Assembly (NCBI GenBank): GCA_903928685.1
Contig: CAIYRS010000009.1
Coordinates: 1 to 57,296, forward strand
DNA from: an uncultured Methylococcaceae bacterium
Lineage (GTDB): Bacteria; Pseudomonadota; Gammaproteobacteria; Methylococcales; Methylomonadaceae
DNA: 57,296 nucleotides
Direction: 5' to 3'
Within the stretch, counting starts at the first letter, position 1; every line of letters starts with the position of its first letter. Under the pieces are notes generated by a model. The model saw only the letters and a program-made list of their open reading frames with translations, was not told where the DNA came from and searched no databases. Shown in pieces: positions 1 through 57,296 of the stretch. A program made the translations under genes and the position numbers.

Positions 1-186
1 CAAATGCGAGGAGCGCAAGACATGAGCGGCGATCGGGCCGCCTTTTCTTTGGTTACTTGCTTTTGGCGGCGCAAAAGAAAGTAACTCGCCTTCGGGTGCG
101 AGAACCCGATTTAAATAACATCGCGATAGCGATTCATTATTATTTATTTTCATCTCACAAAAAGTGAGTGCGTAACATAGGTAAAT
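1..186. repeat. Dispersed MITE-like repeat, copy A (5' part outside the window)
   Basis: This stretch matches the right half of the complete copy at 36957-37332 in the same orientation. Shared blocks are the GCGAGGAGCGCAAGACATGA segment, the GCCGCCTTTTCTTTGG segment, the GCAAAAGAAAGTA segment and the CATCGCGATAGCGAT segment. The element ends near a TGCGTAACAT sequence, which is complementary to the GTTACGCA found at the left end of the copy at 57125. Unlike the middle copy it has no 47-bp insertion: TTTT at 61-64 is followed directly by GGCGGCGC. Short reading frames inside it look non-genic. Confidence 0.85.
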
Positions 187-199
187 GCTTAAAGAGCCA

Positions 200-1585
<1,386 letters not shown>

Positions 1586-1654
1586 TTAGTTATATTAGTA
1601 AAGTGTTGATATTTTTATGAAAGCTTAGAGAATCGGTGCTTGATGCGTTTTCTC

Positions 1655-1686
1655 GTTGGAGTCCAAAACATGTTTTGGACTCCAAC
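1655..1686. repeat. Perfect 32-bp palindrome with AACATGTT core
   Basis: The sequence reads the same on both strands: the arm GTTGGAGTCCAAAACA is followed by its exact complement TGTTTTGGACTCCAAC. Closely related palindromes lie at 39745-39776 and 49131-49158. No T-run follows, so it is not a standard intrinsic terminator. Confidence 0.9.
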
Positions 1687-1703
1687 AATCTTTATAGCGC
1701 CGA

Positions 1704-1736
1704 AGACCTTTCATGTTTCGAAAACCTGAAAGGTCT
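1704..1736. repeat. Imperfect inverted repeat (AGACCTTTCA arms)
   Basis: AGACCTTTCA at 1704-1713 pairs with TGAAAGGTCT at 1727-1736 around a 13-nt loop that is itself nearly palindromic (TTTCGAAAA). It lies between two minus-strand genes, 18 bp after the 32-bp palindrome. It may be a REP-type element or a weak transcription stop; there is no U-tract. Confidence 0.6.
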
Positions 1737-1791
1737 AGCGGTATTGCTAAGCTCTAAGGTTTTTAAAGGCTTTCGAAGACAAGCCAAGCTG

Positions 1792-2295
1792 TCAATTTCG
1801 AGCCATCGTCTTGGTTGACAAGTTCTGGGCAAAACGGCTGTTTTGGCGTTCCAGCTCCGCCATTTTTTCTGCCACTGCCGCCAAAATTTCCGGATCATCA
1901 GGGATTTCAACGGCAGCGGGGGTTATCGTCAGCGGCACTTTATCTGAGTACAGTTTCAGCATGATTATTTTAAACCACTTAGGCCGCACCCTGACGATGT
2001 ACAAGGCCATTGGGATCACCACTGGCACCAGCAAATCCACCATAAACATCGCCACCAAAATCAGCGTGTATTTTTTCCGGGTTGCCATCGGATCATGCCC
2101 TGATGCCAAAATCCCGGCAATGGTTTGGTCATCAACCACGGTTTTATTGGCGTATAAAGCATCGGTAAAATCAGGCAGCCAATCCGGACGCTTGCGGATA
2201 GCGTACAAGCTATAAATAGAAGAAAACGGCACCGGCAGAATTTCAACAATGAACATGCCGCAGATGATTAGGGTACTTTTGGTTTGTATGTTCAT
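1792..2295 (-). CDS. Hypothetical membrane protein with an internal duplication
   Basis: The product is a 167-residue protein of unknown function. It contains two similar units: residues 8-51 (TLIICGMFIVEIL..., then RKRPDW and LYANK) and residues 77-119 (TLILVAMFMVDLL..., then RVRPKW and LYSDK). Each unit starts with one hydrophobic membrane segment and continues with an R-x-RP-x-W motif and LY-x-x-K. The C-terminal ~45 residues are hydrophilic and probably helical (EILAAVAEKMAELERQN). I recognise no named family. It sits on the same strand as purB and mnmA but with gaps of about 230 bp on the purB side and about 50 bp before the next small ORF, so co-transcription is uncertain. Confidence 0.7.
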   Translation of the reverse strand: MNIQTKSTLIICGMFIVEILPVPFSSIYSLYAIRKRPDWLPDFTDALYANKTVVDDQTIAGILASGHDPMATRKKYTLILVAMFMVDLLVPVVIPMALYIVRVRPKWFKIIMLKLYSDKVPLTITPAAVEIPDDPEILAAVAEKMAELERQNSRFAQNLSTKTMARN

Positions 2296-2347
2296 GGTTT
2301 CTAATTAAATTACGTTTATTTTCCAGTATTGCGATAGTAATTATCGC

Positions 2348-2527
2348 TCACAGCTTTTCCCGTCCTTCACGCACATAATCTACGATTTCATCGGTGCTTA
2401 AGTTTAAATCGACACCAGCAATATCAAGCGGGGATTTATTAATGGTATGAGAAAGCACAAAAATCGCTTCGCTTGGTTCATTAGTAATTACGGCGACAAT
2501 CGCTGATGTATCGATAGTAACGCCCAT
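2348..2527 (-). CDS. 59-residue ORF with a PIN-like start and antitoxin-like end
   Basis: The ATG overlaps the mnmA stop codon (TAATG), which would allow translational coupling. The first 19 residues, [19 protein letters not shown], look like the first strand of a PIN-domain (VapC-type) toxin, including the first metal-binding aspartate of the IDTSAIVA motif. The last 20 or so residues (GVDLNLSTDEIVDYVREGRE) instead resemble the C-terminus of a Phd/VapB-type antitoxin. In normal loci the antitoxin comes first and is a separate gene. The ORF is far too short for a working PIN domain, so the best guess is a rearranged remnant of a toxin-antitoxin pair. It could alternatively be a chance ORF. 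Confidence 0.4.
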   Translation of the reverse strand: MGVTIDTSAIVAVITNEPSEAIFVLSHTINKSPLDIAGVDLNLSTDEIVDYVREGREKL

Positions 2528-3621
2528 TAGCTTATGTTTGCCTTAGACTCAATAATCCCACCACCCAAACAAACTTCGCCATCATAAAACACCACCGACT
2601 GCCCTGGCGTAATCGCACGTTGCGGTTCATCGAACACGGCTTTGCAGCGCCCGTCTGGCAACGGCTGTAGATAACAAGCTTGGTCGGGTTGGCGGTAGCG
2701 GGTTTTGGCGGCGCAGCGTAGGGGTTCTAGCAAGGCTTTGCCGTTGCACCAATCCAGTTGCCCTGCTTCTAGGCTGTTGTGCAGCATCAGCGGGTGGTCG
2801 TGGCCTTGTCCGACGATTAGCACGTTGTTGTCCAAGTCTTTTTCCAAAACATACCACGGTTCATCCGGTGCGTCTTTTACGCCGCCTATGCCTAGGCCTT
2901 GGCGTTGTCCGAAGGTGTAGTACATCAAACCATGATGTTTGCCGATGTACTGGCCTTCGGGGGTACGCATTTCGCCGGGTTGGGTGGGCAGGTAGCGTTG
3001 CAGGAATTCTTTAAATTTGCGTTCGCCGATGAAGCAAATGCCGGTGCTGTCTTTTTTCTTGTGGTTGTCGAAGCCTGCCTTTTTCGCCAAAGCGCGGATT
3101 TCCGGTTTGTGCAAATGCCCAATGGGGAACAAGGTTTTCGACAGGGCTTTTTGTCCCATCGCGTAGAGGAAATAGCTTTGTTCTTTGTTTGGGTCTAAGC
3201 CTTTGAGCAATTCAAACGTGCCGTTGCGCTCGGCGACGCGGGCGTAATGTCCGGTGGCAATGTAATCTGCGCCCAAGTCTTCTATGGCGTAATTTAAAAA
3301 CGCTTTAAATTTAACGTGTTTGTTGCAGAGAATATCGGGGTTGGGCGTGCGTCCGGCGGCGAATTCTGAGAGGAACACTTCAAACACTTCATCCCAATAT
3401 TCGGCGGCGAAGTTGACGGTTTTTAGCGGGATGCCCAGTTGGTCACAGACTTGTTGCGCGTCTGCCAAATCTTGCATGGCGGTGCAGTATTCGGTGCCGT
3501 CGTCTTCATCCCAGTTTTTCATGAACAGGCCTGTGACTTGATGGCCTTGTTCTAGCAGTAGCAGCGCGGTGACGGAGGAATCCACGCCGCCGGACATGCC
3601 AACAATAATGTGTTTATTCAT
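2527..3621 (-). CDS. mnmA: tRNA-specific 2-thiouridylase MnmA
   Basis: MnmA adds sulfur to U34 in the wobble position of tRNA Lys, Glu and Gln, using ATP and sulfur relayed from the IscS/Tus system. The start chosen is the ATG at 3621 ([16 protein letters not shown]), which gives 364 residues, the normal length. An upstream extension of 39 codons is open but runs through the end of nudJ and is not family-like. Visible motifs are the PP-loop SGGVDSS, the cysteine in [12 protein letters not shown] and the second catalytic cysteine in [16 protein letters not shown]. The start overlaps the nudJ stop by 8 nt. The nudJ-mnmA pair is also adjacent in E. coli. Confidence 0.97.
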
Positions 3622-4069
3622 GGTCAAGATAGTTTTGCAACAGCGATAACGGATAGCGGTTTCCGCTGAGGTATTCATCAATACCCACCAATACCAAGGG
3701 GCTACGCAAGCGCGCTTGTTGGGCGGCGACTTCGTCACGGGTGAGCCAATGGGTGGCTACGACACCTGCATCTAGAGCTTGGTGCGGGTCGTGGCTGTGG
3801 CAAGTGCCGGAAAAGCACACGCGTAAGAAGGTCAATGTGCTTGGATCTCTACGCCAAAGCTGGATGGCAACCAGGTGTTCTGGCTCAAACTGCCACGCGG
3901 TTTCTTCGCGCACTTCGCGTATCACGGCGGCAATCAGGTCTTCATTTTCTTCTAAATGCCCGGCTGGCTGATTTATTTGCAGGCCATATGCCGATTCTTC
4001 TTCTACCAGCAAAAAACGTTGGTCGCGTTCGATAATTGCTGCAACAGTTACACGAGGTTTCCAAACCAT
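3614..4069 (-). CDS. nudJ: Nudix hydrolase, NudJ-type phosphatase
   Basis: This 151-residue Nudix protein begins [16 protein letters not shown] as NudJ (YmfB) does; NudJ hydrolyses thiamine pyrophosphate precursors and nucleoside di/triphosphates in vitro. The Nudix box is [20 protein letters not shown] followed by TAW; it keeps the catalytic REVREE glutamates but has alanine where the consensus has glycine. Placement directly upstream of and overlapping mnmA by 8 nt matches the enterobacterial order and supports the assignment over other Nudix types. The two genes are probably co-transcribed from a promoter in 4070-4337. Confidence 0.9.
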
Positions 4070-4279
4070 GTTGATATATTCCGATGTGAAAAAGCGCTAT
4101 GTTACTAAATTTGTGTTGGTTTTGCTGGCAAAGATTCAGCATAAAGCGTAGTTTTCAGTAATTGTTTACCGACAAGACCAGCTCCCTTTAAACGCTGGCG
4201 GCAGCGGCTAGCTTAGCTGGGAAGGTTTCTTTTGCTTGGTTTGCAACGATAGTGGCTTATCGGGCTTGCTACGTTGGGC

Positions 4280-4308
4280 TTGAAATACCCGACTATTGGG
4301 ATTATGTT
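4280..4308 (+). promoter_or_regulatory. Putative sigma-70 promoter for clpS-clpA
   Basis: TTGAAA (4280-4285) and TATGTT (4303-4308) are separated by 17 bp and lie 30 bp upstream of the clpS start. The remaining part of 4070-4279 shows no other clear signal apart from presumably the divergent nudJ promoter. Confidence 0.5.
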
Positions 4309-4337
4309 AGTAGCACAGAAGCTTTTGATGTAGTGAC

Positions 4338-4661
4338 ATGTCTGATTTTGACCCTTTTGCCGACGACAATAGCGACCTGAGTGTTCAGGAAGCTAAACCT
4401 GCGTTAAAAAAACCACCGCTGTTTAAAGTCATCCTGCTAAACGATGACTTTACACCGATGGATTTTGTTATTGAAGTGCTAATGGATTTTTTTGCCATGC
4501 CTGAAGATAAGGCCACACAGGTGATGCTGCAAATACATACCCAAGGTATTGGCGTTTGTGGCGTTTATACCCGTGATGTTGCGGAAACCAAGGTAATGAT
4601 TGTTAATGATTATTCCCGTGAACACCAACACCCGTTGTTGTGTTCTATGGAAGAAGCGTAA
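4338..4661 (+). CDS. clpS: ATP-dependent Clp protease adaptor ClpS
   Basis: ClpS recognises N-degrons (N-terminal Leu, Phe, Tyr, Trp) and hands such proteins to ClpAP. The 107-residue protein has an acidic flexible N-terminus and then the core [20 protein letters not shown], with the NDD-x-TPMDFV pocket motif that binds the N-terminal residue, and the helix-2 region [18 protein letters not shown]. clpA follows 12 bp downstream in one operon. The same window also encodes both transferases that create such degrons (Aat and Bpt), so the pathway is complete here apart from clpP. Confidence 0.97.
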
Positions 4662-4673
4662 AGTGGAGCGTTT

Positions 4674-6941
4674 ATGTTAAGTAAAGAACTTGAAATCACC
4701 TTAAATTCCGCCTTTAAAAGCGCCCATGATAAACGCCATGAGTTTATTACCGTCGAGCATTTACTACTGGCCTTGATTGACAATGCGGCAGCAGAAACCG
4801 TCATGGTGGCCTGCGGTTGCAATACCAAGCTACTACGCGGGCAGTTATCCCAGTTTATTGATGAAACTATCTCTTTGATTCCACAAGGTATACAGCGGGA
4901 CACCCAGCCTACGTTAGGTTTTCAGCGGGTGTTGCAACGGGCGGTTTTCCATGTGCAAGCTTCTGATAAAAAAGAAGTCACGGGGGCAAATCTGTTCGTT
5001 GCCCTATTCAGTGAGCAAGATTCCCACGCGGTTTACCTGCTAAACAAACAAGACATTTCCCGATTGGATGTGGTCAATTATTTGGCGCATGGCATTTCCA
5101 AAAACGATGCCGGAAATGATCACGGCAACCCACAGGGCGCTGAAAGCAATAACCCTGAAAGCGAATCTGGCAGCCCTTTAGAAAAATACGCGACTAATTT
5201 AAATGAAGAAGCGATTCGCGGACGCATTGACCCGCTGATTGGTCGGGATATGGAAATTGAACGCACTATCCAAACCTTGTGCCGTCGCCGCAAAAACAAT
5301 CCGCTGTTAGTTGGTGAGGCTGGCGTGGGTAAAACCGCTATTGCCGAAGGCTTAGCGAAAAAGATTGTTGAAGAAGACGTACCCAAAGTATTGCTGGACA
5401 GCGTTATTTATTCTTTAGATTTAGGCGCGTTAGTGGCTGGTACAAAATACCGTGGCGATTTTGAAAAACGCCTGAAAGCGTTAATGAACCAATTGAAAAA
5501 AGAGCCAAACTCTATTTTGTTCATTGATGAAATCCATACCATTATCGGCGCAGGCTCTGCCTCCGGCGGGGTAATGGATGCGTCTAATTTGATAAAACCG
5601 GCATTGGCCTCTGGACAGTTGCGCTGCATTGGCTCAACCACTTACCAAGAATATCGCGGCGTATTTGAGAAAGACCACGCCTTGGCGCGGCGCTTCCAAA
5701 AAATCGATGTCTTAGAGCCATCGGTGGAAGATACTATTTTGATTTTGAAGGGTTTGAAATCACGTTTTGAAGAACATCATGACGTTAAATATTCTAATGA
5801 TGCCTTACGGGTGGCTGCCGAATTATCAGACCGCTACATCAATGATCGCCATCTTCCAGATAAGGCCATTGATGTGATTGACGAAGCGGGCGCAAAACAA
5901 CGCATGACGGCAGAAGCGGATCGCAAGCAGCTTATTGATACCGCAGAAATTGAAGAAATCGTCTCCAAAATAGCGCGCGTCCCTGCCAAATCCGTGTCAT
6001 CCAATGACATCGACAAGCTGGCAAATCTGGAAAAGAACTTAAAAATGCTGGTGTTTGGGCAAGATGACGCCATTTCCGCGTTGGCATCGGCGATCAAATT
6101 ATCTCGTGCGGGCTTACGCGATAGCCAAAAAACTATCGGTTCATTTTTGTTTGCCGGCCCTACAGGCGTTGGCAAAACCGAAGTTACCCGGCAATTGGCG
6201 AAAGTTTTGGATGTTGAGCTGATCCGCTTTGATATGTCTGAATACATGGAGCGGCACACCGTTTCCCGGTTGATTGGTGCACCGCCGGGCTATGTCGGTT
6301 TTGACCAAGGCGGCTTGCTGACGGAGCAAGTCACTAAGCATCCACATGCGGTCTTGTTGTTGGATGAATTGGAAAAAGCCCATCCAGATGTTTTCAACTT
6401 GTTATTGCAAGTAATGGATCACGGCACACTGACCGATAACAACGGGCGCAAAGCCGATTTCCGGAATATTATCTTAGTGATGACGACCAACGCAGGCGCA
6501 GAAGAAGGCAGCCGCGCATCAATTGGTTTTACCCAACAAGATCACGCCACCGATAGCATGAAGGTGATAGAGCGTGGCTTTTCACCTGAATTCCGTAATC
6601 GTTTGGATGCGATCATCCAATTTAAACCACTGGATATTGCGATTGTTGGTCACGTGGTTGATAAATTTATTTTTGAATTGGAAGCATTGCTGGCTGACAA
6701 GCAAGTCACGCTTACCTTGGATGCAGACGCCAGATTATGGCTAGCCGAAAATGGCTGCGATCCCAAAATGGGAGCAAGACCAATGGCGCGGTTAATCCAA
6801 GAAAAAATCAAGAAGCCACTTGCCAATGATTTGCTGTTCGGCAAATTAGCAAATGGCGGTCACGTGAGAATTTATGTAGAAGGCAAGGAATTGGCTTTTG
6901 CTATTGAAAGCAAAGAAGTGACAGTTTCTGAAAACAGTTAG
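4674..6941 (+). CDS. clpA: ATP-dependent Clp protease ATP-binding subunit ClpA
   Basis: ClpA is the hexameric AAA+ unfoldase that feeds ClpP. The 755-residue protein has the usual two-domain layout: the double Clp-N repeat (about residues 1-145, HEFITVEHLLLALI), a first AAA+ module with Walker A GEAGVGKT and Walker B ILFIDEIHTI, and a second AAA+ module with Walker A GPTGVGKT and Walker B VLLLDELEKAHPD. It is ClpA rather than ClpB because the long middle coiled-coil is absent. It follows clpS by 12 bp. The convergent infA gene ends just beyond it. Confidence 0.98.
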   Translation: MLSKELEITLNSAFKSAHDKRHEFITVEHLLLALIDNAAAETVMVACGCNTKLLRGQLSQFIDETISLIPQGIQRDTQPTLGFQRVLQRAVFHVQASDKKEVTGANLFVALFSEQDSHAVYLLNKQDISRLDVVNYLAHGISKNDAGNDHGNPQGAESNNPESESGSPLEKYATNLNEEAIRGRIDPLIGRDMEIERTIQTLCRRRKNNPLLVGEAGVGKTAIAEGLAKKIVEEDVPKVLLDSVIYSLDLGALVAGTKYRGDFEKRLKALMNQLKKEPNSILFIDEIHTIIGAGSASGGVMDASNLIKPALASGQLRCIGSTTYQEYRGVFEKDHALARRFQKIDVLEPSVEDTILILKGLKSRFEEHHDVKYSNDALRVAAELSDRYINDRHLPDKAIDVIDEAGAKQRMTAEADRKQLIDTAEIEEIVSKIARVPAKSVSSNDIDKLANLEKNLKMLVFGQDDAISALASAIKLSRAGLRDSQKTIGSFLFAGPTGVGKTEVTRQLAKVLDVELIRFDMSEYMERHTVSRLIGAPPGYVGFDQGGLLTEQVTKHPHAVLLLDELEKAHPDVFNLLLQVMDHGTLTDNNGRKADFRNIILVMTTNAGAEEGSRASIGFTQQDHATDSMKVIERGFSPEFRNRLDAIIQFKPLDIAIVGHVVDKFIFELEALLADKQVTLTLDADARLWLAENGCDPKMGARPMARLIQEKIKKPLANDLLFGKLANGGHVRIYVEGKELAFAIESKEVTVSENS

Positions 6942-6958
6942 GATTCTCGTAATTCAGC

Positions 6959-6984
6959 TTAATGCCGCCCAACGGCGGCATTAA
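6959..6984. terminator. Hairpin between convergent clpA and infA
   Basis: A perfect 11-bp stem, TTAATGCCGCC and GGCGGCATTAA, flanks a 4-nt loop CAAC. The infA stop codon lies within the stem. No strong T-tract follows on either strand, so it may be a shared, weak or Rho-assisted transcription end. Confidence 0.6.
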
Positions 6985-7199
6985 CGCATACGGAAAGAGA
7001 TACGGCCTTTGGTCAGATCGTAAGGGGTCATTTCAACTTTAACGCTATCACCCGTCAAAATACGGATGTAATGCTTACGCATTTTTCCGGAAATATGTGC
7101 AGTAACAATATGTCCATTTTCCAGTTGTACCCGAAACATGGTATTAGGAAGGGTATCAATTACTTTACCTTCCATTTCAATTTGGTCTTCTTTAGCCAT
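6981..7199 (-). CDS. infA: Translation initiation factor IF-1
   Basis: IF-1 is a 72-residue OB-fold protein that occupies the ribosomal A site during initiation. The sequence [20 protein letters not shown] followed by FRVQLENGH and the C-terminal KGRISFRMR is diagnostic. A CGGAG ribosome-binding site lies about 9 nt before the start. Its position between clpA and bpt/aat is conserved in gammaproteobacteria. Confidence 0.98.
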
Positions 7200-7302
7200 T
7201 AATTTACTCCGAAAATTTAAAAGCCCTCATTGTAACATACGCCCGTACTTAACAACAAAAGTCTGCGGCACAAGCGCAACAAACCGCGCATTGCAAAAGC
7301 GC

Positions 7303-8004
7303 TTAATCCTGCGAATCAAGCCACTGATTATCAATGAATAATTGCATGGGCTTATATTGGTTTTTGTAGGCCATTTTTTTGCATTCCGCTATCCAAAACC
7401 CCAAATAAACAAATGCTTGCTGCTGCTGCCGCGCCAGCTCAATTTGCCATAACACCGCGTACGTCCCCAAGCTGTAATCGGCAAATGCGGGATCAAAAAA
7501 GGTATAAACCGCCGACAAGGCATTATCCAGTTGGTCAATAACCGCAAGCCCCGCCAATTGCTTATCAATAAAAAATTCGACAAACAGCGTCTTACCCCAA
7601 GAATTCCCCAAAAAACCCAAATAATCTTCTGGCGTGGAATCCGCCATATCACCACCCGCGTGCCTTGCATGTTGGTAGCGTAGATACAATTGGTAATGTG
7701 CATCATCAAAAACAGGCGGCTTAATAACAGCAAGCGTTTGGCTATTTTTTTGCCAACAACGTTTTTGGCGGCGATTGGGAGAAAACGTGGCAACGGGTAA
7801 GCGAATGGGGATACAGGCTTGACAAGCCTGGCAATACGGACGATAGACTTGATCGCCACTTCGGCGAAAACCCAGCGACAGCAATTCCGCATAAATAGTT
7901 GGCGTTAATGGCAAAGCGGGATCAACAAACGCCGATTGCGCGGATTCTTCATCCAAATAGCTACAGGGATGTGGCGCGGTCAGAAACAAGGCAATCGCCG
8001 TCAT
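7303..8004 (-). CDS. bpt: Aspartate/glutamate leucyltransferase (arginyltransferase-like, Bpt)
   Basis: Bpt moves leucine from Leu-tRNA onto N-terminal Asp or Glu, making a ClpS-recognised degron. The 233-residue protein shows the N-terminal ATE domain with the cysteine-rich segment YRPYCQACQACIPIRLPV and the C-terminal GNAT-like part (SAVYTFFDPAFADYSLGTYA, then GFWIAECKKMAYKNQYKP). Its start overlaps the stop of aat by 4 nt (ATGA), so the two degron-making enzymes are translationally coupled. Distinguishing Bpt from true arginyl transferase rests on the bacterial context. Confidence 0.95.
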   Translation of the reverse strand: MTAIALFLTAPHPCSYLDEESAQSAFVDPALPLTPTIYAELLSLGFRRSGDQVYRPYCQACQACIPIRLPVATFSPNRRQKRCWQKNSQTLAVIKPPVFDDAHYQLYLRYQHARHAGGDMADSTPEDYLGFLGNSWGKTLFVEFFIDKQLAGLAVIDQLDNALSAVYTFFDPAFADYSLGTYAVLWQIELARQQQQAFVYLGFWIAECKKMAYKNQYKPMQLFIDNQWLDSQD

Positions 8005-8699
8005 GACGACAACCAGGCCGCAGGGTTAACAGGTGTTTGGCAATATTGGCCCAGCAAACCGACAAACTCGGCACGGGCAATTTCTTCCGCACCTAAACTG
8101 GCTAAATGTTGTGAATGTATCTGGCAATCTATTAGCTGGTATCCCCAAGCCTTGAGTTTTTCCAGCAAACACACAAAGGCGACTTTTGAAGCATTCGACG
8201 CAGTATGGAACATGGATTCACCAAAAAACACTTGCCCCAAAGCCACGCCATACAAACCACCGACCAGCTCGCCATCCAGCCAAACTTCCGCAGAATGGGC
8301 AAACCCAGCCTGATGTAACTGCCGATAAGCTTTATCAATTTGCGGGCTAATCCAAGTGCCTGAGGCATAATCCCGTGGTGCGGCACACGCTGCAATTACC
8401 TGTTTAAAAGCGGTATCAATCGTAAATTGAAAAACATTTTTACGGATCAGCTTATGCAAACTGCGGGAAACATTCAGCCGCTCCGGAAAAAGCACCATCC
8501 TTGGATTTGGCGACCACCACAAAATCGGCTCGCCCTCGTTGTACCAAGGAAAGATGCCCTGGCGGTAAGCGTTCAACAAGCGCTGCTCAGACAAACAACC
8601 GCCTACCGCCAACAAACCGTCCGGTTCTGTTAACGCTTGGCTGACAGGCGGGAAGGCTTGCGCCGGATTTTTCGGATTAAGAATAGTCAGCCGCATCAC
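8001..8699 (-). CDS. aat: Leucyl/phenylalanyl-tRNA--protein transferase
   Basis: Aat attaches Leu or Phe from aminoacyl-tRNA to proteins starting with Lys or Arg, targeting them to ClpS-ClpAP. The 232-residue protein carries the family hallmarks LLAVGGCLSEQRLLNAYRQG, GIFPWYNEGEPILWWSPNPR and GLYGVALGQVFFGESMF (the aminoacyl-tRNA binding pocket). It is the middle gene of a minus-strand series trxB-aat-bpt, and infA follows about 100 bp later. It overlaps bpt by 4 nt. Confidence 0.97.
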   Translation of the reverse strand: MMRLTILNPKNPAQAFPPVSQALTEPDGLLAVGGCLSEQRLLNAYRQGIFPWYNEGEPILWWSPNPRMVLFPERLNVSRSLHKLIRKNVFQFTIDTAFKQVIAACAAPRDYASGTWISPQIDKAYRQLHQAGFAHSAEVWLDGELVGGLYGVALGQVFFGESMFHTASNASKVAFVCLLEKLKAWGYQLIDCQIHSQHLASLGAEEIARAEFVGLLGQYCQTPVNPAAWLSS

Positions 8700-8742
8700 T
8701 TCACGCGAACAGGGCTAAATAACCGAAAGCAATAAGCAGCGA

Positions 8743-9774
<1,032 letters not shown>

Positions 9775-9927
9775 TTATCTTGTTTTTGCCTTTTGCCCGG
9801 TAACAACCCCGCCGCTAGATACAATGAATGGAAACACAGTATCAATAAAAATCAATCACTTAATTTATTCTGCTGACTAGAAAGCAAAGCTTTTGCAGTC
9901 TTATAAAAGTCCCGTAAAATAGCGGCC

Positions 9928-9956
9928 TTGATATATACTCCCCCTTCTAATGATAT
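9928..9956 (+). promoter_or_regulatory. Putative sigma-70 promoter for ftsK
   Basis: TTGATA (9928-9933) and TGATAT (9951-9956) are spaced by 17 bp and lie 22 bp upstream of the ftsK start. The rest of the 282-bp trxB-ftsK divergent region is AT-rich with no other clear motif. Confidence 0.45.
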
Positions 9957-9978
9957 TTAACATATCGAGCCACTATTT

Positions 9979-12261
9979 ATGTCCGCAGTGATGGAAGAAA
10001 AAACGTTTCGCGGCTTGCGCGAAGTTGCGGTGCTAAGTTGCTTTGCCAGCGCCTTGTTTTTATTAATTTCTTTAGTAACCTTTAATCACGAGGATGGCGG
10101 CTGGTTACATCCGCCAACAACCGATAAAGCCATCAATGCAGGCGGCGTGATTGGCGCTTGGCTTGCCGATATTTGCCTGAATTTTTTTGGCTTGATCGCG
10201 TTTTTGTTCCCGTTACTGATTGCTTGCTACAGCTATCTGTTTTACAAACAAATCAAATATCACCTAGAAAAAAAAATCATCATCACTTTAGGCACGGTAG
10301 CCAGCATTGTCTCGCTTTCTGCGCTACTCTACCTTTATCCGATAAGGATAGGCATTGAATTGCCTCGCAGTGTATCAGGTATTTTAGGAGAAGAAACAGG
10401 CGAAAAAGTTCTTACGCTATTCGGCAATTCTGGCGCAACCTTGTTTCTGATTGTGTTACTACTTGCGGGCATTACCCTCGCCACTGAGCTGTCTTGGGTG
10501 ACATTGGTTGATTTCCTAGGCAAACATACTTATGCCGTTTGCAGCGCTTTCTTTAAAAAACTCACGCTCCCAAGACCTGATGCCTTACCGTTAACACCCA
10601 AAGTCACCAAAAGCAAACGACCGGAAAAAAGCCCGAAAACCGATAAGCTGCCGTTTGCGGCATCGCCAATTTTTGAAGCCGAACAAGCACCAGAACCCGA
10701 ACAGCAAAAACCGAAATCCAAAGCAAAAATAACCCCTTACGAAAGCGGCTCATCGGTGTTACCACCATTGGATTTGCTGGACACACGGGAAAACCACATT
10801 ACTGGCTACAGCCAAGCGGATTTGGAAGCCATGTCCACCAAAGTGGAAGAGATTCTCGCCGACTTTAACGTCGCCGTTAATGTTATCGGCTTCCATCCTG
10901 GCCCTGTCATCACCCGTTTTGAATTACAGCCCGCCGCAGGGGTAAAAGTCAGCCGCATCAGCGGTCTGGCAAAAGACTTAGCAAGGGCGTTATTGGTAAC
11001 CAGCGTGCGGATTGTCGAGATCATCCCCGGCAAATCCGTGGTCGGCTTGGAAATTCCTAACCGTGAACGGGAAATGGTCAACTTAAGGGAATTGTTGGAA
11101 TACAGCAGCTTTACCAAAGCCAAATCCTTACTGACTCTGTCGATGGGGAAAGATATTGCTGGTGTGCCGATTGTTGCTGACTTGGCAAAAATGCCCCATG
11201 CCTTAGTGGCAGGCACGACAGGTTCTGGTAAATCTGTGGCTATCAATACCATGATTTTAAGCTTGCTTTATAAGGCCACGCCCGAAGAAGTCCGAATGAT
11301 TATGATAGACCCGAAAATGTTGGAATTGTCGGTATACGAAGGCATCCCACATTTGCTCACCCCGGTGGTCACCGACATGAAGGAGGCCAGCAACGCCTTA
11401 CGCTGGGCCGTCGCGGAAATGGAACGGCGTTATAAATTGATGTCGAAAATGGGCGTTAGGAATCTTGCTGGCTTTAATCAACTGATAAACGAAACCACTG
11501 AGCGCGGCGAAACCATCCGTGACCCTATGTTCCAACTGACTTCGCCATTGGAAGAAGGCGAATCGTTTCCGGTATTAAGCACCTTGCCAAGCATTGTTAT
11601 CGTTATCGACGAGCTTGCCGATATGATGATGATTGTCGGTAAAAAAGTGGAAGAATTAATTGCCCGTTTGGCGCAAAAAGCACGGGCGGCAGGCATTCAC
11701 CTTATTCTTGCCACGCAACGCCCATCGGTTGACGTTTTAACCGGATTGATTAAGGCCAACGTGCCTACGCGTATTTCTTTTCAAGTTTCTTCACGCATTG
11801 ACTCCCGCACCATTCTTGACCAAGGTGGCGCGGAAGCACTTTTGGGTAATGGCGATATGCTATTTTTGCCGTCAGGCACCAGCATTCCCATCCGCGCCCA
11901 CGGCGCATTTGTCGATGACCATGAAGTACATAAAGTCGTGGAGTTTTTAAAGCAAACAGCGCCACCAAATTATCTACAAGAAATCACCCAAGAAGTATCT
12001 GACAACAGCGATTATGGCTTTAGTGGTGGCGGTAGCGGCGGCAATGTCCGTGGCTCTGAAACCGACGCCCTGTATGATGAAGCGGTGACTTTTGTAACCG
12101 ATTCCCGAAAAGCATCGATCTCCAGTGTGCAACGGCGTTTTAAAATTGGTTATAACCGCGCAGCCACTATTATTGAAGATATGGAAGCCGCAGGCGTTGT
12201 CAGCGCAGCCGAGTCCAACGGCTCTCGTGTTGTTTTGGCACCTGCGCCCATAAAAGATTAA
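9979..12261 (+). CDS. ftsK: DNA translocase FtsK
   Basis: FtsK anchors at the division septum and pumps chromosome ends towards dif, where it activates XerCD. The 760-residue protein has an N-terminal domain with four membrane segments (about residues 20-165), a short proline/lysine-rich linker (about 195-250), the motor domain with Walker [10 protein letters not shown] and Walker [14 protein letters not shown], and a C-terminal winged-helix gamma domain ([20 protein letters not shown]) that reads KOPS sequences. The linker is short compared with E. coli, as in many other gammaproteobacteria. Confidence 0.97.
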
Positions 12262-12269
12262 GAACGGGA

Positions 12270-12319
12270 TTTAAAAGCGTCGCGCAACGCCATAATCAAA
12301 TGGCGTTACTGCTTTTAAA
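12270..12319 (+). terminator. Two-part hairpin after ftsK
   Basis: An outer pair TTTAAAAGC (12270-12278) and GCTTTTAAA (12311-12319) encloses an inner stem AACGCCA (12286-12292) and TGGCGTT (12301-12307). It begins 8 bp after the ftsK stop. There is no clean U-run, so termination efficiency is uncertain. Confidence 0.45.
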
Positions 12320-12410
12320 GCCTGTTCCAAAAAATTAAACCCTTATAGGGTGTTGTTTATTCCTGACCTTGTTGTATTCCATTTTAATTTAAACCAGCGT
12401 GTAGAAAATA

Positions 12411-13229
12411 ATGAGCAAAGCAGCCAAAACACCCTATAAGTCGATATTTATTTCTGATATTCATCTCGGCACACGTTCTTGCAAAGCCGAATACTTAATT
12501 AAAACCCTAAAGCGACTGAGCTTTGATGAAGTGTATTTGCTCGGTGATATTATCGATGGTTGGAAAATCAAACGCGGTTGGTACTGGCATCAATCCCACA
12601 CCAATTTTTTAAGGAAGATTTTAAAATTTTCCAAAAAGAAACGGGTTGTCTACATTGCGGGCAACCATGATGAATTTTTACGCAACTTTTTATCGCATGG
12701 CGATTTAAACGTCGGCAACGTCGAAGTTTACGATGAATTGATTTACACCACTGCCAGCGGCAAATCTTATCTGCTCACCCACGGCGACAATTACGACATT
12801 GTGACCCGTTATCATAAACAAATCGCTATTCTGGGTGATATTGGCTATGAAAGCTTGCTGACCTTAAACAGGCATTTCAACTGGATAAGAAGGCACATGG
12901 GTTTCGGTTATTGGTCATTATCCAAATTTGTAAAAAACAAAGTGAAATCCGCGGTTTCTTTTATTACCCAATTTGAAATTGTCTTAGCCAAGCATTGCAA
13001 AGAAAGGCAATTGGATGGCGTCATTTGTGGGCATATCCATTCAGTTGCCAGCAAAGATATTGAGGGCGTACATTATGTCAATTGTGGCGATTGGGTTGAA
13101 TCCTGCACCTTAATTGCCGAAGACTGGAATGGCGAATTTCATATCATTGAATATGCGAATTTACCCAAACAATTGCCTTCAGAGGATTTGGAACTAAATG
13201 ACGAACTACAAGAAGAATTACAATCTTAA
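12411..13229 (+). CDS. Calcineurin-type metallophosphoesterase, LpxH-like (UDP-2,3-diacylglucosamine diphosphatase family)
   Basis: The 272-residue protein has the full set of two-metal phosphoesterase motifs: ISDIHLG (residues ~14-20), LLGDIIDGW, AGNHDEFLR, LTHGDNYD and ICGHIHS. Proteins of this type (about 270 aa with the KRGWYWHQSHTNFLRK segment) are usually annotated as UDP-2,3-diacylglucosamine diphosphatases, the lipid A pathway step forming lipid X. They are longer than classical LpxH (about 240 aa), so the exact substrate is not certain and no gene symbol is given. The 3' end overlaps the next gene by 32 nt. Confidence 0.85.
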   Translation: MSKAAKTPYKSIFISDIHLGTRSCKAEYLIKTLKRLSFDEVYLLGDIIDGWKIKRGWYWHQSHTNFLRKILKFSKKKRVVYIAGNHDEFLRNFLSHGDLNVGNVEVYDELIYTTASGKSYLLTHGDNYDIVTRYHKQIAILGDIGYESLLTLNRHFNWIRRHMGFGYWSLSKFVKNKVKSAVSFITQFEIVLAKHCKERQLDGVICGHIHSVASKDIEGVHYVNCGDWVESCTLIAEDWNGEFHIIEYANLPKQLPSEDLELNDELQEELQS

Positions 13230-13653
13230 TCGACCATCGTTTTTGGAAACATGCCTGTACTTATTGTTATCGGCATGGTCATTTAATGCAGTCGCTGCCG
13301 ACGATGAAAAACCCAAAGTAACGCAATTAATAAAAACCACCACCAGCTGGGATGGCAAACAAATTGTCTACCCAGTTGGGCAACCAGAAGTGACGGGCTT
13401 GCTGGTGGAAATTGCACCGGGCAAAGAAACCGCTTGGCATAGCCATCCATCACCCTCATTCGCGGTAATTATGGAAGGCACGTTGGAAGTAATGCTGAAA
13501 GACGGCAGAACGAAACGATTACAGGCAGGCGAACCGTTGATTGAAGTGACTAATGTGGCTCACAACGGTCGCAATATTGGCAGTACACCATTAAAAATCA
13601 TGGTGTTTTATGCAGGAATTGTCGGCAGAAAACTCACCGAAGAAGAAAAATAA
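13198..13653 (+). CDS. Secreted or periplasmic cupin-domain protein
   Basis: This 151-residue protein has a likely signal sequence: a basic and polar start, the hydrophobic run LETCLYLLLSAWSFNAVAA and a cleavage site after AVAA (about residue 34). The mature part is a single cupin domain with the metal-site motif TAWHSHPSPSFAVIMEGTLE and the second motif VAHNGRN. Substrate and function are unknown. The ATG overlaps the upstream phosphoesterase gene by 32 nt in another frame, so the two are likely co-transcribed. I see no better start without losing the signal peptide. Confidence 0.75.
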   Translation: MTNYKKNYNLNRPSFLETCLYLLLSAWSFNAVAADDEKPKVTQLIKTTTSWDGKQIVYPVGQPEVTGLLVEIAPGKETAWHSHPSPSFAVIMEGTLEVMLKDGRTKRLQAGEPLIEVTNVAHNGRNIGSTPLKIMVFYAGIVGRKLTEEEK

Positions 13654-13664
13654 CTGATTTAACG

Positions 13665-13688
13665 AGAACTGCCTGGCTAGGCAGTTCT
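13665..13688. terminator. Hairpin between convergent cupin and glycosyltransferase genes
   Basis: AGAACTGCC (13665-13673) pairs with GGCAGTTCT (13680-13688) around a 6-nt loop. It sits centrally in the 49-bp gap between two convergent genes, so it probably serves both strands. The plus side continues TTAAATAAGG with only a short T-run. Confidence 0.65.
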
Positions 13689-13702
13689 TAAATAAGGCCT
13701 TT

Positions 13703-14743
13703 TTAAAAAGACAACTTCAAAACATCTACCTTGCTCCAAACACTCTCAATAAAAGCACTATCCATTTTTGGCATACCGTCTTTTATCCATTCCACCAGTA
13801 TCGCAGCAACATTCGGATAGGTTATATGAATGGCAGTATTGTCATGTAACCAATGCTCAATGATTGATAAATCCATATCCGTCATCGTATGACCATAACC
13901 CAATTCCTTTAACGCCGCCGCATTTGAGATTTGCTCCATTTGCGAATGCAGGGGTTTGGTAAGGATTTTTTTGCCTAATTGCAAGGCTTCACTAGCAAGC
14001 TCAAAACCTGCATTACTGATAATACCAGCGCAATCATATAAATCCCGTTGAAAACCATCGCGTGATAATGGATTGCAAACAATATGTTCATGGTTGCAAT
14101 CGATAAGGTCTGGGGAATAAATATGAAAGTTAAAATCTTTAAAATTTGATAAAAGCTTTACAACTTCGCGCTGGTCTTCAAACGGCAAATACACAACAAT
14201 TTTATTTCTAATGATGTTTTTTGGCGTTTCTAAGGTTTCAATGATTGGCGGCAAAATAGGCTGCCCGAAATGATGCCAATGCAAACCAATGCCCACATCA
14301 GCAGGAGCAAAGTATTTCATCACCTGATTAGCAATCGGATCAGAACCTGCGCGTGGGATTTTATGGTTAAAGGCGTATTGATGACCAATGCCTAATACCG
14401 ATTTTTTCTGGCGCTTACCCGCCCATGCGGTGACTGGCTCAAAATCGGTTATCACTAGATCATATGCGCTTAAATCTAAGCTATTGATGTCTTTAAAAAA
14501 GGTAATGGCCTTAAGATCGCGGGCTGTTTTTAAATAATTTACTTGGCCTTTATCGGTATTGAAGGTTAAGCCTTTACGTAGTTGATAATCTTTAAAAATT
14601 TCCATATCAAAATACTTATCGGCTGGGCGACCAGTAAATTGGAAGGTAACATCAATACCAACATCATGAAGCTCCTTCGCCATAACTCTTGCACGAGTAA
14701 TATGTCCATTACCCGTTCCTTGTACCCCATAAAAAATTCTCAT
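13703..14743 (-). CDS. Glycosyltransferase, MJ1255/VC2487 family
   Basis: The 346-residue protein starts MRIFYGVQGTGNGHITRARV, the N-terminal nucleotide-binding loop of GT-B fold transferases such as MurG and of the MJ1255/VC2487 family. The C-terminal donor-binding half has GIISNAGFELASEALQLGKK followed by LTKPLHSQMEQ, as in UDP-sugar transferases. Acceptor and sugar are unknown. The ATG overlaps the stop of the PAP2 phosphatase gene (TAATG), so the pair is translationally coupled; together they may act on a lipid-linked glycan, which is an inference from context only. Confidence 0.85.
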   Translation of the reverse strand: MRIFYGVQGTGNGHITRARVMAKELHDVGIDVTFQFTGRPADKYFDMEIFKDYQLRKGLTFNTDKGQVNYLKTARDLKAITFFKDINSLDLSAYDLVITDFEPVTAWAGKRQKKSVLGIGHQYAFNHKIPRAGSDPIANQVMKYFAPADVGIGLHWHHFGQPILPPIIETLETPKNIIRNKIVVYLPFEDQREVVKLLSNFKDFNFHIYSPDLIDCNHEHIVCNPLSRDGFQRDLYDCAGIISNAGFELASEALQLGKKILTKPLHSQMEQISNAAALKELGYGHTMTDMDLSIIEHWLHDNTAIHITYPNVAAILVEWIKDGMPKMDSAFIESVWSKVDVLKLSF

Positions 14744-15264
14744 TACAAAACTTGTCCTAAACTTAAAAACGCCGTGCCAATACCCAAAACCATCCCAATT
14801 AACGTATCTGTTGGGAAATGTACACCTAAAACAACCCTAGAAAAACCAACCATTGCCGCCCAGCAATACACGGGGATAATCAATGGTGGGAAAAAATAGG
14901 CAATTAATGTCGCCATCATAAATGCGGCTGAAGTATGGCCTGATGGGAAACTAAATTTGTCGGAGGGGGTGATTATACTACGGAAATTTTTTAATGCGGC
15001 TTCTGGACGATTGCGCTTAAAGCCATTTTTCAACACAAAGTAAGTGGGTCTTTCAATCAAAAAAGCCAAAACAATTGCCTGTAAGAAAGCACTGTTGATG
15101 CCTTCACTTAAGTAGGTAATTAAAGCAATTAAAACATAGAGTTGACCATCACCTGTTTTAGATAAAAATCGGCAAATGGTAGTGAATTGGGCGTGGATTT
15201 TGGCATTAATAAGCCAAGTGAACATAAAAACATCGTATTTATGTATAGATAGCAATAATTTCAT
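14743..15264 (-). CDS. PAP2-family membrane phosphatase
   Basis: The start at 15264 (MKLLLSIHKYDVFMFTW) is supported by a strong GAGGGG ribosome-binding site about 7 nt upstream and gives 173 residues; an in-frame extension back to 15417 lacks family character. The three PAP2 signature motifs are present: K-x6-RP in KNGFKRNRP, FPSGHTSA, and SRVVLGVHFPTD, which carries the catalytic histidine. There are several membrane segments. Such enzymes dephosphorylate lipid phosphates (phosphatidic acid, undecaprenyl pyrophosphate); which one is not visible. It is coupled to the following glycosyltransferase gene. Confidence 0.87.
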   Translation of the reverse strand: MKLLLSIHKYDVFMFTWLINAKIHAQFTTICRFLSKTGDGQLYVLIALITYLSEGINSAFLQAIVLAFLIERPTYFVLKNGFKRNRPEAALKNFRSIITPSDKFSFPSGHTSAAFMMATLIAYFFPPLIIPVYCWAAMVGFSRVVLGVHFPTDTLIGMVLGIGTAFLSLGQVL

Positions 15265-15503
15265 ATTTTTCCCCTCAAAAATTCCGCAACAAATTGTTTT
15301 TATTACAGAATTGAAAATCGTAGACTTTCGGTTGTAATTTTTATTTTTGTTTAGAGGGTAGAGATTAATGCTATAGCATGACAAATAAATGAAGCTTTCT
15401 TTACAATTCCATGACAATTAAGGATTTACTGAATTTCCAATAACTTAGCAACAGCCATAAGAACCTGATAATTAGTTTTTTAAATATCAGGCATTTATGG
15501 TTT

Positions 15504-16337
15504 TTAGCCCACTTTTCTTACTAAAAAATCTATCCAAGTGGTTGGCAAAATCCGTTTAAGTACCGCAAAAAGATAGGTTGGAAAAGTTACGTAATAACGT
15601 ATTTTCGGTTTTGATGATTCCACCGCATGGATTACTTTTTTGGCAACTGCGGTTGCGGGCAGCGTGAATGGCGCAGCTGGGCCTTCGGTTTGTAAGCGCG
15701 CTTCCATTGCCGAATAAGTTTCTTTATGAAAACTTGCGCTGACATCAATATTTTCTTTATAGAGTGCAAAAGCATTTTTTCTGAACTCGCTTAAGATTGG
15801 TCCGGGCTCAATTAAGGAAATAGAAATGCCTGTGCCATAAAGCTCTAAACGCAAGGTGTCCGCCAAACCTTCGAGAGCAAACTTACTGGCATTGTATGCA
15901 CCACGGTATTTCATAGCGACAAAGCCCAATATAGAACTGTTATAAATGATGCGCCCATAGCCTTGCTGCCGCATGATTGGAATCACCAAGTTAGTCAGTT
16001 CGTGCGTACCAAATAAATTGGTTTCAAACTGGTTTCGCAGTGCAGCCCTAGGCAAGTCTTCTACCGCCCCAGGCTGACCAAATGCACCGTTGTTAAACAA
16101 TACATCCAAGCGCCCTGCTGTCGATAAGAGGATTTTTTCCATCGCGGCTTGAATGCTGGCGCTATCTGCCAAATCCAGTTGAAAGGCATCATAGCCATCC
16201 GCCAACAAGCTATCCACGTCTTTTTGTTTGCGGGCGGTGACAATGACATGATGTCCGCGTTTGCGTAATTCTTGGGCGGTTACGTAGCCAATTCCGCTTG
16301 AGCAACCCGTAATCAATATGTGTTTTTGTTCTGTCAT
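15504..16337 (-). CDS. Short-chain dehydrogenase/reductase
   Basis: The 277-residue protein is a classical SDR: NAD(P)-binding TGCSSGIG (residues ~10-17), FNNGAFGQ, the catalytic serine in IIYNSSILGF and the YNASK active-site tyrosine/lysine. The C-terminus has a hydrophobic segment (VTFPTYLFAVLKRILPTTW), as in members that act on lipid or membrane-associated substrates. It starts only 4 bp after glmS, so it is probably read with the glmU-glmS operon. The substrate is unknown. A gap of 239 bp separates it from the PAP2 gene. Confidence 0.87.
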   Translation of the reverse strand: MTEQKHILITGCSSGIGYVTAQELRKRGHHVIVTARKQKDVDSLLADGYDAFQLDLADSASIQAAMEKILLSTAGRLDVLFNNGAFGQPGAVEDLPRAALRNQFETNLFGTHELTNLVIPIMRQQGYGRIIYNSSILGFVAMKYRGAYNASKFALEGLADTLRLELYGTGISISLIEPGPILSEFRKNAFALYKENIDVSASFHKETYSAMEARLQTEGPAAPFTLPATAVAKKVIHAVESSKPKIRYYVTFPTYLFAVLKRILPTTWIDFLVRKVG

Positions 16338-16341
16338 TGGC

Positions 16342-18171
16342 TTATTCTACGGTAACAGATTTTGCTAAATTTCTGGGCTGATCGACATCGGTGCCTTTTA
16401 ATACGGCAACATGATAGGAAAGCAGTTGCAGCGGAATCGTATAAATAATCGGCGATATGGTATTGCCGACTTGCGGTACTTTGACAATTTGCACATTGGC
16501 ATCGTCTTCTGCATGCAAGGTTTCATCCATAAACACAATCAACTGCCCGCCCCGTGCGCTGACTTCATGGATATTAGATTTCAACTTTTCCAATAAACTG
16601 TTATTCGGGGCAACGGTTATGATCGGCATATCCGCATCAATCAAAGCCAATGGCCCATGCTTCAATTCACCTGCGGGATAAGCTTCGGCATGAATATAAG
16701 AAATTTCTTTTAATTTTAATGCCCCTTCCATGGCAATCGGATAGTGCGTACCTCTACCGAGAAATAAGGTATGCTGCTTTTCGGCAAACTGTTCGGATAA
16801 ACATTTGACCTCTTTATTCAGTAGCAATACTTTTTCGATTTTGCCCGGTAAGCTAAACAATTCGTCGGTAATTTTTTCTTCCGCTACTTCGGTCAGCTTA
16901 AAGCGTCTGCCGATGGCAATAACCAACAATAATAATGATACCAATTGAGTGGTAAAAGCTTTGGTAGATGCAACGCCAATTTCTGGGCCTGCACGGGTCA
17001 TCAAGGCCAAATCTGATTCCCTTGCTAATGAACTTTCGGCAACGTTACAAATCGCTAGCGAATATTTCGCCCCTAATTTTTTAGCTTCAATTAACGCCGC
17101 CAAGGTGTCGGCTGTTTCACCTGATTGCGAAATGGTGATGATAAGCGTGTTGTCGACCAAAATCGGGTTTCGATAACGGAATTCACTCGCGACTTCAATA
17201 TTGCAAGAAATACCTGCCAATTCTTCAAACCAATACCGTGCCACTAATCCGGCATGATAACTGGTGCCACATGCGACAATTTGAATGGCTTTAATATCAT
17301 CAAAAATCTGGGTGGCATTATGCCCTAATGAACCTTCTTGCAAACGACGGTTAACAAAACGGCCTTCTAAAGTTTGGGTAACCGCATAAGGTTGCTCAAA
17401 AATTTCTTTAAGCATGTAGTGCCGATATTCACCTTTATCAACAGCATCGGCGGTTAACTGGCTTTCTTTAATAGGACGCTGTACCAATTGGTCATTAATG
17501 TCGTAAATCAATAACTCATCTATGGCTATGACGGCGATGTCACCTTCTTCAAGAAAAATAAACCGCTGGGTAACCGGCAATAAAGCGGCAACATCGGAGG
17601 CGATAAAATATTCGCCAATACCAACACCTATCACTAAGGGGCTGCCTTTTCTACAGGCTATCAAGGTATCGGGAGCTGCACTGTTAACGATACCGAGTGC
17701 ATAAGCACCGGTCAGGTTTTTAATGGCTAATTTAACGGCAGAAAGAAATGAATCGGTATGAGTAATGGCATCAAACAATTCATGGGCGATTACTTCGGTA
17801 TCGGTTTCTGAAGTAAAAACATAACCCTTTTGCAATTGGATTGATTTTAACTGTTCGTAATTTTCAATAATGCCGTTATGTACCACAGCGATTTGATTGC
17901 CGCTGACATGAGGATGGGCATTGGCGGTGCTGGGCACACCATGGGTTGCCCAACGGGTATGGGCAATCCCGATTGTTCCATTAATTGGCTCGGCAACTAA
18001 TAACTCCGCTAACGCATTTACTTTGCCAACCGCGCGTTTGCGATGAATTTGCTGATTATTAATTACCGCTAAGCCCGCTGAATCATAACCGCGATATTCC
18101 AGTCTTTTTAAGCCTTCCAATAATATTGGCACCACATTGCGCTGGGCAATACCTGCAACGATTCCACACAT
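16342..18171 (-). CDS. glmS: Glutamine--fructose-6-phosphate aminotransferase (isomerizing)
   Basis: GlmS makes glucosamine-6-phosphate from fructose-6-phosphate and glutamine, the entry to peptidoglycan and LPS amino sugars. The start at 18171 ([12 protein letters not shown]) exposes Cys2 as the N-terminal nucleophile after methionine removal; an upstream in-frame ATG at 18204 would bury it and overlap glmU. The 609-residue protein has the Ntn glutaminase domain and two SIS domains ([31 protein letters not shown]) and ends in LAKSVTVE. It lies 2 nt after the glmU stop, so the two are coupled. Confidence 0.98.
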
Positions 18172-18173
18172 AA

Positions 18174-19544
18174 TTAATTCCCCTGTTTCGTTGGACGCTG
18201 CCATCCAGGTATCGTTATTTGTTTTACCCGGCTAAGCGTAAGTTGGTCATCGGGTGTATTTTTGGTAACCGTTGTACCCGCACCAATGGTCGCATTCTTG
18301 CCTATTGTTACTGGCGCGATCAATTGGCTATCTGAGCCAATAAAAGCCCCGTCACCAATTATGGTTTTAAATTTATTAACACCATCATAATTACAGGTAA
18401 TCGTGCCTGCACCAATATTAACTTTGCTACCGACTTCGGCATCGCCTATATAACTTAAATGATTGATTTTACTGGCACTAGCAACCGATGCTTTTTTTAA
18501 TTCTACAAAATTTCCTATATGGACGTTATCAGCAAGCGTGGTTTCAGGACGTAATCGTGCATAAGGGCCTATTCGGCAAGACTCGCCAATTACAGCGTCT
18601 TCTATGATGCAATTTGCAAATATTTCAACGTTATCGGCAATTTTTGCATTTTTAATGATGGTATTCGCACCAATTTTTACATTATTGCCAATACTTATCG
18701 TGCCTTCAAAAATCACATTAACATCTATGTCAATGTCCTGCCCTAAGCTAACGAGACTGCCTCTCAAATCAAAACGTTTGGGATCGCGGAAGCTTACACC
18801 CTGCTCCATTAAAGCTTCTACTTGGATTTGTTGATAAGCCCGCTCCAAATAAGCCAATTGGATTCTATTGTTTACGCCCAAGACTTCATCGGCATTAATA
18901 GGCTGGCTAGTGACAATGGTTTTGCCATCTAAAACAGCCATGGCAATAACTTCGGTTAAATAATATTCCGCTTGTGCATTATTATTGCTGAGCCGTGACA
19001 GCCAAGTTTTTAAATCCTTACCTAATACAGCCATAATGCCTGTATTTACTTCGGTTATTAATTTTTGGCTTTCAGTAGCATCTTTTTCTTCAACAATGTT
19101 AGTTACATTGCCCAAGCCATTCCGAACAATACGACCATAGCCATGGGGATTGTTTAAATTGACGGTTAATAATGCTAACGAATCGTCATTTACATTCGAA
19201 ATCAATGTATTTATCGTGCTTTCTTTTATTAATGGCACATCACCAAATAACACTAACACGACGTCGTCATTCCCAATGAAATCTGTAGCCTGTTGTACGG
19301 CATGCCCTGTGCCTAATTGTTGGCTTTGCTCTATCCAATTAATTGGTAAATCTTGCATTGAAACCTGTACTAACGCTGCCTGATGTCCAACAATAATATG
19401 GACACTATTATTTGCTATTTGCATACTGGTATCGAAAACATGGCGCAACAATGATTTGTCGGCAATCTTATGTAAAACCTTAGGTAACTGGGATTGCATG
19501 CGAGTGCCTTTACCTGCGGCAAGCACAATAGTAGTGATTTTCAT
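18174..19544 (-). CDS. glmU: Bifunctional GlcNAc-1-P uridyltransferase / GlcN-1-P acetyltransferase
   Basis: GlmU acetylates glucosamine-1-phosphate and couples it to UTP, giving UDP-GlcNAc. The start at 19544 ([17 protein letters not shown]) places the pyrophosphorylase signature L-x2-GxGTxM right at the N-terminus and gives 456 residues. The C-terminal left-handed beta-helix shows hexapeptide repeats ([16 protein letters not shown], then [14 protein letters not shown]). glmS follows with a 2-nt gap; the atp operon precedes it with an intrinsic terminator between, as is common in gammaproteobacteria. Confidence 0.98.
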
Positions 19545-19563
19545 TTTTTGACCCTTATAAAAC

Positions 19564-19600
19564 AAAAAAGCCCGATAACGTATTACTACATTACCGAGCT
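19564..19600 (-). terminator. Intrinsic terminator after atpC
   Basis: On the minus strand AGCTCGGTAA and TTATCGGGCT form a 10-bp stem (two G-U pairs), followed by a run of six T. It lies between atpC and glmU, so glmU-glmS transcription needs readthrough or its own promoter. Confidence 0.8.
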
Positions 19601-19647
19601 TTAATAAAAAGCGACAACATTAAGTAGCCACCTTCGTATGGCGGAAA

Positions 19648-20073
19648 TTATAAATCTCCGCGTTTTCTTAACCTATCAAGCGTTCTCAATTGCATAATTG
19701 CTTGCGCCAGTTGCACTTGTGCAGCTGCGTAATCCATTTTACCTGATTGGTCAGCTAGAGCATCTTCAGCTTTTGCTTTGGCTTCTAAAGCAGCGGCTTC
19801 ATCAATATCTTTAGCTCTAATCGCCGTATCAGCCAAGACTGTCACTAAATGCGGCTGAACTTCCAAAATCCCACCAGAGATAAAAAATGGATAAACCTCT
19901 TTTTCAGAAATCTTAACCCGAACTTCTCCTGGATTAAGCTTTGTCAAGAAAGGTGCGTGGCGTGGCGAAATACCAACCTCACCAAGCTCAGCCGGGGCAA
20001 ATACCATTTCCGCCAATCCGGAAAATATTTCCTTTTCTGCGCTTACGATATCTACATGTACGGTCATAGTCAT
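19648..20073 (-). CDS. atpC: ATP synthase F1 subunit epsilon
   Basis: The 141-residue epsilon subunit has the N-terminal beta-sandwich (MVFAPAELGEVGISPRHAPF) that contacts the rotor, and two C-terminal helices that can inhibit the enzyme. The residues around GEVGISPRHAP are diagnostic. A second in-frame ATG two codons later is an equally possible start. It is the last gene of the atp operon, 19 bp after atpD, and is followed by an intrinsic terminator. Confidence 0.97.
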   Translation of the reverse strand: MTMTVHVDIVSAEKEIFSGLAEMVFAPAELGEVGISPRHAPFLTKLNPGEVRVKISEKEVYPFFISGGILEVQPHLVTVLADTAIRAKDIDEAAALEAKAKAEDALADQSGKMDYAAAQVQLAQAIMQLRTLDRLRKRGDL

Positions 20074-20092
20074 AATTTCTACCTAAACGTGA

Positions 20093-21487
<1,395 letters not shown>

Positions 21488-21512
21488 TTAGTGTTTTATC
21501 ATTTGCTCGGGC

Positions 21513-22379
21513 TTAAACAGCGGCGGCACCGGCAACAATTTCTGAAATTTCTTGAGTGATTGCAGCTTGTCTAGCTTTGTTATAGATTAATTGCAGTTCT
21601 TTAATTAATTTACCCGCATTATCGGACGCACTTTTCATTGCAACCATTCTAGCAGCCTGTTCACAAGCATTATTCTCGACCAATCCTTGATAAACAATCG
21701 ATTCAATATAGCGAATCAACAAATGATCTAGCACTTCTTTGGCATCAGGTTCATATATGTAATCCCAATGTCCACCCATATTTTCTTGCCCTTCAGCTGC
21801 ACTTATTGGCAATAATTTTTCAATATTAGGACGTTGGGTCATGGTATTAACAAACTCGTTGCTAATAATGTAAAGCTCATCGATTTTATTGTTTTCATAA
21901 GCATCTAACATTATTTTGATGATGCCAACTATATCTTTTAATTCTGGCGTGTCACCTAACTTAGAAACTTGGCCAGCCAAATTGATTTTCTTTAGATTAC
22001 CAAAAAAACCCAAAGCCTTGGCACCAATAGTGCAAACATCAACTTCCAGATTTGCATTGTCCCATTGGAGCAGCTGCGACAAGGATCTTCTAAACAAATT
22101 TGAATTCAAACCACCACATAATCCACGATCTGAACTTATAACAATTAGGCCTATACGCTTAACTTCACGTTGCACCAAAAATGGGTGTTTATATTCAGGA
22201 TTCGCATGAGCCAAATGTTTGATTATTTGGCTGATTTTTTTTGAATATGGTCTTGTAGCTTGCATTCTATCTTTGGTCTTACGCATTTTACTTGCAGCAA
22301 CCATTTCCATTGCCCGCGTAATCTTCTGAGTATTTTTTATACTCCCAATTTTAGTGCGTATCTCTTTGCCAACAGCCAT
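21513..22379 (-). CDS. atpG: ATP synthase F1 subunit gamma
   Basis: AtpG is the central rotor shaft. The 288-residue protein starts [20 protein letters not shown] followed by [12 protein letters not shown], the N-terminal helix signature, and ends with the antiparallel coiled-coil helix [20 protein letters not shown], followed by IVAGAAAV. It lies 10 bp after atpA. Confidence 0.98.
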
Positions 22380-22389
22380 TTACAGCCCC

Positions 22390-23931
22390 TTACCAGCTAT
22401 TAGTTTTAACGAAAGTTTCAATGGCTACTTGCATACCATTTTTAATTTCATCATTAAAATCGCCAGTTGCATTTATTTTATTCATCAATTCTGAATATTC
22501 AGATTTCATATAAGAATGCAGAGCCGCTTCAAAATCAAGCACTTTGCTTACTTCTATGCTATCCAAAAAGCCTTCATTTGCAGCAAACAATGATACTGCC
22601 ATTTGTGCTACAGACATCGGTGAATACTGACTTTGTTTCATTAACTCAGTAACTCGTTGGCCGCGTTCGATCTGCTTACGAGTACTTTCATCAAGATCAG
22701 AAGCAAACTGGGCAAATGCCGCTAATTCACGATACTGGGCTAAGTCAAGACGTGTACCACCACCTAATTTCTTAATGATCTTAGTCTGTGCCGCACCACC
22801 TACTCGAGAAACCGACAAGCCTGCGTTTACCGCTGGACGAATACCTGAGTTGAATAAATTGCTTTCCAAAAATATTTGACCGTCAGTAATCGAAATTACG
22901 TTTGTAGGTACGAAAGCTGAAACGTCACCACCTTGGGTTTCAATAATCGGCAAAGCTGTCAATGAACCTGTTTTACCTTTTACGGCGCCACCTGTTAATT
23001 TTTCTACTTCTTCAGCATTAATACGCGCAGCCCTTTCAAGCAAACGAGAATGCAAATAGAAAACGTCACCTGGATACGCTTCACGACCTGGAGGTCTACG
23101 CAACAACAATGATACTTGTCGATAAGCCCAAGCCTGCTTGGTCAAGTCATCATAAATAATTAATGCATCTTCACCACGGTCACGGAAAAATTCACCCATT
23201 GAACAGCCAGTGTAAGGCGCGATAAATTGCAAAGCTGCTGATTCAGAAGCTGAAGCGGCAACAATGATGGTATGTGCCATTGCACCATGCTCTTCCAGCT
23301 TTCTTACTACGTTAGCAATAGATGAACGCTTTTGTCCTATCGCCACATAAATACATTTAATGCCAGTGCCTTTTTGATTGATGATGGCATCTACTGCAAT
23401 AGCAGTTTTACCTGTCTGCCTATCACCAATAATCAATTCACGTTGACCACGACCAACTGGAATCATCGCATCGATAGATTTCAAACCCAGCTGTACAGGT
23501 TGGTCGACTGACTGCCTAGCGATTACGCCAGGGGCAATTTTTTCAATCGGTGACATTTCAGTTGTTTCAATTGCACCTTTGCCATCAATAGGATTACCAA
23601 GGGCATCTACTACACGGCCTAATAACGCTTCGCCTACAGGCACTTCTAAAATTTTTCCAGTGCATTTGACCGCATCACCTTCCGATATATGCTGGTAGGA
23701 ACCTAAAATTACCGCACCAACAGAATCTCTTTCGAGGTTTAACGCCATACCAAATGTGTTACCAGGAAATTCCAGCATTTCACCTTGCATAGCTTCAGAA
23801 AGACCATGTATTCTCACAATACCGTCAGTAACACTGACCACAGTACCTTCTGTATGAGCTTCGGCGCTAAGATCGAAGTTTTCGATCTTTTTCTTAATCA
23901 GATCACTTATTTCAGATGGGTTTAATTGCAT
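22390..23931 (-). CDS. atpA: ATP synthase F1 subunit alpha
   Basis: AtpA is the regulatory nucleotide-binding partner of AtpD. The 513-residue protein begins [20 protein letters not shown], has Walker [21 protein letters not shown] and the alpha signature [17 protein letters not shown]. The gene lies between atpH and atpG with small gaps, as in the standard operon. Confidence 0.99.
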
Positions 23932-23950
23932 GTTCTTTTTCTCGCTCTCA

Positions 23951-24481
23951 CTATAGAGTTTTTCGCATGTGTTGAAGCTGGCCTTTTACTGATCCGTCAA
24001 TCACTTTATCGCCTGCCCGTACCAGAACGCCACCAATTAAAGACTTGTCTAAAGTCACAGTAATACGGGCTTTTTTGTTTAATTTTTTTTCCAATGTTTC
24101 TACAAAATTGCCCCATGTGTTTTCAGAAAACTCATAGGCAACATTCACAGCAACATCAACATAGCCTTCGTCTTCAGCCTTAAAAGCTTCAAACAGCGCC
24201 ACAATAGTAGGTAACAACTTTAAACGGCCATTATGGACAAGCAACTTTAAAAAATTTTCATTTTCCGAATCAATTTGGCCTTGGCATATATCCAACAACA
24301 TTGCAGTCAACTGTTGTTTGCTTACTTTAGGGTTGTCAATTACCGCTGCCATGTCGCCACTATTTATAACGGCTGACATAAAAGCCAAGTTTTTAGACCA
24401 ACTCTCCATGCCTGCATTTTGCTTAGCACTTTTAAATACTGCCGCCGCATAAGGTCTTGCTAGGGTTGCCAGTTCGCTCAT
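23951..24481 (-). CDS. atpH: ATP synthase F1 subunit delta
   Basis: AtpH is the stator link between F1 and the b-subunit dimer. The 176-residue protein starts [20 protein letters not shown] and has the C-terminal signature region [20 protein letters not shown] followed by [10 protein letters not shown]. The start is 8 bp after atpF. Confidence 0.98.
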
Positions 24482-24489
24482 GATATTGC

Positions 24490-24966
24490 CTATCCTGCCA
24501 ACTGATTAGATACTTTAGTAATAATATCTTGATGCTTAGCTTGGTCTATTTCCGCACCCAATATTTGTTCCGCAGCACTTAATGCCAACATAGCCACTTC
24601 TTGACGCAAATTTTCTTTGGCTTGTTGGATTTCTTGGTCTACTTGTGCCTTTGCTGCAACGATAATGCGCTCACCTTCTTTTTTGGCAAGTTCTTTGGCT
24701 TCTTCAACCATTTCGTTAGCACGTTTTTGGGCTACGCTAATTATTTCTGACGACTGCTGTTTGGCTTCTTTCAAAACGCCTTTAGCTTTCTTCTCAGCCA
24801 ATTGCATTTCTTCTTGACCTCTTTCAGCAGCGGCCAAACCTTCAGCAATTTTTTTCCTACGTTCTTCTAAAGAGTCAAATAAAGGCGGCCAAATGTACTT
24901 CATGGTAAACCATACCAGAAGTGCAAAGGTGATCATTTGCCCAATCAGAGTAGCATTGATACTCAC
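24490..24966 (-). CDS. atpF: ATP synthase Fo subunit b
   Basis: The 158-residue b subunit has a single N-terminal membrane segment ([20 protein letters not shown], followed by [17 protein letters not shown]) and a long charged helix that forms the peripheral stalk dimer. Only one b-type gene is present, as in other gammaproteobacteria. It is preceded by atpE at a 41-bp distance. Confidence 0.98.
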
Positions 24967-25007
24967 GATGCGTACCTCTTGTTGCTTGTGTTATGAAAGA
25001 CTGTAAA

Positions 25008-25325
<318 letters not shown>

Positions 25326-25338
25326 TTAAAATAAAAAA

Positions 25339-26124
<786 letters not shown>

Positions 26125-26145
26125 CTATGAATAAATTGAATGTTG

Positions 26146-26505
26146 TTAGCGCATCAGTAGCGCAAACCAAAAAACCGATAACGCTGTTATATATCCGACT
26201 AACAGCGGCACTATTTGTATACCTGGAAGCTGGAATACTACGAAAAACATCCCACCTGTCAGCAATAACTTTCCGGCTTCACCTGCATAAAAAGAATTGA
26301 CAATCTTTCTTGCCTGTTTGCCTGCCGACTTTATTATCCGAATACTAAAATACATATTTGGAATAAATGCCACCAAACCGCCTAATGCGTTTGAGTAGCT
26401 TGCGTGCATCCCTGACACAATAAAAAAGCCTAGCGTGGTGATTGCTATTATCAGAATTTGATAGCTCAGAATTTTATTGACAGTGGACAACGGCCTGTTT
26501 ATCAC
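26146..26505 (-). CDS. atpI: ATP synthase accessory protein AtpI
   Basis: The 119-residue protein with four membrane segments opens the atp operon. AtpI helps assembly of the c-ring and is not part of the final complex. The motif YSNALGGLVAFIPNMYFSIR is typical of proteobacterial AtpI. A CGGAG ribosome-binding site lies 9 nt before the ATG, and a near-consensus promoter is at 26534-26562. Confidence 0.93.
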   Translation of the reverse strand: MINRPLSTVNKILSYQILIIAITTLGFFIVSGMHASYSNALGGLVAFIPNMYFSIRIIKSAGKQARKIVNSFYAGEAGKLLLTGGMFFVVFQLPGIQIVPLLVGYITALSVFWFALLMR

Positions 26506-26533
26506 ACTTAACTCCGAACAAAAAAGCTGGTGG

Positions 26534-26562
26534 ATTATAGCCAGCGACCCTGATTAAATCAA
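26534..26562 (-). promoter_or_regulatory. Sigma-70 promoter of the atp operon
   Basis: On the minus strand TTGATT (26562-26557) and a perfect TATAAT (26539-26534) are separated by exactly 17 bp. The predicted start point is about 20 bp upstream of the atpI start. It lies downstream of the terminator embedded in the ArfA-like gene, so the atp operon is insulated from that gene. Confidence 0.8.
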
Positions 26563-26584
26563 GGCACAAAAAACAACGAGGCGG

Positions 26585-26857
26585 TCAACCACAACAATTT
26601 GCAAATCGACCAACCCCAACTAAACGCATTTTTCCTTTACCAAAACAACGCACCAAGCTATTGAAAAAAGAGACTTTGCCAATCAAACCCATCACAGGAA
26701 CTATTGGCAAAATCTCCTTCTTCGCGTGTTTTGCTTTACGTTGGTATTTGTTTTTTACGTCAATGATATGACACTTATTGAAATGATGTGCAAATTTCGC
26801 CACAGGGTTTTGCAAAACTACACAATCGATTTTGCACTGTTTACTACGTTTTTTCAT
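26585..26857 (-). CDS. Candidate ArfA-like ribosome rescue factor with an internal terminator
   Basis: This 90-codon ORF has a good ribosome-binding site (AGAGGT, 6 nt spacing). Its first 47 residues are basic; the segment NPVAKFAHHFNK and then KNKYQRKAKH recall ArfA, which has a DP-x-F-x-QRV segment followed by a Y-x-RK-x-KH motif whose basic tail enters the empty mRNA channel. ArfA recruits RF2 to ribosomes stalled on broken mRNA. From codon 48 the DNA forms a 14-bp hairpin ending in U6 at codons 63-65. Transcripts stopping there would have no stop codon, which is exactly the known control of E. coli arfA by tmRNA. The tail beyond codon 48 is hydrophobic, as in full-length ArfA. Assignment is by motif and architecture only. 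Confidence 0.6.
   Translation of the reverse strand: MKKRSKQCKIDCVVLQNPVAKFAHHFNKCHIIDVKNKYQRKAKHAKKEILPIVPVMGLIGKVSFFNSLVRCFGKGKMRLVGVGRFANCCG
26664..26716 (-). terminator. Strong intrinsic terminator inside the ArfA-like ORF
   Basis: On the minus strand GAGATTTTGCCAAT (26716-26703) pairs with ATTGGCAAAGTCTC (26683-26670) over 14 bp with one G-U pair, the loop is 19 nt, and six T follow (26669-26664). Further wobble pairs could extend the base of the stem. It lies wholly within a reading frame that stays open past it. Confidence 0.88.
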
Positions 26858-26868
26858 TGTTTACCTCT

Positions 26869-26874
26869 TATAAT
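26869..26874 (+). promoter_or_regulatory. Possible -10 element for mnmG
   Basis: A perfect TATAAT lies 40 bp upstream of the mnmG GTG start. No convincing -35 hexamer is found at 16-18 bp, so this is tentative. The divergent ArfA-like gene starts 12 bp away, so regulatory signals for both genes overlap here. Confidence 0.35.
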
Positions 26875-26913
26875 AGCAAGTTATATTCAAGCCCCTAGAG
26901 TAAAGTAAAGCCT

Positions 26914-28785
26914 GTGAAATTCAAAAAAGATTTTGACGTAATTGTCATCGGCGGAGGCCATGCCGGAACTGAAGCCGCTTTAGCCGCCGCCCGTTGCGGT
27001 GCAAAAACCTTATTGCTAACGCAAAACCTCGACACCTTAGGACAAATGAGCTGCAACCCTGCCATAGGCGGCATCGGCAAAGGCCATTTGGTTAAGGAAA
27101 TTGATGCACTTGGCGGCATTATGGCGAAAGCCACCGACGTCGCTGGCATCCAATTTCGCACCTTAAACGGTAGCAAAGGCGCTGCGGTAAGGGCAACCCG
27201 CGCCCAAGCAGACCGCAGGCTTTACAAACAAGCCATTCGCCACACCTTAGAAAACCAACCCAACCTATCCTTGTTCCAACAAACAGTCGCCGACCTAATT
27301 GTAGAAGGCGAACAAGTGGTTGGTGTAAAAACCCTGATTGGTGTCGACTTTACCGCACGGGCAATCGTACTTACCGCAGGCACTTTTTTAGCCGGAAAAA
27401 TCCATATCGGCTTAGAAAATTACAGCGGCGGACGCGCTGGCGACCCCGCTTCAGTAGCCTTAGCAGATCGCCTGCGGGAATTGCCGCTGCGTATAGACCG
27501 CCTAAAAACCGGCACACCACCACGCATAGACGGCAAAACCATCGATTTCAGCAAACTGGAAGAACAACATGGCGACGACCCACTACCCGTATTTTCGTTT
27601 TTAGGTAACCGCGCCCAGCACCCTCGGCAGATTCCTTGCCACATTACCCGCACCACCAGCAAAACCCACGACATCATTCGTGCAGGATTAGACCGCTCAC
27701 CGCTATATTCCGGCGTCATAGAAGGCATAGGCCCACGCTATTGCCCGTCTATTGAAGACAAAATCGTGCGCTTTGCTGACCGCGACAGCCACCAAATCTT
27801 CATTGAACCCGAAGGCTTAGATACCCACGAAATTTACCCAAACGGCATCTCCACCAGCTTGCCGTTTGATGTCCAATACGCCTTTGTACGCTCCATGCCC
27901 GGTTTTGAAAATGCCGAAATCATCCGCCCAGGCTATGCCATCGAATACGACTTTTTCGACCCGCGCGATTTAAAAACCTCACTAGAAACCAAACACCTGC
28001 ACGGCTTATTTTTCGCAGGCCAAATCAACGGCACCACAGGCTATGAAGAAGCCGCCGCCCAAGGCTTGATAGCTGGACTCAATGCCGCTCGCTTAGTACA
28101 AGGCTTAGAAAGCTGGTGCCCACGCCGCGACGAAGCCTATATTGGCGTGATGATTGACGACTTAATTACCCGTGGCACGCAAGAACCTTACCGCATGTTC
28201 ACCAGCCGCGCCGAATACCGCTTACTGCTACGCGAAGACAACGCCGACTTACGCCTGACTGAAATTGGCCGGAACCTCGGCTTAGTTAGCGATAGGCAAT
28301 GGCAAGTCTTTACCGACAAACGCGCCCACATCAGCCAATTACAAGACGACTTAAAAAAACAATGGATACGCGCGGAAAGCCCGCAAGCCCTAGAAGTAGA
28401 AGCCATTTGGGGCAAACCTTTGTTAAAAGAAGCCAATTTAATGGAATTGCTGCGTAGACCCGAAGTGGATATACAACGGCTGCTGGCGTTTGTCGAAAAC
28501 CATGAAGAAATACCGGAACAAGTCAGCGAACAAGTGGAAATCCAAGCCAAATATTCCGGCTATATCGTCAGACAACAATCCGATATAGACAAATCCTTAC
28601 GCTACGACCACTTACGGCTACCCGAACACCTTGATTACAAAGCCATACCCGGCTTATCCAATGAAGTAAGTGAAAAACTCAAACAAAATCGCCCAGAAAC
28701 CCTAGGGCAAGCATCCAGAATGCAAGGCATCACCCCTGCCGCCATCTCGTTGCTTTTGGTCTATTTGAAGAAAAAATCTGCCTGA
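26914..28785 (+). CDS. mnmG: tRNA uridine-5-carboxymethylaminomethyl modification enzyme MnmG
   Basis: With MnmE, MnmG (GidA) forms cmnm5U at the tRNA wobble position. The 623-residue protein starts with GTG ([20 protein letters not shown]), which places the FAD-binding GGGHAG at residues 13-18; no nearer ATG fits. Other signatures are [20 protein letters not shown] and [20 protein letters not shown]. It opens an operon mnmG-rsmG-parA-ORF-parB that in many gammaproteobacteria lies close to the replication origin and next to atp genes. Confidence 0.98.
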
Positions 28786-29411
28786 TGGACAACAACCAAC
28801 AACAATTGCTTGCAGGCCTGCAAGCCCTGCAACTCACCGCCGATGATGCCCAAATCCAAAAACTACTGGATTTCATCAAACTGATTGCTAAATGGAACAA
28901 AACCTATAACCTCACCGCCATCCGCCAAGTGGATGAAATGGTCAGCCTACATTTATTAGACAGCTTATCGACCATGCCACATATCGTTGGCGACCGCATC
29001 GTCGACATAGGCACTGGCGCAGGCTTGCCCGGCATCCCGCTGGCTATTTGCTTGCCCGATCGCCACTTCACCTTACTGGATAGCAACGCCAAAAAAACCC
29101 GATTTGTACAACAAGCGGTATTGGAACTTAAACTCAACAATGTCAGCATCCGCCATCAACGGGTGGAAGACCTCATACCAGAACAACCCTTTACCACCGT
29201 CATCACCAGAGCATTTACCAATTTGCCAGACATCATCACATTAACCGCCCACCTGCTAGCCGCCGACGGCATCTTGCTAGCGATGAAAGGCCAAACACCT
29301 GAAGCCGAATTGGCGCAAATAAACGCCCAAGCCAGCATCGTCCCCATCACCCTACCAGGCATTGCCGCACAACGCTGCCTAGTGAAAATTGCATCACCGG
29401 AAGCGAGGTAA
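28785..29411 (+). CDS. rsmG: 16S rRNA (guanine527-N7)-methyltransferase RsmG
   Basis: RsmG (GidB) methylates G527 of 16S rRNA with SAM. The 208-residue protein has the SAM-binding motif [16 protein letters not shown] and the N-terminal [12 protein letters not shown] signature. Its ATG overlaps the mnmG TGA by one base (TGATG), so the two are translationally coupled. It ends 4 bp before the parA start. Confidence 0.97.
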
Positions 29412-29415
29412 GCCA

Positions 29416-30183
29416 GTGGGAAAAATAATAGCCATCACCAACCAAAAAGGCGGGGTCGGAAAAACCACCACCAGCGTCAACTTAGCTGCCAGCTTGGCGG
29501 CGGGCAAACGCAAAGTTCTGTTGATTGATCTCGACCCACAAGGCAATGCCGCCATGGGTTGCGGTGTTGATAAAGAAGCCATCACCCTGTCCAGTTATGA
29601 CTTGTTGATGAGCGACACCCCGGCTATGGAAACTGTCATCAACCTGCCAGACATCGGCTTTGCCATTATCCCCGGCAACGCCGACTTGACCGCTGCCGAA
29701 GTGCAGCTGATGAAAGCCGACCGCAAAGAACTAAAACTCCGCGATGCCCTCATGCCACTCAAAGCAGGCTACGACTACATCCTGATTGACTGCCCACCCT
29801 CGCTGAACATGCTGACCTTGAACGCCATGGTCGCCGCCAACAGCCTGCTGATTCCCATGCAATGCGAATACTACGCACTGGAAGGCTTATCGGCGCTGAT
29901 TTCCACCTTGCAAAACATCCAAAGCACCGTCAACCCCGGCTTATATCTCGAAGGCATCTTACGCACCATGTACGACGACCGTAACCGCCTGACCAAAGAT
30001 GTTTCCGAACAACTGATCCGCTATTTTGGCGACAAAGTGTTCCGAACCTGCATTCCCCGTAACATTCGCCTTGCCGAAGCACCTAGCCACGGCGTGCCTG
30101 TGTTAAGCTACGACAAAGCCTCGCGCGGCGCAGCTTCGTATCTGGCCTTAGCGGCTGAAATGATTAAACTGGAACAGAACTAA
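29416..30183 (+). CDS. parA: Chromosome partitioning ATPase ParA (Soj)
   Basis: ParA is a deviant Walker ATPase that binds DNA non-specifically in its ATP form and is stimulated by ParB, driving segregation of origins. I choose the GTG at 29416 ([20 protein letters not shown]), preceded by GAGGTAA; an ATG at 29389 in frame would overlap rsmG. The 255-residue protein has the deviant Walker [17 protein letters not shown] and the later [15 protein letters not shown]. It is followed 4 bp later by a small ParB-like ORF and then parB. Confidence 0.97.
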
Positions 30184-30187
30184 ACGC

Positions 30188-30406
30188 ATGAATGAAAAAA
30201 AACGCGGCCTAGGCAGAGGCCTTGAAGTATTGCTGGCAGACGCCAACTACCTAAACGGCAACGAACAACCTGCAACAACCGAGTTATTCGCCAACAAAGA
30301 ACTGGCAGGCCTGCTGCACCAAGAACAACAGGCCCTATTGCAAGAAGCAGAAAACCTAAAAAACCTATTGGACGAATTAACCGACCTTATTAACGGGCAA
30401 CATTAA
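30188..30406 (+). CDS. 72-residue ORF carrying only the ParB N-terminal ParA-binding motif
   Basis: Residues 1-16 (MNEKKRGLGRGLEVLL) closely match the first residues of the true ParB just downstream (KRGLGRGLDALLGD). In ParB this basic N-terminal motif contacts ParA and stimulates its ATPase. The rest has no ParB nuclease-like or HTH domain; residues 36-70 (LAGLLHQEQQALLQEAENLK and on) are a likely amphipathic or coiled-coil helix. It starts 4 bp after parA and ends 46 bp before parB. It may be a truncated paralogue, or a small ParA-acting peptide that dimerises through its helix. The second idea is inference. Confidence 0.7.
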   Translation: MNEKKRGLGRGLEVLLADANYLNGNEQPATTELFANKELAGLLHQEQQALLQEAENLKNLLDELTDLINGQH

Positions 30407-30452
30407 TTTATCCACTTACCAGCCATCTAACACTCAACCAATCAGCAAACCA

Positions 30453-31298
30453 ATGGTTATACAAAAACGTGGGCTAGGACGTGGACTGGATGCTTTACTC
30501 GGTGATGTCGCCAGCAAAGAAGACAAACACCAGCCACAAACCCTGCCAGTAGAATATCTGCAACGGGGCAAATTTCAGCCGCGCCAAGACATAGACCCGG
30601 AAAAACTCCAGGAACTGTCTGATTCCATTAAGTCGCAGGGCATCATCCAGCCCATCATCGTGCGCCAAATTGCGCCGGAAAAATACGAGATCATCGCTGG
30701 CGAACGCCGCTGGCGAGCCGCGCAATTAGCGGGATTGCAAGAAGTGCCTGTGGTTATCAAAGACATTGATGACCGCGCCACCATGGCGCAAACCTTAATT
30801 GAAAACATCCAACGCGAAGATTTAAATCCGCTAGAAGAAGCGGAAGCCCTAAGGCGGCTATTGGATGAATTCACCATGACCCACCAGCAAATTGCCGATT
30901 CCGTGGGCAAATCCCGCACCACCATCACCAACTTGTTGCGGTTAATGGAATTGCAGCCGGAAGTAAAAAAACTGCTGCTCAGCAGGCAGCTGGAAATGGG
31001 ACATGCGCGGGCATTATTGGCGCTGGATGGCCTTAAGCAAATCAACGCCGCCAATAAAACCGCCAAAGAAGGCCTAACGGTAAGGGCAACAGAAAAACTG
31101 GTACGCGAGTTATTGACAGAACCCAAAACCAAGCCCACCAAAACCGTAGACCACGACACCTTACGCCTGCAAAACGATTTGACCAACCGCTTAGGCGCGA
31201 AAGTCGTTATTGACCACAAAGACAACGGCAGCGGCAAACTGGTTATCAACTATTCCAATTTGGAAGAATTAGACGGCATTATTGGTCATATTAATTAA
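30453..31298 (+). CDS. parB: Chromosome partitioning protein ParB (Spo0J)
   Basis: ParB binds parS sites and spreads as a CTP-dependent clamp. The 281-residue protein has the N-terminal ParA-interaction motif (KRGLGRGLDALL), the CTP-binding/arginine-rich box (AGERRWRAAQLAGLQEVPVV), ENIQREDLNPLEEAEA, the HTH (TMTHQQIADSVGKSRTTITN) and a C-terminal dimer domain. I found no good parS sequence (GTTTCACGTGAAAC-type) within the window. Confidence 0.97.
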   Translation: MVIQKRGLGRGLDALLGDVASKEDKHQPQTLPVEYLQRGKFQPRQDIDPEKLQELSDSIKSQGIIQPIIVRQIAPEKYEIIAGERRWRAAQLAGLQEVPVVIKDIDDRATMAQTLIENIQREDLNPLEEAEALRRLLDEFTMTHQQIADSVGKSRTTITNLLRLMELQPEVKKLLLSRQLEMGHARALLALDGLKQINAANKTAKEGLTVRATEKLVRELLTEPKTKPTKTVDHDTLRLQNDLTNRLGAKVVIDHKDNGSGKLVINYSNLEELDGIIGHIN

Positions 31299-31309
31299 TA
31301 TTTTTAGAT

Positions 31310-31388
31310 GTAGGTTGGGTTGCGCTTTTTGCAACCCAACGGGATTGGCGCAGGTGTTGGGTTGCGAAAAGCATACAACCCAACCTAC
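31310..31388. repeat. REP-like double hairpin (GTAGGTTGGGTTG family)
   Basis: Outer arms GTAGGTTGGGTTG (31310-31322) and CAACCCAACCTAC (31376-31388) are exact complements. The left arm can alternatively pair with GCAACCCAAC at 31331-31340. It lies between parB and pdxA and may cause attenuation, but there is no clean U-tract at its end. Confidence 0.75.
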
Positions 31389-31461
31389 CAATGCTTTTTT
31401 AAAACACTCACTAAATTGCCGCCACAAGCCGCGTATACCTTCTTAATTTCCCGTGTAATTT

Positions 31462-32478
31462 ATGACCTCATTAACCACTGAAATCCAACGCATTGCCTTA
31501 ACCCCCGGCGAACCCGCAGGTATAGGCCCAGATTTATGTATCCAAATGGCGCAACGGCATCTGCCTTGTGAATTGGTGGTGATCGCCAGCCCAGAACTAT
31601 TGGAGCAACGCGCCCAAGAATTAGGCTTGCCGATCACCATCAATATCTTTGACCCAGAAACCCCTCCGACCCTACAAGCCGCTGGCTGTATGACGGTTTT
31701 ACCTGTTGAACTAGCCGAACCCGTACAAACAGGCAAACTGAATGTCCACAACAGCCGCTATGTATTAAAAACCATCACTAAAGCCACCAAAGGCTGCATG
31801 GAAGGCTTGTTTGCGGCGATGGTCACCGCGCCTGTGCATAAAGGCATTATTAGCGATGCCGGATTTTCATTCAGCGGACACACAGAATACATCGCCGAAT
31901 TAACGGGCGGTTATCCTGTCATGGTACTGGCTACCGAAGGCCTGCGGGTTGCATTGGTCACCAACCACATCCCTTTAAACGAAGTCAGCGCCGCTATCAC
32001 CCATAACCGCTTACGCTCAGTCATTCGCGTTCTGGAACAAGACTTACGCACCCGCTTTAACATCAGCAAACCTAAAATCTTGGTCTGTGGATTAAATCCC
32101 CATGCTGGCGAAGGCGGGCATTTAGGCCGGGAAGAAATTGAAGTCATCACCCCAGTACTCGACAGCTGCCGCAGCCAAGACATTGATGTTATTGGGCCAT
32201 TACCTGCTGATAGCTTATTTACGCCAAAATTCTTGGATACTGCCGACGTAGTATTGGCGATGTATCATGACCAAGGCTTGCCAGTGCTGAAGCACAAAGG
32301 CTTTGGTCAAGCCGTCAACATTACCTTAGGCTTGCCGATTATCCGCACTTCAGTCGATCACGGTACCGCTTTAGATATTGCTGGCACCGGTAAAGCCGAC
32401 ATCGGCAGTTTGACTGTCGCCTTACAAACCGCCTTAACTATGGCGGCAACCGCCTCTACAGGACAGCATGACGCATAA
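31462..32478 (+). CDS. pdxA: 4-hydroxythreonine-4-phosphate dehydrogenase
   Basis: PdxA oxidises 4-phosphohydroxy-L-threonine in pyridoxal-5'-phosphate synthesis. The 338-residue protein begins its conserved core with [17 protein letters not shown], and the metal-binding histidines lie in [21 protein letters not shown] and [12 protein letters not shown]. It overlaps the rsmA start by 11 nt. pdxA-rsmA(-apaG) is a standard gammaproteobacterial neighbourhood. Confidence 0.97.
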
Positions 32479-33244
32479 CCCGCGCAAACGTTTCGGTCAA
32501 AATTTCCTACACGACCACAGCATCATCAACAACATCCTCGCCAGCGTGCAAGCTGAACCGGGCGAACATTGGGTGGAGATTGGCCCAGGCATGGGCGCAC
32601 TCACCGAACCATTACTAAAAAACGACATCACCTTGGATGTGGTGGAATTGGATAGGGATTTGGTGGTTTTTTTACAAGAAAAATTTTCAGGCAAAAGCAA
32701 TCTGACCATCCATAGCGCCGATGCCTTGCGCTTTGATTTTGCCGGACTTGTTAAAGCGGATAAGCAAAAATTACGCGTTATCGGCAACCTGCCCTACAAC
32801 ATCTCCACGCCATTAATGTTCCACTTGCTGGCAAACACCAATACCATTGAAGACATGCACTTTATGTTGCAGCGGGAAGTGGTGGAACGTATTTGCGCGG
32901 GTCCAGGCAGCAAACGTTATGGTCGCCTAAGCGTGATGATGCAATATTATTGTGATGCCGAGTTGCTGTTTGAAGTGCCGCCCGAAAGCTTCGACCCTAT
33001 TCCTAAAGTCACTTCCGCCATCATCCGCTTAGTGCCGCATGTGCAACCGCCTGTGGTGGTGAATGATCTTGCCAATTTAAACCGCGTAGTCACTGATGCT
33101 TTCTCACAACGCCGGAAAACCTTACGCAATTCCTTAAAGAATTTGCTTTCCGAAGAACAAATCCGCAGCTTGCAAATTGACCCTATCCTGCGTGCCGAAA
33201 ACTTGTCGCTGCATGACTTTGCCCAATTGAGCAATCTGATTTAA
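32468..33244 (+). CDS. rsmA: 16S rRNA adenine(1518/1519)-dimethyltransferase
   Basis: RsmA (KsgA) dimethylates two adjacent adenosines at the 3' end of 16S rRNA, a late step of 30S assembly. The 258-residue protein has [10 protein letters not shown] at the N-terminus, the SAM motif [15 protein letters not shown] and the catalytic [15 protein letters not shown]. The ATG overlaps the end of pdxA in another frame. Confidence 0.98.
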
Positions 33245-33380
33245 TCAGTCAATACTGCGACAATCCGCCACGCGCGACAATTTGCCACATTACATCGCTT
33301 GGCTTAACTGACTATGATGGCTTCACTCTTGATTTAATCTTCCTCCAAAGTTATTCAGAGTTTTTAAATCCTTCTCTTTT

Positions 33381-33406
33381 AGCGGCTTTTTTAGCCGCTT
33401 TTTTTT
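33381..33406 (+). terminator. Intrinsic terminator downstream of rsmA
   Basis: AGCGGCT (33381-33387) and AGCCGCT (33393-33399) form a 7-bp stem with a T-rich loop, followed by eight T. It lies about 140 bp after the rsmA stop and just before the end of the convergent acr3 gene. Confidence 0.85.
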
Positions 33407-33423
33407 GCCTAAAATTCCTGCAA

Positions 33424-34506
33424 TTACCGCGTCGCTGCAAAGTATTTTTTTCTAAAATACAAGGCCAAGCTCACCAAGGCCACTAAAGCTGGCACTTCCA
33501 CCAACGGCCCGATCACCGCCGCAAATGCTTGTCCCGATTGCAAACCAAAAACTGCTATAGCCACGGCAATCGCCAATTCAAAATTATTGCCTGAAGCAGT
33601 AAATGCCAAACTGGCAGACACCGGATAACCCGCCCCGGCTTTTGCTGCCATAAAAAAAGTCAGCAAAAACATGATGGCAAAATAAATCAGCAACGGCACG
33701 GCAATCCGCAATACATCCAGCGGCAGTTGCACGATATATTCGCCCTTTAAAGAAAACATCAGCACGATGGTCAGTAACAAGGCAATTAACGTCATTGGGC
33801 TAATTAAGGGGATATAGGTTTGCTCATACCAAGCTTCGGACTTAAGCCGCAACAGCAGAAAACGGGTAACCATACCGGCAACTAATGGGATGCCCAGATA
33901 AATCAACACGCTTTTAGCCACTTGCCACAAACCGATAGGCACAGCCAAACCGGAAGCAATCCCTAAAAAATCCGGCAATACCGTGACGAAAACATAGGCG
34001 TACAGCGAGAAAAACAAGATTTGAAAAATCGCATTAAACGCCACCAAACCCGCGCAATATTCGCTATCGCCATCCGCCAAATCATTCCAAACCAACACCA
34101 TCGCGATACAGCGCGCTAAGCCGATGATAATCAGGCCAACCATATAATCGGGATAATCCCTTAAAAACAGCACCGCCAAAGCAAACATCAGCAACGGCCC
34201 GATTAGCCAATTTTGCACTAAGGAAATCAGCAGTACTTTATAGTTTTTGAACACTTGCGGTAATTGCTCGTAACGCACCTTAGCCAAAGGCGGATACATC
34301 ATTAAGATGAGGCCAACGGCAATCGGTAGCGATGTCGTACCTGATTGGAATTGGTTAAGCCACAGCGGAAATTCCGGCAAAAAATAGCCCAGCGAAATAC
34401 CGACCAGCATGGCGATAAAAATCCACAAGGACAGGAATCGGGAAATAAAATCTAATTGCTTGGGGGAGTCATGATCGGAAGGACAGGCGGGACAAGGCTG
34501 GCTCAT
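33424..34506 (-). CDS. acr3: ACR3-family arsenite efflux transporter
   Basis: This 360-residue protein with about ten membrane segments exports arsenite. The conserved ACR3 segment [19 protein letters not shown], holding the essential cysteine, is visible at about residue 130. A cysteine-rich N-terminus ([12 protein letters not shown]) precedes the first membrane segment. The gene is the last of an arsR-arsC-acr3 operon and overlaps arsC by 4 nt (ATGA). It is the ACR3 type, not the ArsB type. Confidence 0.95.
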
Positions 34507-35003
34507 AACACGAAACCCGTTGCTAGCGCCGATTCTGCGCCAATCTTATTTAATTCCGCCGCTAAACTTTGCTTATCCAAGGTTTCTATCGGCAAGGCCA
34601 ACATTTTCTGCACCCGCTCCGACATGGCATCGTAAGTCGCCTGAAACGCCTGTTCGATTTCCTCGTCAGTGCCAGTCATATGTGCCGGATCAGGCAAACC
34701 CCAATGCGCCCTAACGGTGCTGTTTAAATACACCGGACACACTTCGCCTGCGGCTGAATCGCAGACAGTGATAGCAATATCAATACCTTCATCAGCAAAA
34801 GCATCCCATGATTGGCTAATGAAACCTTCTGTCGGCAAACCGTTGCGCTGCAAAGTTGCTAAGGCATTGGTATTGATTCTGCCGATTGGGCGGCTACCCG
34901 CAGAACAGGCTTGCAAGCGCCCTGCGCCGAAATGGTTTATCAGGGCTTCGCCCAAAACGCTACGGCAAGAATTGCCTGTACATAACACGAGAACTTTTAA
35001 CAT
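34503..35003 (-). CDS. arsC: Arsenate reductase, low-molecular-weight phosphatase type
   Basis: ArsC reduces arsenate to arsenite, which Acr3 then exports. The fold is that of LMW protein tyrosine phosphatase with the P-loop LCTGNSCRS (C-x5-R) near residue 8, and the [16 protein letters not shown] region. The thioredoxin-coupled type uses further cysteines, of which [12 protein letters not shown] is the candidate pair. At 166 residues it carries a C-terminal tail of about 25 residues compared with the shortest family members. Confidence 0.95.
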
Positions 35004-35080
35004 AGGGATGCCTTTTATATTCGATGAAGCGAATATATTAGCGTAAAAGCTGACTTTTTTAAATGCTGGCTGCCGCCGGA

Positions 35081-35437
35081 TTAGTTACAGCATTGGTTAG
35101 TAGCGGCTGGACGACCTGCCATCGCTTGTAATCGTGTGCAATCTTGCTGATGAACGCTATCGGCTGTGGTTTGTGCGACCAAGGTATCTAAAATCGATAA
35201 CACCCAGTCCGGCAAATTAGGGTTCAGTTGATAGTAAACCCATTGGCCTTCGCGGCTATCAAGCAATAAATTTGCACCACGCAATTTGGCGAGATGGCGG
35301 GATATTTTGGGTTGCAGCAAACCCAAGGCTTCAGTCAGTTCACAAACGCAGAGTTTGCCTTCTTTACGCAACAACACCAAACAGCGGATACGGGTTTCGT
35401 CAGCAAGGCATTTGAATAATTCGGAGGGGGATAACAT
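35081..35437 (-). CDS. arsR: ArsR-family metalloregulator
   Basis: ArsR represses the ars operon and releases DNA when it binds arsenite. The start at 35437 (MLSPSELFKCLADETRIRCL) gives 118 residues and aligns with the family; an in-frame ATG at 35488 would add 17 residues and overlap the likely operator. The metal site ELCVCDL is represented by GKLCVCELTEAL, directly before the winged helix (LQPKISRHLAKLRGANLLLD). The C-terminus ends in a CC pair. It is followed by arsC after 77 bp. Confidence 0.93.
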   Translation of the reverse strand: MLSPSELFKCLADETRIRCLVLLRKEGKLCVCELTEALGLLQPKISRHLAKLRGANLLLDSREGQWVYYQLNPNLPDWVLSILDTLVAQTTADSVHQQDCTRLQAMAGRPAATNQCCN

Positions 35438-35469
35438 GATGGGATTAAGGCTTGGTAAGGATGTTGCCA

Positions 35470-35490
35470 GAATGGCTGTAGACAGCATTC
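35470..35490. promoter_or_regulatory. Putative ArsR operator
   Basis: A 21-bp imperfect palindrome, with arms GAATGgCTGT and ACAGcATTC around a short centre, lies 33-53 bp upstream of the arsR start. Its size and position match ArsR-type operators. The matching -10/-35 boxes are not clear. Confidence 0.45.
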
Positions 35491-35508
35491 CGGCAATATT
35501 TAAATCAC

Positions 35509-35626
35509 TTAGGGAAGTGCTGAACTAATTGATTCCGCCCATGCTTCGACAAGCTCAGCACGAACGGAATCAATTAGTTACCGTTCGGCCTGAGCTTGTC
35601 GAAGGCTTTGCTCAGCGATTCCTTAG
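35509..35626. repeat. MITE-like repeat of the CTTCGACAAGCTCAG family, copy 1 (no insertion)
   Basis: Nested inverted arms are visible: AACTAATTGATTCCG (35523-35537) with CGGAATCAATTAGTT (35565-35579), and the GCTTGTCGAAG-type arms at 35544-35567 and 35581-35604. The outer ends resemble the 17-bp ends of the second copy at 44225-44389. It lies between arsR and ispG, and the ispG stop codon falls at its edge. Confidence 0.8.
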
Positions 35627-36846
35627 GCTTCAGCATTTATTGAATAATGCGATTCAATATAACGCTCAACGATTTCTTGAAACTCTTCGGCAATATGGTC
35701 GCCTTTTAAGGTCACGGTTTTTACGCCGTCTTCATAAACAGGTGCGACTGGCGATTCACCAGTGCCGGGCAAACTGATGCCAATATTGGCACTTTTACTT
35801 TCGCCAGGGCCATTAACCACACAGCCCATTACCGCCACTTCCATCGCTTCTACGCCGGGATAACGCTTACGCCAAACAGGCATTTGGTCGCGCAAATAGC
35901 TTTGGATGTCCATCGCCAATTTTTGGAAATAATCACTGGTGGTGCGTCCACAACCTGGGCAGGAAATCACCATCGGCGTAAACGAGCGGAAACCCATAGT
36001 CTGCAAAATTTCTTGGCCGACTATCACTTCTTGCGTTCTGGACGCGCCAGGCTCAGGCGTTAAGGAAATACGGATGGTATCGCCAATGCCTTGTTGCATC
36101 AGCACCGACAACGCCGCCGCTGAAGAAACTATGCCTTTAGAACCCATACCCGCTTCAGTTAAACCCAAATGCAAGGCGTAATCGGAACGCTTCGCCAAAT
36201 CTTGGTAAATGGCAATCAACTCTTGGACATTACTGATTTTGCAGGACAAGATGATTTTGTTTTTGCTTAAGCCGATTTCTTCTGCTTTCGCCGCGCTTTC
36301 CAACGCCGACAACACAATCGCTTCACGGGTAATTGCCGACAAGGGCTTAGGGATTGCCAAAGTACGGTTCTCATCCAATAAACGCGTCAATACGGCTTGA
36401 TCTAAACTGCCGCCATTTACGCCGATGCGGACAGGTTTGTCATATCTGCAAGCAAATTCAATCATTTGCTGAAATTGCGGATCACGGCTTTTACCGCGCC
36501 CGACATTACCTGGATTAATCCGATATTTATCTAAGGCTTGCGCGCAATCTGGGTATTTTTCCAACAACTTATGCCCGTTGAAATGGAAGTCACCAATAAT
36601 CGGCACCGAATAGCCTTTGCGGTCTAACTGGTTACGGATTTCATAAACGGCGGCGGCAGCTTCTTCGGAATTTACCGTAATCCGCACCAGCTCTGAACCC
36701 GCCGTAGACAGCTCAATAATCTGTTTGACGGTAGCATTTATATCAGCGGTATCGGTGTTGGTCATAGACTGCACCACAATCGGCGCACCACCGCCAACCT
36801 TCACGTTACCAACAACAACTGGATGGGTAATTTTTCTTAAGTTCAT
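35623..36846 (-). CDS. ispG: 4-hydroxy-3-methylbut-2-enyl diphosphate synthase (flavodoxin)
   Basis: IspG (GcpE) is the [4Fe-4S] enzyme converting MEcPP to HMBPP in the MEP isoprenoid pathway. The 407-residue protein contains the TIM-barrel part ([19 protein letters not shown]) and the cluster cysteines in ISCPGCGRT and [13 protein letters not shown]. It is longer than the E. coli enzyme (372 aa), mainly at the C-terminus (after [15 protein letters not shown]), as in several other gammaproteobacteria. The final codons reach the edge of a dispersed repeat. Confidence 0.97.
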
Positions 36847-36956
36847 GGCTAGACCCTAAAATCTTTCTGGAAAAGTAGATATATTTACTCAGGATTATAC
36901 GCGATAGCTTAATTTATAGGATGCGAAATTGCATACAAGCGGGGCAAGCGCCTATA

Positions 36957-37332
36957 AATAACTGATGTTGCCCAGTAACGCGCTTTTCTCCCGTTTGCCG
37001 CGTCGAGCACCGCAGCATTTGTCGGGAATAGCCCGTAGGGGTGCGGCATGGATGCCGCACGGCGGCAGATGGGCAGGAAGCCCATTCTGCCGTCCCCCGA
37101 CAAATGCGAGGAGCGCAAGACATGAGCGGCAACCGGGCCGCCTTTTCTTTGGCTACTTTCTTTTCGACTGCATGGATGCAGGAGGTAGAGCAACGCAGGA
37201 GCAGTTGCCGAGGCGGCGCAAAAGAAAGTAGCTCGCCTTCGGGTGCGAAAACCCGATTAAAAAACATCGCGATAGCGATACATCTTATTTTGTCTCTATA
37301 CCACAGAGAGTGTCTGCATAACATCAGCTATT
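36957..37332. repeat. Dispersed MITE-like repeat, copy B (complete, 376 bp)
   Basis: The element begins AATAACTGATGTT and ends AACATCAGCTATT, a 13-bp terminal inverted repeat with one mismatch. Inside are several hairpins, among them GTGCGGCAT/ATGCCGCAC and AAGAAAGTAGC-type arms. It matches copies at 1-186 and 57125-57296 in the same orientation. It carries a 47-bp insertion at 37165-37211 that copy A lacks. It fills most of the 630-bp gap between ispG and terD; the rest holds their upstream regions. Confidence 0.85.
37165..37211. mobile_element. 47-bp insertion element, copy 1 (inside repeat copy B)
   Basis: Comparison with copy A, where TTTT joins GGCGGCGC directly, defines an insert of exactly 47 bp starting CGACTGCATGGATGCAGG and ending GAGCAGTTGCCGA. 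It contains the hairpins CTGCAT-GG-ATGCAG and GCAAC-n9-GTTGC. The same 47-bp sequence with two base differences interrupts an unrelated repeat at 44308-44354. Confidence 0.85.
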
Positions 37333-37476
37333 AAATCAAAATGTTATAGTTTAAGGTGCAATCGCCCTACAGACTCGGTAAAGATTCGCCAAGCTTACCC
37401 ATAGCAGGTATGATAAACCCGATAAACACCCGCGCCCTGCGCCATTCTTAATACCAACAAACATCAGGAGACTTTC

Positions 37477-38052
37477 ATGGCAATATCACTCGTTAAAGGC
37501 GGTAACGTTAATTTAAGTAAAGAAGCCCCAGGCCTAAACAAAATCATCGTCGGCCTAGGTTGGGATGCCCGCGCCACTGACGGCGCTGCATTCGACCTCG
37601 ACGCCAGCGCATTTTTAGTGAAACTAGACGGCAAAGTGCGCTCCGACAACGACTTCTGCTTCTTTAATAATAAAGTGGTTGCTGATGGCGCAGTACAACA
37701 CATGGGTGATAACACCACTGGCGCTGGCGATGGTGATGACGAAGTTGTTAAAGTTGAATTAGCCAAAATCCCAGCCGATTTGGATAAAGTCGTATTCACC
37801 GTGACTATCTACGATGCCGAAACCCGCAAACAAAACTTCGGACAAGTCAGCCACGCCTACATCAGAATCGTTAACGAAGAAGGCGGACAAGAAATCGCCC
37901 GCTACGACTTAAGCGAAGATGCCTCAATAGAAACCGCCATGATTTTCGGCGAAATCTACCGCGTCGGCACAGAATGGAAATTTAAAGCCGTCGGACAAGG
38001 CTTTGCTGGCGGCTTAGGTGCCTTGGCAAAAAACTTCGGCGTTAATGTTTAA
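37477..38052 (+). CDS. terD: TerD-family protein (first copy)
   Basis: TerD proteins are calcium-binding beta-sandwich proteins of the Ter stress/tellurite system. The 191-residue sequence opens [20 protein letters not shown] and contains the [18 protein letters not shown] and [17 protein letters not shown] motifs, whose acidic residues bind calcium. An AGGAG ribosome-binding site precedes it. It is the first gene of a Ter cluster with a second TerD, ATP-grasp, PRTase and HAD genes. Confidence 0.94.
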
Positions 38053-38075
38053 TCACCCAAAAACAGGAAGCACCC

Positions 38076-38687
38076 ATGGGCGTTAATTTACAAAAAGGCC
38101 AAAAAATCTCGCTATCGAAAGAATCCGGCGGCAGTTTAAGCAAAGTGATTATGGGCTTAGGCTGGGATGCCAAAGCCAGCGGCAGCGATAAAAAAAGCGG
38201 TTTGTTCGGCGGCATGTTTGGTGGCGGTGGCAGCAGTGGCGGCGCTATCGACTTGGATGCTTCTTGCGTGATGTTTGACGACAACAACAAAGTGGTTGAT
38301 ACCGTCTATTTTGCCCATTTAAAAAGCAAAGACGGCAGCGTTACCCACACGGGCGACAACCGCACCGGAGAAGGCGATGGCGACGACGAGCAAATCTTGG
38401 TTGATCTCGATAAAGTGCCTGCCAACGTCAAATCATTAGTTTTCACCGTCAACTCCTTTACCGGACAAACCTTTGATGCCGTAGAAAACGCCTATTGCCG
38501 TATGCTAGATGTCAGCAGCAAAAACGAAGTGGCGCGCTACACCCTCAGCTCACAAGGCTCGCATTCCGCGCAAATCATGGCGAAAGTTTATCGCCACAAC
38601 GGCGAATGGAAAATGCACGCCATTGGCGAAAACGGCACAGGCCGCACCATCGAAAACTTATTGCCACAAATCCTTCCTCACCTATAA
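38076..38687 (+). CDS. TerD-family protein (second copy)
   Basis: This 203-residue paralogue follows 23 bp after the first TerD gene. It keeps GLGWDAK, AIDLDASCVMFDD and THTGDNRTGEGDGDDEQI with the calcium-binding acidic residues, but contains a glycine/serine-rich insert (KKSGLFGGMFGGGGSSGG) after the first strands. It may correspond to TerE or TerZ; the subtype cannot be told from motifs alone. An AGGAAG ribosome-binding site lies 9 nt upstream. Confidence 0.92.
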   Translation: MGVNLQKGQKISLSKESGGSLSKVIMGLGWDAKASGSDKKSGLFGGMFGGGGSSGGAIDLDASCVMFDDNNKVVDTVYFAHLKSKDGSVTHTGDNRTGEGDGDDEQILVDLDKVPANVKSLVFTVNSFTGQTFDAVENAYCRMLDVSSKNEVARYTLSSQGSHSAQIMAKVYRHNGEWKMHAIGENGTGRTIENLLPQILPHL

Positions 38688-38692
38688 AACTA

Positions 38693-39712
38693 ATGCGCAT
38701 CTGGTTTAACAAAACATTCTCTACCATTAGCGCAGTCTTTAATAACCTTCGCCTGAACACCCAGTCAGGCGAAGTGACCATCATCTGCACTCACACCCAC
38801 AGCACCGCATCGGCGTTTGTCGCTGCCAATGAAAGCTATCTCGAACCGCACTTAACAGGCGAAGAGTATCTGCAATGGTGCCTAGAGTTTTGCCAAGGCC
38901 AGCGCATAGACTTGTTCTGGCCCGGCAAAGAAGCCGCGCTCATCAGCCAACATCATGACAGCTTCCACGCCATCGGCACGCAAGTGATGTCCGTTGCCGA
39001 TGCTGAAACCTTAAGCTTGCTCGACAACAAAGCCACGTTTTACAGCACCTTGCCGACCGAAGTCGCGCAAACCATGGAATTTATCGCCGTCAATAACATG
39101 GGCGAGTTTGACCAAGCCGTACAACAATTAAGCAAACGCCACGACAGCCTGTGCATAAAACCAGCCGTCTCAGTATTCGGCCTAGGCTTCCGCATCCTCG
39201 ACACAAAACGCGACAGCATCACCCATTTAATCAAAGGCGTGGAATACCAAATTCCGCTCGCCGAACTGCGCCAAGGCATGTACAACACCCGTTGTTTCGC
39301 CACCATGTTGGTCATGGAAAACCTAGAAGGCTCGGAATGGAGCGTCGATTGCGCCGGACGCCACGGCGAATTGCTGTGCGCCGTGCAACGCAAAAAATCG
39401 CTGCTGATCGGTCACGGTCAAGAAATCGACAATAACACCGACATACAAGGCATGGTAGAACGCCTGACCACACACTACCGCTTAAACGGCTTGTTCAACA
39501 TCCAATTTAAAGAAGGCATCAACGGCCCGCGCTTGCTAGAAATCAACCCACGTCCGTCGGGCGGTTTTGGTATGGCGTGCTTGGCTGGCGTTAACTTAGC
39601 GAAAGTGGCCTTGCAGGTGTTTAAAGGTGAAAAAGTTGTTGTGCCCGCTATCGACTACGGCTTAAAAGTCACCGAAGTGGGTACGCCTGTGGTTTTGCGG
39701 GATAACGTTTAA
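38693..39712 (+). CDS. ATP-grasp domain protein of the Ter module
   Basis: Starting at MRIWFNKTFS (38693) the protein has 339 residues; an upstream in-frame extension would overlap the second terD. The C-terminal half is an ATP-grasp fold: the nucleotide lysine in SLCIKPAVSVFGLG, the ELLCAVQRKK segment and the magnesium site FKEGINGPRLLEINPRPSGG. ATP-grasp ligases of this sort are part of the predicted Ter biosynthetic module that makes a nucleoside-like metabolite. The start is 6 bp after the second terD stop, so they are one operon. Confidence 0.85.
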   Translation: MRIWFNKTFSTISAVFNNLRLNTQSGEVTIICTHTHSTASAFVAANESYLEPHLTGEEYLQWCLEFCQGQRIDLFWPGKEAALISQHHDSFHAIGTQVMSVADAETLSLLDNKATFYSTLPTEVAQTMEFIAVNNMGEFDQAVQQLSKRHDSLCIKPAVSVFGLGFRILDTKRDSITHLIKGVEYQIPLAELRQGMYNTRCFATMLVMENLEGSEWSVDCAGRHGELLCAVQRKKSLLIGHGQEIDNNTDIQGMVERLTTHYRLNGLFNIQFKEGINGPRLLEINPRPSGGFGMACLAGVNLAKVALQVFKGEKVVVPAIDYGLKVTEVGTPVVLRDNV

Positions 39713-39744
39713 AACGCCAGCCCTTTTACCAAGCTGATTTAGAC

Positions 39745-39776
39745 GGCGGAGTCCAAAACATGTTTTGGACTCCGCC
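39745..39776. repeat. Perfect 32-bp palindrome with AACATGTT core, second copy
   Basis: The arm GGCGGAGTCCAAAACA is followed by its exact complement TGTTTTGGACTCCGCC. The inner 26 bp are identical to the copy at 1655-1686; the outermost pairs differ (GGC/GCC instead of GTT/AAC) while still pairing. Confidence 0.9.
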
Positions 39777-39864
39777 TGTTAACACAAGACGATTCTGGCT
39801 AAAAAAGCCAAAACATAAATTCAGCACGAGCACTCCGCCCATATTGGATTATCGGAATTATTTT

Positions 39865-39945
39865 CGTAGGGGCGAGCGGCTGCTCGCCTTGTCACGACAG
39901 GATTGGCAAAGATGCTTAAAAGGCGGACAGCCGTCCGCCCCTACG
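39865..39945. repeat. REP-like inverted repeat (CGTAGGGGCG arms)
   Basis: CGTAGGGGCG (39865-39874) and CGCCCCTACG (39936-39945) are exact complements, with inner short stems GCGAGC/GCTCGC and GGCGGAC/GTCCGCC. It lies in the 359-bp gap between the ATP-grasp and PRTase genes together with the second palindrome. The rest of that gap holds no recognisable gene. Confidence 0.75.
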
Positions 39946-40071
39946 GGATTAGATTTGCCCAACAAAAAACCATTGATTGAGCACTTGCATCCAAATATCC
40001 ACATTTGGATGCCATTATTAAAAGAAGCTCCGGCTTCACCCCCTCAAAACCTAAGCCACAAGCACTTACCC

Positions 40072-41268
40072 ATGCCCCAAACACAAACCATCAACCTCGC
40101 CACTGGCAAGCTCACGCTCAATTTAACCCCAGGCAAAATCCCGCTCAAACGCCTCTTAGGCTTCGCCGCGCGTGTCAGCAGCAAGCGCAAATTCTTGTTG
40201 GTCAGCAAAGTCTTAGGCAAACATTATCCGGTGTCGCCACGGATGATGGCGTGGTCGTATCGGGCGTTGGCTCGGCAGACTTTGCAACACGATATTACTG
40301 GCGAATCAGTGTGGATAGGTATGGCGGAGACCGCGACAGGCTTGGGTTATGGCGTGTTTGCGGCGGCGGTTGCTGAAGGTTTGCAGCACAGTTTGTTTAT
40401 GCAAACCACGCGCTATCATCTGGACGGCTTGCCGCGCTTGGGTTTTGACGAGGCGCACAGCCACGCGACCGATTTTTTCCTGTATTACCCAGAACGCAGC
40501 GACGACCAACGGCGGTTTTTTAACGCGCAAACTCTGGTGTTGATTGATGATGAAATCAGCACAGGCCGCACGTTTTTGCGTTTGATTAACGCTTACCAAG
40601 CCGTCAATCCGCAGTTGCAGAACGTGTTTATCGTTAGCCTTATCAACTTTGCCCATGCCGAAGACCGCCAGCGCGTTGAGGCTGGCGCGGGCGTGGCGGT
40701 GCACTGGGTGTGCCTGCGCGAAGGCACGATGCACTTTGACGATGCCGAAAACACCGAGCTGGACAGCATCAGCGTTAACGTTTCCGGCAACAGCGCCTGC
40801 AAAAAACACTTGCTGGCTTGGCCTGGGCGTTTGGGTTTAGCCGCGCCCATGCAGTTTACCAACGACGTTATCGCCAAGCTACAGCAAATGGGTGTTGACT
40901 TGCACAGCGACGACCCGCGCCCGCTGCTGGTGCTGGGTACAGGCGAATGCAACCCGCCCGCGTTTATGCTCGGCAGATTGCTGGAAAGCCACGGCTGCCC
41001 AGTAAAAGTGCAAAGCACCACGCGCTCGCCCATCCATGTCGGCAACGACATCGCCTCCGTCTGCCAGTTTGAAGACAATTACCAAGACGGCATCGCCAAT
41101 TTTATCTACAACCTAAACACCCGCGATTACCGCCAGATTATCCTCTGCCACGAAACCCCGCTGTGCCCGCCGTTGCTGGAACGCCTGCACGACTGGCAAG
41201 CTATCAGCGCCCGATTTGAACTCACCGACGAAGCCCATCATGCAACGCTACATTTTTTTAGACCTTGA
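40072..41268 (+). CDS. Phosphoribosyltransferase-domain protein of the Ter module (PRTase with TRSP-like C-terminus)
   Basis: I take the ATG at 40072 (MPQTQTINLATGKLTLNL), giving 398 residues; the reading frame is open back to 39760 but that part runs through repeats. The PRPP-binding loop TLVLIDDEISTGRTFLRLIN is clear at about residue 160. The C-terminal 130 residues (VLGTGECNPPAFMLGRLLES and on) fit the TRSP domain found fused to PRTases in Ter clusters. It probably attaches a ribose-phosphate to a base or base-like group. The HAD gene overlaps its end by 29 nt. Confidence 0.85.
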   Translation: MPQTQTINLATGKLTLNLTPGKIPLKRLLGFAARVSSKRKFLLVSKVLGKHYPVSPRMMAWSYRALARQTLQHDITGESVWIGMAETATGLGYGVFAAAVAEGLQHSLFMQTTRYHLDGLPRLGFDEAHSHATDFFLYYPERSDDQRRFFNAQTLVLIDDEISTGRTFLRLINAYQAVNPQLQNVFIVSLINFAHAEDRQRVEAGAGVAVHWVCLREGTMHFDDAENTELDSISVNVSGNSACKKHLLAWPGRLGLAAPMQFTNDVIAKLQQMGVDLHSDDPRPLLVLGTGECNPPAFMLGRLLESHGCPVKVQSTTRSPIHVGNDIASVCQFEDNYQDGIANFIYNLNTRDYRQIILCHETPLCPPLLERLHDWQAISARFELTDEAHHATLHFFRP

Positions 41269-41989
41269 CGACACCCTGTTCCAAACCTTAAGAAAATGCC
41301 CCGATGCCGACGACCCGCGCCTACAAGTGCGGGCTTTGTTATCCGACGGTACCGCGAACTCTTACGCCACCGCCAAACAGCAATGGCTATGGGATTGGTT
41401 TGCACAGGGCTTTAAAATCGTCCCCGTAACGGGACGCGATGCAGGCGAATTTGCCCGTGTGCAACTGCCGTTTAGCGAAGAAGCCGTCATCATCCACGGC
41501 GCGGTGATTTTAGACAACCAAGGCCAAGTCGATGCCGCCTGGATGGCGCACATGCAAAGCCACTTGCCGGATTATTATCAAAAACTGCAGGCAGTCTGGC
41601 AGGACGTCCAAAACTTCGCCGCCCAACACGCAGGCTATAAACCGCGCTTAGTTAACGAGTTTGGCGTCACGTGGTACGGCGTCATCAAACACAGCGAAGG
41701 CAAAGAGGACGCGCTGCGGCGGATGCTGGATGCCGTCATCATCAACCACCCGCACTTGCAAGACGGTAGCCTGTATTGGCATTTAAACGGCAACAACCTC
41801 GCCGTACTGCCCGACATCATCCGCAAAGAACACGCCGTTAATTTTTTACTGGAACGCTATCGCCAGCAACATCACGAATTGCTCACCTTCGCCGCCGGCG
41901 ACAGCTACACCGACGCACCGTTTATGGCCTTGTGTGATTATGCGATTGTGCCTAGGGGGACGCAGTTGTTTGGAAGGTTGGTGAATTGA
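41240..41989 (+). CDS. HAD-family hydrolase of the Ter module
   Basis: The start at 41240 (MQRYIFLDLDDTLFQTL) puts the nucleophile motif DLDDT at the N-terminus and gives 249 residues. Other HAD motifs are VPVTGRD (motif II), the lysine in IIRKEHAVNFLL (III) and FAAGDSYTDAPFMAL (IV), so it is a Cof-type phosphatase. It overlaps the PRTase gene by 29 nt and is very probably co-translated. In Ter clusters such a phosphatase is predicted to remove the phosphate from the nucleotide-like product. The next Ter gene is about 4 kb away, past an accessory insertion. Confidence 0.87.
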   Translation: MQRYIFLDLDDTLFQTLRKCPDADDPRLQVRALLSDGTANSYATAKQQWLWDWFAQGFKIVPVTGRDAGEFARVQLPFSEEAVIIHGAVILDNQGQVDAAWMAHMQSHLPDYYQKLQAVWQDVQNFAAQHAGYKPRLVNEFGVTWYGVIKHSEGKEDALRRMLDAVIINHPHLQDGSLYWHLNGNNLAVLPDIIRKEHAVNFLLERYRQQHHELLTFAAGDSYTDAPFMALCDYAIVPRGTQLFGRLVN

Positions 41990-42169
41990 GATCGCTGAGT
42001 GGTTCTAGCTTAGCCGATAATAGGTTAGACTCCTTTCGGGGTTTACTAAAAGGTGGTGAATCTTTAGCCGACTAGCATATCGCCGAACATAGGCAAGAAG
42101 AGTAAACGGAGAGTGGGCAACGCTTTTCCAGCCTTAAAGGTTAAATTCAACTTCAATTCACGAAATACT

Positions 42170-42691
42170 ATGACCGAAGAAAATAATTTACATGAAATTT
42201 TAAGTAATTACTTACATAAATTGGAATCTCTGCATGAGACTCTACCTTCGTTAATGATGATGGCGCAATTTTCACGACAATTAGCAAATGCAAAAAAAGG
42301 GAAATTTCTTCAAGAAAATGGCGAATTAATTGACGAATCCGATGATAAAAAGAAATATTCCCTAAAAATTGAGCATCAAAGACTTGCGGGCAGGCTTGAT
42401 AAAAAAGTTACAAAAGCAAAAACAGCTTTTGACATATTGCCAGGTAAGTTTCTTGTTTCTTTTGTTAGTGAATATGATGCGTTTTTAGGCGAATTAGTAA
42501 AAAGTATTTTTAGAATTAAACCTGAATTACTTGATGGAAGCGAAAGAAGCATATCTCTTTCAGATCTAAAGCAAATTGGATCAGTAGAAGCAGCATATGA
42601 ACATATCCTAGAAAAAGAAGTTGAGTCTCTCTTAAGAAAAAGCCATGCAGAACAATTTGAATGGTTAGAAAAAAATTTAATTTGCCACTAA
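42170..42691 (+). CDS. N-terminal part of a frameshifted HEPN-like protein
   Basis: The start at 42170 (MTEENNLHEILSNYLHKLES) is used; an upstream ATG at 42113 lies in a non-family region. This 173-residue product is helical and charged, with EYDAFLGELVKSIFRIKPEL followed by a region ending SHAEQFEWLEKNLICH. Right before the end the reading frame crosses seven A residues, after which the next frame continues the same domain (WLEK... then FNLPLTKGLDSW). It is AT-rich compared with the neighbouring Ter genes. Together with the next ORF it forms one protein of about 430 residues. Confidence 0.65.
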   Translation: MTEENNLHEILSNYLHKLESLHETLPSLMMMAQFSRQLANAKKGKFLQENGELIDESDDKKKYSLKIEHQRLAGRLDKKVTKAKTAFDILPGKFLVSFVSEYDAFLGELVKSIFRIKPELLDGSERSISLSDLKQIGSVEAAYEHILEKEVESLLRKSHAEQFEWLEKNLICH

Positions 42692-43473
42692 CAAAGGGGC
42701 TGGACTCTTGGTCAAATTTTATAGAATTAACAGAACGTAGAAATTTATTAGTGCATTGCGATGGCATTGTTTCCTCACAATATATTTCTGTTTGTAGAAA
42801 ACATGGCATTCCCTTAGCTGATATTCCCCAAATAGGGACTAAATTAGAAAGCAATAATATTTATATTACAAACTCTTATAGGTGTTTATACGAGCTTGGA
42901 ACAAAGTTAACTCATGTTTTATGGAGGAAGCTATTGCCAGCTAACCTGGATGACTCTGATTCAAGCTTGATTGAAATTTCATATAACCTAATACATGAAG
43001 AAGATTATGATTTAGCTGCAAGAATCTTGGACTTTTCAACATGCACATTAAAAAAATGGAAAAGTGATTCAAATAGAAGGGTCTTTGTAATCAATAGAGC
43101 ACAAACTTACTACCATTCTGGTATACCAGAAAAGTGTAAAGACATTTTAAATAAAGAGGATTGGTCATCGTGCAGCGATGAATACCAAATTTGCGTAGCA
43201 GTACTTTTAAGTGACTACTATAAAGCTGTTCAAATTATGAAAAGGATTGGAAATACTGGTCCAATTTCTGAAGCTGATTATTTAGATTGGCCTGTATTCA
43301 GAGACTTCAGATTATCAAATGAATTTTCAACCACCTTCGAAGAAATATTTAATAAAAAGCCAGTGAATATCTCAAAAATTGTTTCTGAACCGGACATTGA
43401 AGAAATATTTGGTGAAGAATTAAAAGAATTTGAAGAGTTAAAAGAAGAAATATTAGGAAAAGTTTCAGATTAG
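42661..43473 (+). CDS. C-terminal part of a frameshifted HEPN-like protein
   Basis: This frame opens just after a TGA at 42658, with an ATG inside the end of the upstream gene (overlap 31 nt). Residues 16-40 contain IELTERRNLLVHCDG, where RNLLVH matches the R-N-x3-H signature of HEPN ribonuclease domains, here as in HEPN domains with a preceding W-x-x-L-E-K segment. The long C-terminal part is helical and ends very acidic (EELKEFEELKEEI). If the A7 run had one more A, the two parts would be a single ORF. Function is unknown; HEPN proteins often act in phage defence or toxin-antitoxin systems. Confidence 0.6.
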   Translation: MVRKKFNLPLTKGLDSWSNFIELTERRNLLVHCDGIVSSQYISVCRKHGIPLADIPQIGTKLESNNIYITNSYRCLYELGTKLTHVLWRKLLPANLDDSDSSLIEISYNLIHEEDYDLAARILDFSTCTLKKWKSDSNRRVFVINRAQTYYHSGIPEKCKDILNKEDWSSCSDEYQICVAVLLSDYYKAVQIMKRIGNTGPISEADYLDWPVFRDFRLSNEFSTTFEEIFNKKPVNISKIVSEPDIEEIFGEELKEFEELKEEILGKVSD

Positions 43474-43489
43474 CTTACAACTCTTTATT

Positions 43490-43590
43490 GTTCCCACGCT
43501 CTGCGTGGTAACGCATCATGCAACGCTCCGGCGTTGCGTAAGGCGACGCTGGAGCGTCACGGGCGGCATTCCCACGCAGAGCGTGGGAAC
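43490..43590. repeat. REP unit adjacent to the REP-associated transposase
   Basis: GTTCCCACGCTCTGCGTGG (43490-43508) and its complement (43572-43590) enclose two short hairpins (CAACGC/GCGTTG and GACGCT-GG-AGCGTC). It sits 50 bp upstream of the RAYT gene, the usual REPtron arrangement. Ends of the same sequence recur at 45560-45806 and 51439-51466. Confidence 0.85.
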
Positions 43591-43640
43591 GATAGACTCT
43601 CTACAACATATTTTCTTTACTTTTAACCTCCGCCACCCTT

Positions 43641-44171
43641 ATGGGCAGAAGCCGTTACCTCATCACCGAACCGGACAAGCCGCATTTTATGACCTGCACG
43701 GTGCTGGAGTGGTTGCCTGTTTTTACCCGCCCTGAAACCTTCAACATCATCGTCGATTGCTGGCGTTACCAACAGCAACATTCTGGCTTAAAGCTGTACG
43801 GTTACGTCATCCTGGAAAACCATCTGCATTTTATTGCCCAAGCACCCGATTTACGCAAGTGCGTGGACAGTTTTAAATCCTATACGGCGCGGCAATTGAT
43901 TGATTATCTGCAAGCCCAGCAAGCCACGCGGTTATTGGATAGGCTGAGCTTTGCCAAACGGGCACATAAAACCGACCGTGAGTTTCAGTTCTGGCAGGAA
44001 GGCGTCCATGCCGAGTGGGTATTTAACGAGGCGATGATGCGGGAGAAATTGGACTATATCCACTACAATCCGGTGAAACGCGGCTATGTTAATCTGCCAG
44101 AGCATTGGTGTTATTCCAGTGCGGGGAATTATGCGGGGATGGCGGGCGTACTTGAGGTTGCTGTTTGGTGA
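43641..44171 (+). CDS. REP-associated tyrosine transposase (RAYT, IS200/IS605-like Y1 family)
   Basis: The 176-residue protein opens MGRSRYLITEPDKPHFMTCT, carries the metal-binding H-x-H in ENHLHFIAQ and the likely catalytic tyrosine in DSFKSYTARQL, and ends with EKLDYIHYNPVKRGYVNLPE followed by HWCYSSAGNY, a RAYT hallmark. RAYTs are single-strand nucleases that move or maintain REP sequences. Its own REP sits directly upstream. It lies inside the accessory segment that splits the Ter cluster. Confidence 0.92.
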   Translation: MGRSRYLITEPDKPHFMTCTVLEWLPVFTRPETFNIIVDCWRYQQQHSGLKLYGYVILENHLHFIAQAPDLRKCVDSFKSYTARQLIDYLQAQQATRLLDRLSFAKRAHKTDREFQFWQEGVHAEWVFNEAMMREKLDYIHYNPVKRGYVNLPEHWCYSSAGNYAGMAGVLEVAVW

Positions 44172-44224
44172 TGGCGTAACCCTACCTAGAAAAATGCAAT
44201 ACACTGATTTTAATACATAAAGCT

Positions 44225-44389
44225 TTAAGGAATCGCTGAACTAATCGATTCCGATCATGCTTCGACAGGCTCAGCACGAACGGAATCAATTAGTTACCGT
44301 TCGGCCTCGCCTGCATGGATGAAGGAGGTAGAGCAACGCAGGAGCAGTTGCCGAGAGCCTGTCGAAGGCTTTGTTCAGCGATTCCTTAA
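44225..44389. repeat. MITE-like repeat of the CTTCGACAAGCTCAG family, copy 2 (interrupted)
   Basis: TTAAGGAATCGCTGAAC (44225-44241) and GTTCAGCGATTCCTTAA (44373-44389) are perfect 17-bp terminal inverted repeats. The interior matches the copy at 35509-35626 except for the 47-bp insertion at 44308-44354. The element fills about half of the 357-bp gap between the RAYT and methyltransferase genes; I see no other gene there. Confidence 0.88.
44308..44354. mobile_element. 47-bp insertion element, copy 2 (inside a different repeat)
   Basis: The host repeat's CGTTCGGCCT-GAGCTTGTCG (compare 35582-35601) is split by 47 bp starting CGCCTGCATGGATGAAGG and ending GAGCAGTTGCCGA. It differs from the copy at 37165-37211 at two positions and has exactly the same length and ends. 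Confidence 0.85.
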
Positions 44390-44528
44390 CTTAATGATGT
44401 AAGATCGACGTAACAACCCCTCCCCAAATAAAGTCGATTTACACGCAGCGTTCTTTGACTGCAATTTTGACAAGAACAGCATTAAAGTCATTTACAATAT
44501 ACTTCTTTTATTTCCTATTTGGCGCACA

Positions 44529-45293
44529 ATGAAATCCAGATCCCTTTTTAATTATATTTACGCTATTTATAGCCTGTATGAATTGCGTTATGGCAAAGTT
44601 TTGTTAAACAACTACGGATATTCACCAACAGAAATTACAAAAGAAAACGCCTTACAGTTGCAGTTTTATACGGAATTAATGAAAGCAGGTGAGGTTTCTC
44701 AAACCGACGCATTAAATATATGTGAAGTGGGCTGTGGGCAAGGACACGGCGGGATTTATTTACTGAACAACATCTTGAGTGACAAGTGTCAATTTACCGG
44801 ATTAGAAGGATCGGATGTCGCTTTTCTGTATTGCAAATTCAAACATCGAAAACAAAAAAACGCCCGTTTTATACTTAATCGCCAAGGCGTACCGTCGCCT
44901 GATAACTATTTCGACGTATTCATAAGTTTGGAAACCGGGATTCCCCGGGATGATGAGCAGCTAAAAGAGATATACCGCAGCCTAAAGCCATCAGGTGCTT
45001 TCATTTTTTATGAAACCTATGACATGGCTCATGATAGTGAACCTGATGCACAATTGAAAAATGCAGGCTTTAATATAGTTAAGAAAACCAATGTTACGGC
45101 AAATATCCTAGGCTCTATGGTTGAAGATAATGGTAGAAAATTAAAATATCTCTCCAAACTTTGGTTTTTACCTAAAAAAACACAAACGTATTTGGGTAAT
45201 TATTGGGGAATGGTTGATTCAAAGAAATTTGAAATTTATTCTAATAACCATCGTAATGGTTTTATTTACGTTATAACTAAACCAGCGGTTTAA
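44529..45293 (+). CDS. Class I SAM-dependent methyltransferase
   Basis: The 254-residue protein has the SAM-binding motif I ICEVGCGQGHGGIYLL, an acidic motif II (FTGLEGSD) and motif IV-like NYFDVFISLETGIPRDDEQL. The N-terminal helix region resembles methyltransferases of small hydrophobic or phenolic substrates, but I cannot name a substrate. It lies in the AT-rich accessory segment between the two halves of the Ter module with repeats on both sides. It is probably cargo rather than part of the Ter pathway. Confidence 0.82.
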   Translation: MKSRSLFNYIYAIYSLYELRYGKVLLNNYGYSPTEITKENALQLQFYTELMKAGEVSQTDALNICEVGCGQGHGGIYLLNNILSDKCQFTGLEGSDVAFLYCKFKHRKQKNARFILNRQGVPSPDNYFDVFISLETGIPRDDEQLKEIYRSLKPSGAFIFYETYDMAHDSEPDAQLKNAGFNIVKKTNVTANILGSMVEDNGRKLKYLSKLWFLPKKTQTYLGNYWGMVDSKKFEIYSNNHRNGFIYVITKPAV

Positions 45294-45390
45294 TATTGGC
45301 CTAGTAGAAACCGCAATCATCATCAAACAGTTAATCAGTGCAGTCAGCTGTTATCACAGCATCCGGCAATTGCGTTGAACAGGCGGTGTC

Positions 45391-45507
45391 ACCTGCCCGC
45401 ATTGCAACAGCGGCGACGACACTATCTGGCGCGGCTTCGACAGCCTGCAACGCCTTTGCTAGCGTTACCAAGACAAGGCTTGCGGCAGAAGCTTTGAAAT
45501 GAACTAC
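45391..45507 (+). pseudogene. Relic of a zinc-finger transposase N-terminus
   Basis: In one frame the DNA reads TCPHCNSGDDTIWRGFDSLQ, then RLC, a TAG stop, and RYQDKACGRSFEMNY. The CPHC and ACGRSF segments recall the N-terminal C-x2-C...C-x2-C zinc ribbon of IS1- or IS1595-type transposases (CPHC ... RYxCKxCGRxF), with one cysteine lost (D for C) and an internal stop. No downstream transposase domain remains. Confidence 0.5.
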
Positions 45508-45559
45508 CTAACCATACCGCGCTGGCTTACTTCCGATTTATGCCTTTTTATCGTTTTTT

Positions 45560-45806
45560 ATCGTTCCCACGCTCTGCGTCACTGCCATTAAGTTAATGAA
45601 ATTAATTTTAAAATCAAATTGTTAAAAAATCCGTAAAACGCCTGTTGTAGGGTGCAATAGGCGATAGCCGTATTGCACCGCATGTTGGATTTCAAGCATC
45701 CGGCGTATTACGCTATCGCTAATACGCCCTACGACATTGTTATCTTTTTGAAATTAAAGGTATAAATCCTTAACTTTATGGCAGTGACGCAGAGCGTGGG
45801 AACGAT
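45560..45806. mobile_element. 247-bp MITE-like element with 37-bp terminal inverted repeats
   Basis: The left end (45560-45596) and right end (45770-45806) are inverted copies of 37 bp with one mismatch, beginning ATCGTTCCCACGCTCTGCGT. The outer part equals the REP next to the RAYT gene, so that enzyme may mobilise it. The interior carries two more REP-like hairpins (GGTGCAATA/TATTGCACC and GGCGTATTA/TAATACGCC). No ORF is present. The 652-bp gap between the methyltransferase and StiP genes holds this element and the transposase relic. Confidence 0.8.
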
Positions 45807-45945
45807 GTAAGCGCGGGAACGATAAAAGAGTTGCAGATATTACGAGCTGCGTAACATCAGTTAACTACACAACCCAGCCATACCGCATTAAACTTCCTTT
45901 CGATTTATGCCTTTACGGCATCCCAACCCATCTCACCCACACACC

Positions 45946-47031
45946 ATGACCCAAATCCCCTTCTCCGGCAGTTACCCACCCAACGATGTCCAGTTCCTAC
46001 TCAAACAAATCACTATCGAAAACACCCCAATAGCAGAGAAAGAAGCCTTAATCCAATCAGGACAAAAACACTACTCACAGATGCTCAGCCATGAATCTTT
46101 ACCCTCGGCAGCGTATTTGGATTTGTTCCAACAAGCGTTGGAGACGAACAAACAGCGGCTGGCGGCGGATATTATCAGTTTGGCGGCGGGGATAATCGGC
46201 ACACGTCCGCAAGGAATTACTTTGGTGTCGTTGGCGCGCGCGGGAACGCCTGTTGGCGTGTTGCTGAAGCGGGTATTGCAAGATTATCACCAGCTCAACG
46301 CCGCGCATTATTCCATTTCCATCATCCGCGATGTCGGTATTGATGCCAATGCGCTACGTTTTATCTTAAAACACCACGCGCCGGAAACACTGGTATTTGT
46401 CGATGGTTGGACGGGCAAAGGCGTGATTGGTCGGCAATTGGCGGCGAGTTTGCAGGCGTTTGCTGACAGCGACAGCGTGGTGATTCCTGCCGAACTTTAT
46501 GTGCTGGCGGATTTGTCCGGCACGGCAGCGGTGGCGGCTTCGGCGGAGGATTATTTGATTCCCTCGTGCATCCTCAATGCCACGGTTTCCGGCTTGGTCA
46601 GCCGATCAGTGTATGATCCGCACACCGCCGCTAGCGATGATTTCCACGGTTGCGTGTATTATCACGACTTTGCCGAGCAGGATTTGTCGCAGTTTTTTGT
46701 CGATGAAATTCTCGCCAGTGTGGCTGAGCAATGGGGCAACCCCATCCGCGCCGCGCACTATCAAACCGGACAAGCGGCAATCTCAGAGAAACTGCTTGCC
46801 GATTTGGCAACGCGCTATAATGTCAGCCAGAGCAATTTCATAAAACCGGGAATTGGTGAAGCCACCCGGGTGTTTTTACGCCGTGAAGCCCGATTATTGC
46901 TGTTACAAGACGATGCCGCCGAAGCCACCCTGCACTTAAGTTGGTTGGCAGAATCCCGCCACATTCCCATTGTCGTCTATCCCGACTTACCCTACCGCGC
47001 CGTGGCCTTAATTAAAGAGATGACTTTATGA
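45946..47031 (+). CDS. StiP-family protein of the Ter module (PRTase-like fold; annotated elsewhere as cysteine protease StiP)
   Basis: The start at 45946 (MTQIPFSGSYPPNDVQFLLK) gives 361 residues, the family length; a frame extension to 45907 precedes it. The PRTase-like core shows GITLVSLARAGTPVGVLLKR and a modified PRPP loop TLVFVDGWTGKGVIGRQL. The C-terminal 100 residues (NFIKPGIGEATRVFLRREAR and on) fit the RNA-binding PELOTA-like domain seen in this family. In Ter clusters it accompanies the PRTase/TRSP protein and a CitE-like enzyme. It overlaps the next gene by 4 nt. Confidence 0.87.
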   Translation: MTQIPFSGSYPPNDVQFLLKQITIENTPIAEKEALIQSGQKHYSQMLSHESLPSAAYLDLFQQALETNKQRLAADIISLAAGIIGTRPQGITLVSLARAGTPVGVLLKRVLQDYHQLNAAHYSISIIRDVGIDANALRFILKHHAPETLVFVDGWTGKGVIGRQLAASLQAFADSDSVVIPAELYVLADLSGTAAVAASAEDYLIPSCILNATVSGLVSRSVYDPHTAASDDFHGCVYYHDFAEQDLSQFFVDEILASVAEQWGNPIRAAHYQTGQAAISEKLLADLATRYNVSQSNFIKPGIGEATRVFLRREARLLLLQDDAAEATLHLSWLAESRHIPIVVYPDLPYRAVALIKEMTL

Positions 47032-47972
47032 CACTAAACCCCGCCAGACCCGCGTTATTTTCGCCTTGGCAACTGGGTGCGCCGTTATACATGCCCGCCC
47101 ATAGACCGGATTTAATGGCCTGTGCCAATGGTGAAAAACTGCCATTTTTACGCTCCATGATTTTCTGCACCGAAGATGCCGTCGCCACGGGCGATGTTGA
47201 TAGCAGCCTGCACCATCTCGGTTTATGCCTACAAGGCTTTCTGCCTATCAGCGGCAAATACCGTTTTATCCGCGCCCGCAACCCCGAAGTTTTAGCGCGG
47301 CTGTTAGATTTACCTGCCATTGCCAATATCGACGGCTTTGTGTTGCCAAAACTCACTATCGGCAACTTCAGCCGTTATTTTGATTTACTGCGCGGCACCG
47401 ATTTTAAAATCATGCCCACGCTAGAAACCCGCGAAGCTTTTGATTACAAAGCCTTATGCGAATTACGCGCGGCCTTCCTGCAAGCCGACATTTTCCCAAA
47501 AATCATCATGCTGCGGATTGGCGGCAATGATTTAATGAACCTGCTTGGCATAAGAAGGCCGCGCGGCATGACGCTTTACGAAACCCCGCTAGGGCCAGTC
47601 ATCTCGCAATTGCTGACGGTTTTTAGACCATACGGATTTGATTTGGCAGCGCCCGTATTTGAATACCTCAACGACACCACCAGCTTGCACAAAGAAATCC
47701 AACAAGACTTGGCCTATGGCTTAATCGGCAAAACCGCCATCCATCCCGCGCAAATCCAATTTATTGAAGCCGCCTACGCGGTCGATAACGATGCCTACCA
47801 AATGGCGCAAAGCCTGTGTGCCGAAGACGCGCCAGCGGTATTTAAAATGCACGAAGCCATGTGCGAAGTCGCCACCCACCAACGCTGGGCAACCGACATC
47901 ATCCATCGGCAACGTTGCTATGGTGTTAAAATGCCAGACTTGCAGGATGGCTATGCGGGGGTTACATTTTAG
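47028..47972 (+). CDS. HpcH/HpaI aldolase / CitE-like lyase of the Ter module
   Basis: The 314-residue TIM-barrel protein has the conserved segments GFVLPKLTIGNFSRYF, KIMPTLETREAFDY, KIIMLRIGGNDLMNLLGIRR and the C-terminal IGKTAIHPAQIQFIEAAYAV. These hold the magnesium-binding and substrate-binding positions of CitE-type lyases. It starts within the last codons of the StiP gene (ATGA overlap). In the predicted Ter pathway it makes or breaks a carbon-carbon bond of the metabolite's side chain. Confidence 0.88.
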   Translation: MTLNPARPALFSPWQLGAPLYMPAHRPDLMACANGEKLPFLRSMIFCTEDAVATGDVDSSLHHLGLCLQGFLPISGKYRFIRARNPEVLARLLDLPAIANIDGFVLPKLTIGNFSRYFDLLRGTDFKIMPTLETREAFDYKALCELRAAFLQADIFPKIIMLRIGGNDLMNLLGIRRPRGMTLYETPLGPVISQLLTVFRPYGFDLAAPVFEYLNDTTSLHKEIQQDLAYGLIGKTAIHPAQIQFIEAAYAVDNDAYQMAQSLCAEDAPAVFKMHEAMCEVATHQRWATDIIHRQRCYGVKMPDLQDGYAGVTF

Positions 47973-48047
47973 GTCATCAACAACATTTCGCTTTTCTCTG
48001 CCACTAAAAACAACACGTTCTTAAACGCCACCAACCAGGAGACACCC

Positions 48048-48500
48048 ATGAGTTTTGACAGCTTTTTAAGCCAACTAAAGAACAAAGCCAGTGAATTAAA
48101 AACCGAAGCCTTAAAGTTTAAAAACAAAGATTTCTTAAACGCGGCAATGGCAGGTTCTGCGTTGATTGCTATAGCAGATGGCAGTGTGAGCGCCGAAGAA
48201 AAACAAAAAATGATCCGCTTTATCGAAAGCAACGACGCACTTTCCGTGTTCCCAACCAGCGACGTAATTAAAGCCTTCCAAGAATTTATTACCCAACTGG
48301 AATTTGATAAAGACATCGGCGAAGCCAAAGCTTTTCAATCCTTGGGCAAAATGAAATCTAACAATGACGCAGCACGCTTGTTGATCCGCATGATTATCGC
48401 CATCGCTTCATCCGATGGTAATTTTGATGCCAGCGAGAAAAAAGTCGCCGCCCGTATTGCGACGGAATTGGGATTGAATCCGGCGGATTTTGAGCTTTAA
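48048..48500 (+). CDS. terB: TerB-family tellurite resistance protein
   Basis: TerB is an all-helical metal-binding protein that works with TerD and TerC at the membrane. The 150-residue sequence carries the two acidic metal-binding segments ALIAIADGSVSAEEKQKM and IAIASSDGNFDASEKKVAAR, arranged symmetrically. An AGGAGA ribosome-binding site lies 8 nt upstream. It is 75 bp after the CitE-like gene. No terC or terA is present in the window. Confidence 0.93.
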   Translation: MSFDSFLSQLKNKASELKTEALKFKNKDFLNAAMAGSALIAIADGSVSAEEKQKMIRFIESNDALSVFPTSDVIKAFQEFITQLEFDKDIGEAKAFQSLGKMKSNNDAARLLIRMIIAIASSDGNFDASEKKVAARIATELGLNPADFEL

Positions 48501-48528
48501 AAACTACTTCGATTGGTAAGCATTTAGA

Positions 48529-49119
48529 ATGATTTCATCTGCACTTTCTTTTTTCGAAAATTCAGACGATCCAATCGTGCGGATTATTTTTATAATTTTG
48601 ATAATTATCCCATTGCTTTATAACTTTTTTAGTCGCTTTTTACCGTTCTATAACGAAAATATTAAGCACTTAAAAGCAAAAAATATTGAGCAAGCACTTT
48701 CGAAACTGAAAGAGAATTCTGACGAATATTACTTACTTGAAGAATGTAAGGTACAAGAGCTTATCTATGTAAATACCAAACTGAGCCTTTCGGCGCTAGA
48801 GCGACCTATAGTGATTGATTGGCTAAGAAATAAGCCAGTCACCATTGAGCTTATAAAAAAAGCTTGGCCGCAAATAGTGTTTGAAGAAGGAAATCTAAAT
48901 CCACGTCTTTCAAAATATGAAAAGATTTTTATGTTGTATAGCTTGTTGGTAATGATTGGTTTAAGTGCTTATGGAACAATAATCTTAGATGCTTTAATTA
49001 AACAAGCATCCTACAAAGACCTTTTAATACCTTTGTTTTACTATTTTCTGGCGTTCCTAATGTTTAAACAGTCCGAACCAATGTTTAGTGCGCAAAAACT
49101 CATTAACAGACTTAAATAA
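48529..49119 (+). CDS. Hypothetical membrane protein
   Basis: The 196-residue protein has three predicted membrane segments: IVRIIFIILIIIPLLYNFFS (about residues 12-31), MLYSLLVMIGLSAYGTIILD (about 142-161) and LLIPLFYYFLAFLMF (about 170-184), with a charged domain between the first two. I recognise no family. It is AT-rich relative to terB and starts 28 bp after it, so it may be the last gene of the Ter operon or an addition. Confidence 0.65.
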   Translation: MISSALSFFENSDDPIVRIIFIILIIIPLLYNFFSRFLPFYNENIKHLKAKNIEQALSKLKENSDEYYLLEECKVQELIYVNTKLSLSALERPIVIDWLRNKPVTIELIKKAWPQIVFEEGNLNPRLSKYEKIFMLYSLLVMIGLSAYGTIILDALIKQASYKDLLIPLFYYFLAFLMFKQSEPMFSAQKLINRLK

Positions 49120-49130
49120 ATCAAAAAAAC

Positions 49131-49158
49131 TGGAGTGAAAAACATGTTTTTCACTCCA
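49131..49158. repeat. Perfect 28-bp palindrome with AACATGTT core, third copy
   Basis: The arm TGGAGTGAAAAACA is followed by its exact complement. Compared with the copies at 1655 and 39745 the positions GTCC/GGAC are GTGA/TCAC here: both arms changed together and pairing is kept. The ogt stop codon lies inside it. Confidence 0.88.
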
Positions 49159-49729
49159 ACCCCGCCTCACGCGCCAAGAGCAGGCGTTTTCTCTCTACCC
49201 CCCAGCGATACCCTGACAAACTGCCATCACGGCCTACCACCCGATGACACGGCACCAGCACCGCCAACGGATTCGCCGCACATGCCCCAGCAACAGCCCG
49301 CACCGCTTTCGGCCTCCCTATCTGCGCCGCCACCTCTGAATAACTCCGCGTTGCGCCAACAGGAATGGTTTGCAGACATTGCCAGACTTTTTTCTGAAAA
49401 TCCGTACCTGCGCCAGCCAAAGGCAAATCAAACGGAGCGGTTGGGCAATCAACAACAGCAACCACTTTAGCCAGTATTGCCATCAACAGCGGCTTATCAG
49501 TAACTAACGCCGCCTTCGGAAAACGTAGCTGCAATTCATCCAGCAATTGCCCTGCGCTATCGCCCAAAGCCAGCCAACAAATCCCGCTTGTATTCACAGC
49601 AACCAAAATACAGCCCAGCGAGCAAGTGCCGATGGCAAAACCAATGTCTTGCGGCTGGATAAACTCGTCTAACGCAGACCAAAGCAAAGGCGATGGTTGT
49701 TGGGATAATTCGGAGTTTTCGGTAGTCAT
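49151..49729 (-). CDS. ogt: Methylated-DNA--[protein]-cysteine S-methyltransferase
   Basis: Ogt repairs O6-methylguanine by moving the alkyl group to its own cysteine. The start at 49729 (MTTENSELSQQPSPLLWSAL) gives 192 residues; the longer open frame to 49942 runs through repeat DNA. The DNA-binding arginine and active site are visible in AVAGACAANPLAVLVPCHRV and GRDGSLSGYRWGVERKRLLL. The N-terminal part (FAIGTCSLGCILVAVNTSGI) resembles the Ada-type C-terminal protein. The stop codon is provided by the adjacent palindrome. Confidence 0.93.
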   Translation of the reverse strand: MTTENSELSQQPSPLLWSALDEFIQPQDIGFAIGTCSLGCILVAVNTSGICWLALGDSAGQLLDELQLRFPKAALVTDKPLLMAILAKVVAVVDCPTAPFDLPLAGAGTDFQKKVWQCLQTIPVGATRSYSEVAAQIGRPKAVRAVAGACAANPLAVLVPCHRVVGRDGSLSGYRWGVERKRLLLAREAGLE

Positions 49730-49763
49730 GTTTATAAACCTTAAGTATTTTTTAGATTTTTTT

Positions 49764-50112
49764 GTCCACGAACGGCACGAAAAAACACGAAAATAAATAG
49801 CTATTTGGTTATGGGTTAAATCTTTGTAACTTGGAGTGTAAACCTCGGTTTGCTTTGACTGGTAATCGTAAATCCGTTCGTCCTGAGCTTGTCGAAGGAT
49901 GGGCGGATTTACGTTTAGAGCATGTAGCCTTTCTCCATTCATCCTTCGACAAGCTCAGGACGAACGGAGAAAGACTACACCGCTCAAATTATTTGCCCGA
50001 CATGTCAAGAATGACTGAGAACTAGGCTTGCACTGTTAAAAGCTTAGGCTTGTACTCCAACCACCCGATTTAACCCACTACTTTTTCGTGTTTTTTCGTG
50101 CCGTTCGTGGAC
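49764..50112. repeat. 349-bp nested inverted repeat between ogt and ald
   Basis: Outer arms of 30 bp (49764-49793 and 50083-50112, starting GTCCACGAACGGCACG) are exact complements. A second layer is GGAGTGTAAACC near 49835 against GGCTTGTACTCC near 50047 (imperfect). The third layer is 27 bp (49874-49900 and 49941-49967), of the TCCTGAGCTTGTCGAAGGAT family. The element accounts for most of the 479-bp gap between ogt and ald. Confidence 0.85.
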
Positions 50113-50208
50113 AACCAATAATACCCTAGGCAACGCCGCCTTTAAGGTATATAAAATCGGAAAGGTCTTGATAAACCCAGCGTTCACATCCACCCACAGG
50201 AGTTTGCT

Positions 50209-51306
50209 ATGAATATCGGTGTCCCTAAAGAAATCAAAAACCAAGAAGGCCGCGTGGCGGTAACCCCCGCAGGCGTACAACAACTGACCGCCGCAGGCCA
50301 TACGGTTTGCGTAGAAACCACAGCGGGTATCGCCGCCGGATTTAGCGATGCCGACTACCAACAGGCAGGCGCAACCCTAGTAAGCACCGCCCAAGCCTGG
50401 GATTGCCCGCTGGTGGTCAAAGTGAAAGAACCGGAAGCCAGCGAATATAGCTATCTAGCCGGGCAAATGCTGTTTACCTATTTTCATCTGGCAGGCGTAC
50501 CCAAAGCCTTAACCACCAGTTTGCTGGCCTCAAAAACCACCGCCATCGCCTACGAAACCTTAGAAGACAGCCAAGGCAGATTGCCGTTATTAGCACCGAT
50601 GAGCGCCATCGCGGGCAATATGGCGGCGCAAGTCGGCGGCTACTATTTGGCGAAACCTTACGGTGGCAAAGGCGTGCAGTTGGGGGAAGTTTTAGGTAGC
50701 CGCCACGGTCAGGTGTTGGTGATTGGCGACGGTGTGGTCGGTTTCCATGCCGCCAAAACCGCTTATGGCTTAGGCGCAAACGTCGCCGTTGCGGGATTGC
50801 AGGCCGAAAAAGCCGCGCTGTTTAAGGAGAAAATTGGCGACGGGATAGATTTTTTCATGTCATCACCAGAGAGCATCAGCAAACGCCTGCCGGAAACTGA
50901 TTTACTGATCGGCGCGGTACTGCAACACGGTGCCAAAGCCGATTATGTGATAACCGAAGCCATGATAAAAACCCTGCAAGCTGGCTCGGTTGCCGTTGAT
51001 GTCAGCATAGACCAAGGCGGCTGCATCGCCACCTCCAAACCCACCAGCCACAGCCAACCGATTTTTCTGCAACACGGCGTGATCCACTATTGCGTAACCA
51101 ACATGCCCGGCGCATACCCCAGAACCGCCACCTTGGCATTAACCGCCGCCACCTTCCCTTATCTACTAACCCTTGCTAACCAAGGCTTGCAAGCATTTGC
51201 CTCAACCCCAGGGCTAGCCAAAGCCATCAACACCTATCAAGGCAAGATTTGTTACCAACCTGTCGCCGAGGCTTTGGGGTTAATGGATAGTTATCAGGGG
51301 TTTTGA
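50209..51306 (+). CDS. ald: Alanine dehydrogenase
   Basis: Ald interconverts L-alanine and pyruvate plus ammonia with NAD, so it can assimilate ammonium or use alanine. The 365-residue protein begins MNIGVPKEIKNQEGRVAVTP, the substrate-binding start, and has VVKVKEPEASEY, the NAD-binding VLVIGDGVVGFHAAKTAYGL and the C-terminal PGAYPRTATLALTAATFPYL signatures. A GGAG ribosome-binding site precedes the ATG. It stands alone. Confidence 0.96.
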   Translation: MNIGVPKEIKNQEGRVAVTPAGVQQLTAAGHTVCVETTAGIAAGFSDADYQQAGATLVSTAQAWDCPLVVKVKEPEASEYSYLAGQMLFTYFHLAGVPKALTTSLLASKTTAIAYETLEDSQGRLPLLAPMSAIAGNMAAQVGGYYLAKPYGGKGVQLGEVLGSRHGQVLVIGDGVVGFHAAKTAYGLGANVAVAGLQAEKAALFKEKIGDGIDFFMSSPESISKRLPETDLLIGAVLQHGAKADYVITEAMIKTLQAGSVAVDVSIDQGGCIATSKPTSHSQPIFLQHGVIHYCVTNMPGAYPRTATLALTAATFPYLLTLANQGLQAFASTPGLAKAINTYQGKICYQPVAEALGLMDSYQGF

Positions 51307-51438
51307 GATTTTAGGGTGGTGGTCGGGTGGTTTCGCGGCAGCAAACCGCCAAGCCTAAGACAACACCAAAGATTCGAAATGGTGGATTGCTGGCGCGAAT
51401 CCACCTTACGTACTTAAACCTCTGGTATTCTTAATTTA

Positions 51439-51466
51439 ATGGCAGTAACGCAGAGGGTGGGAACGA
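51439..51466. repeat. Solo end of the RAYT-linked MITE
   Basis: ATGGCAGTAACGCAGAGGGT followed by GGGAACGAT matches the right end of the element at 45770-45806 with two base changes; no matching left end is nearby. It lies in the 720-bp gap after ald. Confidence 0.7.
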
Positions 51467-51500
51467 TAAAAATTTCGTTATTTACCCCTATCAAATCAAT

Positions 51501-51529
51501 GTAGAGACGTTGCATTGCAACGTCTCTAC
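51501..51529. repeat. 29-bp palindrome (GTAGAGACGTTGCA arms)
   Basis: GTAGAGACGTTGCA and TGCAACGTCTCTAC are exact complements around one central T. It may be a REP-type sequence or a transcription stop for ald; no T-run follows. Confidence 0.75.
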
Positions 51530-51582
51530 CAAATTGACCATTCAGGGCATATCGCACAATATGAAATTAAAATTTAGGCAAT

Positions 51583-51616
51583 AAAAAACCCGCTGGTGTC
51601 AAACACGAGCGGGTTT
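51583..51616 (-). terminator. Intrinsic terminator on the minus strand
   Basis: On the minus strand AAACCCGCT and AGCGGGTTT form a 9-bp stem with a 13-nt loop, followed by TTTTTT within the stem end and tail. It points to a leftward transcript in 51.6-52.0 kb where no long gene exists. Confidence 0.65.
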
Positions 51617-51746
51617 AAGTGGTTTCGTTTAAGTGAAAAATTAGCGTGAAAAAAGTTTGTTCTATGCTGGGTAAGGCCGCTTGCTTGCTTATTAGGATCA
51701 CGTGCTTTTTCTCAATATTTTCAAGTTGTTTCGAATGTAATGGCAT
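51615..51746 (-). CDS. Possible 43-residue ORF or small RNA ending at the terminator
   Basis: The minus strand reads MPLHSKQLENIEKKHVILIS and 23 more residues (KQAALPSIEQ..., ending FHLNETT) to a TAA that touches the stem of the terminator at 51583-51616. There is no clear ribosome-binding site, so the transcript may be a non-coding RNA instead. The remainder of 51750-52026 has no feature I can name. Confidence 0.25.
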   Translation of the reverse strand: MPLHSKQLENIEKKHVILISKQAALPSIEQTFFTLIFHLNETT

Positions 51747-52026
51747 TTTGTAAAGTTGTAAAAAATTTCAATATATGCAGTTCATACGAACTACACGCTA
51801 TGGAATACGAGGCTTTCGTGACTTCGATTTTCCCGGCATTACACAAGGCTTCATTTGGGCTACTTTCCATTCTGCAATATTGCATTTTCCCCTGCTAATT
51901 TAAAAGCGCTTGTATGCAGCCGATGCTTTGCATACTATGTTGCGAATTCCCAACAAATCTGAGCGCCCGATAAATTATGCTGCAAGCTACCGATTATCGT
52001 CTTGATTACCAGTCTGTGCCACGTAA

Positions 52027-52593
52027 ATGTTTAACCGCGTAGCTTATAAATACGGCTTTTGTTTGGCGCTGGTGTTATTGCCGCTGTTGGTTGTGGCTGA
52101 GGATTTTCGGGCTTCTATCCACGGCATTAGCATGTCGGTTAAAAACCATTTTTATGCGCTGTCCGCCGATATTGATTATCCGTTGAGTGCTAAAGCTAAT
52201 GAGGCGCTGCAAAACGGGGTGCCGTTGTATTGGGATATTGACATCCATTTGCAGCGGCCTCGGCATATTCTTTGGGATAAGTCGTTGGTGGCTAAAAAAT
52301 TGCGCTACCGTTTGCAGTACCACGCTTTATTAAATATGTACCGGGTGATTGATGAGAACAGTGGCGAAATCCATAACTTTTCTACCTTACCTGCGGCGCT
52401 GGAGTTGATGTCGTCGTTACGGGATGTGCCGTTGCTTGAGGAAGCGGCGTTGGTACAAGAAAAGCAGTTGCTGATCGCGCTGAGAGTGGAGTTAGACCGC
52501 AACGCCCTGCCCCTGCCCTTACGCCCCATTGCTTACTTAAATCGGCAATGGTATTTATCAAGTGAGTGGATTTTATGGCCTTGGACAAAATGA
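52027..52593 (+). CDS. DUF4390-family secreted protein
   Basis: The 188-residue protein has a signal peptide (MFNRVAYKYGFCLALVLLPL, cleavage near LVVAED) and a domain of alternating strands typical of DUF4390 (YWDIDIHLQRPRHILWDKSL, ending in LNRQWYLSSEWILWPW). Members are commonly encoded directly upstream of an NtrY-like kinase, as here, where the genes overlap by 19 nt. The function is unknown; a sensory or envelope role tied to the kinase is an inference from this linkage. Confidence 0.85.
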   Translation: MFNRVAYKYGFCLALVLLPLLVVAEDFRASIHGISMSVKNHFYALSADIDYPLSAKANEALQNGVPLYWDIDIHLQRPRHILWDKSLVAKKLRYRLQYHALLNMYRVIDENSGEIHNFSTLPAALELMSSLRDVPLLEEAALVQEKQLLIALRVELDRNALPLPLRPIAYLNRQWYLSSEWILWPWTK

Positions 52594-54731
52594 AACCGTC
52601 GGTGAATTTATCGGTGCTGGCCTTGTTTGGCTTGGTGATGCTGCTGTTGCAGTTGATGAGTTCTGCCACGCAAGAATCATCGGAATTGGGCGAGATGTAT
52701 TCTTGGCTGTTAGTGGTCAACGTGCTGGGCTCGGTGATTTTGCTGTGGTTGGTTGGCGCGAATATTTATACGCTGACCCGGCAGTTAAAAAAGCGTGAGG
52801 CTGGGTCGCGCTTAACTACGCGCATGGTGTCGTTGTTTGTGGTGCTGGCGTTGTCGCCCGCTGCGATTGTGTTTTATTTTTCTATGCAGTTTCTGCATCA
52901 GGGTATCGACAGTTGGTTTAATGTGGAGATTGACCGCGCCATGGAAGATGCCTTGGAGCTGAGCCAAGCATCGCTAGACCAACGGATGCGCTGGCATTTG
53001 CGGCAAACCCAACAAATGGCGGCAACTTTGGCAATCACTGATAGCCAGATGCTGACCCAAGAAGTCGAGAATTTGCGGGATTTGGCGGGCGCGTCAGAAA
53101 TTACGTTGTTTTCACGTCCGGGCAAAATCATTACCTCTAGTAGCGTCAATCCTGGCGATATTTTGCCGAGTTTGCCGAATGAGGATATTTGGCTGCGGCT
53201 GCGGCAAAACGCCGACTATATCGCCTTGGATCCGGTGGCGAATAATGAGTTAGTGATCCGCGCCTTGGTTACTATTAAATCCGCTGATCCGAAATATCTG
53301 CAAGTGCTGTATCCGGTGCCGGTAAGGATTGCGGATTTGGCGGATTCGGTGGAATTCGCTTTTTTGCGTTACAAGGAAATGGGGTTTTTGCGGCATTCGT
53401 TAAAACTCAGTTTTTCTTTGGCGTTGTCGCTGGTTTTGCTGATGAGTTTATTGGCGGCGATTTGGGTGGCGTTTATTAGCATCCGCTCAATTATTGCGCC
53501 AGTAAAAGCCTTGGTAAAAGGTACGCAGGCGGTGGCTTCTGGGCAATACGACCAAAAATTGCCGGTAATTGCCCAAGACGATTTGGGCTTTTTGGTGGAA
53601 TCGTTTAATGAGATGACCCAGCGCATTGCTAGCGCCCGCGATGAAACCCGTATCGCCAGTTTTGAGGTGGAAAACCAGCGAGCGTATCTGGAAACTATCT
53701 TGGCAAATTTAACCGCTGGCGTTATCAGTTTTGATGCCAATTATCAGGTTCGCACTGCCAATCAAGCGGCTTACCGTATTTTTCATATTCCGGTTAACGT
53801 GTTGATTGGCAGAACTTTGTTGTCTTTGGCGGAAAGCGAATCGGAGTTGGCTGAGCCGTTGAAATCTATCCACCGTTTATTGGAACAAGCGGATGATATT
53901 TGGGAGCAGCGCATGGCGTTTTTAAGCCATAACGGTCGTCAAGAATTGCTTTGCCGTGGTACGCCGCTGTTTTCGCAAGATGGTGCGCGCGTGGGTGCGG
54001 TGGCGGTGTTTGACGATGTGACTGATTTGATCCAAGCACAAAAAAATGCCGCTTGGGGCGAGGTTGCCCGGCGTTTGGCGCATGAAATCAAAAATCCGCT
54101 AACGCCTATCCAGTTATCGGCTGAACGTTTGCAGCATAAGTTGGCGGGCAAGCTGGATATTATGGATGCGTCGATGTTGCAGCGTTCAACCGCGACTATT
54201 GTCCAGCAGGTTGAGGCGATGAAGGAGATGGTGGATGATTTTTCTGAATACGCTAAGCCGTCGAAAAAACAGACTGTGGCGATTAATTTGGCGACGCTGA
54301 TTCAAGAGGTGCTGGCGCTGTATGTTTTAAAATCGGGCGTTAAATTTAAGGCGCGTTATGAAAGCGGTGCGCTCATCATTAACGGCGATCCGGTGAGTAT
54401 CCGCCAGGTTTTGCATAATTTGATTAAAAACGCGCTGGAAGCCATCGACAGTAACGGCGAAATTGAGATTGGCTTGCATCGGGTGCAGAAGAACAGCACG
54501 GATTTTATCCAGCTGGCTTTTTACGATGATGGCCCAGGCATTAAAGACGAACACCTTGAGAAAATTTTTGAGCCTTATGTCACCACCAAAGCCAAAGGCA
54601 CGGGTTTGGGTTTGGCGATTGTGAAAAAAATTCTTGAAGAACATGGCGGTACCATTTGGGTGGACACCAGCCGAAAAACGGGCGCTGGATTTATTATCCA
54701 ATTGCCTGCTTATTCCCCTAGCACTGTATAA
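52575..54731 (+). CDS. ntrY: NtrY-family sensor histidine kinase
   Basis: From the ATG at 52575 the protein has 718 residues; a GTG 9 bp upstream is a possible alternative. It has N-terminal membrane segments (about residues 12-70 and 85-105), a periplasmic sensing domain, another membrane segment (about 275-300), a HAMP domain (IRSIIAPVKALVKGTQAVAS), a PAS domain, the phospho-acceptor histidine in VARRLAHEIKNPLTPIQLSA and the ATPase motifs NLIKNALEAI, DDGPGI and GTGLGLAIVKKI. The response-regulator gene follows 6 bp downstream. The name indicates family membership; the signal is unknown. Confidence 0.9.
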   Translation: MALDKMKPSVNLSVLALFGLVMLLLQLMSSATQESSELGEMYSWLLVVNVLGSVILLWLVGANIYTLTRQLKKREAGSRLTTRMVSLFVVLALSPAAIVFYFSMQFLHQGIDSWFNVEIDRAMEDALELSQASLDQRMRWHLRQTQQMAATLAITDSQMLTQEVENLRDLAGASEITLFSRPGKIITSSSVNPGDILPSLPNEDIWLRLRQNADYIALDPVANNELVIRALVTIKSADPKYLQVLYPVPVRIADLADSVEFAFLRYKEMGFLRHSLKLSFSLALSLVLLMSLLAAIWVAFISIRSIIAPVKALVKGTQAVASGQYDQKLPVIAQDDLGFLVESFNEMTQRIASARDETRIASFEVENQRAYLETILANLTAGVISFDANYQVRTANQAAYRIFHIPVNVLIGRTLLSLAESESELAEPLKSIHRLLEQADDIWEQRMAFLSHNGRQELLCRGTPLFSQDGARVGAVAVFDDVTDLIQAQKNAAWGEVARRLAHEIKNPLTPIQLSAERLQHKLAGKLDIMDASMLQRSTATIVQQVEAMKEMVDDFSEYAKPSKKQTVAINLATLIQEVLALYVLKSGVKFKARYESGALIINGDPVSIRQVLHNLIKNALEAIDSNGEIEIGLHRVQKNSTDFIQLAFYDDGPGIKDEHLEKIFEPYVTTKAKGTGLGLAIVKKILEEHGGTIWVDTSRKTGAGFIIQLPAYSPSTV

Positions 54732-54737
54732 CTCATT

Positions 54738-56099
54738 ATGAACAAACAAGAAGTTAAATTATTGGTAGTTGATGACGAACCGGATATTCGCCGTTTGGTC
54801 AGCGAGATTTTGGAAGATGAAGGCTATCAAGTCGCTATGGCAGAAAATGCGGATGCGGCGCGGTTGTTGAAAAAATCTACGCCGCCCGATCTGATTTTGT
54901 TGGATATTTGGATGCCGGATACTGATGGCATCACGCTGTTAAAGGAGTGGGTTGCGGAAGAAACGCCGATGTGTCCGGTGATTATGATGTCGGGGCATGG
55001 CTCGGTGGAAGCGGCGGTGGAAGCAACCCGCTTGGGTGCTTATGATTTCTTGGAAAAGCCGTTATCGCTGGCAAAGTTGCTGTTGATTGTGGCGAGAGCA
55101 TTGGAAGCCAGCAGCCTGCAACGCGAAAATGCGGGGCTAAAACAACAGTTATCGGCAGATATTGAACCTGTCGGCAGAAGCGCGGCGGTTGCCCGGACGA
55201 AGGATCAGTTGAAACGTTTGGCGCAACATGACGCTAGACTGCTGTTAATCGGCGAAGCAGGCGTCGGCAAGGAACTTTATGCCCGTTACCTGCATAATAA
55301 CAGCGCGCACCGTGACGGGCCGTTCCTTGATGTTGCTGTCGGTAGTATTTCCCCAGAGAATTCGGCAGTGGAGTTTTTTGGCAAGGAGTCGGGCGGCAAG
55401 GTTTATCAAGGGCTTTTGGAACGGGCAAATCGCGGCACTTTGTTTTTGGGCGAAATTGGCGGCATGGATAAGGAAACCCAGTTGCGCTTGTTGAGTGCCT
55501 TGGAATCACGTTCGTTCTTGCGGGTCGGCGGCAGTGAAGCGGTGCGGGTGGATGTGCGCATTATTGCCTCTACGCGTGTGCCGCTTGATGAGGAAGTGAA
55601 ATGCGGTCGCTTCCGGCAAGATTTGTATTATTTGCTAAATGAAGTCGCCATTAATATCGAACCATTACGCAATCACAGCGAAGATGTGCCCGCATTATTG
55701 AGCTTTTATGTGGATTTTTTCGTCATTAATGAGAAGTTGCCGTTCCGGCGTTTTTCGATGTCAGCACAAAATTTCTTACGCAATTACAGTTGGCGTGGTA
55801 ATGTGCGCGAGTTGAAAAATCTTGTGCAACGTTTGATGATTTTGGGCGTTGGCGAAGATATTGAATTAGATGAGGTGAAATCGGCGTTAGGTTCGGTCAG
55901 TAATGAACAAGTCAACGCGCCGTCAGTCCCTGATTTTTTTAACTTGCCGCTAAAAGATGCTAGAGATCATTTTGAGAAGGCGTATTTGGAATATCATTTA
56001 GATCGTGCGGGCGGCAGTGTCGCCAAATTGTCTACCGCAGTAGGCATTGAACGCACCCATTTATACCGAAAATTGCATTCTTTAAACATCAAGCTTTAA
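54738..56099 (+). CDS. ntrX: NtrX-family response regulator with a degenerate AAA+ domain
   Basis: The 453-residue protein has a receiver domain (LLVVDDEPDIRR, phospho-acceptor in LILLDIWMPDTDG), a central AAA+ domain and a Fis-type HTH (SVAKLSTAVGIERTHLYRKL). The central domain is altered: Walker A GEAGVGKE is near normal, but where sigma-54 activators have the GAFTGA loop this protein reads FFGKESGGKVYQG (about residues 213-225), and the Walker B aspartate is replaced by glycine (LFLGEIGGM, Gly238). It is unlikely to remodel sigma-54 polymerase and may act as a phosphorylation-controlled DNA-binding protein. It forms an operon with ntrY. Confidence 0.88.
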   Translation: MNKQEVKLLVVDDEPDIRRLVSEILEDEGYQVAMAENADAARLLKKSTPPDLILLDIWMPDTDGITLLKEWVAEETPMCPVIMMSGHGSVEAAVEATRLGAYDFLEKPLSLAKLLLIVARALEASSLQRENAGLKQQLSADIEPVGRSAAVARTKDQLKRLAQHDARLLLIGEAGVGKELYARYLHNNSAHRDGPFLDVAVGSISPENSAVEFFGKESGGKVYQGLLERANRGTLFLGEIGGMDKETQLRLLSALESRSFLRVGGSEAVRVDVRIIASTRVPLDEEVKCGRFRQDLYYLLNEVAINIEPLRNHSEDVPALLSFYVDFFVINEKLPFRRFSMSAQNFLRNYSWRGNVRELKNLVQRLMILGVGEDIELDEVKSALGSVSNEQVNAPSVPDFFNLPLKDARDHFEKAYLEYHLDRAGGSVAKLSTAVGIERTHLYRKLHSLNIKL

Positions 56100-56128
56100 T
56101 CAATATGCTGTTATTTATAAAATAAGCA

Positions 56129-56157
56129 TTGAAAAAGAAGAATTTCTTTAGTAGAAT
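56129..56157 (+). promoter_or_regulatory. Sigma-70 promoter for rplM-rpsI
   Basis: TTGAAA (56129-56134) and TAGAAT (56152-56157) are spaced by 17 bp and lie 43 bp upstream of the rplM start. The leader is short, with no obvious attenuator. Confidence 0.6.
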
Positions 56158-56199
56158 TCTCGCTCTTTTATTCGGCCTTTACAGAAAGACTAAGTAGCA

Positions 56200-56628
56200 A
56201 TGAAAACATTTAGTGCAAAACCAGCAGAAGTTAAACGTGATTGGTACGTTGTTGATGCAGAAGGTAAGACGTTAGGCCGCCTTGCTTCTGAAATAGCAAC
56301 TCGTCTTCGCGGTAAACACAAACCAGAATACACACCCCACGTTGATACTGGCGATTATATTATCGTTGTCAACGTAGAGAAAATTGGTGTAACCGGCAAC
56401 AAAGAGAAAGATAAACTTTATCAACATCACACTGGTTATACTGGCAACTTAAAAACTGTCACCTTAGGTAAACTAAGACAAACTTTCCCTGACCGCATTC
56501 TTAGCTTAGCCGTAAAAGGCATGTTGCCAAAGAATCCATTAGGTCGGGCAATGTTTAAAAAGTTGAAAATATACACTGGCCCTGAGCACGATCATCAGGC
56601 CCAACAGCCCAAAGCATTAGAATTATAA
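56200..56628 (+). CDS. rplM: 50S ribosomal protein L13
   Basis: L13 is an early-assembly 50S protein. The 142-residue sequence starts [20 protein letters not shown] followed by [10 protein letters not shown], and has the signature [20 protein letters not shown]. Length and position before rpsI are standard. Confidence 0.99.
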
Positions 56629-56639
56629 GCGAGTAACCC

Positions 56640-57032
56640 ATGGCAGCAGCACAGTATTATGGAACCGGTCGCCGTAAAAGCGCAATTGCACGCGTTTACG
56701 CTACTCAAGGCACGGGAAAAATCATTGTCAACCAAAAAACTTTAGAAGAGTATTTTGGCAGAAAGACTGACCAAATGGTTTCTCGTCAGCCGCTTGAATG
56801 TGTCGAAATGGAAACCACATTTGACATAAACGTGATCGTTAAAGGCGGCGGCCCTTCAGGTCAAGCCGGTGCCATTCGTCATGGGTTAACCCGTGCATTG
56901 ATGGAATATGATGAAGCTTTACGCCCTGCTTTACGCAAAGCTGGCTTCGTAACCCGCGATTCACGCGTTGTAGAACGTAAAAAAGTGGGCTTGCACAAAG
57001 CAAGAAAACGTCCTCAGTACTCAAAACGTTAA
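56640..57032 (+). CDS. rpsI: 30S ribosomal protein S9
   Basis: S9 reaches the P site with its basic C-terminal tail. The 130 residues include [14 protein letters not shown], the signature [19 protein letters not shown] and the C-terminal RKRPQYSKR, whose final arginine contacts P-site tRNA. It follows rplM by 11 bp and is followed by a strong terminator. Confidence 0.99.
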
Positions 57033-57057
57033 TATCCCGCTTTACTGCAAGAAAAAC

Positions 57058-57090
57058 AAAGGCCGTATTTTCAAAATACGGCCTTTTTTT
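57058..57090 (+). terminator. Intrinsic terminator after rpsI
   Basis: AAAGGCCGTATTTT and AAAATACGGCCTTT form a long perfect stem, followed by a run of seven T ending at 57090. It ends the rplM-rpsI operon. Confidence 0.9.
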
Positions 57091-57124
57091 ATGCCTTTAA
57101 AACTACAAGCTCTATCTGGCAATT

Positions 57125-57296
57125 AATAACTGACGTTACGCAGTAACGCGCTTTTCTCCCGTTTGCCGCGTCGAGCACCGCAGCATTTGTCGGGAATAGC
57201 CCGAAGGGGTGCGGCAGGGAAGCCGCACGGCGGCAGATGGGCAGGAAGCCCATTCTGCCGTCCCCCCGACAAATGCGAGGAGCGCAAGACATGGGC
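57125..57296. repeat. Dispersed MITE-like repeat, copy C (3' part outside the window)
   Basis: The left half of the element matches 36957-37122 with few differences, including AACGCGCTTTTCTCCCGTTT and GCAGCATTTGTCGGGAATAG. The left end begins AATAACTGACGTTACGCA, whose GTTACGCA is complementary to the right end of copy A. The window stops shortly after the GCGAGGAGCGCAAGACATG segment. Confidence 0.85.

Follow-up and report, generated by a model that had tools for sequence, protein, structure and literature searches.

The DUF7230 gene of the window and its hairpin

We analysed the window, i.e. the whole stretch of 57,296 nucleotides of contig CAIYRS010000009.1 from an uncultured Methylococcaceae bacterium, with respect to a small gene on its minus strand. 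The ORF (26585..26857, minus strand) comprises 90 codons as written and is preceded, 5' of the ATG, by AAGAGG (26864..26869, minus strand), read from the sequence as a likely Shine-Dalgarno element; the small ORF with a good ribosome-binding site described in an earlier note on this DNA is thus present. A Pfam profile search assigned residues 15-50 of the product to DUF7230 (PF23876), the score of 49.1 bits exceeding the cut-off of 27. The conserved core, NPVAKFAHHFNK...KYQRKAKH with the KH tail motif, covers residues 17-44 (26726..26809, minus strand).

The core is followed by an in-frame hairpin of 24 pairs and −31.2 kcal/mol (26663..26723, minus strand; codons ~45-65), a putative terminator and/or RNase III site. 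Its main stem occupies 26670-26717 on the minus strand, and its right arm runs into a U6 tract that lies within the frame at codons 63-65 (26664..26669, minus strand). The frame then continues 3' of the hairpin for 25 codons and a stop (26585..26662, minus strand; stop codon 26587-26585). Folding of a 101-nt stretch around the hairpin gave −40.9 kcal/mol and a z-score of −5.6, with 0/200 dinucleotide shuffles equalling it. The earlier note had reported a hairpin with U6 wholly inside the frame and 25 codons remaining behind it, and this is what we found; the 14 bp then given to the stem become 24 pairs if base pairing into the U tract is counted, and the remaining codons, then called hydrophobic, fit that word only loosely, the tail being mixed.

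A terminator scan that permitted loops of 3-8 nt only, shorter than the loop region of the window hairpin, returned no site in 26100-27200, and a strict hairpin-plus-T-run scan returned a candidate in 30/38 loci, including weak candidates that lay far downstream. Such scans are unsuited to this structure because they require the T-run directly 3' of the stem, and that of the window required a short loop as well. Both were replaced by scans for any strong hairpin. An Rfam search (E up to 1) returned mir-1270 (20.4 of 90 bits) and ArcZ (17.8 of 66), both far below their gathering scores and taken as chance matches. The AlphaFold model of the core is of low confidence (pLDDT 63.6, pTM 0.19) and is uninformative either way; one weak PDB match obtained with the single window protein was taken as unrelated.

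Family assignment and spread

DUF7230 is a Pfam family without assigned function. By name it was absent from the literature searched, titles and abstract openings included, and a role in ribosome rescue is not previously recognised for it. The window protein gave no NCBIfam match at E up to 10. A DUF7230 match was obtained in 38/61 order-level relatives, 37 of them above cut-off, and in 13/369 genomes across the class, 11 of them above cut-off and two of the 13 belonging to the order. Alignment A1, built from 34 of the 38 order-level loci plus L046-L049, was also used to search (to E 1) the 23 relatives without PF23876; matches appeared in 6/23, all at E 0.11 or more, and these were not accepted as DUF7230 members. 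Searches around G172 (56 genomes) and G171 (55 genomes) added no new distant members. From a protein-pattern search, the best 80 of 139 relatives were retained, and 75 of these 80 loci are labelled as Methylococcales, with genera such as Methylobacter, Methylomonas, Methylovulum, Methyloglobulus and Crenothrix, which we take to be members of this order.

Within the 38 rows of A1 (16 of which make up alignment A3), Tyr38 and Arg40 are invariant and Lys43 and His44 are present in 90% or more. At one locus (L044, G015:C191:3000-5100) the match is split across two frames, by a broken gene or an assembly error, and a strong hairpin is retained. Two DUF7230 stretches (L063 and L098) occur on separate contigs of one Crenothrix MAG, as paralogues or from a mixed bin.

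Conservation and covariation of the hairpin

In total, 134 loci were entered into the comparison. Fifteen without the full core motif were left out, namely L044 with its broken frame, the distant DUF7230 matches L048 and L050-L056 and the ArfA loci L057-L062, and 18 exact repeats were merged, giving 101 distinct loci; L098, whose contig ends inside the core, was never entered. Protein profiles or patterns had served to collect the loci, so the hairpin played no part in their selection. In 100 of the 101 full-core loci, the strongest hairpin 3' of the core has 18-31 pairs (median 26). The exception, L049, has no comparable hairpin and was set aside, so that the hairpin, covariation and codon statistics refer to 100 loci.

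The median stability of these hairpins is −34.5 kcal/mol, and their place is nearly fixed. Counted from the end of the KH motif, they start at +2 nt (sd 3.2), end at +61 (sd 3.5) and are centred at +31 (sd 1.4), whereas the stop codon scatters from +33 to +183 nt (sd 28). The comparison of homologous loci, which the earlier note had proposed, thus shows the in-frame hairpin at a fixed place in these full-core loci. The z-score of the minimum free energy was below −3 in 98/100 loci (exceptions L029 and L079), compared to 11/457 control windows of the same loci. A T-rich tract, defined as at least 6 T in 8 nt at the base of the stem, accompanies the hairpin in 43/100 loci. The hairpin lies wholly 5' of the stop in 79/101 loci and includes the stop in 22/101 (L049 included).

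The 100 loci were aligned with plain MAFFT and a consensus fold was derived, which contains 20 pairs, all 20 with changes on both sides. The paired cells amount to 93.8%, compared to 71.5% when the partners are shuffled and 40-55% when they are slid by 1-3 columns. In the same way, cells with compensatory changes number 425, compared to 110.9 after shuffling (0/500 as high) and 48-100 after sliding by 1-3 columns. This covariation of the consensus pairs shows that selection acting on the RNA maintains the stem.

Reading frame and coding constraint

The frame of the core mostly stays open through the hairpin. From core to hairpin end, complete codons contain no stop in frame 0 of 84/100 loci, compared to 15 and 42 loci for the other two frames, and stops make up 17/2017 codons in frame 0 versus 154/1968 and 86/1939 in the others. 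The left half of the hairpin contains no frame-0 stop at all (0/1004 codons, against 79/983 and 26/934), and the right half has 16/934, against 64/885 and 47/856.

Codon positions were compared, ungapped, in 28 disjoint pairs of close relatives. In the core, 19, 28 and 146 of 784 sites differ at positions 1, 2 and 3, respectively (2%, 4% and 19%). The corresponding counts are 11, 27 and 32 of 196 in the left arm, 24, 26 and 29 of 84 in the loop and 27, 16 and 43 of 224 in the right arm. Beyond the hairpin they become 160, 168 and 155 of 280 (57% differences), and 44, 45 and 48 of 113 (~40%; 20 pairs) when counted over codons in frame in both partners, flat values that could come in part from the ungapped comparison or from misalignment of diverged sequence. 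The core thus shows a strong codon-position bias that disappears beyond the hairpin, where no protein constraint on the distal frame is visible. Past the hairpin, frame 0 reaches a stop earlier (median of 7 codons) than the other frames do (13.5 and 14), and some selection may therefore act on the distal stop as well.

Relation to ArfA

The earlier note had taken the product for a diverged ArfA, and membership of the window protein in ArfA is not supported. The ArfA profile (PF03889) gave no match to the window protein at E up to 10, none in its own genome at E up to 0.001 and none in the 61 order-level relatives, own genome included. A profile-profile comparison of the 38-row DUF7230 alignment with a 6-row ArfA alignment joined no more than 13 columns, all in the basic tail, with a probability of 21.5%. 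When the ArfA columns were shuffled, 0/300 controls scored as high (best 19.2, compared to 21.2 for the real alignment). The ArfA-like character that the note had seen in the basic segment is thus borne out insofar as the tail beats all 300 column shuffles, and the 13 columns at 21.5% do not establish homology.

The basic Y-x-R-K-x-K-H tail of ArfA is also present in the rows of A1, and the match demonstrates a motif in common but not a common ancestry. The KGKGS motif that precedes the tail tyrosine in the ArfA rows (KGKGSY) is missing in DUF7230, where the consensus reads DKxKY. Searched against the PDB, the DUF7230 alignment found no chain at E up to 10, compared to six ArfA sequences for the ArfA alignment. 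Across the class, ArfA was found in 6/369 genomes, DUF7230 in 13/369 and the two together in none, numbers too sparse to carry meaning.

Two weak DUF7230 matches, L054 and L056, are short ORFs in which NPxAK is combined with RTPRFRxRVV, resembling the middle of the ArfA rows, and they might form a bridge between the two families. The genomes of both have ArfB.

tmRNA and ArfB in carriers and non-carriers

The genome of the window carries ssrA, the presence of which the earlier note had proposed to verify: a tmRNA was found above cut-off at 208.6 bits, with the tag ANDENYSMAIAA. In a mixed set of 22 genomes, tmRNA was above cut-off in 21, the exception, G011, being without DUF7230 match. This genome is 99% complete and has ArfB; its best tmRNA E value is 1.6e-9, with short weak matches only, which could reflect an assembly gap or an unusual tmRNA.

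ArfB (NF006718, above cut-off) was present in 5/38 relatives with a DUF7230 match and in 11/23 without (Fisher p 0.006, kinship uncorrected), the weak and broken match of G015 being counted as a carrier. For the 52 better genomes, the figures are 4/34 and 11/18 (p 0.0004, kinship uncorrected). Exclusion is incomplete, both ArfB and DUF7230 being present in the 5/38, and 12/61 relatives (7/52 of the better genomes) have neither, so that genomes either can do without such a backup factor or have another one. Seven relatives of good quality (G032, G041, G044, G047, G052, G055 and G058) have none of DUF7230, ArfA and ArfB by profiles, and would depend either on tmRNA alone or on a further factor. 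In the mixed set, ArfB was above cut-off in 3/15 genomes with a DUF7230 match, compared to 4/7 without, and those three (G108, G321 and G415) are three of the four weakest DUF7230 matches.

Distant members and ArfA control loci

Outside the order, 7 of the 11 class-level DUF7230 matches (L048, L049, L050 and L053-L056) are without a comparable hairpin, which shows that nonstop control is not common to all members of the Pfam family. The expectation of the earlier note that homologues keep the hairpin in frame therefore holds for the close relatives and fails for these distant members. With the strong-hairpin scan, no hairpin reaching the frame was obtained at L048, L050 and L055; at L049, L053 and L056 there are weak hairpins near the stop that are no better than shuffles (z 1.5, −0.2 and −1.6), and at L054 a strong hairpin lies 3' of the stop (z −3.3). 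The remaining four do have a hairpin. Those of family f119 (L046 and L047) have 25 bp with the stop in the right half, and those of family f120 (L051 and L052, one genus) consist of a plain, terminator-like hairpin and then a T-rich tail within the DUF7230 frame (z −4.6 and −9.3).

Six PF03889 loci served as ArfA controls. In each, the best hairpin of the strong-hairpin scan reaches the frame before the stop; it starts between −26 and +15 nt relative to the corresponding point and ends before or at the stop in 5/6, the stop being inside it in 1/6. In a 90-nt test, L057 (−7.2) and L058 (−6.2) passed z −3, and the other four remained above it (L059 −0.3, L060 −1.4, L061 −2.8 and L062 −2.4); this test starts at the end of the profile match and cuts into some stems, and the window itself reaches only z −1.9 in it. 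The ArfA controls agree with the DUF7230 set in layout and are looser.

A candidate ribosome-rescue factor and the alternatives

In Escherichia coli arfA, a stem-loop in the frame, serving both as a terminator and as an RNase III site, produces a nonstop mRNA (PMC8012679, PMC10107115). For Bacillus subtilis brfA, the nonstop mRNA is ascribed to an in-frame terminator in PMC6881298 and to an RNase III site instead in PMC11633108. The former source also describes the Lys-His pair of ArfA and BrfA as touching 16S rRNA in the mRNA channel, places BrfA mainly in the genus Bacillus, and indicates that factors of this kind may act in a species-specific way. ArfT of Francisella, of 40 aa with a KKGGSTNKK tail, acts in a release-factor-dependent manner and is described in PMC6299226 as having no in-frame terminator or RNase III site; a broader ArfT family is reported in PMC6514570. 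A review notes that further rescue factors could exist, perhaps hard to find by sequence similarity (PMC8012679).

DUF7230 resembles ArfA (E. coli YhdL) in being small and basic, in its Y-x-R-K-x-K-H tail and in the stem-loop in its reading frame, and differs from it by the absence of a PF03889 match and of KGKGS and by adjoining mnmG in 88/99 other loci. With BrfA (B. subtilis YqkK), compared by description only, it shares the in-frame hairpin layout and the Lys-His pair in a basic tail. Like ArfT it is a small protein with a basic tail; from ArfT, as described, it differs in the tail sequence and in having an in-frame hairpin, and it could still be part of the broader family of PMC6514570.

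Considering these features together, we propose that the window gene probably encodes an alternative rescue factor for ribosomes on nonstop mRNA, in the manner of ArfA and BrfA, belonging to DUF7230. A fail-safe nonstop architecture of the DUF7230 loci, which the earlier note had predicted for the window gene, is strongly supported by their sequences: the hairpin is fixed and in frame, its pairs covary, the stop scatters, and no coding constraint is visible beyond the hairpin. According to this model, the hairpin would shorten the mRNA inside the frame, because transcription ends at the U tract, because RNase III cuts the long stem, or for both reasons, leaving a message without a stop codon. 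As long as tmRNA-SmpB is working, the stalled ribosome would be rescued and the DUF7230 product tagged (ANDENYSMAIAA) and degraded. Only on failure of that system would the protein build up and serve as a backup. The product left, of ~55-65 residues with a basic tail, would be the functional one, so that in the window it is likely to end near codons 55-65. That the mRNA is truncated in the cell, that the product is tagged and that it rescues ribosomes are all inferred from this layout. Stems with a median of 26 bp are long enough for RNase III, and with a T-rich tract in 43/100 loci either mechanism, or the two together, could operate. In the 22/101 loci whose hairpin contains the stop, a nonstop message would have to arise by cleavage 5' of that stop and not by termination at a U tract.

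The hairpin might instead belong to a short gene with another function, as an intrinsic terminator of the ordinary kind or a 3' stabiliser, its overlap with the frame having no role in regulation and the tail being dispensable. This would agree with the T-rich tract of those 43 loci, with a distal frame in which coding constraint is not visible and with the stop found inside the hairpin in 22/101. A stop before the hairpin is easy to evolve, yet none of the 1004 left-half codons in frame 0 is a stop and the right half is likewise depleted (16/934, compared to 64/885 and 47/856). The hairpin also keeps its place relative to the KH core while the stop scatters, and arfA and brfA, as they are described, use such a layout for regulation (PMC10107115, PMC6881298). 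We consequently regard an ordinary terminator as quite unlikely. DUF7230 could also be another basic protein that binds the ribosome or RNA, e.g. a hibernation or assembly factor, with the stem as a site of RNase III turnover or autoregulation. Stems of such length (median 26 bp) would suit RNase III, members without hairpin exist, and the rescue activity is itself a deduction. This proposal leaves unexplained the open frame through the hairpin, the ArfA-type tail and the greater frequency of ArfB where DUF7230 is missing, and it appears very improbable to us.

Two further readings concern descent. DUF7230 and ArfA may be true homologues, DUF7230 being a remote ArfA, which is compatible with a rescue factor and differs only on ancestry. 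The tail match that exceeds 300/300 column shuffles and the combination of NPxAK with an ArfA-like RTPRFRxRVV in L054 and L056 speak for it; the lack of a PF03889 match, the 21.5% over 13 columns and the PDB searches (no chain at E up to 10 for the DUF7230 profile, six for the ArfA alignment) speak against it, and common ancestry seems doubtful. DUF7230 may otherwise be an independently evolved, release-factor-dependent rescue family in which the nonstop circuit was built more than once, with a long covarying stem in Methylococcales, a plain terminator-like hairpin in f120 and some members in other groups without one. To this history we give almost as much credence as to its contrary.

Returning to the proposed rescue factor, the signature of a covarying in-frame hairpin behind a basic KH tail points to a candidate in a DUF family that is spread through methane-oxidising Gammaproteobacteria. 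If the proposal is true, the nonstop fail-safe circuit is found on another protein, a candidate backup rescue system exists where ArfA, and mostly ArfB, were not found, and the architecture offers a signature for finding further such factors.

Gene neighbourhood

mnmG lies divergently just upstream of DUF7230 in 88/99 other loci. AtpI, with AtpB, follows downstream in only 3/99 within the available flanks of ~1.5 kb, and insulation of the atp promoter by the hairpin, suggested in the earlier note, therefore cannot explain the conservation of the hairpin. Such insulation is possible in the window itself, where a promoter-like TTGATT-17-TATAAT (26562-26534, minus strand) is present between the DUF7230 stop and atpI.
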